Of a stretch of DNA of 64,000 nt, positions 1 to 64,000 are shown one piece after another. The DNA is from Janthinobacterium sp. PAMC25594. Lineage in GTDB: Bacteria; Pseudomonadota; Gammaproteobacteria; Burkholderiales; Burkholderiaceae_D. A program made the position numbers and the translations under genes. The notes below the pieces were generated by a model, which ran no database searches, was not told where the DNA came from, and saw only the letters and a list, made by a program, of their open reading frames with translations. The stretch covers positions 6,485,161-6,549,160 of the forward strand of contig NZ_CP080377.1 of the NCBI RefSeq assembly GCF_019443505.1, written 5' to 3'. The stretch's first letter is position 1. Each line of letters begins with the position of its first letter.

Positions 1-864
1 GGCCAGCAGGGTGCCGGTGGACGAACCGCCGAGAATGCCTTCGGCGCGCAAGAGGGCGCGCGCGGAATCAAAACTTTCCTGGTCCGTGATGGTGTAGGCT
101 TTGGTGACGCTGTCCATGTCGGCGATAGCCGGAATAAAATCTTCGCCGATGCCTTCCACGGCCCACGAGCCGCTCGTGTCCGACACTTTGCCCGTGTCGA
201 TGTATTCCGTGAGGATGGAGCCTTGCGGGTCGGCCAGCACGAATTCGAGCTTGGGCTGCGTCTTGCGGAAGTAGCGCGTCAGGCCCGTCAGGGTGCCGGA
301 CGAACCGACGCCGACGACGATGGCGTCCACGTCATGCCCGCTTTGCTCCCAGATTTCGGGGGCCGTCGTCGTTTCGTGGGCCAGCGGATTGGCGGGATTG
401 TTGAACTGGTCGGCAAAGAAGGCGCTCGGCAGTTCGCGCGCCAGGCGCGCCGCGTAATCCTGGTAGTACTCGGGATGGCCCTTGCCCACGTCCGAGCGCG
501 TGGTGTGCACTTCCGCGCCCAGCGCCTTCAGGTGCAGCACTTTTTCCGTCGACATCTTGTCGGGCACCACGAGAATCACGCGGTAGCCCTTGATGCGGCC
601 CACCAGGGCCAGGCCGATGCCGGTATTGCCTGCCGTGGCCTCGACGATGGTGCCGCCCGGCTGCAGGCGGCCGTCGGCTTCGGCCGCTTCGATGATGGAC
701 AGGCCGATGCGGTCCTTGATGGAACCGCCGGGATTTTGCGATTCCAGTTTCAGGAACAGCTGGCACAGGCCCGTGTCGAGCCTGGTCACTTCGACCAGCG
801 GGGTATTGCCGATCAGCTTGTATAGCGCTGGCGGCTGGGATGGGGATGGCATTCGATCATTCAT
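1..864 (-). CDS. Cystathionine beta-synthase / cysteine synthase-like PLP enzyme (3' end outside window)
   Basis: Reading leftward from ATG at 864-862, with an AGGAG ribosome site just upstream, the frame stays open to the window edge (288 codons). The product begins MNDRMPSPSQPPALYKLIGN. It shows the fold-type II PLP signature: NTPLV, then NPGGSIKDR with the Schiff-base lysine at residue 50, then ATAGNTGIGLA, the substrate and phosphate loop. The family condenses serine or O-acetylserine with homocysteine or sulfide in the cytoplasm. The AGNTGIGLA loop resembles cystathionine beta-synthases more than CysK. Whether C-terminal CBS domains follow cannot be seen, so cysteine synthase remains possible. 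The partial state is only due to the window edge. Confidence 0.85.
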   Translation of the reverse strand, partial: MNDRMPSPSQPPALYKLIGNTPLVEVTRLDTGLCQLFLKLESQNPGGSIKDRIGLSIIEAAEADGRLQPGGTIVEATAGNTGIGLALVGRIKGYRVILVVPDKMSTEKVLHLKALGAEVHTTRSDVGKGHPEYYQDYAARLARELPSAFFADQFNNPANPLAHETTTAPEIWEQSGHDVDAIVVGVGSSGTLTGLTRYFRKTQPKLEFVLADPQGSILTEYIDTGKVSDTSGSWAVEGIGEDFIPAIADMDSVTKAYTITDQESFDSARALLRAEGILGGSSTGTLLA

Positions 865-975
865 GGTGGCTCCTGTCAGAGAAACAGCCGCCCAGGATTG
901 TGTCCCGAGCAGCCTTCCGTGCCGCGCAGTGTAGGCGGGTGGACGAGTGCGGCGAACGAATGTTTATATGCTTGC

Positions 976-994
976 ATATGCGCGCTGCGCATAT
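976..994. promoter_or_regulatory. Perfect 8-bp inverted repeat in the CBS-like/tdk divergent spacer
   Basis: ATATGCGC-GCT-GCGCATAT is a perfect palindrome about 110 bp upstream of the CBS-like start, in the 298-bp spacer before tdk. An operator for the CBS-like gene is plausible, but no regulator is identified. A TATAAT at 1093-1098 could be the -10 box of tdk. No other structure was seen in the spacer. Confidence 0.35.
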
Positions 995-1162
995 CGGCGG
1001 CAAGGTACGCGATGCGAGTATGCGCCGTTTTTCGCCCGCTTGCCGCGCCAAAGGCAGGACTATTAAGCTGCCGCAAGTCCTCCATTGCGATTTATAATCA
1101 CGCCTCGAAAAGGTGCTGAACAGTATCCAGAATAATCAGACAGACAGACAGGGCAGGCGGCA

Positions 1163-1711
1163 GTGGCAAAACTTTATTTCCGGTATTCCGCGATGAACGC
1201 GGGCAAGTCGACGGCCTTGTTGCAAGTCGCGCACAACTATGAAGAGCAGGGCCAGCAGGTGCGCCTGTACACGGCCGCCATCGACAGCCGCTACGGCGTG
1301 GGCCGCGTCACCTCGCGCCTGGGGCCGCAGCGCCAGGTCGATATCTTCCATGCCGACACGAATTTCCTCGACGATATTCCCCAGGTCGCCTGTTTGCTGG
1401 TCGATGAGGCGCAATTTCTCAGCACGGCCCAGGTGCAACAATTGCACCAGCTGGCGCAAGTGAAGGGCGTACCCGTCATCTGCTATGGCTTGCGCACGGA
1501 TTTCAAGGGCGAACCATTCCCCGGCTCGGCCTATCTGCTGGCGCTGGCCGACGATATCGAGGAATTGAAGAATATCTGTACTTGCGGCAAGAAGGCCACG
1601 ATGAATATCCGCGTGGATGAGCAGGGCCACCGCATCAAGGAAGGCGAGCAGATCAGTATTGGCGGCAACGAGAGTTACCGCCAGGCGTGCGGGCGCTGTT
1701 TCTACTCGTAA
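1163..1711 (+). CDS. tdk: Thymidine kinase
   Basis: The 182-aa protein matches type II thymidine kinases in length. It salvages thymidine to dTMP with ATP in the cytoplasm. The P-loop lies at residues 10-17 (AMNAGKST) and the Walker-B-like LLVDEAQFL is near residue 75. A C-terminal zinc ribbon is formed by CTC near residue 139 and CGRC just before the end. The start codon is GTG; the next residues AKLYFRYSAMNAGKS fit the usual N-terminus. It is transcribed away from the CBS-like gene and converges on the DUF2007-type gene. Confidence 0.95.
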   Translation: MAKLYFRYSAMNAGKSTALLQVAHNYEEQGQQVRLYTAAIDSRYGVGRVTSRLGPQRQVDIFHADTNFLDDIPQVACLLVDEAQFLSTAQVQQLHQLAQVKGVPVICYGLRTDFKGEPFPGSAYLLALADDIEELKNICTCGKKATMNIRVDEQGHRIKEGEQISIGGNESYRQACGRCFYS

Positions 1712-1727
1712 GCTTATTCGTTATTCG

Positions 1728-2000
1728 TTATTCGGCGACGGGCATTCCCACGTCCGCATCATCCGACAGCGCCAGGTCGCCCCGCTCGAAGGCGGCCAGG
1801 ATTTCATTGGTGCGCGCCACGTCGTGTTCGCGCACCATGACGCGGGCGCCGCCGATGGCGGCCGCCAGCAGCATGTCGGCCTGCATGTGCTGGTCGTCCG
1901 TCAGCAGCACGTCGATGCCGGCGGCGGCCAGGCAGCCGCGGATGACGTGCGCATCCGTGGGGATCATCAGCCGGGCTATTAAAACGTAGTCGTCGTGCAT
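1728..2000 (-). CDS. DUF2007-type small protein (putative signal-transducing protein)
   Basis: The 90-aa product starts MHDDYVLIARLMIPTDAHVI. The ATG at 2000 is preceded by AGGAG at good spacing and is preferred over an in-frame ATG 15 bp upstream. Residues such as LTDDQHMQADMLLAAAIGG and VMVREHDVARTNEILA match the DUF2007 (GlnB-like fold) pattern, in which a short protein senses or binds an unknown partner. The function is unknown. It converges on tdk, and a short direct repeat of TTATTCG units at 1714-1734 covers both gene ends. Confidence 0.7.
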   Translation of the reverse strand: MHDDYVLIARLMIPTDAHVIRGCLAAAGIDVLLTDDQHMQADMLLAAAIGGARVMVREHDVARTNEILAAFERGDLALSDDADVGMPVAE

Positions 2001-2051
2001 CGTGTCTCCTGGCAAGGTGGGTTCGTCCTCATCTTAGCACCAGGCATGACC

Positions 2052-4058
2052 TTACAGCTTGAACACGCCCACCACCTGGTTCAGCTCATGCGCCTGTTCC
2101 TGCAGGGCGTCGGCGGCCGCGGCCGCTTCTTCCACCAGGGCCGCGTTCTGCTGGGTCACCTGGTCCATCTGGGCGATGGCCTGGTTGACTTGCTCGATGC
2201 CGCTGCGCTGCTCGTCGCTGGCCTGCGCGATCTCGGCCATGATGGTGCTCACTTGCCGCACGCTGGCCACCACGGTGTCCATGGTGGCGCTAGCCTGGCT
2301 CACTTGCGCGTGGCCCAGATCCACCGTGCCGGCGGACGCCTGGATCAGATCCTTGATGTCTTTCGCGGCGGCCGTCGAGCGCTGCGCCAGGGTGCGCACC
2401 TCGGTGGCGACGACGGCGAAGCCGCGTCCCTGCTCGCCGGCCCGGGCCGCTTCCACGGCCGCGTTCAAGGCCAGGATATTCGTCTGGAAAGCGATGCCGT
2501 CAATGACGCCGATGATGTCGGCGATCTTGCTAGATGAGCTGCGGATGGCGTCCATGGTGCTGGCCACTTGCGCCACGGCCGCGCCGCCTTCGGCTGCCAG
2601 GGTCGACGAGTCGCGCGCCAGCCGGCTTGCCTGCTGCGCGTGATCGACGTTCTGGCGCACGGTGGAACTCAGTTCTTCCATCGAGGCGGCCGTTTCTTCC
2701 AGCGAACTGGCTTGTTGTTCCGTGCGGCTCGACAAATCCAGGTTGCCGCTGGCGATTTCACCGGACGCCGTGGCGATCTGCCCGGCGCTGCCGCGCACAT
2801 TGCCGACCACCTGCGACAGATTGTCGCTGATGCGGTTCATGGCGCGCAGCAGGCGGCCGATTTCGTCCTGGCTGCTCGTGTCGAGGTGCACCGTCAGGTC
2901 GCCGGCGGCGATCTGCGCGGCGGCCGTTTCGGCGGCGGCCAGCGGGCGCGAGACGAGGGTGCGCACCAGCCAGTACAGCAGCAGGGCGAAGATGAGCAGG
3001 GCGACGAAGCCGGAAATGGCCAGCTGGTTGCGCAGCTGGCGTGCTTCCAGGGTGATCTCGTCCGTGAACGTGCCGCCCGCGATGATCCATTGCCAATCCT
3101 TGAATTGACGGTAAAACAGCTGTTTTTCGCGCGCGCTGGCACTCGTTTCGCCCGGCGCCGTCCAGGTGTAGCGCATGGCGCCGTCTTTCTGCGCCAGCAT
3201 TTCCTGGATGAACAGGCGGCCGTCGCTTGCCTTGAACTCGAGCGCGCTCTTGCCCTCGCTGTTCGGGTGCAGCACCAGGTGGCCGTAATTGGCGCCGGGC
3301 GCCGTGTCGACGATATAGATGTAGCCCGTCTGGCCGATCTTGACCTGGCGAATCTTCTCTTTCAGCATGGCCAGATTCTTGCTGATATCGAGGCCGATGA
3401 ACAGCACGCCCACCACCTTGCCGCCCGCATCGCGCACGGGGTCGTACTGGGTGATGTATTGCTTGCCAAACAAGGTGGCCATGCCGACGAAGCGCTGGCC
3501 CGCGCGCAGCGGCGCATAGCTGGGGTGGTTGTGGTCGAGCTGGGTGCCGATGGCGCGTTCGCCATCCTGCTTTTTCAGCGAGGTGCTGATGCGCACGAAT
3601 TCATCGCCATTGGCGGCAAAGATGGTGGCGATCACGCCCGTTTGCGCCGTGTAGCGGTCGACCACGGCCGTGTCGAGGTTGAGCACCTTGCCGCCGTTGG
3701 CCAGCGCTGGCGTGGCCTTGCCGGCCACGGCCACCATGGCGCCCGTGTCGACCGTGAACGGGCCGGGAAATTCGGCCGCGAACAGCCGGGCGAAGCTGGC
3801 CGCCTCGTTGACCATGGCCGTATGGAACACTTGCGTGGTCGTCATGACGCTATTGAGTTCGCTGGTGACGGCCGCTTCGGCGCGCTGTTCCAGTACGGTC
3901 GAGGTGCGGATGCTGATCAAGGTCGTCAGGCTGGCGAGGATCAGGCTGACCAGGGCAAACGTGAAGACGGTAATCTTGCCGCCGACACTCCAATGGCGGG
4001 GAGAGAGGGAAATTGTAGGCATAGTGTGAGTCAGGCAAAGGGTAATCAGCTCGGCCAT
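2052..4058 (-). CDS. Methyl-accepting chemotaxis protein with Cache sensor
   Basis: The product is a 668-aa inner-membrane chemoreceptor. TM1 is near residues 28-50. A large periplasmic Cache-type sensor (about 55-345) includes [20 protein letters not shown] and [12 protein letters not shown]2 is near 347-368, followed by HAMP (about 368-420). The cytoplasmic hairpin carries the conserved tip [20 protein letters not shown]. It should relay ligand binding to CheA/CheW. The C-terminus VVGVFKL has no CheR/CheB-docking pentapeptide. The start is uncertain: ATG 4058 has an SD-like AGGA too close, and ATG 4022 is the alternative. No che genes are nearby, so it is an orphan receptor. The ligand is unknown. 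Confidence 0.93.
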
Positions 4059-4542
4059 TCCTGGTCATGACATGACACATGGGGAGGGGATCTGGTGGGG
4101 GATGCGCTTGAAGCGGAGGCGTGCCCGCTTGGGAGCTGCGCGCGTGCAAGCAAAATTTCAGGGCGCGATGATAACATGTTGCTTGCTCTTTGTTACTAAG
4201 TGTTTCCCGCAGGAATCATTTTTTCGCATAAAAACATCATCCGCATCAAGGATTGCGAAAGCGGCCCATTGACTTTTTTGATTTTAATGGAGCATGTTGA
4301 TATTCAGCGCTGACGGGCGATGCGATTTTTGTCACGAATGTTTCAGTTTGTAATGAATGAGACGCGGCCTTTAATCCGCGTTTAAGCTTCCAGGAAGAAA
4401 CTGATCTTCCATGGGAGACTGCCGGGCCGTATCCTGTAGAATAATATGCAGACCAGTCGTGTATTCCCCTTACTGTCTTGCTGGCTGGCGCATGCATAGC
4501 TGCGCCGCCTGGAATTGATTCAACTAATTTTCGGAGAAGCCG
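4059..4542. other. Gene-free divergent spacer (MCP / tail-specific protease)
   Basis: This 484-bp spacer is clearly more AT-rich than its neighbours, especially 4170-4400. It should contain the promoters of the chemoreceptor (minus) and the protease (plus). No convincing sigma-28 or sigma-70 pair, no repeat and no open frame with a ribosome site was recognised. Confidence 0.5.
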
Positions 4543-6813
4543 ATGAAGAAGCAAATGATGCTGGTCACCCTGGTGCTCGCCCTGTCAGCCCACGCTGGCG
4601 CAGCCCAGACGGACAAGAGCGCCGCTCCTCCGCTCACCATGAAGCCGCTGGCCCAGCAAACGCAGGCCGCCTTGTGGGCATCGCGCGTCTTGACGCGCGT
4701 CCATTACAAGGCCATGCCGCTCGACGACGCCATGTCGGAGAAAATCTTCGACCGCTATTTCAAATCCCTGGACGCGGAGAAACTGTTCTTCGTGCAAGCC
4801 GACATCGACCGTTTCGCCCCGCTGCGCACCAGGCTGGACGACGCCATCATCAATGAAGACCTGACGGCGCCGTTCGCCATCTACAACCTGTACCAGCAGC
4901 GTTTCGACGAGCGCATGGCGTATGCGCGTGAATTACTCAAAACCAAGTTCGACTTTGCCGCCGACGAGAGCTACCAGGTCGACCGCGAAAAGGCCGCCTG
5001 GCCGAAGAACGACGAAGAAGTGCGCGACCTGTGGCGCAAGCGTGTCAAGAACGACTGGCTGCGCCTGAAACTGGCGGGCAAGGAAGACAAGGCTATCCGC
5101 GAAACGCTGGACAAGCGCTATGAAAGCTACACGACCCGTTCGCGCAAGCTCAACAGCGAAGACGTGTTCCAGATCTTCATGAACTCGTACGCCATGTCGA
5201 TCGAGCCGCACACCAATTACCTGGGCCCGCGCGCTTCGGATAACTTCGACATCGCCATGCGCCTGTCGCTCGAAGGCATCGGTGCCGTGCTGCAGACGCG
5301 CGACGAATACACGGTGGTGCGCGAAGTCGTGCCGGGCAGCCCGGCCGGCTTGTCGGGCAAGCTGAAAGTGGGCGACCGCATCGTCGGCGTGGGGCAGGGC
5401 GAAAGCGGCCCCATTACCGAAGTGCTGGGCATGCGCATCGACGACGTGGTGCAGCTGATCCGCGGCGCCAAGGATTCCGTGGTGCGCCTGGACATCCTGC
5501 CGGCCGACGCCGGCCCGGACGCCAAGCACGTGGTCTTGCCGCTGGTGCGCAAGAAAATCAGCATGGAAGAGCAGGCGGCGAAGAAATCGGTCATCGAAGT
5601 GCGCGAGAACGGCGTCAAGCGCCGCATCGGCGTCATTTCGCTGCCAACGTTCTACCAGGATTTCGAAGCGCGCCGCCGTGGCGACAAAGACTTTAAAAGC
5701 GCCACGCGTGACGTCAGCCGTTTGCTGGCCGAGTTGAAGAAGGACAAGGTCGACAACGTCCTGATCGATTTGCGCAACAACGGCGGCGGTTCGCTGAACG
5801 AAGCCGTCGAACTGACGGGCCTGTTCATCGACAAGGGCCCGGTCGTGATGCAGCGCAATGCCGAAGGCAAGGTCGACGTGGAAAGCGATACGAATGCCGG
5901 TCTGGCCTGGGACGGTCCGATGGGCGTGCTGATCAACCGCGGCTCCGCATCGGCCTCCGAGATTTTCGCCGCCGCCGTGCAGGACTACGGCCGTGGCGTG
6001 ATCATCGGCGAAGGCAGCTTCGGCAAGGGTACCGTACAAACCCTGTTCAACCTCGACCGTTTCGGCGGCAGCGAGAAAGCCCGTTTCGGCGAGCTGAAAA
6101 TGACCATCGCGCAATTCTTCCGCATCAATGGCGGCACCACGCAATTGCGCGGCGTCACCCCTGACATCAAGCTGCCGGCCATGTCGGACACGGAAAACTT
6201 CGGCGAATCGAGCTATGACAATGCCCTGCCATGGGTGGCCATCAAGCCGGCGTCGTATATTCCGACGGGCGACCTGAAGGAAATCGTGCCGCTGCTGGAC
6301 AAGAAGCATGAAGCGCGCGTGGCCAAGGACAAGGATTTCCAGTACTTGCTCGATGACATAGCCCTGGTCGTCAAGCAGCGCAAGGAAAACCAGATTTCGC
6401 TCAATGAAACCGTGCGCCGCAAGGAGCGCGATGCCCAGGAAGCGCGCGCCAAGGCCCGTGAAAAACGCCTGATCGCGCAAATTTCGAATCCTGCCGACGA
6501 TTTAGTGGTGATTCCTGATCCGAAAGACGTGCTGAAGGGCGCGAAAGCGGCCAGCAAGACGGCCAAGCAGATCGCCGCCGTGAAGGGCGCCTTGCGCACC
6601 GACGACGGCTTGCAGGGCGACGAGCGGGCTCTGAGCGCCGAACTCGACGCCGAAACGGCCGCCAAGAGCGCCAAGGACGTGCTGCTGAACGAAGCGGCGC
6701 GCATCCTGGCCGACGAAGTGGCGCTGATCAAGGCCGATACCCGCATGGCGTCCAAGGTCTTGCCGTATGGCGCGGATACCAAGGCGACGCCGGTGGCGGC
6801 GACATCGAAGTAA
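4543..6813 (+). CDS. prc: Carboxy-terminal processing (tail-specific) protease, S41A family
   Basis: The 756-aa periplasmic protease has a signal peptide (MKKQMMLVTLVLALSAHAGA), an N-terminal helical region and a PDZ domain near residues 235-330. The S41 catalytic core has its serine in GSASASE (467-473) and general-base lysine 495 in SFGKGTVQ. A long basic C-terminal region is typical of the large Prc/Tsp subfamily. Family members degrade or trim periplasmic proteins by their C-termini and affect envelope stress and peptidoglycan hydrolases. The start is supported by CGGAGAAGCCG just before ATG. It is probably monocistronic; repeat copy A supplies a terminator downstream. Confidence 0.93.
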   Translation: MKKQMMLVTLVLALSAHAGAAQTDKSAAPPLTMKPLAQQTQAALWASRVLTRVHYKAMPLDDAMSEKIFDRYFKSLDAEKLFFVQADIDRFAPLRTRLDDAIINEDLTAPFAIYNLYQQRFDERMAYARELLKTKFDFAADESYQVDREKAAWPKNDEEVRDLWRKRVKNDWLRLKLAGKEDKAIRETLDKRYESYTTRSRKLNSEDVFQIFMNSYAMSIEPHTNYLGPRASDNFDIAMRLSLEGIGAVLQTRDEYTVVREVVPGSPAGLSGKLKVGDRIVGVGQGESGPITEVLGMRIDDVVQLIRGAKDSVVRLDILPADAGPDAKHVVLPLVRKKISMEEQAAKKSVIEVRENGVKRRIGVISLPTFYQDFEARRRGDKDFKSATRDVSRLLAELKKDKVDNVLIDLRNNGGGSLNEAVELTGLFIDKGPVVMQRNAEGKVDVESDTNAGLAWDGPMGVLINRGSASASEIFAAAVQDYGRGVIIGEGSFGKGTVQTLFNLDRFGGSEKARFGELKMTIAQFFRINGGTTQLRGVTPDIKLPAMSDTENFGESSYDNALPWVAIKPASYIPTGDLKEIVPLLDKKHEARVAKDKDFQYLLDDIALVVKQRKENQISLNETVRRKERDAQEARAKAREKRLIAQISNPADDLVVIPDPKDVLKGAKAASKTAKQIAAVKGALRTDDGLQGDERALSAELDAETAAKSAKDVLLNEAARILADEVALIKADTRMASKVLPYGADTKATPVAATSK

Positions 6814-6850
6814 TGAACGTGGAGTAAGGAGGGGAGTTATCTGTTTCGCG

Positions 6851-6972
6851 TATTTCTATCATTCCAACAATCAATTGGATTGATATGCCGCGATGCAGCA
6901 TAATGCACTTGTCTCCTCTATTCTCCTCCAAGAAAATAGATTCAGCCCGCTCTCGCAGCGGGCTTTTTTTTT
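6851..6972 (+). ncRNA. Small-RNA-like repeat, copy A of six
   Basis: This is the first member of the family described fully at 15501-15620. It contains the upstream block, TTGGATTGATATGC, the palindrome ATGCCGC-GAT-GCAGCAT, a -10-like CATAAT, then GTCTCCTC (from 6911), a second anti-SD TCTCCTCC and the terminator with T10. It has the best -10 match of the six. The stem CTATT...AAATAG is weaker because AAGAAAA replaces AAGGAAA. The terminator ends 3 bp before the lysR stop codon and would also serve as the end of prc and lysR. Confidence 0.7.
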
Positions 6973-6975
6973 GCC

Positions 6976-7902
6976 TCAGCTTTTGTGCGTGGTCGCTTGC
7001 ACGTCGGGCTGTGCCGCCAGCAAGGCCGTGATCCAGCCGGCAAACGCCTGCAGCTTGGGCGTGGCCAGCCGCCCTTGCGGCGTCAGCAGCGACATGGGCA
7101 TGGGCGTCGGCGGGTGGTCGGTCAGCACGGCGATCAGCGCGCCGCTGTCGAGGTGCTCGCGCACCTGGTACACGGCCGCCTGCGCCAGTCCCAGCCCCTG
7201 CAAGGCGCAGGCAACGCTGGCGTCGGCATCGTTGACGGCGATGGGGCCGGCCATCTGCACGCGCACGACCTCCTTGCCTTGCAGGAAATCCCAGTCGAAA
7301 GCGCGTCCCGTGCGGCCCGAGTAATGCATGACGCCGTTGTGCGTGGCCAGGTCCGCCAGGGTGTGCGGCGTGCCGTGCCGCGCCAGGTAGGCGGGCGAGG
7401 CGCATGTAACGAAGCGCATCAGGCCGACCTGTTTTCCGATGAAGGCGGAATCTTGCAAAGTGCCCACGCGCAAGGCGCAATCGATGCCTTCCTGCGTCAG
7501 GTCGACCAGGCGGTCCGTCAGGCTCAGCTGTAATTGCACGTCCGGCCAGGCGGCGTGGAAGTGCGCGATATGCGGCATGACGAGGCGCCGGCCCACCGTA
7601 TTGGGCAAGTTGATGCGCAACAAGCCGCGCGGTTTTGTCGCGTCGGGGCCACGGAAGGCCAGTTCCGCCGTGTCGACGGCTTTCAAAATATCGATGCAGT
7701 GGCGAAAGTACTCGGCCCCTTCCGGCGTCAGGGACAGGCGGCGCGTGGTTCGCTGCAGCAATTGCGTGCCCAGGTAGGCTTCCAGCTTTTGCAGGGTGGC
7801 CGTCAATGCGGCACGCGGCAAATTCAAGGTCTCGGCCGCCTTGGAAAAGCTGTTGGCTTCGACGATGCGCACGAAGGTCTGCATGGCCTTGATCTTGTCC
7901 AT
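6976..7902 (-). CDS. LysR-family transcriptional regulator
   Basis: A 308-aa LysR-type regulator begins MDKIKAMQTFVRIVEANSFS. The ATG at 7902 has GGAAG upstream and is preferred over one 27 bp earlier. The N-terminal winged HTH (about 1-65) includes SKAAETLNLPRAALTATLQK. The rest is the periplasmic-binding-like effector domain. It is divergent from the MFS transporter with a 120-bp spacer, the classic layout for a LysR that controls its neighbour. The inducer is unknown. Its stop codon lies directly against the repeat-copy-A terminator. Confidence 0.92.
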   Translation of the reverse strand: MDKIKAMQTFVRIVEANSFSKAAETLNLPRAALTATLQKLEAYLGTQLLQRTTRRLSLTPEGAEYFRHCIDILKAVDTAELAFRGPDATKPRGLLRINLPNTVGRRLVMPHIAHFHAAWPDVQLQLSLTDRLVDLTQEGIDCALRVGTLQDSAFIGKQVGLMRFVTCASPAYLARHGTPHTLADLATHNGVMHYSGRTGRAFDWDFLQGKEVVRVQMAGPIAVNDADASVACALQGLGLAQAAVYQVREHLDSGALIAVLTDHPPTPMPMSLLTPQGRLATPKLQAFAGWITALLAAQPDVQATTHKS

Positions 7903-8022
7903 AGGATAGCTTCCATTCTCATTGTTCATCTTATGTGAAAAGTGTAAGTGGATTATGCGCTAATTATCTTTGCCCCGGTTTTGCCTAGAATGGCGACATC
8001 CCTACCGAACCGAGGAAACAAC

Positions 8023-9237
8023 ATGAACAAGGCCTCATCTATGACTCCCCACGACATTGCGCCGGCCATGGTGCTGCTGCTGGCCGTCGCTTCCGGCCTG
8101 ATCGTGGCCAATCTGTATTATGCGCAAACCCTCGTCGGACCCATCAGCGCCTCGACGGGCCTGTCGGCCAAGGCGGCCGGGCTGATCGTCACGCTGACGC
8201 AAGTGGGCTATACCCTGGGCCTGCTGTTTGTCGTGCCCCTCGGTGATTTGCTGGAAAACCGCCGCCTGATCATCACGGCCTTGCTGGTGACGGCCACGGC
8301 CCTGGTGGCGGCGGCCCTGAGCACGGGCGCCATCGTGTTCCTGGCTGCCGCGCTGGCCATCGGCCTCGGTTCCGTGGCGGCGCAAGTGATCGTGCCGTTT
8401 GCCGCCCACCTGTCGCAGGAAGCGACGCGGGGGCAAACCGTGGGCAAGGTCGTCAGCGGCTTGTTGCTGGGTATCATGCTGGCCCGTCCCGTGGCGTCAT
8501 TGGTGGCCGCGCACGCCAGCTGGCACGTGGTGTTCGGCGGCGCCGCCGTGCTGATGCTGCTGCTGGCGCTGGTGTTGCGCCGCGCCTTGCCCGTGCGCCA
8601 GCCCGTGTCGAACATGCGCTATCCGGCCCTGATGGCGTCGCTGTGGCACTTGCTGCTGGGCACACCCGTGCTGCGCCGCCGCGCCGCCTATCATGCGGGC
8701 CTGTTTGGCGCCTTCAGCCTGTTCTGGACCGTCACGCCGCTGGTGCTGGCCAGTCCCGCGTTCGGCCTGTCGCAAACGGGCATCGCCATCTTTGCCCTGG
8801 TCGGCATGGCGGGCGCCATTGCCTCGCCCATCGCCGGCCGCCTGGCCGATGCGGGCCATACCTTGCCCGCCACTGCCGCCGCGCTGGCGTTGGGCATCGT
8901 CGCGTTTGCCTTGCCGATGTTCGCCCCGGAATCGCAACATGTGGCGCTGGGCTTGCTGGTGCTCGCTTCCATCGTGCTCGACATGGGCGTGGCCGCGAAT
9001 CTGGTGCTGGGCCAGCGCGCCATCTTCAGCCTGGGCGCGGAAGTGCGGGGCCGCCTGAACGGACTGTATTTCGCGCTGTTCTTTGCCGGCGGCGCGGCTG
9101 GCTCGGCCATCGGCGCCTGGGTGTACGCCAGCTATGGCTGGCAGGCAACCTTGCTGACCGGCATGGCATTTCCGGGCCTGGCCCTGCTGGTGTGGCTGGC
9201 AGAATTTTTACCGCTGGCCACGCGCCGCCCGGCTTGA
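8023..9237 (+). CDS. MFS transporter (drug/metabolite exporter-like)
   Basis: The 404-aa protein has about 12 predicted membrane helices. MFS signatures include VVPLGDLLENRRLIITA after TM2 and GRLADAGH in the second half. Start ATG 8023 follows GAGGAA at ideal spacing; an upstream in-frame ATG at 7948 lacks this. It resembles efflux-type MFS proteins next to LysR genes, but no substrate can be assigned. It is probably controlled by the divergent LysR gene. Repeat copy B follows 32 bp after the stop. Confidence 0.9.
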   Translation: MNKASSMTPHDIAPAMVLLLAVASGLIVANLYYAQTLVGPISASTGLSAKAAGLIVTLTQVGYTLGLLFVVPLGDLLENRRLIITALLVTATALVAAALSTGAIVFLAAALAIGLGSVAAQVIVPFAAHLSQEATRGQTVGKVVSGLLLGIMLARPVASLVAAHASWHVVFGGAAVLMLLLALVLRRALPVRQPVSNMRYPALMASLWHLLLGTPVLRRRAAYHAGLFGAFSLFWTVTPLVLASPAFGLSQTGIAIFALVGMAGAIASPIAGRLADAGHTLPATAAALALGIVAFALPMFAPESQHVALGLLVLASIVLDMGVAANLVLGQRAIFSLGAEVRGRLNGLYFALFFAGGAAGSAIGAWVYASYGWQATLLTGMAFPGLALLVWLAEFLPLATRRPA

Positions 9238-9269
9238 AACCCTGATGCCCGCTCATTATCACTGGCAGG

Positions 9270-9389
9270 AATTTCTATCATCATGAATATAAAGTGGCGT
9301 GATATGCCGCGATGCCGCAAGATGCACTTGTCTCCTCTATCTCCTCCAAGGAAATAGATTCAGCCCGCTTCCATAGCGGGCTTTTTTTT
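9270..9389 (+). ncRNA. Small-RNA-like repeat, copy B of six
   Basis: The order of elements is the same as in the other copies, but the promoter-proximal block is the variant form (ATGAATATAAAGTGGCG instead of ACAACATACAATTGGAT), shared only with copy C. The palindrome is damaged on its right arm (ATGCCGC-GAT-GCCGCAA). The CTTGTCTCCTC and CTCCTCCAAGG stretches and the terminator (CAGCCCGCTTCCATAGCGGG + T8) are intact. The terminator faces the 3' end of the convergent pentapeptide gene. Confidence 0.65.
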
Positions 9390-9400
9390 GCCTGTTTACA

Positions 9401-10084
9401 TTAAATCACCACCAGATCGAGCGCGCGCATGAAGTTGGCCGCCTGCGCATGCGTGATGACGGCGCCTTTCAGCAGCGCCGCTTCGCTCAATTTGAAACCG
9501 TCGATATCGGCGCCGCGCAAGTCCGCGCCCTGGAACTTCGCCAGCTTGATGGTCGCGTTGCGCAAGCTGCCCCCTTCGAAGACGGCGTCGCGGAAGTCGC
9601 AGCCGGCCAGGTAGGCATCGGAAAAATCCAGCTGCTTTAATGTCGCCTTGCGGAACGAGAAGCCGCGCAGGTCGGCGCCCACCAGCAGGCTTTCTTCGAA
9701 GGTGAGGCCCAGGTGGGCCGCTTCCTCGAACGAGGCGCCCGTCAGCTTGCAGCCGCGGAACGTGACCGAGGCCAGCTTGGCGCGCCGCCATTTTGTGTTG
9801 TTCAGGTCGCAGCCGTCAAAACTGGCGTCGACGGCGTCGACGGATTCGAAATCGGCGCTGCCGGCGCGACAGCGGCGCCAGGTGCTGCGCGCCAGCTTGC
9901 TGGCAAACAAGTTCGTTTCGGCAAAGGTGCAGCGTTCAAACGTGCAGCCCTGCAAATCGAGGCGCGACAGATCTTCGCCGTCGAAGGCGCAATCGATGAA
10001 GTGGTGCACTGATTGGGCCAGTTGCTGCTCGATGCCGGCGCGGTCCAGGGTCATGCTGCTTGCTGCGGTGTCGTGTGTTGCCAT
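9401..10084 (-). CDS. Pentapeptide-repeat protein
   Basis: The 227-aa protein starts MATHDTAASSMTLDRAGIEQ. ATG 10084 has AGGA upstream at good spacing; the open frame extends 129 bp further but without support. From about residue 40 to the end it consists of A(D/N)LXX-type five-residue repeats, for example CDLNNTKWRRAKLASVTFRG and GADLRGADIDGFKL, predicting a right-handed quadrilateral beta-helix. The length is similar to Qnr/MfpA-type DNA mimics, but that alone does not show gyrase protection. No signal peptide. The function is unknown. Confidence 0.85.
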   Translation of the reverse strand: MATHDTAASSMTLDRAGIEQQLAQSVHHFIDCAFDGEDLSRLDLQGCTFERCTFAETNLFASKLARSTWRRCRAGSADFESVDAVDASFDGCDLNNTKWRRAKLASVTFRGCKLTGASFEEAAHLGLTFEESLLVGADLRGFSFRKATLKQLDFSDAYLAGCDFRDAVFEGGSLRNATIKLAKFQGADLRGADIDGFKLSEAALLKGAVITHAQAANFMRALDLVVI

Positions 10085-10395
10085 CCGTCTCATTCCTAAA
10101 GTAAAAAAGCAGGGGAGGGATGGCGCGGCGGAAAACAGGCACGAACCAGAACACCTCCCCGGCTGGTGTAACAGCCAAAGGTCAGCGCCGTGGGTCCGCG
10201 TGGGCGGGAGCATGCCGGACGGTGCCGGGCACTTACCGGGTTACCAACCGGTGCGCTCATTTTCGATCAGCCTGCATTGTAACGGCTCCGCAGCACCCTT
10301 GCCAGTGCTGGATAAAGCGGGTTAATATCGTTGCAGGCACAGCCACTGCGCCAACGTCGCTCGGACGGATCCGGGCGCTTACGTATAGAGATATC
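10085..10395. other. Structured 311-bp spacer, possible leader RNA
   Basis: This lies between the pentapeptide gene and the aminotransferase. It holds at least two clear hairpins: GGCTG-GTGTAA-CAGCC at about 10162-10177, and ACCGG-GTTACCAA-CCGGT at about 10236-10253, with GC-rich complementary segments between. The density of pairing suggests a structured RNA or cis-regulator on either strand. It was not matched to any riboswitch class from memory. No supported open frame. Confidence 0.3.
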
Positions 10396-11613
10396 ATGAC
10401 CGACAGCCAAGCTCCGCGCAGCTTTTCGCGCATCAATCGCCTTCCCCCCTACGTTTTCAATATCACCGCCGAGCTCAAGATGGCCGCGCGCCGCCGTGGC
10501 GAGGACATCATCGACATGTCGATGGGTAATCCCGATGGCGCCACGCCGGCCCACATCGTCGACAAGCTGATCGAAACGGTGAAACGCCCCGACACGCACG
10601 GTTATTCCGCCTCCAAGGGTATTCCCCGTCTCCGTCGGGCGATTGCACACTGGTACAAGAAGCGCTACGAGGTCGATATCGACCCGGACAGCGAAGCCAT
10701 CGTCACCATCGGCTCGAAAGAGGGCCTGGCGCATCTGATGCTGGCGACGCTGGACCGTGGCGACACGGTGCTGGTGCCGAATCCCAGCTACCCGATCCAC
10801 ATCTGGGGCGCCGTGATCGCGGGCGCCGATATCCGTTCCGTGCGCATGGGGCCGGGCGTGGATTTCTTTGCCGAACTGGAACGGGCGATCCGCGAAAGCT
10901 ACCCGAAGCCGAAGATGATGGTGCTGGGTTTTCCGTCCAACCCCACGGCGCAGTGCGTGGAGCTGGAATTTTTCGAGCGCGTCGTCGCGCTGGCGAAGCA
11001 GCACAATATTCTGGTGGTGCACGACCTGGCGTATGCCGACATCACTTTCGATGGCTGGAAGGCACCGTCCATCATGCAGGTGCCCGGCGCGCGCGATGTG
11101 GCCGTCGAGTTCTTCACCATGTCGAAAAGCTACAACATGGCGGGCTGGCGCATCGGTTTCATGGTGGGCAACGCGGAACTGGTGTCGGCTCTGGCGCGCA
11201 TCAAGAGCTATCACGACTACGGCAGTTTTACGCCCGTGCAGGTGGCGGCCATCGCCGCGCTGGAAGGCGATCAAAGCTGCGTGACGGAAATCTGCGCCCA
11301 GTATCAGCGCCGCCGCGACGTGCTGGTGAAAGGCTTGCATGAAGCGGGCTGGATGGTGGAAAAGCCGAAGGCGTCGATGTACATCTGGGCGCATATCCCC
11401 GAGGCTTACCGCCACCTGGGTTCGCTGGAGTTTGCCAAGCTGCTGCTGCAAAAAGCCAAGGTCAGCGTCTCGCCCGGCATCGGTTTCGGCGAATACGGCG
11501 ACGAATACGTGCGCTTCGCCCTGATCGAAAACGAGGCCCGCGTACGACAGGCGTTGCGGGGCATTAAGAATATGTTGCGTTCCGGCGACGCAAAGACGGC
11601 AGCGACAGCATAG
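10396..11613 (+). CDS. alaC: AlaC-type pyridoxal-phosphate aminotransferase
   Basis: The 405-aa cytosolic fold-type I aminotransferase starts at ATG 10396 ([20 protein letters not shown]). The MSMGNPDG substrate loop, [11 protein letters not shown] and the PLP lysine in [11 protein letters not shown] are visible. It closely resembles glutamate-pyruvate aminotransferase AlaC, which in betaproteobacteria often sits before hom-thrC. Here those genes are absent and repeat copy C follows. Alanine synthesis is the likely role. The open frame extends upstream through the structured spacer but without a ribosome site. Confidence 0.88.
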
Positions 11614-11659
11614 AAATTGCCGCATGGAATGAACTGTTGCCCCTGATATCACTACTGCG

Positions 11660-11780
11660 TATTTCTGACATCACGAATATAAAGTGGTTTTATATGCTGC
11701 AACGCGGCATCATTCATCTGTCTCCTCTATCTTCCTCCAAGGAAATAGATTCAGCCCGCTCCCGTAGCGGGCTTTTTTTT
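11660..11780 (+). ncRNA. Small-RNA-like repeat, copy C of six
   Basis: This copy carries the variant promoter block (GAATATAAAGTGGTTTTATATGC), as in copy B. The palindrome is ATGCTGC-AAC-GCGGCAT, followed by CATCAT, CTGTCTCCTC at about 11718-11727, CTTCCTCCAAGGAAATAG and a perfect terminator hairpin (AGCCCGCTCCCGTAGCGGGC, T8). It sits between the aminotransferase and the HNH nuclease gene. Confidence 0.68.
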
Positions 11781-11877
11781 GCCTGGAAATGCATATTTGT
11801 TGTCTGAAGAGTATTTTGTGGACCTTGAATGGCAATGCATGTTTCAATGCGCGGCTATCCTCCTATGAAAGTCCGAC

Positions 11878-12780
11878 ATGGCACATGAAAATCTCAGCAA
11901 AGGACAGCAAAAAGTTCCTGAGGCGGACACGTTTTTCATCAATAGCGATGCAACGTCAAATAATGAGTTCAGTTTTCATAACGAATGGTTAGTCAGGGGC
12001 GTTGCGGTGACCAGTGGCGGCCCCGAGTTCCTGGAAAAGATCAAGCGGCCCAAGCGCGGTGACACCCTGCTGTTATGGGTAAACAAGATCGGTATTGTTG
12101 CTGCTGGCACGGTGCTCGATGACGCGCCAGTCATTGTGTATCGCGGCGGGGGAGTGGTCAGTCCGAATGAACCGGAAGAGTATCACCGCATGATGCGCTG
12201 GTATGCTGATCTGCGCAGTACGCCTGTTTCCTCGGCCGAAGTCGTCGTGTTTCACGGCACCAATCCCCGACAAGCTTTCGGGGCCTTGAACAAAGGGAAG
12301 GAAGCCATCCTCGCATTGATCGCCAGCAAGGTGGAGCAAAATGATATCCATGATTTGCTTTCAAGGGGGACGGGGCGATCAACGGAGATAGAAATACTGT
12401 GCCAGGCCCGGCTCGGCCAAGGCAGGTATCGGGACGAATTGCTCGCATTGTGGGACAGGAAATGTGCGGTAACGGGTTGCGATCTTGAGCCGGTTCTGCG
12501 TGCTTCGCATGCGCTGTCCTGGCAAGGAGCCACTGATCAGCAGCGGCTTGATCCGCATAACGGCTTGCCGCTGATCGCGACCCTGGATGCCTTGTTCGAT
12601 CGGGGCCTGATCAGCTTTGCAGATGATGGCGCCATGCTGTGCTCCCCCTCGCTGCTGGGGCGGCATCGCGAACTCATCGGTTTGCCTGCTCCGTTGCGGA
12701 CCGTTTTGAAGGAAGAACAGAAATATTATCTGCGCATGCATCGGCAACGCTTTGCGTTTTGTTCGCCGCCCCAGGATTGA
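11878..12780 (+). CDS. HNH endonuclease with N-terminal EVE/PUA-like domain
   Basis: The 300-aa protein has two parts. Residues about 30-110 (RPKRGDTLLLWVNKIGIVAA, then an aromatic and acidic loop) look like an EVE/PUA-like modified-base reader. Residues about 185-250 form an HNH_2-type nuclease: CAVTGCD, RASHALSW (catalytic His), DPHNGLPL and DALFDRG. This layout is typical of modification-dependent (type IV-like) restriction enzymes that cut DNA with altered cytosines. No methylase or partner gene is next to it. Base composition is visibly more AT-rich than the neighbours, suggesting transfer. The ribosome site is weak. The HNH call is firm; the EVE call is inferred. Confidence 0.75.
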   Translation: MAHENLSKGQQKVPEADTFFINSDATSNNEFSFHNEWLVRGVAVTSGGPEFLEKIKRPKRGDTLLLWVNKIGIVAAGTVLDDAPVIVYRGGGVVSPNEPEEYHRMMRWYADLRSTPVSSAEVVVFHGTNPRQAFGALNKGKEAILALIASKVEQNDIHDLLSRGTGRSTEIEILCQARLGQGRYRDELLALWDRKCAVTGCDLEPVLRASHALSWQGATDQQRLDPHNGLPLIATLDALFDRGLISFADDGAMLCSPSLLGRHRELIGLPAPLRTVLKEEQKYYLRMHRQRFAFCSPPQD

Positions 12781-12844
12781 ACAATCATCGCTGCGCTGCC
12801 CTGTATTTCTCTGTCGATGGCGCTGCATTTTTCCTTGTCCGTTT

Positions 12845-12867
12845 GAGATATGGATAATTCATATCTC
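12845..12867. promoter_or_regulatory. Perfect 8-bp palindrome at the head of repeat copy D
   Basis: GAGATATG-GATAATT-CATATCTC straddles the 5' end of copy D. The other five copies lack it, so it is specific to this locus and could be an operator or a remnant of an insertion boundary. Confidence 0.35.
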
Positions 12868-12982
12868 CACTATCACAACATGTAATTGGATTGATAGGCT
12901 GCAATGCGGCATCATGCATCTGTCTCCTCTATCTTCCTCCAAGAAAATAGATTCAGCCAGCTCCCGTAGCGGGCTTTTTTTT
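12861..12982 (+). ncRNA. Small-RNA-like repeat, copy D of six
   Basis: The TTGGATTGAT-type promoter block is present with palindrome AGGCTGC-AAT-GCGGCAT. CTGTCTCCTC and CTTCCTCCAAG are intact. The terminator stem has one internal mismatch (AGCCAGCT against AGCGGGCT) and the second hairpin also has a mismatch (AAGAAAATAG). It is the most diverged copy structurally. It lies between the HNH gene and metE. Confidence 0.63.
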
Positions 12983-13179
12983 GCCCATCGCCGTCACACA
13001 GTGCAAGTAGCCGATGTCGTCGTCCGTTTCAGCGGCTCAGGCGTGACCCGCGCAAGACGGCCAGATGTATTCGAGCATGATTTCACATGAGCAGAATTCA
13101 TGGATATATAAAATATTATCATTATTTTTAATGGATGGAAGCTTCTATGATGTGTGCATACTTCATAAGGAGCACCGCC

Positions 13180-15468
13180 ATGACCGTCACGACACACAAT
13201 CTGGGCTACCCGCGCATCGGCGCCAAACGCGAATTGAAATTCGCCCTGGAAGATTACTGGAAGGGCCAAAGCAGCCTGCAAGCGCTGGAAGGCCAGGGCG
13301 CCGAGTTGCGCCAGCGCCACTGGCAAGACCAGGGCGCGCTGGACCTGGTGCCTGTGGGCGACTTTTCTTTCTATGATCAGGTGCTGGACCTGAGCTTTAC
13401 ACTGGGCAACTTGCCGCAGCGTGTGCGCCACCTGACTGGCGCGGCGCTCGACAACTATTTCCGTGTGGCGCGTGGCCGCTCGGCCAGCGACAGCGATTGC
13501 AGCTGTGTCCACGCCGGTGAAATGACGAAATGGTTCGACACGAATTATCACTACATCGTGCCGGAATTTGCGGCCGACACGCAATTCAAGCTCGACAGCA
13601 GCCGCCTGTTGCAGCAACTGGCGCAAGCGCGCCAGCTGGGTGTGAAAGCCAAGCCCGTGCTGAACGGCCCCGTCACCTATTTATGGCTGGGCAAGGCCAA
13701 GGATGATTCCGACAAGCTGGCGCTGCTGCAAGGCTTGCTGCCCGTCTACGCGCAATTGCTGCAGGACCTGGCCGCGCAAGGCGTGGAGTGGGTGCAGATC
13801 GATGAACCGATACTCGTCACGGAACTGGGCAGCGCCTGGCGGCAAGCGCTGGTCACGGCCTACGATGCCTTGAGCAAGGTCAATCACGTCAAACTGCTGC
13901 TGGCCACATATTTTGGCAAGCTGCAAGACAATCTGGAACTCGCGTGCAAGCTGCCCGTGCAAGGCTTGCACCTCGATGCCATCAACGCCCGCGATGAAGT
14001 GGAGCAAGTAATCGCGCAATTGCCCGCCACCAGCGTCTTGTCGCTGGGTGTGGTGAATGGACGCAATATCTGGAAGACGGATTTGACGGAAGTGCTGGCG
14101 TGGCTGGAACCCGTGCATGCCAGCCTGCAATCGCGCCTGTGGATCGCGCCGTCGTGCTCGCTGCTGCACGTGCCCGTCGACCTGGACAGCGAGCAAAAGC
14201 TCGATGCCGATATCCAGTCCTGGCTGGCCTTTGCCCGTCAAAAACTCGATGAAGTACACACCATCGCCGGCGCCCTGAACCATGGCCGCGCTTCCGTGCA
14301 GGCGGTGCTGGATGCCAATCATGCTGCCGTGCAAGCGCGCCGCCAGTCGAGCCGCGTGCACAATCCGCAAGTGAAGGCGGCCGTGGCCCGCATCGATGCG
14401 ACGTTGGGCCAGCGCGTGAGCGGCTATGTGGAGCGTGCCGCCAAGCAGGCTGCGTTGCTGCAACTGCCGCTGTATCCGACGACGACCATCGGTTCCTTCC
14501 CGCAGACGGCGGAAATCCGCCAGGCGCGCAGCCAGTTCCGCAGCGGCCAGCTGGACGAAGCCAGCTACAAAAAGCTGATGCAGGGGGAAATTGCCCGTTG
14601 CGTCAGGGAACAGGAAACCCTGGGCCTGGACGTCTTCGTGCACGGCGAAGCGGAACGCAATGACATGGTGGAGTATTTCGGCGAACAGCTCGATGGCTAC
14701 GCCTTCAGCCAGTTCGGCTGGGTGCAATCGTATGGTTCGCGCTGCGTGAAGCCGCCCATCCTGTTCGGCGACATCAGCCGCCCCCGCGCCATGACGGTCG
14801 AGTGGAGCACCTACGCCCAGTCGCTGACGGACAAGCCGATGAAAGGCATGCTGACGGGCCCCGTCACCATCCTGAACTGGTCCTTCGTGCGCGACGACCA
14901 GCCCCGTTCCGTGTCGTGCTACCAGCTGGCGCTGGCCATGCGCGCCGAAGTGCTGGACCTGGAACAGGCCGGCATCCGCGTGATCCAGATCGACGAGGCG
15001 GCACTGCGCGAAGGCTTGCCACTACGCAAGTCGCAATGGGCCGAATACCTGCGCTGGGCCGTGGAATCGTTCCGCATCACGGCCAATGGCGTGGCCGACG
15101 AAACGCAAATCCACACGCACATGTGCTATTCGGAATTCAACGACATCATCGCGCAAATCGCCGGCATGGATGCGGACGTCATCACGATCGAAACCTCGCG
15201 TTCCGACATGGAATTGCTCGACGCCTTCGACGATTTTAATTATCCGAATGACGTCGGCCCCGGCGTCTACGACATCCACTCGCCCAATATTCCGAGCGAG
15301 GAACAGATGGTGAATCTGATGCGCAAGGCGGCCGAGCGCATTCCCGCGCGGCGCCTGTGGGTCAACCCCGATTGCGGCCTCAAAACGCGCGGCTGGAAAG
15401 AAGTGATTCCCGCGCTGGCGAACATGGTGGCGGCGGCAAAAACCTTGCGCGGCGATAACGCGGCCTGA
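13180..15468 (+). CDS. metE: Cobalamin-independent methionine synthase
   Basis: The 762-aa enzyme transfers the methyl group of 5-methyltetrahydropteroyl-triglutamate to homocysteine in the cytoplasm. Start ATG 13180 follows AAGGAG; an upstream in-frame ATG (13135) lacks a ribosome site. The N-terminal half starts with [20 protein letters not shown]. The C-terminal barrel has the zinc ligands in HMCYSEFND and [11 protein letters not shown] and the conserved [10 protein letters not shown]. The 200-bp AT-rich spacer upstream has an imperfect dyad ATGA...TTCAT at about 13147-13166 that could be a MetR-type site, though no metR gene is adjacent. Repeat copies D and E flank the gene. Confidence 0.96.
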
Positions 15469-15500
15469 GGCTGGCCGGGGAGGCAGATATAGGGAATAGC

Positions 15501-15620
15501 TATTTCTATCATCACAACATACAATTGGATAATGATGCTGCGATGCGGCATCATGCATCTGTCTCCTCTACTTCCTCCAAGGAAATAGATTCAGCCCGCT
15601 CCCGCAGCGGGCTTTTTTTT
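15501..15620 (+). ncRNA. Small-RNA-like repeat, copy E of six (reference copy)
   Basis: Closest to the family consensus. Order: conserved upstream block beginning TATTTCTATCATCACAAC; TTGGAT as possible -35; palindrome ATGCTGC-GAT-GCGGCAT; CATCAT as possible -10; then the presumed RNA starting near 15558. The RNA would be about 63 nt: an open 5' end GTCTCCTC, a short hairpin from CTTCC-TCCAA-GGAA that leaves CCUCC largely in the loop, then terminator AGCCCGCT-CCCGC-AGCGGGCT with T8. Both UCUCCUC and UUCCUCC are complementary to Shine-Dalgarno sequences. No open frame with a ribosome site lies inside. Transcription is inferred, not shown. Confidence 0.72.
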
Positions 15621-15645
15621 GTCTGCTTTCACGGCCGTATCCCTT

Positions 15646-15805
15646 AGAGCCTATCCCAGTAGGGAGCGTCTTCTGCTGGCAGTTCATCAGGAGCGCGGAC
15701 AAGGCGTGAGGAGGACGCGTGGCGAGCCACGCGACGACGATCAACGCAGTCCCCGCTTCTGAGGGGCGCCAGCAGGGGATGTATTCATCTACTGGGATAG
15801 GCTCT
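15646..15805. repeat. 160-bp MITE-like nested palindromic element
   Basis: The ends are a perfect 17-bp inverted repeat: AGAGCCTATCCCAGTAG at 15646-15662 and its complement at 15789-15805. Inside are a second pair, CTGCTGGC (15673-15680) and GCCAGCAG (15768-15775), and a central hairpin CGCGTGG-CGAG-CCACGCG (15716-15733). No open frame of note. This is the form of a non-autonomous miniature element or a large REP-type sequence. No target-site duplication was recognised. It lies between repeat copies E and F. Confidence 0.65.
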
Positions 15806-15892
15806 GAATATAAGCTTGTTTAACCATAAACATACAAGGAGACAAAAGCTCATCATTTCGGGCACGGTCTGAACAAGATATTGATGAATCAT

Positions 15893-16012
15893 ATTTCTAT
15901 CATCACAACATACAATTGGATTGTTATGCTGCGACGCGGCATCATTGCACCTGTCTCCTCTACTTCCTCACAGGAATTAGATTCAGCCCGCTCCCGTAGC
16001 GGGCTTTTTTTT
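15893..16012 (+). ncRNA. Small-RNA-like repeat, copy F of six
   Basis: Promoter block ACAATTGGATTGTTATGC, palindrome ATGCTGC-GAC-GCGGCAT, CATCATT, then CTGTCTCCTC from 15951, CTTCCTCACAGGAATTAG and an intact terminator. The second anti-SD motif is altered (CTTCCTCA), and the small hairpin has matching changes (AGGAATTAG). There is no gene between copies E and F, so this copy is not simply the terminator of a preceding gene. Confidence 0.68.
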
Positions 16013-16117
16013 GCCCGTTTTTGAGCACATCAACATGCGCACGCTTGCTTGTCATCATCGCCATCGTGTTGCTTTTGTGCATGCTAAACTGGGCTTTCTC
16101 CAGATCAAGGTTGTCTG

Positions 16118-17707
16118 ATGCTTCAATTATTTCGCCACACGCTGGAGTCCACGCCCATCCTCGCCCTGTTTCTCGTCATCGGTGCCGGTTATGCGCTGGG
16201 GCGCATCAGCGTGTTTGGTTTTTCGCTGGGCGTGGGCGGCGTGCTGTTCGCGGGGCTGGCGCTGGGTGCCTTCGCCCCCGCCGCCGTGCCGCCGCCGATG
16301 GTCGGCTCCATCGGTCTGCTGCTGTTCCTGTATGGCATCGGCGTGCAGTACGGCGTGCAGTTCTTTGCCGGCTTGCGCGGCGCGGGCCAGAAACACAATC
16401 TGATCGCCTTTGCCGCCGTCATGGGCGGCCTGGCCGTGTCCGTCTGGGGCGGGCAGTGGATCGATATCTCGCTGCGCATGGCCAGCGGCGTGTTTGCCGG
16501 CGCCATGACCAGCACGGCGGCCCTGCAGGCGGCGCTGGAAGCGTCGCACGGCAATGGCGATGCGGCCGTCGGCTATGCCGTCGCGTATCCGTTCGGCGTC
16601 GTCGGCCCCATGCTGGGCCTGTATCTGGCCGGGCGCATCCTGAAACCGGTCCTGACGCCGCCGCCCGCGCCCATCGTTGTATCCGAAATTACCATCGACG
16701 AAGCGAAATTGGCGGGCGCGGCCCTGTCCGAACTGGCCGATGGCCCGTTGGCTGGCGTGCAAGTGATCGGCGTGCGCCAGGGCCACCAGAACCGCTTGCC
16801 CGATCCCTCGCTGGTGCTCGGCGTGGGCGACGCGCTGATGGTGTCGGGTACGGTGGCGGGCGTGGAAGCGGCGCGCACGGCGCTGGGCCACCTGGACCCG
16901 GGCCGCCTGATGAAGGACCGCAGCGCCTTCGACGGCACGGAAGTGTTCGTGTCGGACGCGGAAATCGTCGGCGTGCCCTTGGGCGAATTGAATTTGGCGA
17001 AAGATTTCCCGCTGCAAATCGCGTTCATCCGCCGTGGCGACGCCATGATCCTGCCGCACCCGTTTCTGACCTTGGAATTCGGCGACAGGGTGATGGCCAT
17101 TGCGCCAGCGAAACATGCGGCCGACGTGCGCAAGCTGTTCGGCAATTCCATCACGGCCACGGCCGAGTTCAGCTATGTCTCGCTGGGCATGGGCATGGTA
17201 TTGGGTGTGCTGCTGGGCCTGGTGCCTATCCCCTTGCCGTGGATAGGCTCGTTCAGCCTGGGTTTGGCCGGTGGTCCGCTGGTGATGGCGCTGATCCTGG
17301 GACGCCTGGGCCGTGTCGGCAAGATCAGCTGGCGCTTGCCCCTGTCGGCCAACCTGGTCATGCGCAACTACGGCTTGACGATTTTCCTCGCCTCCGTCGG
17401 CATGGCGTCCGGTTTACCGTTCGTGCAGCAAGTGGGCGCCGATGGCTTGCCCATGCTGGCGCTCGGTGCCGTGACGGTGCTGGTGGTGGTGGCATTGGTG
17501 GTGATCCTGGGCAAGATCTTCCTGCGCCTGCCGTTTCCCGAATTGCTGGGCATTGCAGCCGGCGCCACGGGTAACCCGGCCGTGCTGGTGTTCGCCAATC
17601 GCCTGGCCAAGTCGGACCGCCCGAACCTCGGCTATGCGATGATTTTCCCCAGCATGACCATCGTCAAGATCGTCGCCGTGCAGGTGCTGCTGCATTTGTA
17701 TGGCTGA
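16118..17707 (+). CDS. AspT/YidE-type aspartate:alanine exchanger family transporter
   Basis: The 529-aa inner-membrane protein has two membrane halves (about residues 1-175 and 350-529). Between them are two cytoplasmic TrkA-C-like (RCK_C) domains, the second around GVPLGELNLAKDFPLQIAFI. The repeated glycine-rich motifs GVFAGAMTSTAALQAALE and GIAAGATGNPAVLVFANR are characteristic of the AAE family (AspT, YidE, YbjL). Such proteins exchange dicarboxylates or amino acids; the substrate here is unknown. ATG 16118 is the only start consistent with the N-terminal TM. An out-of-frame open frame over the same DNA is a shadow. Confidence 0.87.
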   Translation: MLQLFRHTLESTPILALFLVIGAGYALGRISVFGFSLGVGGVLFAGLALGAFAPAAVPPPMVGSIGLLLFLYGIGVQYGVQFFAGLRGAGQKHNLIAFAAVMGGLAVSVWGGQWIDISLRMASGVFAGAMTSTAALQAALEASHGNGDAAVGYAVAYPFGVVGPMLGLYLAGRILKPVLTPPPAPIVVSEITIDEAKLAGAALSELADGPLAGVQVIGVRQGHQNRLPDPSLVLGVGDALMVSGTVAGVEAARTALGHLDPGRLMKDRSAFDGTEVFVSDAEIVGVPLGELNLAKDFPLQIAFIRRGDAMILPHPFLTLEFGDRVMAIAPAKHAADVRKLFGNSITATAEFSYVSLGMGMVLGVLLGLVPIPLPWIGSFSLGLAGGPLVMALILGRLGRVGKISWRLPLSANLVMRNYGLTIFLASVGMASGLPFVQQVGADGLPMLALGAVTVLVVVALVVILGKIFLRLPFPELLGIAAGATGNPAVLVFANRLAKSDRPNLGYAMIFPSMTIVKIVAVQVLLHLYG

Positions 17708-17775
17708 TTACTGACAGGAGCGATCATGTCAGGGGTGAGCTTTGAATGGTTCAATCATTGACACGGAGGAAAAAC

Positions 17776-18126
17776 ATGCAAGTCAAGCGTATCGTTGCCA
17801 ATGTCTCCGCGTCGGATCCGGGCCTGGCGCGGAGGTTTTACGAGGAGGTGCTGGGCCTGAGCCTGCTGATGGACCACGGCTGGATCATGACGTATGGTGC
17901 GCAAACCGAGATGAGTGTTCAAGTGAGCTTCGCCACGCAAGGCGGCTCGAACACGGCCGTGCCAGACCTGTCGATTGAAGTCGATGACGTGGATACCGCA
18001 TTTGCACGCATGGTTGCCGCAGGGTTTGCCATCGAGTATGAGCTGAGCGATGAGCCCTGGGGCGTCAGGCGCTTTTTCGTGCGCGACCCTTTCGGCAAGC
18101 TCATCAATATTCTGTCGCACACATAG
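17776..18126 (+). CDS. VOC-superfamily (glyoxalase/bleomycin-resistance-like) protein
   Basis: The 116-aa protein starts at ATG 17776 after a strong GGAGG site. It shows one complete beta-alpha-beta-beta-beta unit pair: VKRIVANVSASDPGLARRFY at the N-terminus and VRRFFVRDPFGKLINILSH at the end. The His/Glu metal ligands of true glyoxalases are not clear (FGKLINI in place of the usual G...E-type ending), so its chemistry is open. It sits between the transporter and the acyl-CoA dehydrogenase operon with gaps of 68 and 183 bp. Confidence 0.8.
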   Translation: MQVKRIVANVSASDPGLARRFYEEVLGLSLLMDHGWIMTYGAQTEMSVQVSFATQGGSNTAVPDLSIEVDDVDTAFARMVAAGFAIEYELSDEPWGVRRFFVRDPFGKLINILSHT

Positions 18127-18309
18127 ACGAGATGCCAACGGCGGCTTCGGGCCGCCAGTCGGCCAATTTCACTCGGCGCCGGTATGCGTAAAACCCCTGG
18201 CGCCGCTCCCAATCTGTTGTACAATCCTTGAGAACGGTCGTGCTTTTTTGTGCGCTGAGCTTCCTTGCGTGCAGTCATCACGGCAACCGATAAGAACAAG
18301 GAGACAGAC

Positions 18310-19500
18310 ATGGACCTGCATTACACGGCCGAGGAGACGGCTTTCCGCGACACGGTGCGCGCCTTCCTCGACACCCATCTGCCGGCGGACTTGCAGCGCA
18401 AGGTGCGCCAGCATTTGCGCCTGAACCGCGACGATTACGTGCGCTGGCACAAGATTGTCGCGCAACAGGGCTGGGCCGCGCCGGCCTGGCCCGTCGAACA
18501 TGGCGGCACGGGCTGGACGTCCGTGCAGCGCCACATCTGGGAAGACGAGTGCGCGCGCGCCGCCACGCCGCCCATCCTGCCTTTCGGCATCAACATGGTG
18601 GCGCCTGTCATCATGGCCTTCGCCAACGCCGAGCAAAAAGCATTCTATCTGCCGCGCATTTTGAACTGCGACGACTGGTGGTGCCAGGGATACTCCGAGC
18701 CCGGTGCCGGTTCCGACCTCGCCTCGCTGAAAACCACGGCCCAGCGCGACGGCGACCATTACATCGTGAATGGCCAGAAAACCTGGACCACCCTGGGCCA
18801 GCACGCGGACATGATTTTTTGCCTGGTGCGCACCGATAGCACGGTGCGCAAGCAGGAAGGCATCAGTTTCTTGCTGATCGACATGAAAACGCCGGGCATC
18901 ACCGTGCGTCCCATCATCATGCTCGATGAAGAACATGAAGTGAACGAAGTCTTTTTCGATAACGTGCGCGTGCCCGTCAGCAACCTGGTCGGCCAGGAAA
19001 ACAAGGGCTGGACCTACGCCAAATACCTGCTGGGCCACGAGCGCACGGGCATCGCCGCCGTCGGCCGCTCGAAGCGCGAGCTGACTTTCCTCAAGCAGCT
19101 GGCCATGCGGCAAACCAAGCGCGGTGCGCCGCTGCTGCACGATCCCGCGTTTGCGGCCAAGGTGGCTACCCTGGAAATCGAACTGATGGCGTTGGAAATG
19201 ACGGTCTTGCGCGTCATCAGCGACGAAGGCAAGGGGCCGGGGCCGCAGGCCTCGATGCTGAAGGTGCGCGGTTCGGAACTGCAGCAGCAGCTGACGGAAT
19301 TGATGGTCGAAGCCATCGGCCCGCAAGCCTTGCCCTTCGACCCGGCATTTCTCCACGGCGGCGCGCCCCACAGCGCAGGCGGCGACGACCTGGCCGCGCC
19401 GCTGGCCGCCTACTACTTCAATTACCGCAAGACATCGATCTATGGCGGCTCGAATGAAATCCAGAAAAACATCATCACGCAGATGATCCTGGGCCTGTAA
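18310..19500 (+). CDS. Acyl-CoA dehydrogenase (first of a pair)
   Basis: The 396-aa flavoenzyme starts at ATG 18310 after AAGGAGA. It carries the ACAD signature: GYSEPGAGSDLASLKTTA, then WTTLGQHAD, then IYGGSNEIQKNIITQMILGL at the end. It resembles the large-subunit partner of two-component (alpha2beta2-like) dehydrogenases that work on bulky or branched acyl-CoAs. It is followed 16 bp later by a second, diverged ACAD and then two MaoC genes, so the operon likely performs dehydrogenation plus hydration of one unusual acyl-CoA. The substrate is unknown. Confidence 0.9.
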   Translation: MDLHYTAEETAFRDTVRAFLDTHLPADLQRKVRQHLRLNRDDYVRWHKIVAQQGWAAPAWPVEHGGTGWTSVQRHIWEDECARAATPPILPFGINMVAPVIMAFANAEQKAFYLPRILNCDDWWCQGYSEPGAGSDLASLKTTAQRDGDHYIVNGQKTWTTLGQHADMIFCLVRTDSTVRKQEGISFLLIDMKTPGITVRPIIMLDEEHEVNEVFFDNVRVPVSNLVGQENKGWTYAKYLLGHERTGIAAVGRSKRELTFLKQLAMRQTKRGAPLLHDPAFAAKVATLEIELMALEMTVLRVISDEGKGPGPQASMLKVRGSELQQQLTELMVEAIGPQALPFDPAFLHGGAPHSAGGDDLAAPLAAYYFNYRKTSIYGGSNEIQKNIITQMILGL

Positions 19501-19516
19501 GCCAGAAGGAGACGAC

Positions 19517-20662
19517 ATGGACTTCCATTTTAATCAGGAACAGCAACAATTTGCCGATGCGCTCAGGCGCTGGGTCGACAAGGATTACCCGTTTGAAACG
19601 CGGCAATCCATCATCCATTCCGCCACGGGTACGTCCGATGCCGCGTGGGCCACCCTGGCCGAACTGGGCATGACGGCCTTGCCGCTGCCGGCCGGCGCGG
19701 GTGGTTTCGACGGCACGGCCGTCGACATGCTGCTGGTGATGCAGGAACTGGGCCGTGGCCTGGTGGTCGAGCCGTATTTTGCCACCGTGCTGGGGGCGCG
19801 CTTTTTGACCCTGGCGGGCGGCCACGATGGCGTGCTGGAACAGGTCGCCAGCGGCAGCCTGAAGCTGGCGTGCGCGCTGGGTGAGCGCCAGTCGCGCCAC
19901 GACATGCACGATATCGCCACCACGGCCAGCGCCAGCGGCGACGGCTTCGTGCTCGATGGCGAGAAAACCGTCGTCATCCACGGCGCCCAGGCGGGCGCGC
20001 TCGTCGTGTCGGCGCGCAGCGGCGGCGGGCAGATGGACACGGACGGCATTTTGCTGTTTCTCGTGCCCGTAGACGCGCCCGGCGTTTCCGTGCGCGACTA
20101 CCGCACCATCGACGGCCAGAGGGCCGCCACCGTGACCCTGGTGCAAGTGGTGCTGGGCCAGGACGCGCTGATCGGACAAAAGGGGCTGGGCTGGGCCGTG
20201 CTGGATGCAGCGCTCGACTATGGCGCCACCCTGCTGTGCGCGGAAGCCGTGGGCGCCATGGACGCCATCTTTGCCGCCACGCTCGACTATTTGAAAACGC
20301 GCCAGCAGTTCGGCGCGCCGATCGGCAAATTCCAGGCCTTGCAGCACCGCATGGCCGACATGTTCATTCACCTGGAGCAAGCGCGGTCGATGGCCATGCT
20401 GGCCGCCGCCAAGGTCGATAGCGAGGACGTTGCCGAGCGGCGCCGCACGGTGTCGGCCGCCAAGGCGAGAGTCGGGCTGGCCGCCACCTTTGTCGGCCAG
20501 CAAGCCGTGCAATTGCATGGCGGCATGGGCGTGACCGATGAATTGCCTGCCGCTCACCATTTCAAGCGCCTCTCGATGATCGCCCTGACCCTGGGCGACG
20601 TGGAGCACCATATCGAGCGCTTTATCGCCCAGCCGGGCTTCTTGCCGACGGAGACCGCATGA
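19517..20662 (+). CDS. Acyl-CoA dehydrogenase (second of the pair)
   Basis: The 381-aa ACAD starts at ATG 19517 after AGAAGGAGA. The N-terminal helical domain is followed by a less conserved middle domain (the usual GSD flavin loop is not obvious). The C-terminal domain has RQQFGAPIGKFQALQHRMAD and QLHGGMGVTDELPAAHHFKR. The weak middle motif supports the idea that it forms a heteromer with the preceding ACAD rather than acting alone. Its stop overlaps the start of the first MaoC gene by 4 bp (ATGA), indicating translational coupling. Confidence 0.88.
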   Translation: MDFHFNQEQQQFADALRRWVDKDYPFETRQSIIHSATGTSDAAWATLAELGMTALPLPAGAGGFDGTAVDMLLVMQELGRGLVVEPYFATVLGARFLTLAGGHDGVLEQVASGSLKLACALGERQSRHDMHDIATTASASGDGFVLDGEKTVVIHGAQAGALVVSARSGGGQMDTDGILLFLVPVDAPGVSVRDYRTIDGQRAATVTLVQVVLGQDALIGQKGLGWAVLDAALDYGATLLCAEAVGAMDAIFAATLDYLKTRQQFGAPIGKFQALQHRMADMFIHLEQARSMAMLAAAKVDSEDVAERRRTVSAAKARVGLAATFVGQQAVQLHGGMGVTDELPAAHHFKRLSMIALTLGDVEHHIERFIAQPGFLPTETA

Positions 20663-21156
20663 CCGCATTGACGGAAATCAAACCCAAGCATTGGTATTTC
20701 GAAGATTTTACGCAGGGCCTGGAAATCGACCTGGGCCAGCGCCACGTGACGGAGAAGGAAATCATCGCCTTCGCCACGGATTTCGACCCGCAACCGTTTC
20801 ACGTCGACCATGCGGCGGCGGAAAAAACCATCTTCAAGGGCGTCATCGCCAGCGGCTGGCATACCTGCGGCATGATGATGCGCCTGGTGGTCGACAACCT
20901 GCTCAAGCACTCGTCCAGCATGGGCTCGCCCGGCCTGGACAGCATCCGCTGGTTGAAACCCGTGCGCGCCGGCGACACCCTGCACCTGACCTACCAGGTC
21001 AAGGACGTGCGCCCATCGACGTCGAAGCCGGACCGCGGCATCGTCATTTCCGTGTGGAGCGTGCGCAACCAGCATGGCGAAGCGGTGACCACGGTGGAGG
21101 GCATGGGCATGTTCGGCCGCCGTCCCGTGGAACAAGGGGAGCCGTCCCGTGCGTGA
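20659..21156 (+). CDS. MaoC-family dehydratase (hotdog fold), first
   Basis: The 165-aa hotdog-fold protein shows KHWYFEDFTQGLEIDLGQRH, then the hydratase-2-like segment FATDFDPQPFHVD with Asp/His active-site candidates, then GVIASGWHTCGMM. MaoC proteins hydrate enoyl-CoAs. It overlaps both neighbours (4 bp upstream, 8 bp downstream), so it belongs to the same transcript as the two dehydrogenases. With the second MaoC protein it may form a heterodimer in which only one chain carries the full catalytic dyad. Confidence 0.87.
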   Translation: MTALTEIKPKHWYFEDFTQGLEIDLGQRHVTEKEIIAFATDFDPQPFHVDHAAAEKTIFKGVIASGWHTCGMMMRLVVDNLLKHSSSMGSPGLDSIRWLKPVRAGDTLHLTYQVKDVRPSTSKPDRGIVISVWSVRNQHGEAVTTVEGMGMFGRRPVEQGEPSRA

Positions 21157-21604
21157 TATCGCCAGCATCGCCGGTTTCCAGGCCTTGGCGGGGCAGCACG
21201 TGGCCGTGTCCGACTGGCTCACCATCACCCAGCAGCGCATCGACACCTTTGCCGACGCCACCGACGACCATCAGTGGATCCATGTGGACGCCGAGCGCTG
21301 CGCGCGCGAGTCACCGTACGGCTGCACCGTGGCGCACGGTTTTTTGACGTTATCTCTGTTGCCCGCCATGCTGCAGGGAGCGTTGCACATGGCCGGCATC
21401 CGCATGGCCATCAACTATGGCTTGAATAAAGTGCGCTTTCCCGCGCCCGTGCCCGTCGGCAGCCGCTTGCGCGCGCGGCTCGACATTCTTTCCGTCGACG
21501 ACCTGGCGGAAGGAGCGCAAGTGAACTGGGCCGTGACCATGGAGCGGGAAGGCGACACGAAACCCGTGTGCGTGGCGGAGTTCCTGATGCGCTGCTATCC
21601 CTGA
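21149..21604 (+). CDS. MaoC-family dehydratase (hotdog fold), second
   Basis: The 151-aa hotdog protein resembles NodN/MaoC: QQRIDTFADATDDHQWIHVD (Asp/His candidates), then TVAHGFLTLSLLPAML and INYGLNKVRFPAPVPVGSRL. The family hydrates trans-2-enoyl-CoA to the R-3-hydroxyacyl-CoA. The start codon is GTG at 21149, inside the previous gene. It is the last gene of the operon; only a REP-like repeat follows. In a PHA-producing organism (phaC in this window) R-3-hydroxyacyl-CoA could feed polymer synthesis, but this is inference. Confidence 0.87.
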   Translation: MRDIASIAGFQALAGQHVAVSDWLTITQQRIDTFADATDDHQWIHVDAERCARESPYGCTVAHGFLTLSLLPAMLQGALHMAGIRMAINYGLNKVRFPAPVPVGSRLRARLDILSVDDLAEGAQVNWAVTMEREGDTKPVCVAEFLMRCYP

Positions 21605-21636
21605 GCGGCAAGCTGAGCCCACATCGTAGGTCGGCG

Positions 21637-21667
21637 TAGGTCGGTTTAGCCCGCAGGGCGTAAGCCG
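21637..21667. repeat. REP-like palindrome
   Basis: GTCGGTTTAGCCCGC followed by AGGGCGTAAGCCGAC forms an imperfect inverted repeat, preceded by a partial direct copy GTAGGTCGGC at about 21628. Such sequences are typical intergenic REP elements of high-GC Proteobacteria. It lies between convergent genes, where it may also stop transcription. Confidence 0.55.
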
Positions 21668-21686
21668 ACGCAGGCGCGCCTCCTAT

Positions 21687-22610
21687 TCACTCCCCCTCCG
21701 ACGCGCAATACCTGTCCCGCCCCGTATGCTTGGCGCGGTACAGCAGGGCGTCGGCGGCGCGGATCAGGGCGCTGGGGGCCATGCCTTCCGTGGGCATGAC
21801 GCTGGCCATGCCCAGGCTGACGGTGACGTGCGGGCCGACGCTGGACCTGGCGTGGGCAATTTCCAGCGCACGCACTTCGTCGAGGATGCGCTGGGCCACC
21901 ACTTCGGCGCCTTCCCTCGTTTCCTGCGGCAGCAGGATGATGAATTCCTCGCCGCCGTAGCGCGCCAGCAGGTCGGGCGGGCGCACGGCGCAGCGGCGCA
22001 GGGCGGCGCTCACCTGCTGCAGGCACAGGTCGCCCGCCTGGTGGCCATACGTATCGTTGTAATCCTTGAAATGGTCGATATCGGCCATGATGATGGCCAT
22101 CGGCACGCCGTCGCGCGCGCAGCGTCGCCATTCGCTGTCCATGGCCTCGTTGAAGCTGCGCCGGTTGGCCACGCCCGTCAGTGTATCCGTCAGCGACAGC
22201 TCGCGCATGGCGTCGGCCTGCCGCTTGATGGTCAGCTGGCTGCGCACGCGGGCCCGCACGACGGCCGCGTTGAACGGCTTGGTGATGAAATCGACGGCGC
22301 CCGCTTCCAGCGCCCGCGTTTCGTCCTCGGGCTGGTTCAGGGCCGTGACGAAAATGACGGGAATGGCGCTGAGGATGGCCGATTCGCGCAGCGCGCTGCA
22401 CACGGCATAGCCATCCATGCCGGGCATGACGGCGTCGAGCAGGATCAGGTCCGGCAGTTGATTTTGCGCAATTTCCAGCGCCTTTTCTCCGCTCAGGGCG
22501 AACAGCACCTCGTGTTCCTCGCGCAGCAGCTGGTGCAGGATCTGGATGTTTTCCATGGCGTCATCGACGATGAGGATGCGCCCGTTCATGGCAAGGTTGG
22601 TCCAGCTCAC
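21687..22610 (-). CDS. Response regulator diguanylate cyclase (REC-GGDEF)
   Basis: The 307-aa cytosolic protein has a receiver domain (residues about 10-125, phospho-acceptor Asp59 in LILLDAVMPGMDG, Lys111) and a GGDEF domain. The active-site GGEEF is at 219-223. The inhibitory RxxD site RPPD (210-213) lies five residues upstream, so product inhibition is expected. It makes c-di-GMP from two GTP. Start GTG 22610 follows GAGGAAAA and overlaps the stop of the hybrid kinase by 4 bp (GTGA), so the kinase is the likely activator. It is separated from the msh locus only by the kinase and a YgiW-like gene. Confidence 0.93.
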   Translation of the reverse strand: MSWTNLAMNGRILIVDDAMENIQILHQLLREEHEVLFALSGEKALEIAQNQLPDLILLDAVMPGMDGYAVCSALRESAILSAIPVIFVTALNQPEDETRALEAGAVDFITKPFNAAVVRARVRSQLTIKRQADAMRELSLTDTLTGVANRRSFNEAMDSEWRRCARDGVPMAIIMADIDHFKDYNDTYGHQAGDLCLQQVSAALRRCAVRPPDLLARYGGEEFIILLPQETREGAEVVAQRILDEVRALEIAHARSSVGPHVTVSLGMASVMPTEGMAPSALIRAADALLYRAKHTGRDRYCASEGE

Positions 22611-25600
22611 TTGTTTTCCTCTCGTTTCAGCTGATCGAGCACGAGTTTTTCCGCCTCGGCAAAATTCAGCGTTTCAATCGCATGTGCCATCGCCAGCGCC
22701 GCTTCCCGGTCTGACTGTTGCAGGGCTGGCTGCAGGGCGTGGAACTGGGCCAGCGCCTTCAGGTTATTGTTGCGGATCAAGACAAGCAGCTCGGCCAGGC
22801 CGGCGCGCAGGTCGACCGGTGCGCTGCCGGGCGCGTGGGGCGCCGGCTGTCCGCGCCGCAGGGGCGAGGGCAGGGCACGCGCCGCTTTGATGACTTCGGC
22901 CATCGCCAGTTCCAGCTGTCCCAGCAAGGCGGCCGTGGCGTGCGCGCGGCCCCCTTGCAGCGCCTTTTCCGTCTCGGCGGCCAGGCTGGCGACATGCGTG
23001 GCGCCCAGGTTGGCCGCCACGCCGCACACGCGGTGCAGCAACTGCGCCGCCTGCCGCGCCTGGCCGGCGGCCAGCAGGCGCCGCGTGTCCTCGACGGCGT
23101 CGCCTTGCGAATTTTCAAAGCGTTTGAGCAGGGCCAGGAAGGCGCCGTAATCGCCGCCGAAGCGCTGCAGGGCCGCCGCCAGGTCGATGCCGGGCACCGT
23201 GGCCGGCAAGTCCAGCGCCTGCGTGACGGCATCGGCTGCCTGCACGGCGCCATCGCCGCCCGGGGGCGACGGCACCAGCCGCGTCAGTGTCTCGATCATT
23301 TCGTCGACATCGATGGGCTTGGCCACATGCGCATTCATGCCGCTGGCGATGGCGCGCAGGCGGTCCTCGTCCATGGCATTGGCCGTCATGGCGATGATGG
23401 GCAAGTCCGGCAAGCCCAGCGCGCGGATGGCCAGGGTGGCGTCATAGCCATTCATGACGGGCATCTGCAAATCCATCAGCACCACGTCCCAGGCCTGCGG
23501 GGTTTGCGCCAGCAAGTCGACGGCCAGTTGGCCGTTGGCGGCCATGGCCACGCGCGCGCCCGAGTGCAGCAAGATGTACTGCGCCACTTCCTGGTTGATT
23601 TCATTGTCTTCCACCAGCAGCACGCGCATGCCTTCCAGCAAGCCCGACAGGGGCGTGGACACGGGCAGCGCGGACGGGGCGCTACGGCCATTGCGTCCAT
23701 CGCGCACGGCCGTCACGGCCGCCAGCAGGCGCGCCGGGGTGGCCGGTTTCGAAACGATGCCGGCCAGCATCAGGCTGTCGGCCAGGCGTTCGAGGTTGTC
23801 GCTGTCCTGGTCGGCCACCAGCATGATCACGGGCGGCAGCGCCAGGTGGGCGTCGGCGCGCGCCTCGGTGAGCATGGAAATGCCATCCATGCCGGGCATG
23901 GCCGCGTCGAGCAGCATCAGATCCGCCGGCGGCAAGCCGTCCAGGCCGCTGGCGCTGGCGCGCAGCAGCGCCAGGCCGGCCGCGCCGCTGTCGGCGCTGC
24001 GGCTGTGCCAGCCCTGCGCCGCGCACCAGTCTTCCAGCATGGCACGCACGCTGGCATTGTCGTCGATGATCAGCAGCGACAGGGCCTTGGGCGTACTCTT
24101 GCCCGGCGACTCGGGCGGCGGCGCCACCTTGTCGAAGCGGCAGCTGAAGCGGAAGTCGGAACCCTGGCCCAGCGCGCTTGTCACGCTGAGTTTGCCCCCC
24201 ATCAATTCCACCATGCGCCGGCAGATGGCCAGCCCCAGTCCCGTGCCGCCATATTTGCGGCTGGTGCCGCTGTCGCCCTGGGAAAACGCGTCGAAGATGC
24301 GTTCCTGTTCGGCCGCGGCTATGCCGATGCCCGTGTCGCGCACGGAAAACTCCAGCGTGGCGCTGGCCGCATCCTCGGCCACCATGCCGATGGACAACAC
24401 CACTTCGCCATGCGCGGTGAATTTGACGGCGTTGCCCACCAGGTTGATGAGGATCTGTTCCACGCGCAGGGCGTCGCCGAGCAGTTCATCCGGCACATCG
24501 GCGCCGAGCACGAAGACGGGCTCCACGCCGCGCGACCAGGCGTTGCTGGCCAGCAAGACGGCTACGCTGTCGAGCATGCGTTCCAGCTGGAAGCGCCGTT
24601 GTTCCAGCAGCATCTGACCCGCCTCGATCTTGGAAAAATCCAGCACGTCGTTGACGATATTGAGCAGAGACTGGGTCGCCATCTGGATCTTGCCGACATA
24701 GCTGCGCTCGCGCCGTTCCAGCGGCGACTCTTCCAGCAGGCGCGCCAGGCCGATGATGGCGTTCATCGGCGTGCGGATTTCATGGCTCATGTTGGCGACG
24801 AATTCGCTTTTCGCGACGCTGGCCGCCTCGGCCTTGTCGCGCGCGCGCACCATTTGCTCGTTGAGTTCGTGCAGGCGCAATTCCGTGCGCTTGAGTTCAG
24901 ACACGTCCGAGGCCAGCACGAAGAAGCCGCGCACGCCGCCGCCGTCGTCGACATCGGGGATGTAATTGGTCCACGTGTGGCGCACCTGGCCCGTCGGGTC
25001 GAGCAGGTCGCGCTCGAAGCTTTGCGGGCGGCCCGCCAGCACGCCTTCGACATGGGGCGCATACACGTCGAACAGTTCCTGTCCCAGCAATTCGCGCATG
25101 TGGATGCCGTCCATCTCCGCGCTGCTGCGGCCAAACCATTCGTTATAGAAATTATTTGCGAAGCGGCAACGCAGATCGGCGCCCCAGTACGACACCATGC
25201 CGGGCAGATTGTCGGTGACGGTGCGGATGAAGCGCTCGCTCTGTTCCAGGCGCCAGGTGGTGGCGTGCAGCACCTCGGCGGCGCGCTTGCGTTCCGTGAT
25301 ATCGATCGATACCCCCAGCACGTGGCTGGCGCGCCCCGCATCGTCGCGCAAGACCACCTTGCGCGTGGTGAAGTGGCGCGTGGTGCCGTCGGCCGTATTG
25401 ATCGCTTCCTGTTCGATTTCCACCATCTGCCCCGTGGCCAGCAGCTTGCGGTCGGCGCTGACGAAGGCGGCCGCCTGCTGCGGCGGGAAGAAGTCGTGGT
25501 CCGTCTTGCCCAGCAATTGCTCGCGCGAGCGTCCCAGGGTCAGTTCCGCGTGGCGGTTGACCATTTCAAAGCTCAGCTTGTCGGCGCGCTTGACGAAGAC

Positions 25601-27136
25601 CATGGCCGGGATGTTTTCGATGATGGTGCCGAACAGATGTTTCGAGTGGCGGAATTCCGCTTCGCTGCGCTTGCGCTCGCTAATGTCCAGCCACAGGCCC
25701 GACACGCCCAGCAATTGCTGCTCGGGACCGAAAATCGGGTGATACGAGACGATCCAGTGGCTCAGCTGCTCGCGCTGCCGGCCGCTGTGGCCGTTCAACC
25801 CCATGTCGACGATGGGCGTGCCCGTTTCCAGCACCTGGCGCACGCAGCGCTCGACGTCCGCCCGCACGGCGTCGTCGAACAGCATGGCGCCCACGGGACG
25901 GCCCAGATGCTGCGTCACGCTGGCGCCATGGATGGCGGCCAGGTAGTGGTTGATCATGACGATGCGCAAGTCCAGGCCCACGAACAGCATGCCGATGGGT
26001 GCCGTCGCGTACACGGTTTCCAGCAGGCGCGTGGATTTTTCCAGGGCCAAGGTGCGTTCGGCCACCAGGCTTTCGAGCTGCGTGCGGTGGCGCCGCAGGT
26101 CGCGTTCCAGCGCGCCCAGGGCGGCGGCCATGTCGGCCGATTCGCGGTCCGCGTGCTTGTTCGAGAGCAAGGGTTTGCCCTGCGCCAGCGCCTGGATCTG
26201 CAAGGTCAGTTCCTGCAGGGTGCTGGCCAGGCGGCTGCCCACGCGCCAGGCCAGGGCAAAGCCGGCACCCAGCAGCAGGGCCAGGATGGCGGAACCCGTG
26301 ACCACCGAGCCCAGCAGCGCTTCGGCCACCGTGCTGCTGCGCATGGTGACGGTCACCGTCCAGCTGTCGTCGGGAGCGCGGCGAAAGCCCGTGTAGACGT
26401 CCAGGTTTTCCAGGGTGGCATGGCGCAGCACGCCCTCGCGCGCCTGGCGTATCTGTTCCAGCAGGGGTGCCACGCTGCGCTGGCCCACGTAGCGCTGCGG
26501 CGCCAGAGTGCGCGCCACGTTGATGCCGTCGGCATTGATGATGGCCGCGCCCAGGTAGGCCGGCAGGTGCAGTTCGCGCAACAGCAAGGGCAGGTAGTCG
26601 GGCGGGTACAGCGCCGTCAATACATGGGCGGCACCCTGGGCACGCGGCAAGGGCAGGTTCAGCGCCAGCCGCGGCACCTCGTCCGGCGCCATGAGTAGGC
26701 TGGTCAGCCGCGGCTTGCCATACTCGCGCGTGCGTTCCATGCTGGCGGCCCATTTTTGCGGCAAGGGAGGTGGTGCCTGGCTGGCGGGCAGGGCAGTATT
26801 GATCAGCTGGCGTCCCCTGGCGTCGGAGACGATGAAGGCGCTGACGGCCATGCCTGGCTGCAACAGGCTGTCGGCCAGGATGCGCAGGGCGCCGATGTCG
26901 TCCGTTTGCAGGGCGGGCGAGGCGGCGAGGATGCGCGCGGCCATCTGGGCGCCGTTCAGGTCGCGTTCGACGGCGGCGGCGACTGCCCGCGCCGCCTGCG
27001 CCGTTTCGCTGACGACATGCTCGCGTTCGCGCGTGTAGCTTTGCGCCACGAGCAGCAGAAACACGAGCGCCGTCGGAATGACCCAGGCGAGCACCAGCCA
27101 TGAAATTCTTGAGCGTATCGAAGGCAAATCTTGCAC
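22607..27136 (-). CDS. Hybrid sensor histidine kinase (TM-sensor-PAS3-HisKA-HATPase-REC2-HPt)
   Basis: The 1509-aa inner-membrane kinase starts at GTG 27136. Rough order: TM1 12-32; periplasmic sensor 33-275; TM2 278-298; HAMP-like linker; three PAS/PAC units between about 370 and 750; HisKA with [18 protein letters not shown] near 790; HATPase near 900-1010 ([20 protein letters not shown]); REC1 ([12 protein letters not shown]); REC2 ([15 protein letters not shown]); and HPt near 1340-1440 with phospho-His in LLHRVCG. It is a BarA/ArcB-like phosphorelay, and the coupled REC-GGDEF protein is the natural output. The ligand is unknown. Confidence 0.93.
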
Positions 27137-27322
27137 CCGGAAAGCTCCCAGAATGGATGAGTCGACAGGCAGGCTGGCGCTGGCTGACCTTGAATGAAAA
27201 GATGCTAGACGAAATTGATTGCGCTGACAAGGCTAGTTTCTAGAATGGAAAAAAGCTTGTGCAAGGTATACAGAAGAGGGGGTGATACCCATCCCGCCGT
27301 GGCGGCGGGATGGCAAGGACGC

Positions 27323-27688
27323 TTACGGGACGACGGTCAGCACATCGACATCGATTTCCGGGCTTTCCATGAAGTCTTTTTCCACTTCGCCACGGATTTC
27401 CACCTGGGTTTTGGCGTCGATCTTGCGGTTCATGAAGACCTTGTCATCGATGTCCACGCGGATTTCCGCCGTGCCGTCGGAGAAGGTGTATTTTTCTTTG
27501 CCCACTTTGCGCAGCAAATGGCCGCGCAGCACGACGGCCTGGTCGTCGACGGGATTTTTCAGGATGGCGGCCACGCTGCTGGGCGCGGTGGGGCCGGCCG
27601 TGGGACCCACATACTGGGCTTGCGCGCTGCCGGCCAGCAAGGCGCTGGCGGCGGCCAGGGAGACGATGAGTTTGCGGTGCAGAGACAT
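27323..27688 (-). CDS. YgiW/YdeI-type periplasmic OB-fold (BOF) protein
   Basis: The 121-aa secreted protein has a signal peptide (MSLHRKLIVSLAAASALLAG, cleavage near AQA-QY). It is followed by one bacterial OB-fold: VAAILKNPVDDQAVVLRGHL, KYTFSDGTAEIRVDIDD and QVEIRGEVEKDF. Family members are periplasmic and linked to stress tolerance, and in some species to biofilm and signalling; their ligands are unclear. AAGGAATACC precedes the ATG. It is divergent from mshE across a 282-bp AT-richer spacer that should hold the msh promoter. Confidence 0.88.
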   Translation of the reverse strand: MSLHRKLIVSLAAASALLAGSAQAQYVGPTAGPTAPSSVAAILKNPVDDQAVVLRGHLLRKVGKEKYTFSDGTAEIRVDIDDKVFMNRKIDAKTQVEIRGEVEKDFMESPEIDVDVLTVVP

Positions 27689-27970
27689 GGTATTCCTTTG
27701 ATAGTGACGGCCTTGTCAGAAAAACACGGCGGTGCGGGCAATGATAGCACCGGTATTGCCATAGGCTACGTTCGCCCGCACGCTGCCCGTGCTCGCCGAA
27801 AGGGAGTGCCATGCGCGCGCGCGGGCGGCAAGTGTTTCCTTGCGCAGTGTTGAAATGCGCGAAAATCAAGCCGCGGAGTGTATTTTCTTTAAGAAACAAC
27901 AGGTTCTGGAATAAAATACCTGCGCACGCCGCTGGCGTGTATCGTCTGAAGAATCTGTCGAGGAGCAAGC

Positions 27971-29674
27971 ATGGCAAGGCCAGAGAAAGTCCGGCTCGGT
28001 GAAATTTTGGTGCAGCAGAAATTGCTGACGGAAGAACAGTTGGGCCAGGCCTTGACGGAACAGAAGCGCTCGGGGCGCAAGCTGGGCCGCGTTTTTGTCG
28101 AGCACGGCTTTGTCACGGAAGAGCAGATTTCGGGCGCCCTGGCGCGCCAGCTCGACATTCCCTACATCAACCTGAAGTTTTTCAACATCAATCCCGAACT
28201 GGTGCGGCTGTTGCCGGAAACCCAGGCGCGGCGCTTTCGCGCGCTGGTGCTGGAAGACCGGCGCGAGGGCTTGCTGGTCGGCATGTCCGATCCCACCGAC
28301 CTGTTCGCGTACGATGAAATCTCGCGCCTGGTCAAGCGCCATATCGAGCTCGCTGTCGTCAATGAAACGGAAGTGCTGGCCGCCATCGACCGCATCTACC
28401 GCCGCACGGAAGACATTTCCACCCTGACGCGCGAGCTGGAGCAGGACCTGGGCGACGTGTCCGTCGACTTCGGCGCGTTGGCCGCCAATCCGGGCCTGGA
28501 AGAGGCGCCCATCGTCAAGCTGCTGCAATCGGTGTTCGAGGATGCCACGCAGGTGCGCGCCTCGGACATCCACATCGAACCGCAGGAAGGCCGGCTGCAG
28601 ATCCGTTTCCGCATCGACGGCGTGCTGCACCTGCAGACGGAAGCGGACAGCAAGATCGCCAGTTCGCTGGCGCTGCGGCTCAAACTGATGTCGGACCTCG
28701 ATATTTCCGAGAAGCGCTTGCCGCAGGATGGCCGTTTCGCCATCCGCGTGAAAAACCAGCGCATCGACGTGCGTATTTCCACCATGCCGACGCAGTACGG
28801 CGAATCGGTGGTGATGCGCTTGCTGAACCAGGGAGGCACGACCTTGCGCCTGGACGCCATCGGCATGCCGCCCCAGCTGGTGGAACGCTTCCGCGCCATC
28901 GTCAACCGCCCCAACGGCCTGGTGCTGGTGACGGGGCCGACGGGTAGCGGCAAGACGACGACCTTGTACTGCGCCTTGTCCGAACTCAATTCCGTGGAAA
29001 AAAAGCTCATCACGGTGGAAGACCCTGTCGAGTACCGTTTGTCCGGCATCAACCAGGTCCAAGTGAACGACAAGATTGAGCTCAGTTTTGCCCGCGTGCT
29101 GCGCTCAGCCTTGCGGCAAGATCCCGATATCGTGCTCGTCGGCGAGATGCGCGACCAGGAAACGGCGCAAATCGGCTTGCGCGCCGCCATGACGGGTCAC
29201 CTGGTGCTGTCGACCTTGCACACCAACGACGCCATCAGCACGCCGCTGCGCCTGATGGACATGGGCGTGCCGCGCTACATGGTGGGCAGCTCGCTGCAAG
29301 CCGTGCTGGCGCAGCGCCTGGTGCGCGTGATCTGCGAAAGCTGCAGCACGCCCTACGCGCCCACGCCGAACGAATACGAATGGCTGCGCCTGGAACTGGG
29401 CGAGCTGGTCGAGCGCAACCAGTATTTCCATGGCAAGGGCTGCTCGCATTGCAATGGCATGGGTTACCGGGGCCGCACGGGCGTGTACGAATTGCTGGAA
29501 ATCACGCGCGCCGTGGCCGACGCCGCCAACCATGCCGATCCATCGCACTTCATGAAGGTGGCGACGGCGCAGATGGCGGGCGACACGCTGCGCCGCCACG
29601 CCGTGCAGCTGGTGGTTCAGGGCCGCACGACGGTGATGGAAGCGATGCGCATCAGCAACCAGAGCGAGGATTGA
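27971..29674 (+). CDS. mshE: MSHA pilus assembly ATPase with MshEN c-di-GMP-binding domain
   Basis: The 567-aa GspE/PilB-family ATPase powers pilus extension at the inner membrane. The N-terminal MshEN domain (about 8-150) shows the two half motifs [12 protein letters not shown] and [17 protein letters not shown], the form known to bind c-di-GMP in Vibrio MshE. The motor has Walker [12 protein letters not shown], an Asp box (VEDPVEYRL), Walker B ([11 protein letters not shown]), a His box and a tetracysteine zinc site (CESC ... CSHC). GAGGAGC precedes the ATG. It opens the msh operon here, unlike in Vibrio where the I-N genes come first. Confidence 0.92.
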
Positions 29675-29675
29675 G

Positions 29676-30908
29676 GTGGCTTTTTTCTCCTACAAGGCGC
29701 GCAACGCCAGCGGCGAGCTGCTGACCGGCGTGATGGAAGGCGCCGACAGCGGCGCCGTGGCCGACCAGTTGTTTTCCAGCGGCGCGACGCCGGTGGAAAT
29801 CCTGGTGACCAAAAAAGCTGCCACCACCGGCGCCGATATCGGCTGGTGGCAAAGACTGACGGAGAAAAAAGTCAGTTCGATGGACGTGCAGTTGTTCAGC
29901 CGCCAGCTGTACACCCTGCTCAAGGCGGGCGTGCCCATCATGCGCGGCCTGGCCGGCCTGCAGGAGTCCGCCATCAGCCCCGCGTTCGGGCGCATCATCA
30001 AGGATGTGCGCGAATCGCTGGACGCGGGCCGCGAACTGTCGGCCGCCATGGCGCGCCACCCCACCGTGTTTACGCCGTTTTACCTGTCGATGGTGCGCGT
30101 GGGCGAAATGACGGGACGCCTCGATGAAGTCTTCCTGCGCCTGTTCGACCACCTGGAGTTCGACCGCGACATGCGCGCGCGCGTGAAGTCGGCCACGCGC
30201 TATCCCAGTTTCGTGATCGCGGCCATGCTCGTCGCCATGGTCATCGTCAATATGTTCGTGATTCCCCAGTTCGTGAAAGTGTTCGCCAGCTTCAATGCCG
30301 AACTGCCCCTGATGACGCGCATCCTGATCGGCACGTCGGCCTTCATGGTGGCGTATTGGCCTTTGCTGCTGCTACTGACGATCGCCGCGATCGCCGGATT
30401 CAGGGCCTGGTTGCGTACCGTGCCTGGCCGCTATACGTGGGATCGCTACAAGTTGCGTTTTCCTATCGCCGGCAAGATCATCCTGAAAGGCACCATGGCG
30501 CGCTTCGCGCGCAGCTTCGCCCTGTCCAGCACCAGCGGCGTGCCGATCGTGCAGGCGCTGACGGTGGTGTCGCAGACGGTGGATAACGCCTATCTGTGCG
30601 CCCGCGTCGAGCAGATGCGCGACGGCGTCGAGCGCGGCGACAGCATCTTGCGCACTTCGGTGGCGGCGGGCGTCTTCACGCCGGTGGTGCTGCAAATGAT
30701 CGCCGTCGGTGAAGAGTCCGGTTCGCTGGATGAGCTGATGGATGAAATCGCCCAGATGTACGAGCGGGAAGTGGATTACGAATTGAAGACCTTGTCCGCG
30801 CAGATCGAACCCATCCTGATCACCTTTCTTGGCGCCATGGTGCTGGTGCTGGCGCTGGGCATTTTCCTGCCCGTATGGGACCTGGGCAAGGTGGCCCTGC
30901 ACAAATGA
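29676..30908 (+). CDS. mshG: MSHA platform protein (PilC/GspF family)
   Basis: The 410-aa polytopic inner-membrane protein has two T2SSF domains (about residues 70-190 and 275-400). Three membrane helices are visible near 170-190, 220-245 and 375-400 ([20 protein letters not shown]). It forms the platform that MshE rotates to add pilin. The start codon is GTG, one base after the mshE stop, with GAGG upstream. Its stop overlaps the following pilin-like gene by ATGA. Confidence 0.92.
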
Positions 30909-31456
30909 AGCCGCGCATTGCGTCAAAAAACAACATGTTGGCTGGCAAGGCGAGACAGCGCGGCTTTACCTTGTTTGAACTGGCCGTCGCCGTGGCCGTC
31001 ATCGCCGTGCTGGCGGTCGTGCTGCTGAGCCGGTTGGAGTTGCTCCAGCAGGACGCGGAACGGGTCGCCGTGCGGCAAACGGTGCTGGCGCTGCGCGCGG
31101 GGCTGCGCATGCAAGTGCTGGAACTGTATGCGTCCGACCGGCAAAACCAGTTGCCGGCGCTGGCGGGGCAAAACCCCATCGATTGGTTGGCTGAAAAACC
31201 GGCCAATTATTTGGGCGTATATATGGCGCCGGAGATGGAAAAACTTCCCCCAAGTCATTGGTTTTTTGATAGAAGTAATGCAGAATTAATATATATATTA
31301 AATCGAGGCAACACTTTTGGTGCAGACCGTTCCGAGTTGCTTCAATTCAAGGTAAGCTTGCGGCAAGCGTCCGCTACCCGGGCCCAGTCTTCAAGCCCGG
31401 TTGATGCGCCCGAGGTGGCCCTGATACAGGTGGGCGAGGCGGGCGGGCTGAAATAG
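30905..31456 (+). CDS. Type IV pilin-like protein in the MshF position
   Basis: The 183-aa prepilin-like protein starts [11 protein letters not shown] (ATG 30905, overlapping mshG). A type III signal is at QRG/FTLFELAVAVAVIAVLAV (Gly at -1, Phe +1, Glu +5). The rest has no clear pilin C-domain. Position after mshE-mshG corresponds to mshF. Bases about 31248-31320 are sharply AT-rich with rare codons (encoding WFFDRSNAELIYILNRGN), unlike the rest of the operon. It is probably a minor pilin or an anchored accessory protein. Confidence 0.75.
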   Translation: MKPRIASKNNMLAGKARQRGFTLFELAVAVAVIAVLAVVLLSRLELLQQDAERVAVRQTVLALRAGLRMQVLELYASDRQNQLPALAGQNPIDWLAEKPANYLGVYMAPEMEKLPPSHWFFDRSNAELIYILNRGNTFGADRSELLQFKVSLRQASATRAQSSSPVDAPEVALIQVGEAGGLK

Positions 31457-31517
31457 CTTTTTTTATTCTGCGGGCAAATTTTGCCAACATTGTTTTTTTG
31501 ATTTTTTGGAGATCAGC

Positions 31518-31997
31518 ATGAAACTGCAGTCAATTCGTCGTTTTCAACAAGGTGCTCAAGCGGGCTTTACGCTGATCGAGTTAATCGTCGTCATCGTCAT
31601 CCTGGGCATACTGGCGGCCACCGCGATTCCCCGTTTTATCAATTTGTCGGCTGATGCCCGTCTGGCGAAAATCAATGGCGCCCGCGCATCGGTCCAGTCC
31701 GCCGCTGCCCTGGCACATGCGCAGTGGCTGGTCAATGGTTCACCCACCACCGGAACCGTCACGGTGACGATGGAAGGTTCCACCATTAACCTGACGAACG
31801 GCTATCCTGATACGAGCAGCATCCAGGTGGCGGCCGGCATCACGACACCGGATTTCAGTATAACGGGCACGCCACCTGGAACGATAACGATCGCTGCCGA
31901 CGCCAGTCATACCGCCTGTTCGTTCACCTATACCGCCTCTACCGCAGTTAATTCCGCGCCTGCGATAACTCCCGCTCCTGCCGTTGGCAGTTGTTAA
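31518..31997 (+). CDS. mshA: MSHA major pilin
   Basis: The 159-aa prepilin starts at ATG 31518 after GGAGATCAGC. The leader ends QAG/FTLIELIVVIVILGI (cut after Gly, methylated Phe, Glu5), followed by the hydrophobic spine helix and AIPRFINLSADARLAKINGA. The C-terminal domain is Thr/Ser-rich with Cys in HTACSF and the terminal GSC that can form the D-region disulfide. This is the expected major subunit, although Vibrio has a similar minor pilin MshB in the same place. The single copy here suggests it serves as main pilin. It has its own 61-bp spacer, probably with a strong ribosome site for high expression. Confidence 0.87.
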   Translation: MKLQSIRRFQQGAQAGFTLIELIVVIVILGILAATAIPRFINLSADARLAKINGARASVQSAAALAHAQWLVNGSPTTGTVTVTMEGSTINLTNGYPDTSSIQVAAGITTPDFSITGTPPGTITIAADASHTACSFTYTASTAVNSAPAITPAPAVGSC

Positions 31998-32120
31998 GGT
32001 CGTAATCCCCGCATGCGGCGGCAGGTCGCGTCGCATGCAATCCGCCTGGTTCGCCAGGCGTTTTTTATTCTTCCTGGCATGTTTCAGCCGGCATGCCGCT
32101 CATTGCCACAGGTGTCCACG

Positions 32121-32699
32121 ATGCTGTCTGCAGCAGGTTTGATGTTTGCCGGACCGGCCAGCCGTGGGCGGGGGCCGCAGGGCTTTACCCTGATCGAGCT
32201 GATCGTCGTGCTGGTGGTGGGGGGGCTGCTGGCAGCCGTCGCCATGCCCCGTTTCTTTCAACAGGAGAGTTTTGATGCGCGCAGTTTTGCCGATCAAAAC
32301 GTGAGCATGCTGCGCTATGCGCAAAAACTGGCGATCGCGCAAAACCGTCCCGTCTTCGTGCAGCTCGACGGCACCCGCATCGCCCTGTGTTTCAATACCG
32401 CCTGCGACGCGGCCAACCGCGTCTTGCCGCCGGCGGGCGGCAACAGCGGACGCAAGGCCACCCTGGCCGCCTGTGCGAATGCCACGGCGTGGCTGTGCGA
32501 GGGTGCGCCTGACAAGATCAGCTACAGCGTGCCGCTGGAAGCTGCCGCTTTTTACTTCAATGCCCTGGGCCGACCTTACAAGTCCACTGACACCGAACCT
32601 GTCTCCAGCTTTCCCGCGCGCGTTAGCATCGGCATCAGCGGCGGCGGCATCCCGCGCACCATCGTGGTCGAAGGGGAGACCGGCTATGTCCATTACTAG
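32121..32699 (+). CDS. mshC: MSHA minor pilin MshC
   Basis: The 192-aa prepilin has its processing site at GPQG/FTLIELIVVLVVGGL after a longer leader. Two in-frame starts fit: ATG 32121 (AGGTG upstream) and ATG 32142 (AGG at short spacing); the former is listed. Residues after the helix (PRFFQQESFDARSFADQNVS, ALCFNTACDAANRVLPPAGG) resemble GspH/FimT-type minor pilins, matching MshC. Minor pilins initiate assembly at the pilus tip. Its end overlaps mshD by 14 bp. Confidence 0.85.
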   Translation: MLSAAGLMFAGPASRGRGPQGFTLIELIVVLVVGGLLAAVAMPRFFQQESFDARSFADQNVSMLRYAQKLAIAQNRPVFVQLDGTRIALCFNTACDAANRVLPPAGGNSGRKATLAACANATAWLCEGAPDKISYSVPLEAAAFYFNALGRPYKSTDTEPVSSFPARVSIGISGGGIPRTIVVEGETGYVHY

Positions 32700-33315
32700 G
32701 GACGCAGCCATGGCGGCGCGCGGGACGGGGCAGCGGGGCGTGACCCTGATCGAGCTGGTCATCTTCATTGTGGTGGTCAGCATCGCCGTAGTGGGCCTGC
32801 TGCAAATTTTCGCCCGCACCACGGCCAGCAGCGCCGATCCGCAATTGCGCAAACAGGCGCTGGCCATCGCCGAAGCCATGCTCGATGAGATCGAAGGGGC
32901 ACGGTTTACGTTTTGCGATCCGCTCGCCGATCCGGCCGCCGATATGGCGACGAATGCCGCACCGTTCGACAGTTCCACCAATCCCACCGGCTGCAACACG
33001 CCGCAAAATGTCAGCGCGACGGTACCCGCCTTGGGGCGGCCGTATTACAATGTCAGCGACTATGTGCGGTCCTTCAATGCGCCCGTGGTCTATGCCGCCG
33101 ACACGGCTGGAAACAGCTTTCCTGCCGGCTATGCGGTGAGCGTGGCCATCAGCCCCGACGCGGGACTGGGGCCAGTCGGCGCCGGCCTGCCTTCGGACGC
33201 CACGCCCGTCAACATGAATGTCCTGCGCATCACGGTCACCGTGACTTATGCCACGAATCAGCAACTGGTGCTGGCCGGCTACCGCACGCGCTACGCAGGC
33301 AATGCCGTGCCATGA
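32686..33315 (+). CDS. mshD: MSHA minor pilin MshD
   Basis: The 209-aa prepilin starts at ATG 32686, inside the end of mshC, after GGGGAG. The cleavage signal is QRG/VTLIELVIFIVVVSIAVV. It is followed by LRKQALAIAEAMLDEIEGAR, the pattern of PilV/GspI-type minor pilins. Extracytoplasmic cysteines (FTFCD, GCNTP) may form a disulfide. Its stop overlaps the ATG of mshO (ATGATGA). Confidence 0.87.
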   Translation: MSITRDAAMAARGTGQRGVTLIELVIFIVVVSIAVVGLLQIFARTTASSADPQLRKQALAIAEAMLDEIEGARFTFCDPLADPAADMATNAAPFDSSTNPTGCNTPQNVSATVPALGRPYYNVSDYVRSFNAPVVYAADTAGNSFPAGYAVSVAISPDAGLGPVGAGLPSDATPVNMNVLRITVTVTYATNQQLVLAGYRTRYAGNAVP

Positions 33316-34208
33316 TGACTTCTTTACGCCCCCGGCAGCGCGGTTTTACCCTGATCGAACTGATCGTGGTGATTATCATCACGGCCATCGTGGCCGGCAT
33401 GGTGACGGTGTTCATCCGTGCCCCCGTGCAAAGTTACCTGGATGTAGCCGCCCGCGCCGAACTGGCGGACGCGGCCGATACGGCATCGCGGCGCATCACG
33501 CGCGATGTGCGCCTGGCCTTGCCCAACAGCGTGCGCGTGACGAGCAATAGCAGCGGCAGTTTTCTGGAGCTGCTGCTGACCAAGACGGGCGGGCGCTATC
33601 TGTCGGAAGACGACAACCTCAGCTTGACGCCGGGCAATGTGCTGGCCTTTGATCCCGGCACGCCGGTGGTCAACCCGAATATGTTCACCATCGTGGGCGG
33701 CGCGCCATCGGGCTTGCAAGCCATCGTTCCCGGCGACTTTATCGTCGTCAACAATCTGGGCGCTCAGCCTCCTGTGGACGCCTATGATTGCAGCGGGCAG
33801 TGCAACCGCGCCCAGGTCGCTTCCATCAGCGGCAACGATGTCACGCTGGTCAGCAACCCCTTTCTCGCCCAAACGCCGTCCATGCCTTCCCTCAGCTATC
33901 GTTTCCAGGTGGTCAGTAGGGTCGTCACCTATCATTGCGCGCCGAATGCGAACGGCACGGGCACGCTGACGCGCTATGCCGGCTATGCGATCCAGGCGGC
34001 CCAGCCGGTGAGCGCCGCCGCGCCGCTGACCGGCGCGCCGTCCGCGGCGCTGATGGCCAATCAGGTGGCCGCTTGCGGTTTTTCTTTCGATACCCTGCCC
34101 AACCTCCAGCGTGGCCTGGTCAGTGTCAGCCTGACCCTGGGCGCGCCCGGCGGCAACGCGGGCCAGATCACGCTGGTGCAACAGGCACAGGTGAATAATT
34201 CGCCATGA
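33312..34208 (+). CDS. mshO: MSHA minor pilin MshO
   Basis: The 298-aa GspJ/PilW-like prepilin begins MMTSLRPRQRG/FTLIELIVV (leader cut after Gly). It is followed by a long extracytoplasmic domain with DTASRRITRDVRLALPNSV, characteristic of MshO, and paired cysteines (DCSGQC). It is expected at the pilus tip with MshC, MshD and MshP. Start and stop codons overlap mshD and mshP respectively, so it is translationally coupled on both sides. Confidence 0.88.
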   Translation: MMTSLRPRQRGFTLIELIVVIIITAIVAGMVTVFIRAPVQSYLDVAARAELADAADTASRRITRDVRLALPNSVRVTSNSSGSFLELLLTKTGGRYLSEDDNLSLTPGNVLAFDPGTPVVNPNMFTIVGGAPSGLQAIVPGDFIVVNNLGAQPPVDAYDCSGQCNRAQVASISGNDVTLVSNPFLAQTPSMPSLSYRFQVVSRVVTYHCAPNANGTGTLTRYAGYAIQAAQPVSAAAPLTGAPSAALMANQVAACGFSFDTLPNLQRGLVSVSLTLGAPGGNAGQITLVQQAQVNNSP

Positions 34209-34654
34209 GACTATCCCTATCTTCCATGCCGCAGCGGTGCCGGCCATGCCGTCCGGCGCGCGGCTTCAGCATCGTCACCGCCATCTTCCTGCTGGTGGTG
34301 CTGTCCGCGCTGGGCGTGGCGCTGCTCTCCATCTCCACCATGCAGCATGCCGAGTCGGCGCTGGACGTGCAGGGCGCGCGCGCCTACCAGGCGGCCCGCG
34401 CCGGCATGGAGTGGGGCGTGTACCGGCAGCGCGTCGACGGCAAATGCATTACCAGCAGCGATTTTGCCTTGCCGGCGAATGGCGCCCTGAACGGTTTCAG
34501 GGTCACCGTGCGCTGCACGCAGGCGGCGGGCACGCTGCCCCGTTTCCAGGTGATTGCCACCGCCTGCAACCAGCCTGTGGGTGGCATTTGCGCCACCGTC
34601 AATGCCACCAACCATCCCGATTATGTGCAGCGCGTCGTGCAGGCGGAGTTTTAA
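34205..34654 (+). CDS. mshP: MSHA protein MshP (PilX/GspK-like minor pilin)
   Basis: The 149-aa protein has ARG/FSIVTAIFLLVVLSALGV as a non-classical prepilin segment: Glu5 is missing, as in GspK/PilX-type tip subunits. It is followed by GARAYQAARAGMEWGVYRQR, a hallmark of this family, and several cysteines. The lack of Glu5 fits a subunit at the extreme tip. It overlaps mshO by 4 bp (ATGA) and precedes mshQ by 23 bp. Confidence 0.85.
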   Translation: MRLSLSSMPQRCRPCRPARGFSIVTAIFLLVVLSALGVALLSISTMQHAESALDVQGARAYQAARAGMEWGVYRQRVDGKCITSSDFALPANGALNGFRVTVRCTQAAGTLPRFQVIATACNQPVGGICATVNATNHPDYVQRVVQAEF

Positions 34655-34677
34655 ACACGGTACGCTAAAGGAGCAAT

Positions 34678-36612
34678 ATGCAGGCAATCATCGCCGTATG
34701 GATAGCCGTCGTGGCCCTGCTTGCTGGCGCGCCGGTTCAGGCGGCAACCTACGCCAACACCAGTTTTGCCTACAGCTGGATCGACGCCAGCAATCATGCC
34801 AAGCTCGGCTATAACACAACACCGTACCGTTTCAACGGTTCCTCCGGCTGCGGTACCTCGCCGCCCGTCCTCGACGACACGCTCAGCGATGCCTTGCCCA
34901 TCGGTTTCAGTTTCATGTATTCGGGCGTGGCCTTCACCACCTTGCGCGTGATGACGAACGGCCGGGTGCAGTTCAATAACAATGTCACCTGCGGCTACGG
35001 CAGTCCGGTCCAGACGCTGCCGTATCCGGACAGCAGCTTGAATTACACCATGCGCATCTATGGCAACGACCTTGACCCCACCTCGAAACTGGAAGTACCC
35101 ACCTACAGTACCGCCTGCGCCAGCCGCCTGACTTGCTACGTCAGCTACGCCACCATCGGCACGGCGCCGTACCGCAGCTTCGTGGTGACCTGGAATAATG
35201 TGCCGGAATGGACCACGGGCACCAATACCACTGGCTCTTACAGCCTGCAATTGATCTTGCAGGAAAACGGCGAATTCATTTACCAGTACGGCACGGCAGT
35301 GGCGGGACCTTCCGCCAAGCTGGGACAGATCGGCTGGCAAGCCGACAGCAACGATTACGACACGCCGCAAACCGGCTTCCCCGTCACCAATTCAGCGATC
35401 AAGTTCTACATCCCGCGTCCCGTGGTCGAGTACCGCATGGAGCAGCCCAGCTGGAACAATACGCCCGGGCAAGTGTCAGATACGAGTGGCAACGGGCGCG
35501 ACGGCACGGTGCTGGGCGGCGCGCAGACGATCGCTGCCGGCCGCGTCTGCCGCGCCGCCAGTTTCCCCCTCAATACCAGCGCCGCCGCCATCGATGCGGT
35601 CGACAGCGGGCTGTCGGTGCCCGGCACCATGGGCGGCGCCGGCACCATCACGTTCTGGTACAAGGCCAATACGGCCTGGTCCGGCAGCGGCACGCGCGAT
35701 GCGCAACTGCTCGACGCCACGCAGATGAACAACGAGTGGTTTTTTCTCGTGCGGCGCAGCACGGGCGCCCTGCGTTTCGTCGTCACGGACAGCCTGGGCA
35801 ACGTGCGCGTGGTGGAAACGGCTGCCAATAGCGTGCCCGCCGGCACCTGGAAGCATATCGCCGTGAGCTGGAGCTTCAATGCGCTGGCGGCTGCCAATAG
35901 CGATCGCCTGCGCATCTACGTCGATGGCGTGCTGCAAAAGGAGTCGGCGTTTACGACAGCGGCGGTGGTGTCGCCGCGCATCGGCAGCCTGTTCATTGGC
36001 GACAACCGCAGCGCGGTGACGGGGCAGAACGGCAGCGGCAATTCCACCGATGGCGCCATCGACGAATTGCGTGCCTATAATTACGAGGGCGGCCTGGCGC
36101 TGGTGCAGCGCGACCAGAACCTGAGCCAGGCCGGCTGCCTGAACCATTATGCGGTGACGAATACGGGGACGGGCCTGACGTGCCAGCAAAGCACGGTCAC
36201 GGTCACGGCGCATGACGTCAATCACAATAATATCGTGATGCCGAACAACACCACGCAAATCCAGCTGAGTACTTCGAACGGCATCGGCGACTGGGCCCTG
36301 ATCGCGGGCTATGGCGTGCTTTCCAATGGCACGCTGAACGACGGCGTGGCGACCTATCTGTTCAACGGCGAGTACCAGGCCGTGTTTGGCCTGAGCAGCG
36401 GCACGGCCGCCACCGTCAGCGTGAATGTGACGGATGGGCAGTTCACGGAGCAGGAAGACCAGTCACTGGTGATCAAGGCGTGCGCCGTGGCGCGCTTCAA
36501 CGCCTGCGAGGCAATCTCGCCCCGTTGCGTGCCCAGCACCAGCAGCCTGACCTATGCGCGCCTGATACCAAGCTGGCCGACATGGCCTTCAAGCTCGACC
36601 TGGTCAAGCTGA
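34678..36612 (+). CDS. mshQ: MshQ-like pilus-associated protein, 5' part of a frameshifted gene
   Basis: The 644-aa open frame starts MQAIIAVWIAVVALLAGAPV (signal peptide; AAAGGAGC before the ATG). It continues with a lectin-like LamG/concanavalin domain at about 245-480 (GTITFWYKANTAWSGSGTRD, GTWKHIAVSWSFNALAA). It then enters the DUF6701 region found in MshQ. Homology-like sequence stops at SSLTYARL; the last 12 residues (IPSWPTWPSSSTWSS) are out-of-frame. Shifting frame at 36564/36565 restores TKLADMAFKLDLVKL. MshQ is thought to be a large secreted, tip-linked adhesin-like protein. In this sequence it would be truncated. Confidence 0.82.
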   Translation: MQAIIAVWIAVVALLAGAPVQAATYANTSFAYSWIDASNHAKLGYNTTPYRFNGSSGCGTSPPVLDDTLSDALPIGFSFMYSGVAFTTLRVMTNGRVQFNNNVTCGYGSPVQTLPYPDSSLNYTMRIYGNDLDPTSKLEVPTYSTACASRLTCYVSYATIGTAPYRSFVVTWNNVPEWTTGTNTTGSYSLQLILQENGEFIYQYGTAVAGPSAKLGQIGWQADSNDYDTPQTGFPVTNSAIKFYIPRPVVEYRMEQPSWNNTPGQVSDTSGNGRDGTVLGGAQTIAAGRVCRAASFPLNTSAAAIDAVDSGLSVPGTMGGAGTITFWYKANTAWSGSGTRDAQLLDATQMNNEWFFLVRRSTGALRFVVTDSLGNVRVVETAANSVPAGTWKHIAVSWSFNALAAANSDRLRIYVDGVLQKESAFTTAAVVSPRIGSLFIGDNRSAVTGQNGSGNSTDGAIDELRAYNYEGGLALVQRDQNLSQAGCLNHYAVTNTGTGLTCQQSTVTVTAHDVNHNNIVMPNNTTQIQLSTSNGIGDWALIAGYGVLSNGTLNDGVATYLFNGEYQAVFGLSSGTAATVSVNVTDGQFTEQEDQSLVIKACAVARFNACEAISPRCVPSTSSLTYARLIPSWPTWPSSSTWSS

Positions 36613-38396
36613 AGACCGATGCCAGCCTGGAAACGACGTTCGCTGGCGCGGCCACGGTGGATTTGCTGGTCAATACCGCCACCGGCGTCACGCTGGGGGC
36701 GAATAACTGCCCGCTCACCCAGACGGCGGTCATTCCGCTGGGCCTGGTGGCGTTTACGGGCGGCTATTCGAGCGCCAATGTCAGCATCCCGGCCACCGCC
36801 ATCAGCGCCGTGGCGCCCCGGTACAGCGCCTACCGCGATGTGCGCGTGCGCGTGACTTGCACCGCCGCCGTGTGCGGCACGGCCAATGTCGGCTGTTCGA
36901 CCGACAATTTCGCCGTGCGTCCACAGCAGTTCACGCTCAGTTCCAACATGAGCAACAGCGGCCTGAGCGGCACGCCCAGCCTGGCGGCGGGCACCCAGTT
37001 TACCGTTGGCGCTGCCGCGGCGGCCGGCTATGACGGCACGCCGCTGCTCGATAATTCCGTGGCCGGCCAGAAAATCACCAGCTTCCTCAGTGTCACCGAC
37101 TACACCGACCGCCTTGCGTCGGCCTCGAATGCCAGCCCGTTTCCGCTGGGACAGGCGGTGCTGGCCAGCGGCCTGGCCAGTAACAGCGGCGTGACGTACG
37201 GCGATGTCGGCACCTTCCGCATGCTGCCCGAGGCGGTGCTCGACAATGCCTACACCAGCGTCGACCAGCCTGGCGACTGCGTCATCGGCAGCAGCAGCAA
37301 TACGGCCGTGAATGGCAAGTTTGGCTGCAATATCGCCAACCAGGCACAAAGCCCGGCCCCCGTCTTCGGCCGCTTTTTCCCTGACCACTACGCGCTCACG
37401 GGGGCGCTGACGGCGGCCTGCGGCGACTTCACCTACATGGGCCAGCGCGAACTGGGCGTCGTGCTGGGCGCGACGGCATTGAGCAAGGGCAACCAGATTC
37501 TGGCGCGCTATGGCAGCGCCTATCCCGGACTCGCCAGCGTCAGCGTGGGCGCGGGCAATGCCGGCGCGGCACTGTCCATCGGCCGCCTGGCGCCAGCCTT
37601 GCCCGCCTTTGCCTGGAACCAGGGACGCAGCGGGCGCTCCTACACGACCGATGGTGGCGAGTATGCCGCCGGCAGCACGCAAGTGGTGGTGGCAGGCAGC
37701 GGCGGTCTGTCGGCGGGCGACCTGATCAAGTTTGGCGGCGACGGCGCCATCTACACGGTGCAGGCCGGCACTGCGGGGGCGGGCAGCATCACGCTCGCCG
37801 CGCCTGGCCTGCAGCAGGCGATTCCCAGCGGCGCGACCGGCATCACGGTACTGCACAGCTTTGACCGGCTGGCCAGCGGCCAGGATGGCCCATACGACGA
37901 TTTTTCGCTGGTGGTGGGCATCAGCGACAGCGACGGCGCGCTCATTTCCAGCGTGAATGGCCTGGTGGTCGCGCCCGCCGCCAGCGTCGCCATCGGCGAT
38001 ACCCGGCTGCGTCATGGCCGCCTGCGCATCAACAATATGTATGGCTCGGAACAGCGTGCGCTGCTGGTGCCCCTGGTCGCGCAATACTGGAACGGCAGCG
38101 CGTATGTCGCCAATACGCTGGACAATTGCACGGGCCTGTTGCGCAAGATGTTCGTCTTGAAGGATTATCTCAACCTGACGGATGTGCAGTTGCCAGCCGC
38201 GAGCACCTTGCCGCTCGACAGTGGCTTGCTGCAGCAGGGCGGCGGCAGCGTGCTGATGGCCAAACCCGCCGCACCCGTGAAGAAAAAAGCTACGCTCACA
38301 CTACAGTCGCTGATGCCGTACCTGCCGGGACAGGCGCGCGAAACCATAGGCGCATTCAAGAGCGAGCCCGTGTTCTTCATGCGTGAACTGTATTGA
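36480..38396 (+). CDS. MshQ-like protein, 3' part (DUF6701) in the other frame
   Basis: The open frame spans 36480-38396, but true MshQ-like sequence begins at about 36567 (TKLADMAFKLDLVKLK). The upstream residues are out-of-frame translation. It consists of the long extracellular DUF6701 domain with conserved cysteines (CTAAVCGTANVGCSTD), GRFFPDHYALTGALTAACGD and a C-terminal PWVG-like region. It has no ribosome site or signal peptide of its own, so it is probably not expressed unless by frameshifting. Joined with the 5' part the protein would be about 1,239 aa. Confidence 0.75.
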   Translation: MRRGALQRLRGNLAPLRAQHQQPDLCAPDTKLADMAFKLDLVKLKTDASLETTFAGAATVDLLVNTATGVTLGANNCPLTQTAVIPLGLVAFTGGYSSANVSIPATAISAVAPRYSAYRDVRVRVTCTAAVCGTANVGCSTDNFAVRPQQFTLSSNMSNSGLSGTPSLAAGTQFTVGAAAAAGYDGTPLLDNSVAGQKITSFLSVTDYTDRLASASNASPFPLGQAVLASGLASNSGVTYGDVGTFRMLPEAVLDNAYTSVDQPGDCVIGSSSNTAVNGKFGCNIANQAQSPAPVFGRFFPDHYALTGALTAACGDFTYMGQRELGVVLGATALSKGNQILARYGSAYPGLASVSVGAGNAGAALSIGRLAPALPAFAWNQGRSGRSYTTDGGEYAAGSTQVVVAGSGGLSAGDLIKFGGDGAIYTVQAGTAGAGSITLAAPGLQQAIPSGATGITVLHSFDRLASGQDGPYDDFSLVVGISDSDGALISSVNGLVVAPAASVAIGDTRLRHGRLRINNMYGSEQRALLVPLVAQYWNGSAYVANTLDNCTGLLRKMFVLKDYLNLTDVQLPAASTLPLDSGLLQQGGGSVLMAKPAAPVKKKATLTLQSLMPYLPGQARETIGAFKSEPVFFMRELY

Positions 38397-38564
38397 GGGG
38401 CGCGTGGTTTTTCGGCGCGTCGTGACAATCGTGGTGTTTTCCTGAAAATGTGTTGTCAATTATTTCTTTTTTAGCCTGTTCATACCTGCTATGAATTAAA
38501 ATTGATTCAATGCATCATTCGGACGGCACCGCTGTCGTCGCATTTCATTATCTGGATCGGTGGC

Positions 38565-39509
38565 ATGGGTTTATTCGCAAAAGCAAAAAAATACGAGGGT
38601 TGGCTGGCGACATCATTTTCAGCGGAAGGTGTGTGCGCTGTCGTGGTCAAGCGGCGCGCGGATGACAAGCCGCTGGTGCAGGCGGCGGTCATGTATCCTG
38701 GACGCAAGCCGCTGGCGGCGTCGACCCTGGAAAAAATGAACCGCGATCTGCATGCCCAGTCTTATCGCAACACCACTTTGCTCGGTGCGGGCGAGTATCA
38801 GATACTGACGCTCGACGCGCCGAACGTGCCGCCGGAAGAGCTCAAGACCGCGGTCCGCTGGCGCCTGAAGGACATGCTCGACTTTCCGGCGGCGGACGCC
38901 ACCGTCGACGTCATCGATATTCCAGCCGACAAGAACGGGCCGGGACGCGCGCAATCGCTGTTCGCCGTCGCGGCGCGCAACAATGCCGTGGCCCAGCGCC
39001 AGGCGCTGTATGGCGAATGCAAGATCGGCCTGTCGGTCATCGATATCCCGGAAATGGCCCAGCGAAATATCGCGGGCTTGATGGAAACGCCGGGCCGCGG
39101 CCTGGCCATGCTGTCTTTCGATGGCGAAGGGGGGCTGTTGACCGTGACGTTCGACGGCGAACTGTACCTGGCGCGCCGCATCGATGTGACCGTGGCGCAG
39201 CTGGCCGATACCAGCGACGCCCAGCGGCAGCAGTATTACGACAAGATCACGCTGGAATTGCAGCGCTCCTTTGACCATTTCGACCGTCAATTCCATTTTA
39301 TTTCCGTTGCCAGGCTGGTCCTGGCGCCGACCGGCAGCGACGGCCTGCATGCTTACCTGGCGGACAATTTGTACATGCCGGTCGAGGCGCTGGATCTGAC
39401 GGCCCTGTTGGATTTTTCCAAGGTGCCGGACCTGTTGGCCGCTGCCGGCCAGGCGCGCTTTTTCCTGGCCCTGGGTGCGGCCCTGCGGCAGGAGGAGAAC
39501 CCAGCGTGA
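38565..39509 (+). CDS. mshI: MSHA biogenesis protein MshI (PilM-like)
   Basis: The 314-aa cytoplasmic protein starts at ATG 38565 (MGLFAKAKKYEGWLATSFSA). The open frame extends 63 bp upstream without a good start. It resembles MshI/PilM actin-like assembly factors: LTLDAPNVPPEELKTAVRWR and DKITLELQRSFDHFDRQFHF. It links the ATPase side to the PilN/O-like proteins. An AT-rich 168-bp spacer before it (TTGTCA at 38453, TAAAAT at 38497) suggests a second promoter in the msh cluster, which would let I-N escape polarity from mshQ. Confidence 0.85.
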   Translation: MGLFAKAKKYEGWLATSFSAEGVCAVVVKRRADDKPLVQAAVMYPGRKPLAASTLEKMNRDLHAQSYRNTTLLGAGEYQILTLDAPNVPPEELKTAVRWRLKDMLDFPAADATVDVIDIPADKNGPGRAQSLFAVAARNNAVAQRQALYGECKIGLSVIDIPEMAQRNIAGLMETPGRGLAMLSFDGEGGLLTVTFDGELYLARRIDVTVAQLADTSDAQRQQYYDKITLELQRSFDHFDRQFHFISVARLVLAPTGSDGLHAYLADNLYMPVEALDLTALLDFSKVPDLLAAAGQARFFLALGAALRQEENPA

Positions 39510-40207
39510 GCCAGCAAATCAATCTGTTCAACCCGGCGTTTGAAAAACGCAAGCAGGCGCTGTCGGCGCTGGGCTTGCTGCAGGGCCTGGGGCTGGTCCT
39601 TGCCGCCAGTGCCGCAGTGGTCTGGTTCGGCGCGCGCCAGGTGGCCGCGCTGGAGCGGACGGCGGCCGACGCCAAGGTCGCGCTCGATGCACGCGAGGCG
39701 AAGCGGGCGGATGTGTTCGCTCGGTTTCCCGTGCCCGGCAAGGACCCGCTGATCGCGGGCGCGCTGGGCCAGGCCGAGGCTGACCGCGGCGCCTTGGTGG
39801 AAGCCGGGCAAATTCTGCAGGGCGGCGAACTGGGCAATACACACGGCTATGCCGATTATTTCCGCGCCTTCGCGCGCGCCAGGGTCAATGGCTTGTGGCT
39901 GACGGGAGCGAGCATCGCCGGCGCCGGCAAGCAGATCGAGATCGGCTTGCAGGGGCGCGTCGTGCAGCCGGACTTGCTGCCCCGGTACATCAGTGCCTTG
40001 TCGAGGGAATCGGCATTGCAGGGTAAATCGTTCGCGCGCCTGGAGATGGCCACCGCCCAGCTTCCCGCCCAGGCCGCCGTGTCGGCGCCGGCATTACCGG
40101 GCGCCGCGCCGGCCGCTGCCGTGGCAGCACCAGTGCCGCGCTTTATCGAATTCAGTTTGCAATCGTCGGCGGCACCCGCCAGCGGCGCAGGGGCGGTCAA
40201 GCAATGA
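39506..40207 (+). CDS. PilN-like MSHA assembly protein
   Basis: The 233-aa bitopic inner-membrane protein has a short cytoplasmic motif SQQINLFNPAFEKRKQALSA, the PilN-type INLFNP peptide that docks into PilM-like proteins. One TM follows (about 22-43, LGLVLAASAAVVWFGARQV), then a periplasmic coiled coil and an Ala/Pro-rich tail. In some annotations it is called MshI2. It overlaps mshI and mshJ by 4 bp each (GTGA, ATGA), so it works in the alignment complex with them. Confidence 0.85.
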   Translation: MSQQINLFNPAFEKRKQALSALGLLQGLGLVLAASAAVVWFGARQVAALERTAADAKVALDAREAKRADVFARFPVPGKDPLIAGALGQAEADRGALVEAGQILQGGELGNTHGYADYFRAFARARVNGLWLTGASIAGAGKQIEIGLQGRVVQPDLLPRYISALSRESALQGKSFARLEMATAQLPAQAAVSAPALPGAAPAAAVAAPVPRFIEFSLQSSAAPASGAGAVKQ

Positions 40208-40923
40208 AACAGCAATGGCAACAATTTGCCCTGAAATTTGATGCGCTCAGCGTGCGCGAACGGATCATGGTCTTCGGCGCCAGTGCCGCGCTGCTGGTTT
40301 TCATGGTTATGTATCTGTTCGTCAATCCGCAGCTGGACAAGCGCAAGGCGCTGGCCGACACGATTGCCCAGCGGCAGCTGGCCGTCGCGGCCATCGATGC
40401 CGAGATGGCGCAAAGGATGGCCGCGCATGCGGGCGACCCCAACCAGCAGGACCGCATCCGCCTCGAACGGATCAGGCAGGAAGTGCAGCAGATGCGGCAG
40501 TCCCTGCAATCGACGCAAAATGGCCTGGTGGCGCCCGAGCGCATCGTGCCGATGCTGCAGCAATTGCTGAAACAGCAGGCCAACTTGCGCCTCGTGTCGC
40601 TGGCCACCTTGCCATCCGGCGCCATGGGGCAGGGCGGCCATGTCGCCAGCAAGGCGGCGTCCGCACCTGCCGCCGCGCCTGCCGGGCAGTCGCCAGCGGA
40701 CGCCGAGCCGGCGAAGGCGCCGGCCGTGCTCTACCGTCATGGCGTGGAAATCGTATTGCGTGGAAATTATCTGGATATGGTGAATTATATGGATGCCGTG
40801 GAGGCCATGCCGTCCCATGTATTCTGGGGCAAGCTCAATATGCAAGTCGAGCAGTACCCGAATGCCACGCTGAGCCTGACCTTGTACACGCTCAGCCTGG
40901 ACGAGAAATGGATCGCGCTGTGA
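40204..40923 (+). CDS. mshJ: MSHA biogenesis protein MshJ (PilO-like)
   Basis: The 239-aa protein has a short cytoplasmic start (MKQQWQQFALKFDALSVRER), TM near 22-40 (MVFGASAALLVFMVMYLFVN), a periplasmic coiled coil (about 45-110) and a PilO-like ferredoxin fold ending LSLTLYTLSLDEKWIAL. It partners with the PilN-like protein to connect the platform with the secretin. The stop TGA shares its last base with the ATG of mshK (TGATG). Confidence 0.88.
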   Translation: MKQQWQQFALKFDALSVRERIMVFGASAALLVFMVMYLFVNPQLDKRKALADTIAQRQLAVAAIDAEMAQRMAAHAGDPNQQDRIRLERIRQEVQQMRQSLQSTQNGLVAPERIVPMLQQLLKQQANLRLVSLATLPSGAMGQGGHVASKAASAPAAAPAGQSPADAEPAKAPAVLYRHGVEIVLRGNYLDMVNYMDAVEAMPSHVFWGKLNMQVEQYPNATLSLTLYTLSLDEKWIAL

Positions 40924-41306
40924 TGCGCGCGCGTCGTTGCGTGCTCCTTGCGGGCGCGCTGCTGGCCTTGGCGCCGGGGGTGTTTGCCCAGGCGCTGGTC
41001 GATCCCACGCGGCCGCCCGATGCGGCGCCCGTCCTCGGTAGTGCGGCCTCTGCCGGTGTGGCGCGGCCGCGGCTGCAATCGGTGCTGATTTCCAATCGGC
41101 CTGACGGGCGGCGCCTGGCCGTGATCGATGGCCGCAGCGTGCGCGCGGGCGACAGGGTGGACGGCGCGGTCGTCGTCAGCATAGGCGAAGCGAGCGTGGC
41201 GCTGCGGCGCGGCAAGACCCTGGAAACGCTGCGGCTGTATCCGCAGACGGTCGACGCAAATGATGCAATGCATGTACGAAGGAAACAGGTTCATGTCACC
41301 CAATAA
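40923..41306 (+). CDS. mshK: MSHA biogenesis protein MshK (PilP-like)
   Basis: The 127-aa periplasmic protein has a signal peptide (MRARRCVLLAGALLALAPGV, cut near FA-QA). Then LVDPTRPPDAAPVLG, the typical MshK/GspC-HR-like entry, and a small beta domain LQSVLISNRPDGRRLAVIDG. It joins the inner-membrane complex to the secretin MshL. The start overlaps mshJ by one base. The 3' end overlaps the chosen mshL start. Confidence 0.85.
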   Translation: MRARRCVLLAGALLALAPGVFAQALVDPTRPPDAAPVLGSAASAGVARPRLQSVLISNRPDGRRLAVIDGRSVRAGDRVDGAVVVSIGEASVALRRGKTLETLRLYPQTVDANDAMHVRRKQVHVTQ

Positions 41307-43098
41307 ACACAAGGCGGGAATGCGGAAGATACTTGAAATAAGCAAGCGGGCAAGCGTCCTGGGACTTGCCGCGGGTTTGTGCGCCTGCAACGTCGCGCCT
41401 GTGAAGCGCGACACCTACAATGCGATCAAGGAGCAGGTGGCAGGCGCAGTGGCCACCACCAGCCCGGCGGCGCAGTCGGCGGCGGTGGAAAACGCGCTGC
41501 TGCCGCCGGCGTCCGCGCTGGCCGCGCAGTTGCCCAAGGCGCGCGGCGTGCTGGACGAGCGTTTCAATGTCGCGTTCAACAACGTCCCGGCACGCCAGTT
41601 CTTTCACTCGCTCGTCAACGGCACGCGCTACAACATGCTCGTGCACCCGGATGTGCAGGGCAACATTTCCGCCAACCTCAAAGATGTGACCCTGTTCGAG
41701 GCGCTCGACGCCGTGCGCGAGATGTATGGCTATGATTACAAGGTCGAAGGCACGCGCATCGCGATTCGGCCCCTCACCATGCAAACCCGCATGTTCCAGG
41801 TCAATTACCTGACGGGCAACCGCAAGGGCACGTCGAATTTGCGCGTGTCCTCGACGTCGGTGTCGACTGCAGGCACCAGCAACAGCGGCCAGAGCGGAGG
41901 CAGCAACGGCCAGCAGTCGCAGCCGCAGCAGCCAGGCCAGCCTGGCAGCCAGGTGCAGCAAGACAGTTCCAACCTGAGCACCACATCGGACAGCAATTTC
42001 TGGGCAGAATTGAAAGAATCGCTGGGCGCCATCATCGGCGGCACCGGCGATGGCCGCAAGGTGGTGATCAGCCCGCAGTCGGGCGTCGTCGTCGTGCGCG
42101 GCATGCCCGACGAATTGCGCGCCGTCGACCTGTACCTGAAGGCGACGCAGCTGTCGGTGGACCGCCAGGTGATCCTGGAAGCCAAGATCCTCGAAGTGGA
42201 ATTGAACGACAACTTCCAGACCGGTATCAACTGGGCCTCGTTCGCCTCCATCAAGAGCGGCCACACGAACCGCATCTCGACGGGCTTCATCCAGCCGGGC
42301 GGCACCCTGGCGCCGCTGCCGTTCAACGGCGGCCAGCCGCCGAACATGACGAATGGCAGCGGCCTGACGGCCAGCAGTGGTTTTGGCTTGAGTTCGGCGG
42401 CCACGGCGGCCGGCTCGATGTTCGGCCTGGCCTTTCAGACCGCCAACTTTGCCGCCATGATTACCTTCCTGGAATCGCAAGGCGCCGTGCACGTGCTGTC
42501 GAGCCCGCGCATCGCCACCATGAACAACCAGAAGGCCGTGCTGAAGATAGGCACGGACGAATTCTTCGTCACCGGCGTGAGCACCACCGTGACGTCGACC
42601 GGCACCACGGGCGGCACCACCTCCAGCCCGAACGTCACCCTGCAGCCATTCTTTTCCGGTGTGGTGCTGGACGTGACGCCGCAGATCGATGACCAGGGCA
42701 ATATCATCCTGCACGTGCATCCGTCCGTCAGCCAGGTCACCACCGTCAGCAAGGAAATCGACCTGGGCAGTGCCGGTTCGCTGAAATTGCCGCTGGCCGC
42801 TTCCAGCACCTCGGAGATGGACAGCATGGTGCGCAGCCAGGATGGACGCATCGTCGCCATCGGCGGCCTGATGCGCCAGGCCACCACCTCGGACCGCTCG
42901 CAAGTGCCGGGCGCGGGCGATATTCCCGTACTGGGTGCCTTGTTCCGCAACACGGGGCAAGTGATCCAGAAGCGCGAACTGGTGGTGCTGATCAAGCCGA
43001 CCATCGTCGAGGGCGCCAACAGCTGGAACGAGGACTTGCTCGATTCGGGCAAGCGCATCGAGGCGCTCGACCCACGCCGCCCATCGGAGCGGCGCTAA
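41293..43098 (+). CDS. mshL: MSHA secretin MshL
   Basis: The 601-aa outer-membrane secretin is taken from ATG 41293 (MSPNKHKAGMRKILEISKRA); ATGs at 41260-41272 are possible. The lipoprotein-like signal ends GLAAGLCACN. N-domains span about 85-170 (ISANLKDVTLFEALDAVREM). They are followed by a Gly/Ser/Gln-rich linker (about 185-235), an N1-like fold and the secretin core (VLSSPRIATMNNQKAVLKIG, and GDIPVLGALFRNTGQVIQKR, the pore signature). It forms the ring through which the MSHA pilus exits. Confidence 0.92.
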   Translation: MSPNKHKAGMRKILEISKRASVLGLAAGLCACNVAPVKRDTYNAIKEQVAGAVATTSPAAQSAAVENALLPPASALAAQLPKARGVLDERFNVAFNNVPARQFFHSLVNGTRYNMLVHPDVQGNISANLKDVTLFEALDAVREMYGYDYKVEGTRIAIRPLTMQTRMFQVNYLTGNRKGTSNLRVSSTSVSTAGTSNSGQSGGSNGQQSQPQQPGQPGSQVQQDSSNLSTTSDSNFWAELKESLGAIIGGTGDGRKVVISPQSGVVVVRGMPDELRAVDLYLKATQLSVDRQVILEAKILEVELNDNFQTGINWASFASIKSGHTNRISTGFIQPGGTLAPLPFNGGQPPNMTNGSGLTASSGFGLSSAATAAGSMFGLAFQTANFAAMITFLESQGAVHVLSSPRIATMNNQKAVLKIGTDEFFVTGVSTTVTSTGTTGGTTSSPNVTLQPFFSGVVLDVTPQIDDQGNIILHVHPSVSQVTTVSKEIDLGSAGSLKLPLAASSTSEMDSMVRSQDGRIVAIGGLMRQATTSDRSQVPGAGDIPVLGALFRNTGQVIQKRELVVLIKPTIVEGANSWNEDLLDSGKRIEALDPRRPSERR

Positions 43099-44004
43099 AT
43101 GTACCAGGCCCATTTCGGCTTGCGCGAGGCGCCGTTCGGCCTCACGCCCGATACCAGTTTCTTCTTCAACGGCCCGCAGTCGCAAAAGGCGCTCAACACC
43201 TTGCTGGTGGCGGCGCGCAATGGCGAGGGCTTCATCAAGATCACTGGCGAAGTGGGTACCGGCAAAACCTTTTTGTGCCGCAAGTTCATGCAATCGCTGG
43301 GGCCGGATTTCGTCACGGCCTACATCCCGAATCCGAACCTGGCGCCCCGTTCGCTGATCCTGGCGCTGGCGGACGACCTCGATGTATTGCTGGAGAAAGA
43401 TGCTGACCAGCATCAGCTGCTCAAGTCGCTCAACTTGCGTTTGCTCAACCTGGCGGCGCAGGGCAAGCGCGTGCTGCTGTGCCTGGATGAAGCGCAGGCG
43501 ATTCCCGTCGACAGCCTGGAAGCCTTGCGCCTGCTGACGAACCTGGAAACGGAAAAGCGCAAGCTGCTGCAAATCGTGCTGTTCGGCCAGCCTGAGCTGG
43601 ACGTCAAGCTGGCCCTGCCGGAAATCCGCCAGCTGACGCAGCGCATCACCTTTCACTATCACCTGGGCCCTTTGTCGCGCGACGACGTGGATTTTTATGT
43701 GGCGCACCGCTTGCGCGTGGCCGGTTTCGATGGCGCGCGCCTGTTCAGCCGTGGCGGCGTGAGCAAGCTGTACAAGGCTTCCGGCGGCATCCCGCGCCTG
43801 ATCAACATCATGGCGCACAAGGCGCTGATGGTGGCGTACGGCGAAGGCCGGCAGCAGGTCAGCGGCCGCCACGTGGCGCTGGCCGCCAGCGATACCCTGG
43901 CCAGCAAGCCGCGCCGCTTCTGGCAACGGCCATGGCCGTGGCTGGCAGGCGCCGGCGTGCTGGCCGCCGCCTGCGGCGTGAGCTGGACCTTATTGAACCG
44001 ATGA
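43099..44004 (+). CDS. mshM: MSHA AAA ATPase MshM (ExeA-like)
   Basis: The 301-aa protein starts directly after the mshL stop. The ExeA-type N-terminus (MYQAHFGLREAPFGLTPDTS) leads into AAA_22 with Walker A GEVGTGKT and Walker B VLLCLDEAQAI. A single TM lies near the C-terminus (WLAGAGVLAAACGVSWTLL). By analogy with ExeA it should bind peptidoglycan-associated partners and help insert the secretin. Confidence 0.9.
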   Translation: MYQAHFGLREAPFGLTPDTSFFFNGPQSQKALNTLLVAARNGEGFIKITGEVGTGKTFLCRKFMQSLGPDFVTAYIPNPNLAPRSLILALADDLDVLLEKDADQHQLLKSLNLRLLNLAAQGKRVLLCLDEAQAIPVDSLEALRLLTNLETEKRKLLQIVLFGQPELDVKLALPEIRQLTQRITFHYHLGPLSRDDVDFYVAHRLRVAGFDGARLFSRGGVSKLYKASGGIPRLINIMAHKALMVAYGEGRQQVSGRHVALAASDTLASKPRRFWQRPWPWLAGAGVLAAACGVSWTLLNR

Positions 44005-44021
44005 CGAAGATGAGCCTGTAG

Positions 44022-45101
44022 ATGAGCCTGATTAACAAGATGTTGCAAGACCTCGATGCGCGCGGCACCCCCGATGGGCGCGGCGACGCGGCCGGCATCC
44101 GCTCCGTGCCCGAACGCGAGCGGGGCGTCTCGCGCGCGCTGGTCTTCGGCGGCGCGGCCGGCCTGACGGCGGCCGCCATCGCCCTGGGCTGGGTGTACTG
44201 GAAGCGCCCGCCCGTGCCGCCCGTGCTGGTCAGCGTGGCCAACACGCCGCTGCCGGTGGCGGCAGCGCTACCCGTGCCGCTACCCGTACCCGTACCGGTG
44301 GCTGCGCCGGTCGCTGTGGCTGCGCCGGTCGCCACGGCGCCGCTGGCAGCCGAGCCAGTGTTGCCGGCCGGGGAGGCGGTCGCGCCAGCCACGCTGCGCG
44401 CCGCTGAAATGCGCCGCATCACGGACAAACCGGCCAGGCCTGCCGTGGCGCCCGTGGTGAAGACGCCAGCGCCCGCCGCCAGCGAACGCATTCCTGACGG
44501 AAAACAAGTTACGCCGCAGCAGCGCGTGGAGAATGACTACCGGCGCGCGCTGGGCCAGTTGCAGGATGGCCGCATCTCGGAAGCGCTGGCCGGCTTGCAG
44601 CAGACCCTGCAGCTGGACCCGCGCCACCAGGGCGCGCGCGAAACCCTGGTGCGCCTGCTGCTCGAAGCGCAGCGCCCCGACGAGGCGGCGCGTCAATTGC
44701 AGCTGAGTCTGGCATTGGACCCGAAACAGCCGGCACAGGCGATGATGCTGGCCCGCTTGCAGCTGGACAAGACCAACGGCGGCGCGGTGGCCCTCGATAC
44801 CCTCATGCGCAGCCTGCCGTATGCGGCCGACAACGGCGACTACCGCGCCTTCCTGGCCGCCGTGCTGCAGCGCGAGCAGCGCTACCGCGAAGCGGCCGAG
44901 CAATATCAGCTGGCCCTGCAGACGGCGCCCGACAACAGCGTCTGGTGGATGGGCCTCGGCATCGCCTTGCAAGCCGACAACCACCCGGCCCAGGCGCGCC
45001 AGGCGTTCGAGCGGGCCAAGGGCTTGCAAACCCTGTCGCCGCAATTGCAGGCGTTTGTCGAGCGCAAGCTGGTGCAATTGACGGCGGCGACCGCCAAGTA
45101 A
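44022..45101 (+). CDS. mshN: MSHA TPR protein MshN
   Basis: The 359-aa bitopic protein begins with the characteristic MSLINKMLQDLDARG. A TM near 42-62 (ALVFGGAAGLTAAAIALGWV) leads to a Pro/Val/Ala-rich linker (about 66-160) and four or so TPR units (about 165-355: ALAGLQQTLQLDPRHQGARE). It sits at the cytoplasm/periplasm boundary of the MSHA machine. The linker is encoded by a low-complexity, slippage-prone tract of CCGGTGGC/GTACCCGTACC-like units. Last gene of the msh cluster. Confidence 0.9.
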   Translation: MSLINKMLQDLDARGTPDGRGDAAGIRSVPERERGVSRALVFGGAAGLTAAAIALGWVYWKRPPVPPVLVSVANTPLPVAAALPVPLPVPVPVAAPVAVAAPVATAPLAAEPVLPAGEAVAPATLRAAEMRRITDKPARPAVAPVVKTPAPAASERIPDGKQVTPQQRVENDYRRALGQLQDGRISEALAGLQQTLQLDPRHQGARETLVRLLLEAQRPDEAARQLQLSLALDPKQPAQAMMLARLQLDKTNGGAVALDTLMRSLPYAADNGDYRAFLAAVLQREQRYREAAEQYQLALQTAPDNSVWWMGLGIALQADNHPAQARQAFERAKGLQTLSPQLQAFVERKLVQLTAATAK

Positions 45102-45112
45102 GCGCTTTCACC

Positions 45113-45142
45113 TCCCCCGCAAGCGACATCGCAGGCGGGGGA
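45113..45142 (+). terminator. GC-rich hairpin after mshN
   Basis: TCCCCCGC and GCGGGGGA pair perfectly over a 14-nt loop. There is no T-run, so termination would be weak or factor-dependent. It reaches the first base of the ATG at 45142, which argues that the following gene uses a later start. Confidence 0.45.
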
Positions 45143-45888
45143 TGGATCTGTATCACATGATTGAAGCGGATGATCCCGTAAACAAGATGACCACTGCCTG
45201 GAAATTCCACGATGCTCCCAACACTGCCTGCTTCACGACCACGGAAGTAGTGAACGGTGCTCCCATCGTGCATGTATCCCATGATTACGAAGGGGATTGG
45301 CAATTTTACGGCGCGTCCGACGCAACGGTGTCGAGTTCCGCCAGGATCGCCAGTCTGGCTGGTCTGATCGGCACGAATGACTTGCTGGCAGACCTGCATG
45401 ACCTGCCCTATGGCTGGAGCGCGCACTGGAATGCTGGAGCGGGAAACTGGGAGCGTTTCAAGGACCATCCATTTCCCTCGTTTGCTGAGCAAGGCTATTA
45501 CCTGGAAGACGCCATCTGGCTTGCCCGGTACTTGACGGATATCGAGCCACCGTCGGCCGCGGTACGCGATGCGCTGCCCATCGGCGCGTACGTGAAACTG
45601 GTTTTTCGCTTCGCCGCCGAGGATGGTGCGCGCGCTGATGGCCAGTGCGAAAGAATGTGGGTACGAGTGACCGGTATCGATGAAGAGGATGGCTGCTACA
45701 GCGGCACCATCGAGAATGATCCACAGCATTTGGCCGCCAGATACGGCGACCTTATCGCGTTTCATCCCCTGCATGTGGCAGAAAATGGCAATGGGATAAC
45801 ATGCAGTGGGTTACCTCATGATGAGTTGCCCGCAAGCGAGTGTTCGATGCCGGCAGTAGCGCAGTCATCAACGAATGCTTCTCAATGA
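45142..45888 (+). CDS. Unknown protein with DUF2314-like C-terminal domain
   Basis: The 248-aa protein was not recognised as a named gene. The C-terminal part (about 145-225: GAYVKLVFRFAAEDG, CERMWVRVTGIDEEDGCYSG, YGDLIAFHPLHV) resembles DUF2314/DUF2185-type domains, some of which occur in immunity proteins. The N-terminal part (about 15-130) is rich in Trp, Asp and His with no clear match. No signal peptide or TM. Internal ATG 45187 could be the true start because 45142 lies in a hairpin. It is somewhat less GC-rich than the msh genes. Confidence 0.6.
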   Translation: MDLYHMIEADDPVNKMTTAWKFHDAPNTACFTTTEVVNGAPIVHVSHDYEGDWQFYGASDATVSSSARIASLAGLIGTNDLLADLHDLPYGWSAHWNAGAGNWERFKDHPFPSFAEQGYYLEDAIWLARYLTDIEPPSAAVRDALPIGAYVKLVFRFAAEDGARADGQCERMWVRVTGIDEEDGCYSGTIENDPQHLAARYGDLIAFHPLHVAENGNGITCSGLPHDELPASECSMPAVAQSSTNASQ

Positions 45889-45910
45889 CCTCGATCAGGA
45901 TGAAATACGC

Positions 45911-46369
45911 ATGAAATTGACCCTTTCACATCTTCTTTCCACCTGCCTGCTGGGCGCCTTGGGCGCGATCGGTGGTGTGCAGGCGGCTCCCGCCGACGCC
46001 GAACTGGTCGCTTTGGTGCAGCGTCATGCGCAGGCCCAGAGCAGCTTCGATCAAGCCACCTTGAAAGCCATCACGGCCGAGAATTATGTGGAAATATCGC
46101 CGGTAGGCGAGGTGGACGGACGTGAAAAAATGCTGTCCTTCTATGCGCCGGAGCAGAAACGGCCGGGTCCTCAAGTCCAGGTCGATGAACCGGCGGTGCG
46201 CCTCCTTGGCGATACCGCGCTCATCTCGGCCCGGCTGTCCTACCGCGTCAATCAGGACGCGGCTGCCCGTACCTTCGCCCTGCGCGCCGGGTATGTGGCT
46301 CGGTTTGTCGACAAGCAATGGCTGCTCGTCAGCGCACAGTATACGGGCATCCGTCCGCCGAAACCGTAA
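45911..46369 (+). CDS. Secreted NTF2/SnoaL-like (DUF4440) protein
   Basis: The 152-aa protein starts at ATG 45911. A signal peptide (MKLTLSHLLSTCLLGALGAI, cut near VQA-AP) is followed by a single NTF2-like cone fold: VQRHAQAQSSFDQATLKAIT, NYVEISPVGEVDGREKMLSF and WLLVSAQYTGIRP. Proteins of this type bind small ligands or act as scaffolds; no catalytic function can be assigned. It follows the DUF2314-like gene by 22 bp, so they may be cotranscribed. Confidence 0.82.
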   Translation: MKLTLSHLLSTCLLGALGAIGGVQAAPADAELVALVQRHAQAQSSFDQATLKAITAENYVEISPVGEVDGREKMLSFYAPEQKRPGPQVQVDEPAVRLLGDTALISARLSYRVNQDAAARTFALRAGYVARFVDKQWLLVSAQYTGIRPPKP

Positions 46370-46407
46370 GCTGACATTTGGTCTGGCACCGGCCTTGCCC
46401 AGCGAGG

Positions 46408-47511
46408 CTAGAGCCGCGCCTCATCGCCCCACACGTGCCGCATGCTGAAGTGCACGCCCGCATCGTCTTCATGCAGCGACGAGACGATGGCGAACTGGCT
46501 GTCGCCCGTGTCGCGCGGCGTCATCTGCGCCAGCTCGGCGGCGGCCAGCGGCGCGCCCAGCGGGTCGCTGAGCGGGTGCACGTGGCCGGCGCCCCGTTGC
46601 GTCACCACGCCCAGTTCGCCGCTGCGCAGGCGCACTAATGTACCGGGCGGATATTTTCCCAGCAGCTTGACGAACTGTTCGCCCAGCAAGGGGTCGATGG
46701 GCAGGCCCTGGTCGAGGAAGATGTGCTGCAGCGCCTGGTCGGGCACGATGGAGCGCCGGTAGTTGCGTGCCGAGACGCGCGCGCAATAGCGGTCGGCCAG
46801 GCCGATCAATTTCGCGTTTTGCAGGATTTCATCGGCCGTGCGCCCCTGCGGGTAGCCGCTGCCATCGTCGTTTTCATGGTGCAAGAGCACGCAACTGAGC
46901 CATTCCTCGTCGTCGACGCCCGCGCAGCGCAGCAGTTCCGTGCTTTCCTGCGGATGCAGACGCACGATGCGCATTTCTTCGTCATTCAGGGGGCCGCGCC
47001 GGTCCTGGAAACTGTCGTGGTGGCGCAGCATGCCGACGTTCATCGTCAGCGCGGCGGCGCCGATCAGTAACAGTTCATCGTGGGACTTGTGCATGCTGCG
47101 CCCCACCAGCATGGCCAGCAGCGCCGTTTCGATGCAGTGGCGCACGGCGTAGGTACCGGCGATCTGGTTGAGCAGGATGCTGGCCAGCGCGATGTCGGCA
47201 TCGTGCTCGAGCGCGTGCAGCAGGTCGCGGGCGATGTCGCGCACATCGCGCTCGGCATTGCTTTCGCTGCGCAAGTCCAGCAGCAGCCGTTCCAGGCGTT
47301 GCGCCGTTTGATTGAGCAAGCGCAAGACGGACGGCTGCTCGGGCGTGCCCGCGTACAGACCCAGTTGCAGCAAGCGGCCCAGCTGCGCGCCATCCGTGAT
47401 GATCTGCCCCTTGCGCAGTTGCGGGCCGGCACTATGGTCAGCCAGAAACAGATCCCAGGGCAGGGGTTCGCCGGGAACCAGGTCGGCCGGGCCGATGCGA
47501 CGCTGTACCAT
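46408..47511 (-). CDS. Degenerate HD-GYP domain protein
   Basis: The 367-aa protein starts at ATG 47511 after AAAGGATG. The HD-GYP region spans about 115-330. Several landmarks remain: RHCIETA (His125), HPQES (His186), LLHHENDDGSGYPQG (211-223) and a downstream Asp240. The HD dyad itself is replaced by MN in GAAALTMNVGML (157-158), and the GYP segment is DGSGYP. True HD-GYP enzymes hydrolyse c-di-GMP using the HD dyad for metal, so this protein is probably a non-catalytic c-di-GMP or protein-binding module. No receiver domain. The C-terminus (300-367) is family-specific. Confidence 0.85.
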   Translation of the reverse strand: MVQRRIGPADLVPGEPLPWDLFLADHSAGPQLRKGQIITDGAQLGRLLQLGLYAGTPEQPSVLRLLNQTAQRLERLLLDLRSESNAERDVRDIARDLLHALEHDADIALASILLNQIAGTYAVRHCIETALLAMLVGRSMHKSHDELLLIGAAALTMNVGMLRHHDSFQDRRGPLNDEEMRIVRLHPQESTELLRCAGVDDEEWLSCVLLHHENDDGSGYPQGRTADEILQNAKLIGLADRYCARVSARNYRRSIVPDQALQHIFLDQGLPIDPLLGEQFVKLLGKYPPGTLVRLRSGELGVVTQRGAGHVHPLSDPLGAPLAAAELAQMTPRDTGDSQFAIVSSLHEDDAGVHFSMRHVWGDEARL

Positions 47512-47551
47512 GCTGTCATCCTTTGCCCCGCCGTGGCGAAGCCGTGCTCGG

Positions 47552-48730
47552 TTATATGCTGCGCAGGCGCTCCAGCGCCAGGCGCAAGGTGTCATCCTGC
47601 TTGGCAAAGCAGAAACGCACGATGCCCGATTCCTTGCCCTGCGCATAAAACGCGGAGACGGGAATGGCGGCCACCTTGATCTCGGCCGTCAGCCATTCGG
47701 CGAACTGTGCTTCTGTCTCTTGTGAAATGGCATCGTAGCGCACGCACTGGAAATACGTGCCGTCGGCCGGCAGCAGGGTAAAGCGGCTGCCCGCCAGGCC
47801 GTCGCGGAACAAATCGCGCTTGCGCTGGTAAAACGCGGGCAAGTCCAGGCAGGGCTGCGCGTCGGCCATATAGCCGGCGATGCCGTGTTGCATCGGGGTG
47901 TTGACGGTAAAGACGTTGTACTGGTGCACCTTGCGAAACTCGGCCGTCAGGGTCGCGGGCGCCGCCACATAGCCCACTTTCCAGCCCGTCACGTGATACG
48001 TCTTGCCGAAGCTGGAAACGATGAAGCTGCGCGCCGCCAGTTCCGGGTGGCGGGCGAGCGACTCATGGCGCACGCCGTCATACACCATGTGTTCGTAGAC
48101 TTCATCGGAGAGGATGAGAATTTGCGTGCCGCGCACGATGTCGGCCAGCGCCGCCACGTCGGCCGGACGCAAAATCGTGCCCGTCGGATTATGCGGCGTA
48201 TTGATGATGATCAAGCGCGTCCTGGAGCTGACGGCGGCGGCCAGCTTGTCCCACGGCACGCTGTAGCCGGACTCTGTTACCTGCATGGCCACCAGCACGG
48301 GCACGCCGCCGGCCAGCGCAATGGCGGGCAGGTAGCTGTCGTAGGCCGGTTCGATGACGATGACTTCGTCGCCCGGGTGCACGCAGCACAGGATGGCGGT
48401 GGTGAGCGCCTGCGTGGCGCCGGCCGTGACGGTGATTTCCGTGCCTGCATCATAGCTGTGGCCGTACAGGCTGGCGATCTTCGCGGCAATCGCCTCGCGC
48501 AGGGGCGCGGCGCCCGTCATCTGCGGGTACTGGTTGTGGCCGGCGCGCATGGCGTCGCTGACGAGATCGACCAGGGCAGGGTCGCAATCGAAATCGGGAA
48601 AGCCCTGACCCAGGTTGACGGCGCCATGCTGGGCCGCCAGGCTGGACATGCGGGTAAACACGGTGGTGCCCACGAGAGGCAGGCGCGAAGTCAGGGTGGG
48701 AGTCGTGTAGGGCAGGGACGGGCTGTTCAT
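47552..48730 (-). CDS. Methionine/kynurenine-type aminotransferase (YbdL-like)
   Basis: The 392-aa fold-type I aminotransferase is taken from ATG 48730 (MNSPSLPYTTPTLTSRLPLV); ATG 48772 is possible and neither has a clear ribosome site. It shows NLGQGFPDFD, GATQALTTAI, NTPHNPTGT and the PLP lysine in SSFGKTYHVTGWKVGY. The set is typical of YbdL/glutamine-transaminase-K-like enzymes that use methionine, kynurenine or aromatic amino acids with 2-oxo acids. In methionine salvage such an enzyme converts KMTB to methionine. The specificity is not certain from sequence. Confidence 0.88.
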   Translation of the reverse strand: MNSPSLPYTTPTLTSRLPLVGTTVFTRMSSLAAQHGAVNLGQGFPDFDCDPALVDLVSDAMRAGHNQYPQMTGAAPLREAIAAKIASLYGHSYDAGTEITVTAGATQALTTAILCCVHPGDEVIVIEPAYDSYLPAIALAGGVPVLVAMQVTESGYSVPWDKLAAAVSSRTRLIIINTPHNPTGTILRPADVAALADIVRGTQILILSDEVYEHMVYDGVRHESLARHPELAARSFIVSSFGKTYHVTGWKVGYVAAPATLTAEFRKVHQYNVFTVNTPMQHGIAGYMADAQPCLDLPAFYQRKRDLFRDGLAGSRFTLLPADGTYFQCVRYDAISQETEAQFAEWLTAEIKVAAIPVSAFYAQGKESGIVRFCFAKQDDTLRLALERLRSI

Positions 48731-48813
48731 GTACGGTAGGGTCGCGGTGCGCAAAGTGGAATCGTGTCCCATTCTAGCGCAGCGCGTGGCGTTCCGTGTG
48801 GGGCTTTGGCGGC

Positions 48814-49248
48814 TCAGCCTGGCAAGGCCCAGCCTTCCGGCAGCATGATCTTGAACATGCCGGCCTTGGCCGTCTTGCGGGCCAGTTTCAGCAGCGCCTT
48901 GTCCTTGGTGATGAGGATGTCGGCGTTGGCGTCGCGCGCCAGTTCGAGGAATTTCTGGTCATCCCTGTCCGTGCAGACGGGCAGGCGCACGCCGGAGACG
49001 GGTGGCGTCACCACCGTGATGTGGGCGTCGAAGCGGGCGGCGGCAATGGCGCGGCTGGCTTCATCGAGCGGCAGATGTTTGTAATGCAACACGACCAGAT
49101 ATTCCGCGCGGCAATCTTCGCGCGTGATGGCGTGCACGGCGCCGCTTTCCATGGCCGCCAGCAAGCCCGCCCAGCGCGGGTCGTTGAAGACGAACAGGTC
49201 GAGGCAGACGTTGGTGTCGAGGACGAGTTTTTGTGGAGCAGGTATCAT
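48814..49248 (-). CDS. PIN-domain protein (putative ribonuclease)
   Basis: The 144-aa protein starts at ATG 49248 (MIPAPQKLVLDTNVCLDLFV). The open frame continues upstream into yaaA but only as antisense. PIN signatures: first Asp in LDTNV, Glu in REDCRAEYLVV, and acidic pair and Thr in CTDRDDQKFLELARDANADI, then LITKDKALL. PIN domains cleave RNA and are often toxins, but no antitoxin gene is adjacent. It is divergent from yaaA with a 30-bp gap, implying a shared promoter zone. Confidence 0.85.
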   Translation of the reverse strand: MIPAPQKLVLDTNVCLDLFVFNDPRWAGLLAAMESGAVHAITREDCRAEYLVVLHYKHLPLDEASRAIAAARFDAHITVVTPPVSGVRLPVCTDRDDQKFLELARDANADILITKDKALLKLARKTAKAGMFKIMLPEGWALPG

Positions 49249-49278
49249 GTCGGCAATTCTATTTTGTAGTGATAATTT

Positions 49279-50049
49279 ATGTTGATCGTGCTTTCGCCCG
49301 CCAAGAGTCTCGACCTGGAGACGCCGCCAACGACCACGTTGCACAGCACCCCCGATTTTCTCGACCATTCCGCCCAGCTGATAGAGCGCATGCGCCAGTT
49401 CTCGCCCGCCGAAGTGGGCAGCCTGATGGGCATTTCCGACGCCTTGTCGGCCCTCAACGTGGCCCGCTACGCGTCGTGGACCCCGCAGCTGGAAGAGGCG
49501 CACCAGGCCATCATGGCCTTCAATGGCGACGTGTACACGGGCTTCGGCGCGCGTAGCCTGCAGCCCGAGCAGCTCGACTACGCGCAGTCGCGCGTGCGCA
49601 TTTTATCCGGGCTGTACGGCTTGCTGCGCCCGCTGGACCTGATCCACCCGCACCGCCTGGAAATGGGCACGCGTTTGTCGACCACGCGCGGCAAGGATTT
49701 GTATGCATTCTGGGGCGACACCATCACCAACGGCCTGAACCGCACTGCGAAGGAGCAGGGCGCGCAAGTGCTGGTCAATCTTGCTTCCGAAGAATATTTC
49801 AAATCCGTCAGGCCGCGCCAGCTGGACGTGCCCGTCATCGCGCCCGTGTTCGAGGACTGGAAGAACGGCAAATATAAAATCATCTCGTTCTACGCCAAGC
49901 GCGCGCGCGGCATGCTGGCGCGATATGCGGCCGTCCATCAGATCCGCGATCCCGAGCAGCTGAAACAGTTCGATGTCGACGGTTACGCGTATGTGCCCGA
50001 AGCGTCGAACGATAAAAGCTGGGTATTCCGGCGCAAGGTCGGCGAGTAG
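49279..50049 (+). CDS. yaaA: Peroxide stress protein YaaA
   Basis: The 256-aa DUF328/YaaA family protein has [17 protein letters not shown] at the start. Conserved segments include [43 protein letters not shown] and [14 protein letters not shown]. YaaA lowers intracellular iron and protects DNA and proteins during hydrogen peroxide stress; it binds DNA in some species. The length matches the family. Downstream lie a REP-like palindrome and a bidirectional terminator. Confidence 0.95.
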
Positions 50050-50086
50050 GCGCGAATGAATCAGTAAAGCACCCCAGCTGCAAAAG

Positions 50087-50156
50087 CCGGGGTCGTACCC
50101 GATGGGGGAATGCGTCCCAGTGGGACGCATTCCGATCGCGCAGCGAACGACCCCGG
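50087..50156. repeat. Nested perfect palindromes (REP/MITE-like), 70 bp
   Basis: Outer arms CCGGGGTCGT (50087-50096) and ACGACCCCGG (50147-50156) are perfect complements. Within them GGAATGCGTCCC-AGT-GGGACGCATTCC (50107-50133) is a perfect 12-bp stem. The two-level hairpin lies between convergent genes and resembles a REP-type element. It is unrelated in sequence to the element at 15646-15805. Confidence 0.65.
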
Positions 50157-50182
50157 TCCTTGATTTTGGGGTTGACGCAAGA

Positions 50183-50208
50183 AAAAACCGGAGCAAGCTC
50201 CGGTTTTT
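50183..50208. terminator. Bidirectional intrinsic terminator between yaaA and bamD
   Basis: AAAAACCGGAG-CAAG-CTCCGGTTTTT: a perfect 6-bp GC stem, plus A/T pairs, with a T-run on either strand. It lies 5 bp from the bamD stop and would end both genes. Confidence 0.85.
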
Positions 50209-50212
50209 CATT

Positions 50213-51016
50213 TTACTGCCAGAATTTCCACCACTTGCGTTCCTTGTTCACCCCTTCCGGGCTGAGGAATGCCGTGTTCGGGTAGTTCTTGGTCAACACG
50301 CGCAAGGTGTCGTCGCGCAGGTCGGTCAAGCCCAGCTTGTCATACGAGCGATACATGATGAACAGCGCTTCTTCGATGGCCGGCGAAGCGGCAAAGTCGC
50401 TGACCGTCGTTTGTGCGCGGTTGGCGGCGGCCAGGTAGGCGCCGCGGCGATAGTAATAACGCGCCACGTGCACTTCATATTTCGCCATGGCATCGATCAA
50501 ATAGTTCATGCGGGCCAGCGAATCGGGCGCATATTTGCTATTTGGAAACTTGTCGACCAGTTGCTTGAAGGCCGCAAACGCTTCGCGCGTGGCTTTCGGG
50601 TCGCGTTCGGTCGGGTCTTGCTCGTACAGGAAGTTCAGGAAGCTGATCTGGTCGTTAAAGCTGATCAGGCCGCGCAAGTAGTACATATAGTCTACATTGG
50701 CGTGGTTCGGATGCAACTTGATGAAGCGTTCGACTGCAGCCAGTGCCTGCGCCTGGTCTCCCGCCTTATAATACGCGTAAGCGATCTCCATCTGCGCTTG
50801 CAGAGCATAGTTGCCGAAAGGATAGTTAGCCTCCAGCTTCTGGAACAGGCCGATTGCAGCTTCATAGTGCTGCCCGGCCATTTCTTCACGCGCCTCCGAG
50901 TATAATTTCGTAACGGACCAGTTTTTGGTCTCATCCACTTTTTCAGGCAACAAGCTGCAAGCGGACATGCCGAGCAGAACGACTGAAGCGACTACCAACG
51001 ATAATTTTTTTTGCAT
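50213..51016 (-). CDS. bamD: Outer-membrane assembly lipoprotein BamD
   Basis: The 267-aa lipoprotein starts MQKKLSLVVASVVLLGMSAC, with lipobox LGMSAC (Cys20). An upstream TTG at 51043 is less likely. It contains five TPR-like repeats, for example KLYSEAREEMAGQHYEAAIG, NYALQAQMEIAYAYYKAGDQ and FIKLHPNHANVDYMYYLRGL. BamD works with BamA to insert beta-barrel proteins in the outer membrane and is essential. It is divergent from rluD, the standard arrangement in betaproteobacteria. Confidence 0.95.
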   Translation of the reverse strand: MQKKLSLVVASVVLLGMSACSLLPEKVDETKNWSVTKLYSEAREEMAGQHYEAAIGLFQKLEANYPFGNYALQAQMEIAYAYYKAGDQAQALAAVERFIKLHPNHANVDYMYYLRGLISFNDQISFLNFLYEQDPTERDPKATREAFAAFKQLVDKFPNSKYAPDSLARMNYLIDAMAKYEVHVARYYYRRGAYLAAANRAQTTVSDFAASPAIEEALFIMYRSYDKLGLTDLRDDTLRVLTKNYPNTAFLSPEGVNKERKWWKFWQ

Positions 51017-51081
51017 GACGTTTTGCAAGAAGGTTTTAACCAAGATTTTACAATAGGCTGATTATAGCCGATGGGAATGCT

Positions 51082-52131
51082 GTGATATTAACTCCGAAGC
51101 CTAATTTGGCTGACTCCGCGTTTGACTCCCTTTCTGACCATGGCGCCGAAGATGCGTTTGACGGCGATTTTGCCGCCGACGACGCCTTCGAGATCATGGC
51201 CCCGATTACATTGGAACTGACGCCGGACGCCTGCGGCCACCGCCTCGATAAAGTCATCGCCCAGCTGGTGCCGCAATACTCGCGCAGCCGCTTGCAATTG
51301 TGGCTGGAAGCCGGTTTCGTGACCGTCGATGGAAAAGTTGCCAAACGCAACATGACCGCCTATGGCGACGAGAAGATCGTCATTCTGCCGCAAAGCGCGC
51401 CGGAAGACGAGGCTTTTAAGCCGGAAGCGATGGAATTGAACATCGTGCACGAAGATGAGCATATCATCGTGATCAACAAACCAGCCGGACTGGTCGTGCA
51501 TCCGGGCCCTGGCAACTGGTCGGGTACCCTGCTCAACGGCCTGCTGCACCACTGCCCGCAACTGGCGGGCGTGCCGCGTGCCGGCATCGTGCACCGCCTG
51601 GACAAGGATACCAGCGGCCTGATGGTGGTCGGCAAGACCCTCGCTTCGCAAACGGATCTGGTGCGCCAGTTGCAGGCGCGCACCGTCAAGCGTGAATATT
51701 TTGCGCTGGTGTGGGGCACGCCAAAAATGGCGGGCACCATCGATGCCTCCATCGCGCGCCACCCGCGCGACCGCGTCAAGATGGCCGTGTCTGAGAATTT
51801 CACCGCCAAGCCCGCCATCACGCACTATGAATTGATCGGCAGCGGCGAACTCGACCGCCGTCCCGTGAGCCTGATGCAATGCCGTCTGGAAACAGGCCGC
51901 ACGCACCAGATTCGCGTACACATGCAGCATCTGGGTTTCGCGCTGGTCGGCGACTCCGTGTACGGCAAGCAGCACCTGGTGTCCGTCTTCTCGCGCCAGG
52001 CCTTGCAGGCGCGTCGCCTGGGCCTCGTGCATCCGGGCACCCTGGAAGCGTGCGAATGGATCGTGCCGTTGGCCGATGACTTCGCTCAACTGATTGCCAC
52101 CGCCGGCATTCCCGAGCCGGAACAGGTCTGA
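51082..52131 (+). CDS. rluD: 23S rRNA pseudouridine synthase RluD
   Basis: The 349-aa enzyme makes the pseudouridines of helix 69 in 23S rRNA (1911/1915/1917). The S4 domain (about 40-100: CGHRLDKVIAQLVPQYSRSR) is followed by the catalytic core with HRLDKDTSGLMVVGKT (catalytic Asp) and CRLETGRTHQIRVHMQHLGF. The frame starts at GTG 51082 with a 38-residue acidic extension; ATG 51196 (MAPITLELTPDACGHRL) would give the usual length. The stop overlaps the ATG of pgeF (ATGA). Confidence 0.94.
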   Translation: MILTPKPNLADSAFDSLSDHGAEDAFDGDFAADDAFEIMAPITLELTPDACGHRLDKVIAQLVPQYSRSRLQLWLEAGFVTVDGKVAKRNMTAYGDEKIVILPQSAPEDEAFKPEAMELNIVHEDEHIIVINKPAGLVVHPGPGNWSGTLLNGLLHHCPQLAGVPRAGIVHRLDKDTSGLMVVGKTLASQTDLVRQLQARTVKREYFALVWGTPKMAGTIDASIARHPRDRVKMAVSENFTAKPAITHYELIGSGELDRRPVSLMQCRLETGRTHQIRVHMQHLGFALVGDSVYGKQHLVSVFSRQALQARRLGLVHPGTLEACEWIVPLADDFAQLIATAGIPEPEQV

Positions 52132-52916
52132 TGACGTTACCGTTGCCTTGCATTACTCCCCATTGGCCCGGCTTGCCCGCGAACGTGGGCGCGCTGGCGA
52201 CTGTGCGCGCGGGCGGCGTCAGCCAGGCACCATATGGTGACGGGCAGGGCGGCGGTGGCTTGAACCTGGGCACGCACGTGGGCGATGATCCCGCGCACGT
52301 GGCCGCCAACCGAGCGCGGCTGGCGGCCATGCTGCCATCTGAACCGGCCTGGCTGTCGCAGGTGCATGGCGTGGCCGTTGCCGATGCCGGTACGCTGGGC
52401 GGCTGCGTGCCCGATGCCGACGCCAGCATCGCCACGCAGGCGGGCGCCGTGTGCGTGGTGATGACGGCCGATTGCCTGCCCGTGCTGTTCTGCTCGACGG
52501 ACGGCCTGGTCGTCGGCGCGGCCCATGCGGGCTGGCGCGGCCTGGCCAACGGCGTCTTGCAGCGTACGGTGGCATCGATGCGGGCGCAGGGCGCAGGGGA
52601 GATCCTTGCCTGGCTGGGGCCAGCCATTGGTCCGCAGCAATTCGAAGTGGGGCAGGACGTGCTGCAAGCGTTCCGCGACGGCGCGCGTGACGATGCCGAG
52701 CGGCAAGTGCTGAGCGCTGCGTTCACCGCCATCGCCGGCAAGCCGGGCAAGTACCTGGCGAATATTTATGCGCTGGCGCGCACCATGCTGTTGCGCGATG
52801 GCGTGGCGCAAGTGGCAGGTGGCGAGTACTGCACCGTCAGCGATGCGGCGCAGTTTTACTCGTACCGGCGCGATGGCGTCACGGGAAGACAGGCCAGTTT
52901 GATCTGGCGCAAATAA
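52131..52916 (+). CDS. pgeF: Laccase-domain protein PgeF/YfiH (polyphenol oxidase-like)
   Basis: The 261-aa zinc/copper-binding protein of the YfiH/LACC1 family carries LSQVHGVAV, VVMTADCLPVLFC and VVGAAHAGWRGLANGVL, whose His and Cys bind the metal, then GPAIGPQQFEVGQDV. Family members have purine nucleoside phosphorylase/adenosine deaminase activity or edit peptidoglycan precursors (preventing L-Ser misincorporation). It is coupled to rluD by a 4-bp overlap, as in many Proteobacteria. A strong terminator follows. Confidence 0.93.
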   Translation: MTLPLPCITPHWPGLPANVGALATVRAGGVSQAPYGDGQGGGGLNLGTHVGDDPAHVAANRARLAAMLPSEPAWLSQVHGVAVADAGTLGGCVPDADASIATQAGAVCVVMTADCLPVLFCSTDGLVVGAAHAGWRGLANGVLQRTVASMRAQGAGEILAWLGPAIGPQQFEVGQDVLQAFRDGARDDAERQVLSAAFTAIAGKPGKYLANIYALARTMLLRDGVAQVAGGEYCTVSDAAQFYSYRRDGVTGRQASLIWRK

Positions 52917-52922
52917 TCTGCA

Positions 52923-52951
52923 CGGCAGACACTTATGTGTCTGCCGTTTTT
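52923..52951 (+). terminator. Intrinsic terminator after pgeF
   Basis: CGGCAGACAC-TTAT-GTGTCTGCCG followed by T5: a perfect 10-bp stem. It overlaps the last codons of the small minus-strand gene that follows, so that gene's own end lies inside the hairpin. Confidence 0.9.
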
Positions 52952-53166
52952 GTTTTATCGTCTGCTGAGGCGAGCGCGCGGGCGTTCTGTTCAGCGATAC
53001 GCGCCGCCTTGCGTTTGCGTCGCCGCGAGCCCGTCAGATAGAATAGGATGGACAGCGGGATGACGCAGTACAGCACGAAGGTCATCACCCCGGCGACGAT
53101 GGACGGTTCCGTCAGCGCCATGAGGCCGACGACATAGATCCAGGCAACAGCGGTCATGAGCATCAT
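52933..53166 (-). CDS. Small two-TM membrane protein, unknown function
   Basis: The 77-aa protein has two predicted helices (about 3-22 and 25-47: AVAWIYVVGLMALTEP, VMTFVLYCVIPLSILFYLTG). A very basic stretch (GSRRRKRKAARIAEQ) and a charged tail follow. The family is not recognised. It is convergent with pgeF and divergent from phaC. The stop codon lies in the pgeF terminator. Confidence 0.65.
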   Translation of the reverse strand: MMLMTAVAWIYVVGLMALTEPSIVAGVMTFVLYCVIPLSILFYLTGSRRRKRKAARIAEQNARALASADDKTKTADT

Positions 53167-53258
53167 TGGTATTGGCAGTCAGTAAGAGTTTGCATGCAGT
53201 TGATCCAGAAGTATTTATTTTTGACGACGTTTTAATTTCTTAATGGACTTTTACATCT

Positions 53259-54995
53259 ATGAACATGCCCGATCCTCAAATGATGACCAAGGAATGGATG
53301 GCGCAGATCAGCAATCCTGAGCAGTGGAAGACGTGGTTCAACATGGTACCGCAGCCCCAGGGCAATCCGATTGCCGGCATTTTGCAGGATGCGGGCGCCA
53401 GCATCAAGCCGGAAGCGATCGAGCAACTGAAAAATGCCTATGTGGCCAAGCTGACGGGCTTGTGGGCTGACTTTATGGCCGGCAAGGCGCCGGAGCTGAA
53501 AGATCGCCGCTTCGCCGCGCCCGCCTGGCACGCCAGCCCCCTGTCGGCCTTCAACGCGGCCGCCTATTTGCTGAACGCGGAGTTTCTCAGCGCCATGGCC
53601 GATGCCGTGGAAGCGACGCCGCACCAGAAGCAAAAGATTGCGTTTGCGGTGCAGCAAATCGTTGACGCCATGTCGCCCGCCAACTTTCTGGCCACCAACC
53701 CTGACGCCCAGCAAACCCTGATCGAGACCAAGGGCGAAAGCCTGGCCAAGGGCTTGACGAACATGCTGGCCGACATGCAGAAGGGCCGCATCTCGCAGTC
53801 CGACGAATCGGCCTTCGAAGTGGGCCGCAACGTGGCCACCACGCCGGGCACGGTGGTGTTTGAAAACGCCCTGTTCCAGCTGATCCAGTACACGCCGACG
53901 ACGGCCACGGTACACCAGCGGCCCCTGTTGATGGTGCCGCCATGCATCAATAAATTCTATATCCTTGACTTGCAGCCAGAAAACTCGCTCGTGCGCTATG
54001 CGGTGGAGCAGGGCAATACCGTGTTTTTGATGTCCTGGCGCAATCCGGACCTGAGCATGCAGCACCTGACGTGGGACGATTACGTCGAGCAAGGCGTGAT
54101 CGAAGCCATCCGGGTCACGCAGGAGATTTCCGGCCAGGACAAGCTCAATATGTTCGGCTTTTGCGTGGGCGGCACCATCGTCTCGACGGCGCTGGCCGTG
54201 CTCAAGGCGCGCGGCGAGAATCCTGCCGCCAGCCTGACCCTGCTGACCACCTTCCTCGACTTCTGCGACACGGGCGCGCTCGACGTCTTCATCGATGAGC
54301 CGCAAGTGGCGCTGCGCGAACAGAGCCTGGCCAACGGTGGCCTGATGTCGGGCCGTGACCTGGGCAGCACGTTTTCCAGCCTGCGGCCGAACGACCTCGT
54401 GTGGAACTACGTGCAGTCGAATTACCTGAAGGGCAAGGAACCGCCCGCGTTCGACTTGCTGTACTGGAATGGCGACGGCACGGGCTTGCCGGGCCCCATG
54501 TTCTGCTGGTATCTGCGCAATACTTACCTGGAAAACAGCCTGAAGGTGCCGGGCAAGCTGACGGTGGCCGGTGAAAAGGTCGATCTGAGCAGCATCGACG
54601 CGCCCGCCTTCATCTATGGCTCGCGCGAAGACCATATCGTGCCCTGGGGCGCGGCCTATGCCAGCACGGCCTTGCTGAACCCGAAAAAGCCGAAAGCCAA
54701 CCGCTTCATCCTCGGTGCCTCGGGCCATATCGCCGGCGTGATCAATCCTGCCTCGAAGAAAAAGCGCAGTTACTGGAGCAACGACCAGCCGCGCACGGCG
54801 AGAGCCAAGCCTTTGAGCGCCGAGCAGTGGATGGAAGGCGCGACCGAGCACGCGGGCAGCTGGTGGCCCGAATGGGCGGCCTTCCTGGCCGAACACGGCG
54901 GCACGCAGGTGAAGGCGCCCGGCAAGCCGGGCAACAAGCGCCACGCGGCAATCGAGCCGGCGCCAGGGCGGTATGTTAAAGTCAGGGCGGATTAG
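53259..54995 (+). CDS. phaC: Class I polyhydroxyalkanoate synthase
   Basis: The 578-aa enzyme polymerises R-3-hydroxyacyl-CoA (mainly 3-hydroxybutyryl-CoA) into PHA on granules. The alpha/beta hydrolase core has the lipase-like box GFCVGGT with catalytic Cys302. VLSSI-type Asp and terminal His regions are visible as SREDHIVPWGAAYAST and GASGHIAGVINP. The PhaC N-terminal domain spans about 60-230. No phaA/phaB follow; phaR comes next after 225 bp. This is a common Oxalobacteraceae layout. Confidence 0.95.
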   Translation: MNMPDPQMMTKEWMAQISNPEQWKTWFNMVPQPQGNPIAGILQDAGASIKPEAIEQLKNAYVAKLTGLWADFMAGKAPELKDRRFAAPAWHASPLSAFNAAAYLLNAEFLSAMADAVEATPHQKQKIAFAVQQIVDAMSPANFLATNPDAQQTLIETKGESLAKGLTNMLADMQKGRISQSDESAFEVGRNVATTPGTVVFENALFQLIQYTPTTATVHQRPLLMVPPCINKFYILDLQPENSLVRYAVEQGNTVFLMSWRNPDLSMQHLTWDDYVEQGVIEAIRVTQEISGQDKLNMFGFCVGGTIVSTALAVLKARGENPAASLTLLTTFLDFCDTGALDVFIDEPQVALREQSLANGGLMSGRDLGSTFSSLRPNDLVWNYVQSNYLKGKEPPAFDLLYWNGDGTGLPGPMFCWYLRNTYLENSLKVPGKLTVAGEKVDLSSIDAPAFIYGSREDHIVPWGAAYASTALLNPKKPKANRFILGASGHIAGVINPASKKKRSYWSNDQPRTARAKPLSAEQWMEGATEHAGSWWPEWAAFLAEHGGTQVKAPGKPGNKRHAAIEPAPGRYVKVRAD

Positions 54996-55012
54996 TTTAT
55001 AAAAGCTTCTCG

Positions 55013-55048
55013 CCTGACAAGGCCGGCGTAATCATCGGTCTTGTCAGG
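55013..55048. terminator. Hairpin after phaC
   Basis: CCTGACAAG and CTTGTCAGG form a perfect 9-bp stem with an 18-nt loop 18 bp after the phaC stop. No T-run follows, so termination strength is uncertain. Confidence 0.5.
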
Positions 55049-55061
55049 AATCTACTTTTAG

Positions 55062-55072
55062 TTGCGTTGCAA
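55062..55072. promoter_or_regulatory. Candidate PhaR operator upstream of phaR
   Basis: TTGC-GTT-GCAA is a perfect short palindrome of the TGC-N3-GCA type bound by PhaR repressors (the Paracoccus site is CTGC-N3-GCAG). PhaR proteins repress their own gene, so this site about 150 bp upstream of phaR is a plausible autoregulatory operator. Confidence 0.45.
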
Positions 55073-55112
55073 TAAATGCGGGAATCTACTACCCTGATGT
55101 GTAATGGAGCCG

Positions 55113-55134
55113 TTTTCCACTCTATAATGGAAAA
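55113..55134 (+). promoter_or_regulatory. phaR promoter -10 box inside a palindrome
   Basis: TATAAT at 55123-55128 is a perfect sigma-70 -10 box. It sits within TTTTCCA-CTCTATAA-TGGAAAA, an inverted repeat with 7-bp arms, so a bound dimer would cover the -10 region. The -35 is weak. A second regulator, or PhaR itself, could act here. Confidence 0.5.
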
Positions 55135-55145
55135 AGTAGGCAGGT

Positions 55146-55175
55146 GCGAAAGCGGACCCACGTTCGCTTTTTTTT
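55146..55175 (+). terminator. Terminator-like hairpin in the phaR leader
   Basis: GCGAA and TTCGC (an alternative pairing uses AAGCG/CGCTT) are followed directly by T8. This lies between the -10 box at 55123 and the phaR start at 55221. It would stop a transcript of about 40 nt unless read through, so it may be an attenuator. Confidence 0.5.
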
Positions 55176-55220
55176 CGGATTAACTCAGTATGCGCTGCGG
55201 CGCAATAAGTGGAACTTGTG

Positions 55221-55784
55221 ATGAGTAGTGCAAAAAAAAGTATAGACCGCCTGATTAAAAAATATCCCAACCGCCGTCTGTACGACACGCAAACCAGTTC
55301 CTACATCACCTTGACGGACGTCAAGCAGCTGGTGTTGGACAATGAGGTGTTTACGGTCGTCGATGCCAAATCCAGTGAAGATTTGACGCGCAGCATCTTG
55401 CTGCAAATTATTTTGGAAGAGGAAGCGAACGGCGCGCCCATGTTCTCGAGCGTCGTGTTGTCGCAGATCATCCGCTACTATGGCCACGCCATGCAGGGCA
55501 TGATGGGCTCCTACCTGGAAAAGAACGTACAAGCGTTCACCGATATCCAGCACAAATTCACGGGCACGTCGGCCGGCAGTTTCGAAGGCAAGCCATTCAG
55601 CCCCGAAATGTGGACCCAGTTCATGAATGTCCAGGGCCCGATGATGCAAGGCATGATGAACAACTACATCGACCAGAGCAAGAGCCTGTTCGTGCAGATG
55701 CAGGAACAGATGCAGAGCCAGAGCAAGAATCTGTTCGGCACCTTCCCGTTTGTGCCGCCGGTTCCTCCGACCGACAAAAAGTAA
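55221..55784 (+). CDS. phaR: PHA synthesis repressor PhaR
   Basis: The 187-aa DNA-binding protein is taken from ATG 55221 (MSSAKKSIDRLIKKYPNRRL); a GTG 12 bp upstream is less likely. The N-terminal PHB_acc_N domain (KKYPNRRLYDTQTSSYITLT) binds DNA and the PHB_acc domain repeats bind the polymer. The C-terminus is Gln/Met-rich (QMQEQMQSQSKNLFG). PhaR represses phasin and its own gene until PHA granules titrate it away. The leader has an operator-like palindrome and a terminator hairpin. Confidence 0.94.
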   Translation: MSSAKKSIDRLIKKYPNRRLYDTQTSSYITLTDVKQLVLDNEVFTVVDAKSSEDLTRSILLQIILEEEANGAPMFSSVVLSQIIRYYGHAMQGMMGSYLEKNVQAFTDIQHKFTGTSAGSFEGKPFSPEMWTQFMNVQGPMMQGMMNNYIDQSKSLFVQMQEQMQSQSKNLFGTFPFVPPVPPTDKK

Positions 55785-55919
55785 TCAACGCCAGACGCTC
55801 ACGGGCCATTTCGCGCCCGGGAGTTGTATTGGCGTCATCAAATCAGCATAGTTCTGCCAGCAAGGGGCGGCTCGGGGTACAATAGCCGATTCGCCTCACC
55901 ATTTTACTAGCTGCCAACT

Positions 55920-57332
55920 ATGTCTGAAATTCACCGTATTCCCGTTCCTTCCGCCAAGCCAGAGGCCATGCTGGCCATGCCAGGTGCGGCGCCGAAAGTG
56001 GGCTTTGTCTCGCTCGGCTGCCCGAAAGCGCTGGTCGACTCCGAACAAATCCTGACCCAACTGCGCGCCGAAGGCTACGAAACGGCGAAATCCTATGCTG
56101 GCGCCGATCTGGTGATCGTCAATACCTGCGGTTTTATCGATGCTGCCGTGCAAGAGTCGCTCGACGCCATCGGCGAAGCGCTGGCTGAAAACGGCAAGGT
56201 CATCGTGACCGGCTGCCTGGGCGCCAAGAAAGATGCTGCCGGCGACGACATCATCATGAAGGTGCACCCGAAAGTGCTGGCTGTTACGGGTCCGCACGCG
56301 CTGGCCGAAGTGATGGATTCCGTCCATTTTCACCTGCCGAAGCCGCACGCGCCCTTCCTCGACCTGGTGCCGCCGCAAGGCATCAAGCTGACGCCGAAGC
56401 ATTATGCCTACCTGAAAATTTCCGAAGGCTGTAACCACCGTTGCAGTTTCTGCATCATCCCATCGATGCGCGGCGACCTGGTCTCGCGTCCGATCGGCGA
56501 ATTGATGATCGAAGCGGAAAACCTGTTCAAGGCCGGCGTCAAGGAATTGCTGGTCATTTCGCAAGATACCTCGGCGTATGGCGTGGACGTGAAATTCCGC
56601 TCCGGCTTCTGGAATGGCCGTCCCGTGAAGACGCACATGACGCAGTTGACGGAAGCGCTGGGCGAACTGGCCAAGACCTACGGCGCCTGGGTGCGCCTGC
56701 ACTATGTGTACCCGTACCCGCACGTGGACCAGATCATCCCGATGATGAGCGGCGGCCACATCCTGCCCTACCTCGATATTCCGATGCAGCACGCGCATCC
56801 TGACGTGTTGAAACGCATGAAGCGCCCGGCCAGCGGCGAGAAAAACCTGGACCGCATCCAGGCCTGGCGCGCCATCAACCCGGATCTGACGATACGCTCG
56901 ACCTTCATCGCCGGTTTCCCTGGCGAAACGGAAGCGGAATTCGAGTATTTGCTCGACTTCCTCAAGGAAGCGCAGATCGACCGCCTGGGCTGCTTCGCCT
57001 ATTCGCCTGTCGAAGGCGCGACGGCCAATGCCATCGCCAATCCCGTGCCGGAAGAGCTGCGCGAAGAGCGCCGCGGCCGCGTGATGCTGCTGCAGGAAGA
57101 AATTTCCAAGAAACGCCTGCAAGCCAAGGTCGGCAAGACCGTGCGCGTGCTCATCGATGAAGTCACCCGCTCCGGCGGCGTGGGCCGCTCGTCCGCCGAC
57201 GCGCCGGAAATCGACGGCGTCGTGTATGTGAAACCGCCGTTCGAACCGCACCGCAAGCTGGCCGTCGGTCAATTCGTTGACGTGACGATCATGTCGGCCG
57301 ACGCGCACGACCTGTGGGGCGCCGCCGAGTAA
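55920..57332 (+). CDS. rimO: Ribosomal protein S12 methylthiotransferase RimO
   Basis: The 470-aa radical-SAM enzyme adds a methylthio group to Asp88 of ribosomal protein S12. The UPF0004/MTTase domain comes first ([42 protein letters not shown] supply three Cys for one FeS cluster). The radical SAM core has [15 protein letters not shown] (CxxxCxxC), and the TRAM domain is at the C-terminus ([17 protein letters not shown]). It is followed by a strong terminator. Confidence 0.96.
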
Positions 57333-57380
57333 GCAGGTGTAACAACAGTACGGCAGGCAAGGGCATAAGCCCTTACAATC

Positions 57381-57415
57381 AAGGCGGACCAGCACAGGCT
57401 GATCCGCCTTTTTTT
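57381..57415 (+). terminator. Intrinsic terminator after rimO
   Basis: AAGGCGGA ... TCCGCCTT encloses an inner AGC...GCT pairing and is followed by T5 (a T7 run in all). It separates rimO from metC, whose start is 14 bp after the T-run. Confidence 0.88.
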
Positions 57416-57428
57416 ATTTCCCGACGCC

Positions 57429-58595
57429 ATGACCACAATCAAATCCCCCCAGACGGCGCTGATCCACAGCGATTACCAGGCGCCGCAAGGCTTTGCCGCG
57501 TTTCCCAACGCCATCCATCACGCCTCGACCGTGCTGTTCAAGGACGTGGCGGCCATGCGTTCGGGCGACTGGAAAGAGAAGAACGCCTACACCTACGGCT
57601 TGCACGGCACGCCCACGACCTTCACCCTGGAAGCACGGCTGGCCGAGATCGAAGGGGGCAAGTACTGCCTGCTGGCGCCGTCGGGCTTGGCGGCCATCGC
57701 CATGGCGGATTTCGCGCTGCTGAAAACAGGCGATGATGTTTTGCTGCCGGAAAATATCTACAACCCGAACCGCGAACTGGGACGCTGGCTGGCGCAGGAT
57801 TTCGGCATCACGGCCCGCTATTACGATCCGCTCATCGGCGCCGGCATCGCCGCCTTGATCCAGGAGAATACCAAGCTCATCTGGACGGAAGCACCGGGTT
57901 CCGTGACCATGGAAGTGCCTGACTTGCCCGCCATCTGCGCGGCCGCCCATGCGCGCGGCGTGCTGGTGGCCCTGGACAACACCTGGTCGGCGGGTCTGGC
58001 CCTGCGCGGCTTCGACCTGGGCGTGGACATCATCATGCAGGCGCTGACGAAATACCAGTCGGGCGGCTCGGACGTGCTGATGGGCGCCCTGATCACGCGG
58101 GACAGGGCGCTGCACGAGCGCCTGGCGCAGGCGCACATGCGCCTGGGCATGGGCGTGGGCGCGGATGACGCCTACCTGGTGCTGCGCGGCTTGCCCACCA
58201 TGAAGCTGCGCTTCGACGCGCACGATGCGGGCGCGCGTGCGGTGGCCGCCTGGCTCCAGGGCCGCAGCGAGATCGCCACGGTGCTGCATCCGGCTTTTGC
58301 CGATTGCCCGGGCCATGCCATCTGGCAGCGCGATTTCACGGGTGCGGGCGGCCTGTTTTCCGTGCTGTTCGATGCCCGCTACACGGAGGCGCAGACGGAC
58401 CGTTTCGTCGATGCCTTACAGTTGTTCAAGATAGGCTACAGTTGGGGTGGCGCGAACAGCCTGGTGATGCCGTACCGCATCGCCGCCATGCGCAAGGGCT
58501 GGCAGTTGCCGGGCCAGCTGGTACGCCTGAATGTGGGGCTGGAAGATCCGCAGGATCTGATCGCCGATATCGAACGGGCGTTCGCGGCGATGTAG
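57429..58595 (+). CDS. metC: Cystathionine beta-lyase
   Basis: The 388-aa gamma-family PLP enzyme splits cystathionine to homocysteine, pyruvate and ammonia for methionine synthesis. It shows YGLHGTPTTFTLEARLAEIE, APSGLAAIAM, the Asp loop LVALDNTWSAG and the PLP lysine in ALTKYQSGGSDVLMG. The C-terminal SWGGANSLVMP is typical of MetC. It lies alone between a terminator and a minus-strand membrane protein. With the CBS-like gene at the left edge and metE, three steps of sulfur amino acid metabolism occur in this window. Confidence 0.93.
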   Translation: MTTIKSPQTALIHSDYQAPQGFAAFPNAIHHASTVLFKDVAAMRSGDWKEKNAYTYGLHGTPTTFTLEARLAEIEGGKYCLLAPSGLAAIAMADFALLKTGDDVLLPENIYNPNRELGRWLAQDFGITARYYDPLIGAGIAALIQENTKLIWTEAPGSVTMEVPDLPAICAAAHARGVLVALDNTWSAGLALRGFDLGVDIIMQALTKYQSGGSDVLMGALITRDRALHERLAQAHMRLGMGVGADDAYLVLRGLPTMKLRFDAHDAGARAVAAWLQGRSEIATVLHPAFADCPGHAIWQRDFTGAGGLFSVLFDARYTEAQTDRFVDALQLFKIGYSWGGANSLVMPYRIAAMRKGWQLPGQLVRLNVGLEDPQDLIADIERAFAAM

Positions 58596-58603
58596 CGGCA
58601 GTG

Positions 58604-58625
58604 GGGCAAGCACGATGGCTTGCCC
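58604..58625. terminator. Hairpin between metC and the DUF4870-like gene
   Basis: GGGCAAGC-ACGATG-GCTTGCCC is a perfect 8-bp stem between two convergent genes. There is no clear T-run on the plus strand, so it may be a weak terminator or insulator. Confidence 0.5.
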
Positions 58626-58633
58626 GCAAGTTC

Positions 58634-58996
58634 TTACATGGGCACGGGCGTGTTGTTGTTCAGGTCGAGGAAGCCGCGCAGCAGGCGGTAGGCTTTCCAC
58701 AGCCAGGCCACGCCCCATACGACGAAGGCCAGCGGAATGCCGATGATGGTGACCCACAGCACGGCGCCGACGACGATCCAGGCCACATACCACCAGAAGG
58801 AACGGATCATCCAGCTGTGATGGCTGTATACAAAGGTCCCGGCCGCCTCGTCCCGCTTCATATAATTGATGATGAGCGGAATGAAGGAAAACGCGCCCAG
58901 CGAAAACACAAAGCTGGCGCCATGTATCAGGTATAACCACCAGGCCAGGTTTTTGGTCTGCCGGAGTGGGGTATCTAAAATAATATCTTGTGACAT
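58634..58996 (-). CDS. DUF4870-like small membrane protein
   Basis: The 120-aa protein starts at ATG 58996 after GGAGCCTGC. Three helices are predicted: LAWWLYLIHGASFVFSLGAF, WWYVAWIVVGAVLWVTIIGI and a shorter one near 93-108. The conserved pattern HHSWMIRSFWWYVAWI and a basic C-terminal helix fit the DUF4870/YqjK-like membrane family of unknown function. It is convergent with metC. Confidence 0.75.
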   Translation of the reverse strand: MSQDIILDTPLRQTKNLAWWLYLIHGASFVFSLGAFSFIPLIINYMKRDEAAGTFVYSHHSWMIRSFWWYVAWIVVGAVLWVTIIGIPLAFVVWGVAWLWKAYRLLRGFLDLNNNTPVPM

Positions 58997-59084
58997 GCAG
59001 GCTCCTGCTTGATTGTTTGCTCAGGTTTTTATTGTAACAAGCTATTTTGCGCGGGAGCGCAATTCATGAAAAAGGCGGAATACA

Positions 59085-60953
59085 TTGTTGAAAGCAGATC
59101 CACATCCCACCTTGGCCGCGCGTGCCAGGTCATGGCTGCGGCGCGCCGTGCCCGCCTTGCTGCTGTGCGCCACGGCGGCCCATGCCGCCGCGCCTGCGCT
59201 GGAGGCGGAGTTTGCCGCCGGCTTGAAGGAAGAGGGCCTGGCGGGCGCCGTCTGGAGCGAAGTCTTGTCCGACGGCACAGTCAAAGTCGGCGCGTCGGGC
59301 CAGCGCGATGCCGCCAAGCACATACCCATGCAGGCGGACACGCGCGTGCAAGTGGGCTCCGTGGGCAAGGTGGCGCTGGCGCTGGGCGTCTTGCGCCTGG
59401 TCAGCGAAGACCGGCTCACGCTCGACACGCCCTTGCAGCAGGTGCTGCCGGAACTGGCGCTGAAAAACCCGTGGCAAACCAGCGACCCCGTGCGCATTCG
59501 CCACCTGCTGGCGCATACGTCCGGCCTCGATAACGCGCGCTTCTGGCAGGCGTTCAGCCTGAATCCTGCGCCGCAGACGCCGCTGGCGGCCGCCTTCGAT
59601 GGCGGCCGTAATCTGCTGCGCGTGCGCGCCCGTCCCGGCAGCCGCTATGCGTATTCCAACATGGGCTATGGCTTGCTGGGCATGGTGATCGAGAAGGTGA
59701 CGGGCCAGCCGTATGAACGCTACCTCGATGCGCAGCTGCTGCAGCCGCTGGGCATGGCGGACAGCACGTTTACTTTCGTCACGCAGGCGGGCGTCCAAGG
59801 CGATCCGCGCCTGGCCATGGGCCACTTCGAGCATGGCGTGGCGCAAGCGGCCGTGCCGCAGTACCTGCGTCCGGCCGCGCAATTTACCACCACGGCGGCC
59901 GACATGGGCAAGCTGGCGCAATTCCTGATGGGCGACGGCAAGCTGCAGGACCAGCGCTTCATCGACCCGGCGCTGATGGGCGCCTTGTCCGAACCGGCCG
60001 GCACGGATGCGGCGCAGGCGGGCCTGGCAACGGGCCACGGCCTGGCCCTGGCCGTGCGCGACCGCCACAATGTGGTGGGCGCCTGCCACCCTGGCACGGC
60101 CGTGGGTTTTCGCGCCATGCTGTGCCTTTATCCTGAACAGAAAAGCGCCTTTTTCGTGGCCTTCAATACGGATGCCGAACAGGCCGACTATGAACGCTTC
60201 AACCGCCTGCTGCTGCGCGACCTGGAGCTGCCGCTGCGCGCGCCGGCCCCGCAGGGCACGCCCGCGCCCACGGTGGAAAACTGGCAGGGCGTGTATGTGC
60301 CGTCACCCAGCCCCATGGCCAGCATGGCCTGGGTCGATGCCGTCTTCGGCTTTATGCGCCTGAAATGGGATGGCGAGTCGCTGTTCCTGATCCCGTTCCA
60401 GGGCGAGCCGAAGGAACTGGAACCGGTGGGCGGCTTGCTGTTCCGCGCCAGCGACCGCAGCACGCCATCGCACGTGCTGATGCAGGAGGATGGCAAGCAT
60501 ATCCTCAGCGACGGCTTGCGCAGCTATGAGCGGGTGTCGATGCTGCGCATGCTGGTTTTGTGGGGCAGCCTGGCGCTGGGCATGGCGGGCTTGCTGTATG
60601 TGCTGGTGGTGGGCGTCTGGCGCGCCGCGCTGCGCAGCCTGGGGCGGGGCGACCATCTGTTCGCGCCCCTGCTGTCGCTGCTGGCGCTGCTTTTGCCGTT
60701 GCCGTTTTTCTATTTCCAGTCCTACCTGCGCCTGGGCGACGTGACCATCGCCAGCGTGCTGCTGGCGCTGGTCACGGGTGCGCTACCGCTGGCTGTGGCG
60801 TTTGGCCTGGCGCGCTGCTGGCGTAGCCGCGTCACGGCGGCCGAGGCGGGCTCGTGGGCGAAATGGGATTGGGTGGCCTTGCTGGCGGCACTGCAACTGC
60901 TGCTGGTGCTGGCCTGGTGGGGCTTGCTGCCGCTGCGTTTGTGGCAGTTGTAG
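59085..60953 (+). CDS. Membrane-anchored class C beta-lactamase-like serine hydrolase
   Basis: The 622-aa protein starts at TTG (59085 or 59088); no in-frame ATG precedes the signal peptide (RRAVPALLLCATAAHAAAPA). The periplasmic serine-hydrolase domain (about 40-380) has SVGK (Ser92, Lys95) and YSN (191-193). After a spacer domain (400-485), about four to five TM helices close the protein (from 493). Related proteins are D-aminopeptidases, esterases or PBP4B-like peptidases acting on peptidoglycan; true beta-lactam resistance is not implied. The C-terminal multi-TM tail is unusual for AmpC-type enzymes. It is convergent with the MNIO operon, 4 bp apart. Confidence 0.85.
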   Translation: MLKADPHPTLAARARSWLRRAVPALLLCATAAHAAAPALEAEFAAGLKEEGLAGAVWSEVLSDGTVKVGASGQRDAAKHIPMQADTRVQVGSVGKVALALGVLRLVSEDRLTLDTPLQQVLPELALKNPWQTSDPVRIRHLLAHTSGLDNARFWQAFSLNPAPQTPLAAAFDGGRNLLRVRARPGSRYAYSNMGYGLLGMVIEKVTGQPYERYLDAQLLQPLGMADSTFTFVTQAGVQGDPRLAMGHFEHGVAQAAVPQYLRPAAQFTTTAADMGKLAQFLMGDGKLQDQRFIDPALMGALSEPAGTDAAQAGLATGHGLALAVRDRHNVVGACHPGTAVGFRAMLCLYPEQKSAFFVAFNTDAEQADYERFNRLLLRDLELPLRAPAPQGTPAPTVENWQGVYVPSPSPMASMAWVDAVFGFMRLKWDGESLFLIPFQGEPKELEPVGGLLFRASDRSTPSHVLMQEDGKHILSDGLRSYERVSMLRMLVLWGSLALGMAGLLYVLVVGVWRAALRSLGRGDHLFAPLLSLLALLLPLPFFYFQSYLRLGDVTIASVLLALVTGALPLAVAFGLARCWRSRVTAAEAGSWAKWDWVALLAALQLLLVLAWWGLLPLRLWQL

Positions 60954-60957
60954 AACG

Positions 60958-61224
60958 TCAGATCCAGCCTGCCAGCAGCCGGCGCCACCAGCGCTGCGCC
61001 GGCCTGGCCCGGGGGCCGTGTCCGGCGCGCCCGGCCCGTTTGCTGCGATAGCTGGCCGCCGCCATCTGCAGGCCGACGCGATCCATGGCCGCCATCGCCT
61101 CCGCTTCCTGCGGCGACAAGCCATGCAGCAAGGCTTGCGCGCGGGGTTCCAGCAGGAAGGCGGCACGCACGGCGTCGTCCGTGTACAGCCTGGCCAAGTA
61201 GGTTTCCAGTGCCGGAGAACTCAT
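60958..61224 (-). CDS. 88-aa protein encoded with the MNIO enzyme, unknown family
   Basis: ATG 61224 overlaps the stop of the DUF692 gene (ATGA). The product begins MSSPALETYLARLYTDDAVR. It has a helical pattern with FLLEPRAQALLHGLSPQEAE and MDRVGLQMAAASYRSKRAGR, then a very basic tail RPAQRWWRRLLAGWI. The order (short helical domain, then Arg/Lys-rich end) fits a partner or docking protein of the MNIO enzyme. This is inferred from position and overlap only. The gene is too short and too overlapped to stand out by frame analysis, but its own frame is well formed. Confidence 0.7.
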   Translation of the reverse strand: MSSPALETYLARLYTDDAVRAAFLLEPRAQALLHGLSPQEAEAMAAMDRVGLQMAAASYRSKRAGRAGHGPRARPAQRWWRRLLAGWI

Positions 61225-62075
61225 GCGCTGCGTCCCGCGCGCAAGGCAGCGCGCGCCAATTCCAGCTGGCCCAGCACATGCTCGAACGACGGGTAATTGC
61301 CGTCGCGTTCGACGATCACCGTCAACGGTTGCGGCGCATGGCGCGCCAGCATGGTCAATAAAGCGAAGACTTCGGGCGGCACGTCGTGCAGATGGTCGTC
61401 CAGCAGGCGCTGGCCACCGCCCGGCGCCGCTATCCAGTGGCCGCCGCTCAGGTGCACGGCGCCGACCCTGTCCAGGGGCAGGCGCAGCAGCAGTTCCTCC
61501 GGTGCTTCCCCAACATTGACGGCGTTCGCATACAGGTTGTGCAGGTCCAGCAGCAGCGGCACGTGCGCGCCGTCGATAATCTGCGTCAGCCATGCGGCTT
61601 CGTTCAGCGTGCTGGCGGGAGGCTGGACCAGGGTGGCGATGTTTTCCATCAGCGGCACGCTGCCGACGATGCGCGTGGCCAGAGCGATGTTGGCGATGGC
61701 GCCGGCGGCGCTGTGCGGCGTGCGCGGCGGTGCCGCCAGGTGGCCGATTTCGACGCCGCCGGCGCGCACGAAACTCAGGTGCTCGGACCACGATTCCGCC
61801 TGCACCGTCTTCATCAGGCGCGCCATCGCATGCAGGCGGCGCCGGTCGGCGGGAATCGTCGAGGCCAGCCCCATGCCCACGCCGTGCAAGCTCACCGGCA
61901 CCTGGCGCGCCAGGCTGCACAGGGCGGCGATGTCGGCGCGCGGGGCGCGGTAATAATCGTCGGCGATCACTTCCAGCACATCGATCTGCGCCAGGTTGGA
62001 CAGGATGCCGGCAGCCAGTTCGCCGCGCCAGCCCAGGCCGACGCGGTCGCGCGCGGTTCCCTGGCTAACTGCCAC
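61221..62075 (-). CDS. DUF692 family multinuclear non-heme iron oxidase (MNIO)
   Basis: The 284-aa TIM-barrel enzyme is taken from GTG 62075 (AVSQGTARDRVGLGWRGELA); the longer frame reads through the Gly/Cys-coding tract of the upstream gene. Family landmarks: LHGVGMGLAS, ESWSEHLSFVRAGG (Glu/His metal ligands), LMENIA, LLLDLHNLYANAVN, VHLSGGHW, DDHLHDVPPEVFAL and VIVERDGNYPSFEHVL. MNIO enzymes (MbnB, TglH, ChrH) oxidise cysteines or other residues of ribosomal peptides using two or three iron ions. It overlaps the membrane protein with the Cys/Gly tail by 11 bp and the 88-aa protein by 4 bp. Confidence 0.88.
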   Translation of the reverse strand: MAVSQGTARDRVGLGWRGELAAGILSNLAQIDVLEVIADDYYRAPRADIAALCSLARQVPVSLHGVGMGLASTIPADRRRLHAMARLMKTVQAESWSEHLSFVRAGGVEIGHLAAPPRTPHSAAGAIANIALATRIVGSVPLMENIATLVQPPASTLNEAAWLTQIIDGAHVPLLLDLHNLYANAVNVGEAPEELLLRLPLDRVGAVHLSGGHWIAAPGGGQRLLDDHLHDVPPEVFALLTMLARHAPQPLTVIVERDGNYPSFEHVLGQLELARAALRAGRSA

Positions 62076-62994
62076 AGCCGCCGCCACCGCCGCAACCGCC
62101 ACAGCCGCTGCCGCCGCCATCGCCACCGCCACCGCCGCCATCACCGCCGCCCGATGACGAGTCGCCCGTGCCGCCGGACGACGAGTCCCTGCCCGTGGCT
62201 TGCCGGGGCACCGGGTACAGCTCGGCGACATACGCGTACACCGACGGCGGCAGGGCGCCCATGCCGAAGATGGCGGCCAGCAGTGCCATGTCGCCGCTGC
62301 CGCTGCCCGCCTGCAGGCGCGATGCGCGCAGGTTCAGCCGGCCAAACAGCATGCGCAGGTCGGTCAGCAGCCGCTGCGCGCTCCAGCTGGTCGCCTGGGT
62401 GCGCAAGCCGCGCAGCATGAGCAGGAAGATCGCCAGCAGCAGCGCCAGGAACAGCAGCTTGTAGTGCTGGCGGCTGATGGCGATGACGGCCTTGACGCCG
62501 GCCACCGTCACCAGCAGCCAGTGCGCCACCCAGGTGATGCGTTCGCGCCGGCGCAGCAGCGGCGGGCCGACCAGCAATTCCTGCCGCGTCAAGGTCTCCT
62601 GATAGGCGCGGCACGAAGGCAGCATCTCGGCCTGCGCGGCCAGTTCCTTGCTGTGGCCCTGGCGGCCCAGGTACAGCCGCAGCACGTCGCGTTCGATGTC
62701 ATGGCTGGCGAAGCGCAGGCTGTCGGCGCTGGCCGTTTCCAGCAGCGGGCCGTCGGCGCGCAGCAAGCCGCGGTCGACCAGCACGATGGCGGCGATCTTC
62801 ACGGCTTCGAGGGCGCCGCCGCGCAGGAAGGCGATGCGGTAAGGGTCATCGGCCAGCGACAGCTGGGCGTGCGGATTGCGCAATTCCTGGCGGATCAGCA
62901 GCTCGCGCGCGAGGTAGTACACGAGCAGGCCGAAGATCAGATAGGCCAGCAGGAACCACGGCCCGCTCCAGTCAAACGGATTGTAGCCGTTCAC
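62065..62994 (-). CDS. TIGR04222-like membrane protein with Gly/Ser/Cys-rich tail
   Basis: The 309-aa protein starts at GTG 62994 (overlapping the NTase stop as GTGA). TM1 is near 11-30. A soluble segment (40-150) leads to TM2 about 154-173 and TM3 about 179-196, then a further domain (200-265). From residue 270 the chain is almost only Gly, Ser and Asp and ends GCGGCGGGGGCGS, with Cys at 298, 301 and 307. From memory this matches the TIGR04222 domain, which ends in such low-complexity tails. The tail is the likely substrate of the MNIO enzyme. The GGN-rich tract is slippage-prone. Confidence 0.78.
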   Translation of the reverse strand: MNGYNPFDWSGPWFLLAYLIFGLLVYYLARELLIRQELRNPHAQLSLADDPYRIAFLRGGALEAVKIAAIVLVDRGLLRADGPLLETASADSLRFASHDIERDVLRLYLGRQGHSKELAAQAEMLPSCRAYQETLTRQELLVGPPLLRRRERITWVAHWLLVTVAGVKAVIAISRQHYKLLFLALLLAIFLLMLRGLRTQATSWSAQRLLTDLRMLFGRLNLRASRLQAGSGSGDMALLAAIFGMGALPPSVYAYVAELYPVPRQATGRDSSSGGTGDSSSGGGDGGGGGGDGGGSGCGGCGGGGGCGS

Positions 62995-63719
62995 CGCATC
63001 TGCTCCGCGTGCTCGCGCAGGCGTTCGGTAATGGCCATCAGGCCCGTAAAAGCGGGCAGGGCTTGCCCCGGCGCCAGGCGCGCCGTTTCGCGCGCCGCCG
63101 ACATGGCTTGCAAGGCAGAGTGCAGGGCCGGGTCGCCCAGCTGGTCGACAAACGCTTCGAGCGCCTGCTTGCCGGACTGCGCAGACTTGCCCTCCAGTTG
63201 CGCCAGCGAGGCGGCGGCCGAGCGCAGGGGGCCTGCCGCGTCGGCGATGGCGCCGGCCAGCTGTTCTTCATTCAGGCTCAATAGCATATACCGTTCGCGC
63301 ATGCGCACCTGCTGGTTCAGCAGCACTTGCCGCAAGCGCCGCAGTACGGCGTCGCGGCTGGTGTGCAGGCTGGCGAAAGGGTCGACGCCATGCAGCACCT
63401 GGTGGCGCGCGATGATGTCGGCGAACTTGACGGCGAAGGCGTCGGCGGCCTGCGTCAATTCGCTGTCGAGCAGGAACATCACCTGCAAATCGATGGCGGC
63501 GTGCGCCATGCGCAAGGGCCCGCGCAGCGCATCGGCCGCTTGCGGCGTAAAGCGTTTGAGCAGCAACAGCAGGTTGACGTCGGAGGTGGCGCGCAACTGG
63601 CCATCGGCGGCCGAGCCAAACAGCACGGCGGCGGCAAGGTCGTCACCAAACGCGCTTTGCGCGGCGGCGACAAACACATCCAGGTGGCGTTGTATCTCTT
63701 CTGGCAGCGATGGCGGCAT
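62991..63719 (-). CDS. Nucleotidyltransferase-like protein heading the MNIO operon
   Basis: The 242-aa cytosolic protein is taken from ATG 63719 after AAGGA (a GTG 15 bp upstream is less likely). The MNT-type active site is VLFGSAADGQLRATSDVNLL: the GS motif and first Asp are present, but the second Asp of D-x-D is Asn, which may reduce metal binding. The rest is helical (RLRQVLLNQQVRMRERYMLL). Related MNT-HEPN proteins transfer AMP to proteins. Here it is the first gene of the four-gene overlapping operon; its role is unknown. Confidence 0.75.
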   Translation of the reverse strand: MPPSLPEEIQRHLDVFVAAAQSAFGDDLAAAVLFGSAADGQLRATSDVNLLLLLKRFTPQAADALRGPLRMAHAAIDLQVMFLLDSELTQAADAFAVKFADIIARHQVLHGVDPFASLHTSRDAVLRRLRQVLLNQQVRMRERYMLLSLNEEQLAGAIADAAGPLRSAAASLAQLEGKSAQSGKQALEAFVDQLGDPALHSALQAMSAARETARLAPGQALPAFTGLMAITERLREHAEQMR

Positions 63720-63754
63720 GCAGTGTTCCTTCACGATGGGCGAGCTTGGTATTT

Positions 63755-63780
63755 ATAAGTTTGCAATATAGCAAACTTAT
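63755..63780 (-). promoter_or_regulatory. Perfect 10-bp palindrome before the MNIO operon
   Basis: ATAAGTTTGC-AATATA-GCAAACTTAT lies 36 bp upstream of the chosen NTase start, in an AT-rich island between serB and the operon. On the minus strand the spacer reads TATATT, a possible -10 box inside the operator. It is the classic form of a homodimeric repressor site; the regulator is not encoded in the window. Confidence 0.6.
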
Positions 63781-63817
63781 GCCATCGTGCGCGCACCGTC
63801 CGCCAGATGGCGCCAAG

Positions 63818-64000
63818 TCAGGTCAATACGTTCAGCAAGCCATCGAGTCCCACGAAGTTCAGCGCCACGTCGGCCTGCGAGCGCACCACGGGTTTGGCGC
63901 GGAAGGCCACCGACAGGCCGGCGATGCCCATCATTTTCAAGTCGTTGGCGCCGTCGCCCATGACGATGGCTTCCGCTGGCGTAATGCCCATCTGCGCGCA
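63818..64000 (-). CDS. serB: Phosphoserine phosphatase SerB (3' end only)
   Basis: The last 60 residues of a minus-strand gene are visible: CAQMGITPAEAIVMGDGAND, then LKMMGIAGLSVAFRAKPVVR, ending in NVLT. GDGANDLKM is the HAD motif IV of phosphoserine phosphatases, with SVAFRAKP typical of SerB. It makes serine from phosphoserine. The rest lies beyond the window. It is followed 99 bp later by the NTase gene, with the palindrome between, so it is probably not cotranscribed with the MNIO operon. Confidence 0.88.
   Translation of the reverse strand, partial: CAQMGITPAEAIVMGDGANDLKMMGIAGLSVAFRAKPVVRSQADVALNFVGLDGLLNVLT

Follow-up and report, generated by a model that had tools for sequence, protein, structure and literature searches.

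Exchangeable MNIO and radical SAM enzymes beside a TIGR04222 membrane protein, candidate modifiers of its cysteine/glycine tail in Janthinobacterium and other lineages

Our analysis favours, with reasonable though not high confidence, a model in which a dedicated enzyme, either an MNIO with the small protein P88 or a radical SAM enzyme, would oxidise the C-terminal tail of the membrane protein TM, likely to 5-thiooxazole, giving a metal-binding or redox-active tail. What is new here is that the modifying enzyme is exchangeable; an MNIO/radical SAM exchange beside TIGR04222 was not found among the matches listed from the open-licence literature. That TIGR04222 cysteine tails are MNIO substrates had already been proposed for a subset of the family in the available text of Antoine et al. 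2025 (PMC12452194), so the same suggestion in our initial annotation is supported but not new.

The window is the whole stretch of DNA that was analysed, 64,000 nucleotides long. The host of the four-gene operon, Janthinobacterium, is a soil bacterium. The features are as follows:

62991..63734, minus strand: NT, a nucleotidyltransferase-like protein of 247 aa with motif FGSAADGQLRATSDVN, in which DxN replaces DxD/DxE
62065..62994, minus strand: TM, a TIGR04222 membrane protein of 309 aa, predicted to have three membrane helices and ending in a disordered Cys/Gly tail
62065..62106, minus strand: tail codons for GCGGCGGGGGCGS plus the stop, the proposed modified segment of TM
61221..62075, minus strand: MNIO (DUF692, PF05114) enzyme of 284 aa, with the TglH iron-ligand positions present
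60958..61224, minus strand: P88, an 88-aa helical protein resembling Os1348/LigA-like RiPP leaders, the proposed MNIO partner
63755..63780, no strand assigned: perfect inverted repeat upstream of the operon

The four genes occupy 60958–63734 on the minus strand in the order NT-TM-MNIO-P88 and overlap by 4 nt (NT/TM), 11 nt (TM/MNIO, with the GTG start codon of MNIO inside the end of TM) and 4 nt (MNIO/P88). Coordinates and profile matches thus confirm what had first been noted, namely four overlapping minus-strand genes including a membrane protein with a Cys/Gly tail. The gene order is identical in 19 of 19 other Janthinobacterium loci compared and is also found in other phyla. Because the order is kept at both levels and the tail is conserved, we take the four-gene pattern to be more than chance.

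TM is a member of TIGR04222 (70.0 bits against a cut-off of 43) and ends in GCGGCGGGGGCGS, with cysteines at C298, C301 and C307. The pattern GCGGCG(3-5)CGS is retained in 22 of 23 distinct Janthinobacterium TM genes, the linker before it is variable, and both cysteine codons are used in the last 16 codons of these genes (TGC 45, TGT 34). In both locus sets, wherever an MNIO or a radical SAM enzyme is present, TM has at least two cysteines among its final 60 residues. A restriction of the cysteine tail to MNIO-bearing loci was rejected, since tails with cysteine also occur at loci with radical SAM or with neither enzyme. At L064 and L094 (the same as L009/L099 and L011/L205), MNIO carries a frameshift or is truncated, yet the adjoining tail still has cysteine, which speaks against the favoured model. 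Selenocysteine read-through of the tail stop was also rejected: no tail-like Gly/Cys run lies 3' of the stop in the loci compared, with one possible exception, L009/L064. At L009/L064 the ten codons past TGA read CDGNDDCNGG.

By charge, residues 33–150 and 198–235 of TM lie inside, and the structure model has three long helices in the membrane, the helix at 233–243 being just 11 residues long. The tail is therefore predicted to be cytoplasmic unless 236–254 spans the membrane. The available text of Antoine et al. 2025 (PMC12452194) assigns a periplasmic tail to other TIGR04222 members. Our earlier suggestion that the tail may be modified in place on an anchored protein fits the predicted topology of TM. 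The TM fold gave no Foldseek match at E up to 0.001, and its VIA matches reflect no more than common helical arrangements.

The strongest evidence here that the tail cysteines may be the target is the radical SAM alternative, which the initial annotation did not include. TM is the next gene after NT in 48 of 48 NT loci. These carry an MNIO in 32 cases, a radical SAM/SPASM enzyme no more than 1.8 kb from TM or NT in 14 and both in none, and two end with the contig. Among 47 TIGR04222 genes sampled regardless of NT (four from genomes also among the 48), an MNIO is nearby in 15, a radical SAM enzyme in 9, both in none and neither in 23. This second sample bears out the co-occurrence of the two families that the initial annotation had offered as a check. 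In a tree of NT and TM, the MNIO and radical SAM labels require four changes, and the starred branches force at least two. PF05114 is absent in 20 of the 22 radical SAM assemblies (12 of 14 and 8 of 8), and the cysteine tail is still present. The SbtM (TIGR04082) cut-off of 350 bits is exceeded by 9 of the 22 radical SAM enzymes (6 of 14 and 3 of 8), which score 452 to 538; along the 516-position profile, the matches start between 195 and 198 and thus leave out its N-terminal portion. The remaining 13 (8 of 14 and 5 of 8) fall under the cut-off. No SbtM-type gene is present in the Janthinobacterium operon studied.

P88 is the candidate partner of MNIO. It accompanies MNIO in 31 of 32 NT-anchored loci, the remaining one stopping at a contig end, and in 14 of 15 loci of the NT-independent sample, but never a radical SAM enzyme (0 of 14 and 0 of 9). 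This distribution fits the initial annotation's statement that MNIO enzymes need a partner protein. Against the Os1348/NHLP family (NF038399), P88 scores 21.4 bits, below the cut-off of 40.

MNIO itself belongs to the MNIO superfamily (199.7 bits against PF05114, cut-off 25). Nine residues at the positions of the TglH iron ligands (H64, H99, E144, D177, N180, H208, D226, H228 and E256) do not vary among the 19 MNIOs aligned; seven were mapped via the TglH alignment, and H64 and H99 were placed by motif only. TglH-type chemistry was considered and set aside: TglH requires Asn73, to which Val66 corresponds here by motif, a comparison that is only suggestive. Against the profile of the bufferin maturase BufB (NF050167), MNIO scores 167.8 bits, below the equivalog cut-off of 310, and five relatives score 168 to 180. 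A profile search gave no match to a DUF2063 partner among the operon's four proteins. Captophorin/bufferin clusters pair a DUF2063 partner with a small precursor peptide carrying a Sec signal; in this operon, an integral membrane protein takes the place of that peptide as candidate substrate. The score below the BufB cut-off and the operon's lack of DUF2063 speak against 5-thiooxazole as the product here; MNIOs shown to make it have a DUF2063-type partner, according to the text available to us of PMC12668002.

In the proposed mechanism, the C-terminal Cys/Gly tail of the operon's membrane-anchored product would be converted post-translationally. Here, the O2-dependent MNIO, aided by P88, would oxidise the tail; other lineages would use a radical SAM/SPASM enzyme that belongs to the SbtM family or lies close to it. 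The product would be 5-thiooxazole, formed at one or more of C298, C301 and C307, and the outcome a membrane-tethered tail that binds metal (probably copper) or is redox active, rather than a secreted peptide. We favour 5-thiooxazole since each of the two families has characterised members that convert cysteine to thiooxazole with loss of four hydrogens: the product is a thiooxazole for SbtM (PMC11002830) and 5-thiooxazole for bufferin-type MNIOs (PMC12668002), as given in the accessible parts of these papers. From the analysis as a whole, we infer that both enzymes act on the tail, probably leaving 5-thiooxazoles on a membrane-anchored protein, and that the tail binds metal. It is tempting to go further and see MNIO and SbtM-type enzymes as replacing each other in nature, both forming the same 5-thiooxazole, with TM, often paired with a dead nucleotidyltransferase, as a membrane-tethered relative of captophorins that exists in oxygen-using and radical SAM forms. 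We give this fuller account slightly less than an even chance.

While it is possible that both enzymes modify the tail cysteines to different products (5-thiooxazole by MNIO or SbtM, a thioether, for example, by the remaining radical SAM enzymes), with only a cysteine-derived crosslink or a blocked thiol as the common requirement, we consider this unlikely. The 13 enzymes under the SbtM cut-off may indeed perform other cysteine chemistry such as thioether formation, those of them with a full list of matches scoring similarly against several other SPASM families, and MNIO here is not a BufB equivalog. Yet nine enzymes above the cut-off stand beside the same type of tail, and the tails of the MNIO and radical SAM classes look alike. 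Somewhat less likely still is that the enzymes target another protein or an unannotated peptide, and that the tail stays unmodified and binds metal or forms disulfides. Of the 23 TIGR04222 proteins with neither enzyme nearby, 17 keep at least two cysteines in their last 60 residues, so the unmodified tail may have a use of its own, and one third of TIGR04222 genomes have no MNIO, according to the available text of Antoine et al. 2025 (PMC12452194). Two observations argue for the tail as the target instead: the strict either/or pattern of enzymes beside the NT/TM pair, and the search for other ORFs of 30–260 aa with repeated C[GS]nC within 2.5 kb of the nine SbtM-type genes, in which the sole match was TM.

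NT is probably a pseudoenzyme, judging from its motif: the second catalytic carboxylate is Asn (D-V-N here, D-V/I/L-N in the relatives read, including loci recovered by the second search pattern alone) or, in one distant relative (L176), Gln. NT scores 21.8 bits against Polbeta, under the cut-off of 26.9, and 17.2 against 21 for another Pfam profile; scores above the Pfam cut-offs together with two acidic motif residues, the marks of a Pol-beta nucleotidyltransferase, are not found in it. Nucleotidyltransferase activity of NT, with a regulatory role towards TM or MNIO, would agree with the GS motif and first Asp, retained in nearly all NTs, and with a distant resemblance to AadA-type enzymes; we regard it as very improbable, given the lost carboxylate and the lack of a conserved third acidic position among ten aligned NTs, and rejected it on the motif. 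NT accompanies MNIO (7 of 15) and radical SAM (4 of 9) about equally in the NT-independent sample. The regulatory nucleotidylation step first envisaged for NT was abandoned on these grounds, and NT seems instead to be a non-catalytic companion of TM.

The operon had also been described as lying under one perfect palindrome. The repeat is real (ATAAGTTTGC-TATATT-GCAAACTTAT, 63755–63780), but conservation does not extend to its outer arms. Among 11 close relatives (L047–L055, L058 and L059), five (L049, L050, L054, L058 and L059) have a broken outer left arm, and TTTGCTATATTGCAAA is the only part common to all. The core is present in one (L057) of 16 further loci and absent in 15. A genome scan for AAGTTTGC-N6-GCAAACTT found one exact site and two more at two mismatches. 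A conserved operator is thus a weak candidate. A consensus scan of 60850–64000 showed neither a sigma-70-like promoter nor a terminator pattern.

Should MNIO indeed be replaced, beside the same protein, by an unrelated enzyme that forms thiooxazole, the product becomes predictable: 5-thiooxazole, with −4 Da per cysteine and absorbance near 305 nm. The chemistry would then extend from small peptides to membrane proteins, and the exchange would clearly exemplify how enzymes of unrelated families can replace each other in one protein modification.

Among known systems, the TIGR04222-MNIO clusters of Antoine et al. 2025 (PMC12452194), in the text available, likewise place a TIGR04222 protein with a Cys-rich C-terminus beside an MNIO, without DUF2063 and with the tail as proposed substrate. 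In the main text of that paper as available, 'nucleotidyltransferase', 'NTase' and 'SbtM' are absent, and 'radical SAM' occurs in the reference list only. NT shares the GS...SD motif of the Pol-beta superfamily with AadA/MntA-type nucleotidyltransferases but differs in its Asn at the second catalytic carboxylate and in scoring under all curated cut-offs. The characterised substrates of SbtM are precursor peptides (PMC11002830, available portion), whereas no small Cys-rich ORF lies near the nine SbtM-type genes here. Compared to Os1348 of Pseudomonas sp. Os17 (6lk7; PMC7726476, text in part) and the LigA-like leader domain of SonA, P88 has neither cysteine nor core peptide, and its gene lies 3' of MNIO. 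With the captophorins and bufferins (FonB, BufB and HvfB; PMC12668002, accessible sections), the system shares the MNIO superfamily and Cys-Gly sites, and the same 5-thiooxazole chemistry is proposed here; D258, the ERD aspartate of MNIO, is equated by motif only with FonB-Asp249, the proposed base. Those systems use peptide precursors, which carry Sec signals according to the available text of Antoine et al. 2025 (PMC12452194), and a DUF2063-type partner, whereas the operon described here pairs an integral membrane candidate substrate with an Os1348/NHLP-like candidate partner.

The window, the terminal part of a single-contig genome of 6.55 Mb, encodes proteins whose nearest named relatives are in Janthinobacterium and carries four minus-strand genes that overlap head to tail:

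62991-63734, minus strand: NT, a nucleotidyltransferase-like protein, below all curated family cut-offs
62065-62994, minus strand: TM, a TIGR04222 membrane protein with a C-terminal Cys/Gly tail (70.0 bits vs a cut-off of 43)
61221-62075, minus strand: MNIO, a DUF692 iron enzyme (PF05114, 199.7 bits)
60958-61224, minus strand: P88, an 88-aa Os1348/NHLP-like protein and proposed MNIO partner, below all curated family cut-offs

Twenty of the 27 Janthinobacterium genomes listed (19 relatives and the window's own) contain TIGR04222, within a family sample in which 23 of 294 genomes had it above cut-off, and all 20 keep the four genes together. The genome encodes another MNIO beyond the window (L001, 2572571-2573353); it scores 352.2 bits vs the cut-off of 310 for BufB, the bufferin-type MNIO, and so probably belongs to an additional, bufferin-type system.

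Scanning the NT alignment against the genome collection returned 48 loci from many phyla, and in every one TIGR04222 is the gene directly after NT. The enzyme beside this pair is what varies. MNIO is present in 32 loci, which are not independent because 13 of them come from Janthinobacterium (14 counting J. fluminis, L062), and P88 accompanies it in 31, the exception (L061) being cut off by the end of its contig; L065 carries both genes about 3.3 kb further along. In 14 of the 16 loci that lack MNIO, a radical SAM/SPASM gene adjoins the NT/TM pair or lies at most 1.8 kb away; the remaining two (L075, L080) end with their contigs. MNIO and radical SAM occur together in none of the 48 loci, and in none does P88 stand beside radical SAM. 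MNIO is frameshifted in L064 (also L009/L099) and truncated in L094 (also L011/L205), through either decay or assembly error, and the TM tail beside it retains its Cys. In L064 (the same locus as L009), the ten codons 3' of TM's TGA stop read CDGNDDCNGG, which may reflect either coincidence or recoding of the stop.

The equivalog cut-off (350) of SbtM, the TIGR04082 radical SAM maturase, is passed by 6 of the 14 radical SAM enzymes (L072, L078, L079, L081, L082, L086) and by 3 of 8 in a second set (L189, L190, L191). These nine score 452 to 538 bits; the other 13 fall below this cut-off and below those of the other maturase families listed. No PF05114 match occurs in 12 of the 14 radical SAM assemblies or in any of the 8 of the second set; most assemblies of the two sets are metagenomic, without stated completeness, and one of the 8 has a listed completeness of 100%. 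In the two exceptional genomes MNIO lies elsewhere, away from NT/TM (L101, L103 and L104 in the genome of L084; L102 in that of L074). Around the nine SbtM-type genes, a search of 30-260 aa ORFs for repeated C[GS]nC motifs matched only TM. At L078:7631-9358 and L082:2112-3938, the TIGR04222 gene is separated from the SbtM-type gene by a TrkA-N/ion-channel gene.

On a tree of NT and TM cores (40 rows, tail excluded), the MNIO/radical SAM labels require four changes, compared with a mean of 11.5 needed for the MNIO group when labels are shuffled, and the starred branches alone demand at least two. From these sequence relationships, the enzyme seems to have been exchanged on more than one occasion, with NT, TM and the tail left in place.

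We also sampled TIGR04222 genes regardless of NT, in Burkholderiales (300 genomes), Verrucomicrobiota (240), Planctomycetota (199), Acidobacteriota (199), Nitrospirota (100) and Pseudomonadota (249), with phylum names taken from the record titles of centre loci. Matches above cut-off, excluding genomes used as centres, numbered 47, four of them in genomes shared with the NT set (L098, L099, L100, L205). A scripted recount of their neighbours gave MNIO in 15, radical SAM in 9, both in 0 and neither in 23. Radical SAM stands beside 6/6 genes in Nitrospirota and MNIO beside 8/10 in Acidobacteriota; all 5 in Verrucomicrobiota lack both. We detected NT beside 12 of the 47 (7/15 with MNIO, 4/9 with radical SAM, 1/23 with neither) and P88 beside 14/15, 0/9 and 0/23, respectively. 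By these counts NT is always paired with TIGR04222, yet most TIGR04222 genes lack NT. NT, MNIO and radical SAM are all missing from the vicinity of the TIGR04222 genes in L095, L096 and L097; the next gene in L095 and L097 resembles, judging by eye, a sterol desaturase/hydroxylase. Because about half of the TIGR04222 genes lack both enzymes, and most of these (17/23) have at least two Cys among their last 60 residues, we restrict our claim to subfamilies, as the main text of Antoine et al. 2025 (PMC12452194) also concludes.

The tail itself is conserved. Among 23 distinct Janthinobacterium TM genes, 22 preserve GCGGCG(3-5)CGS, while the linker preceding it varies freely; Cys codons in the last 16 residues of these 23 genes are mixed (45 TGC, 34 TGT), and C298 and G299 are two of the only four invariant columns in an alignment of 41 TM proteins. 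At L092:7589-8323, an additional TIGR04222-like copy, broken into two open frames, comes after the intact gene. In the TM model (mean pLDDT 85.5), long helices span residues 12-38, 144-174 and 180-198; the first and second are joined by a soluble domain, and the C-terminal end is disordered. The charge distribution places residues 33-150 and 198-235 inside. The tail would then be cytoplasmic, where the enzyme is expected, unless residues 236-254 span the membrane; Antoine et al. (PMC12452194) assign periplasmic tails to other TIGR04222 members.

The TIGR04222-MNIO link is already published; neither the radical SAM exchange nor the NT pairing turned up in our searches of open-licence literature and of the main text of PMC12452194. 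Nine iron-ligand positions of the MNIO TglH are invariant in 19 aligned MNIOs (seven mapped through alignment, two by motif). The window MNIO is not a BufB equivalog (167.8 vs 310 bits), so its exact product is uncertain. SbtM is described as taking four hydrogens off Cys or Sec peptides, with NMR showing a thiooxazole (PMC11002830), and MNIOs with DUF2063 partners have been shown to yield 5-thiooxazole, with 8 Da lost for two repeats (PMC12668002). Since one kind of Cys/Gly tail is found beside either of two enzyme families that are unrelated but share a product, our best guess, by analogy with these systems, is that 5-thiooxazole would be the product on the TM tail.
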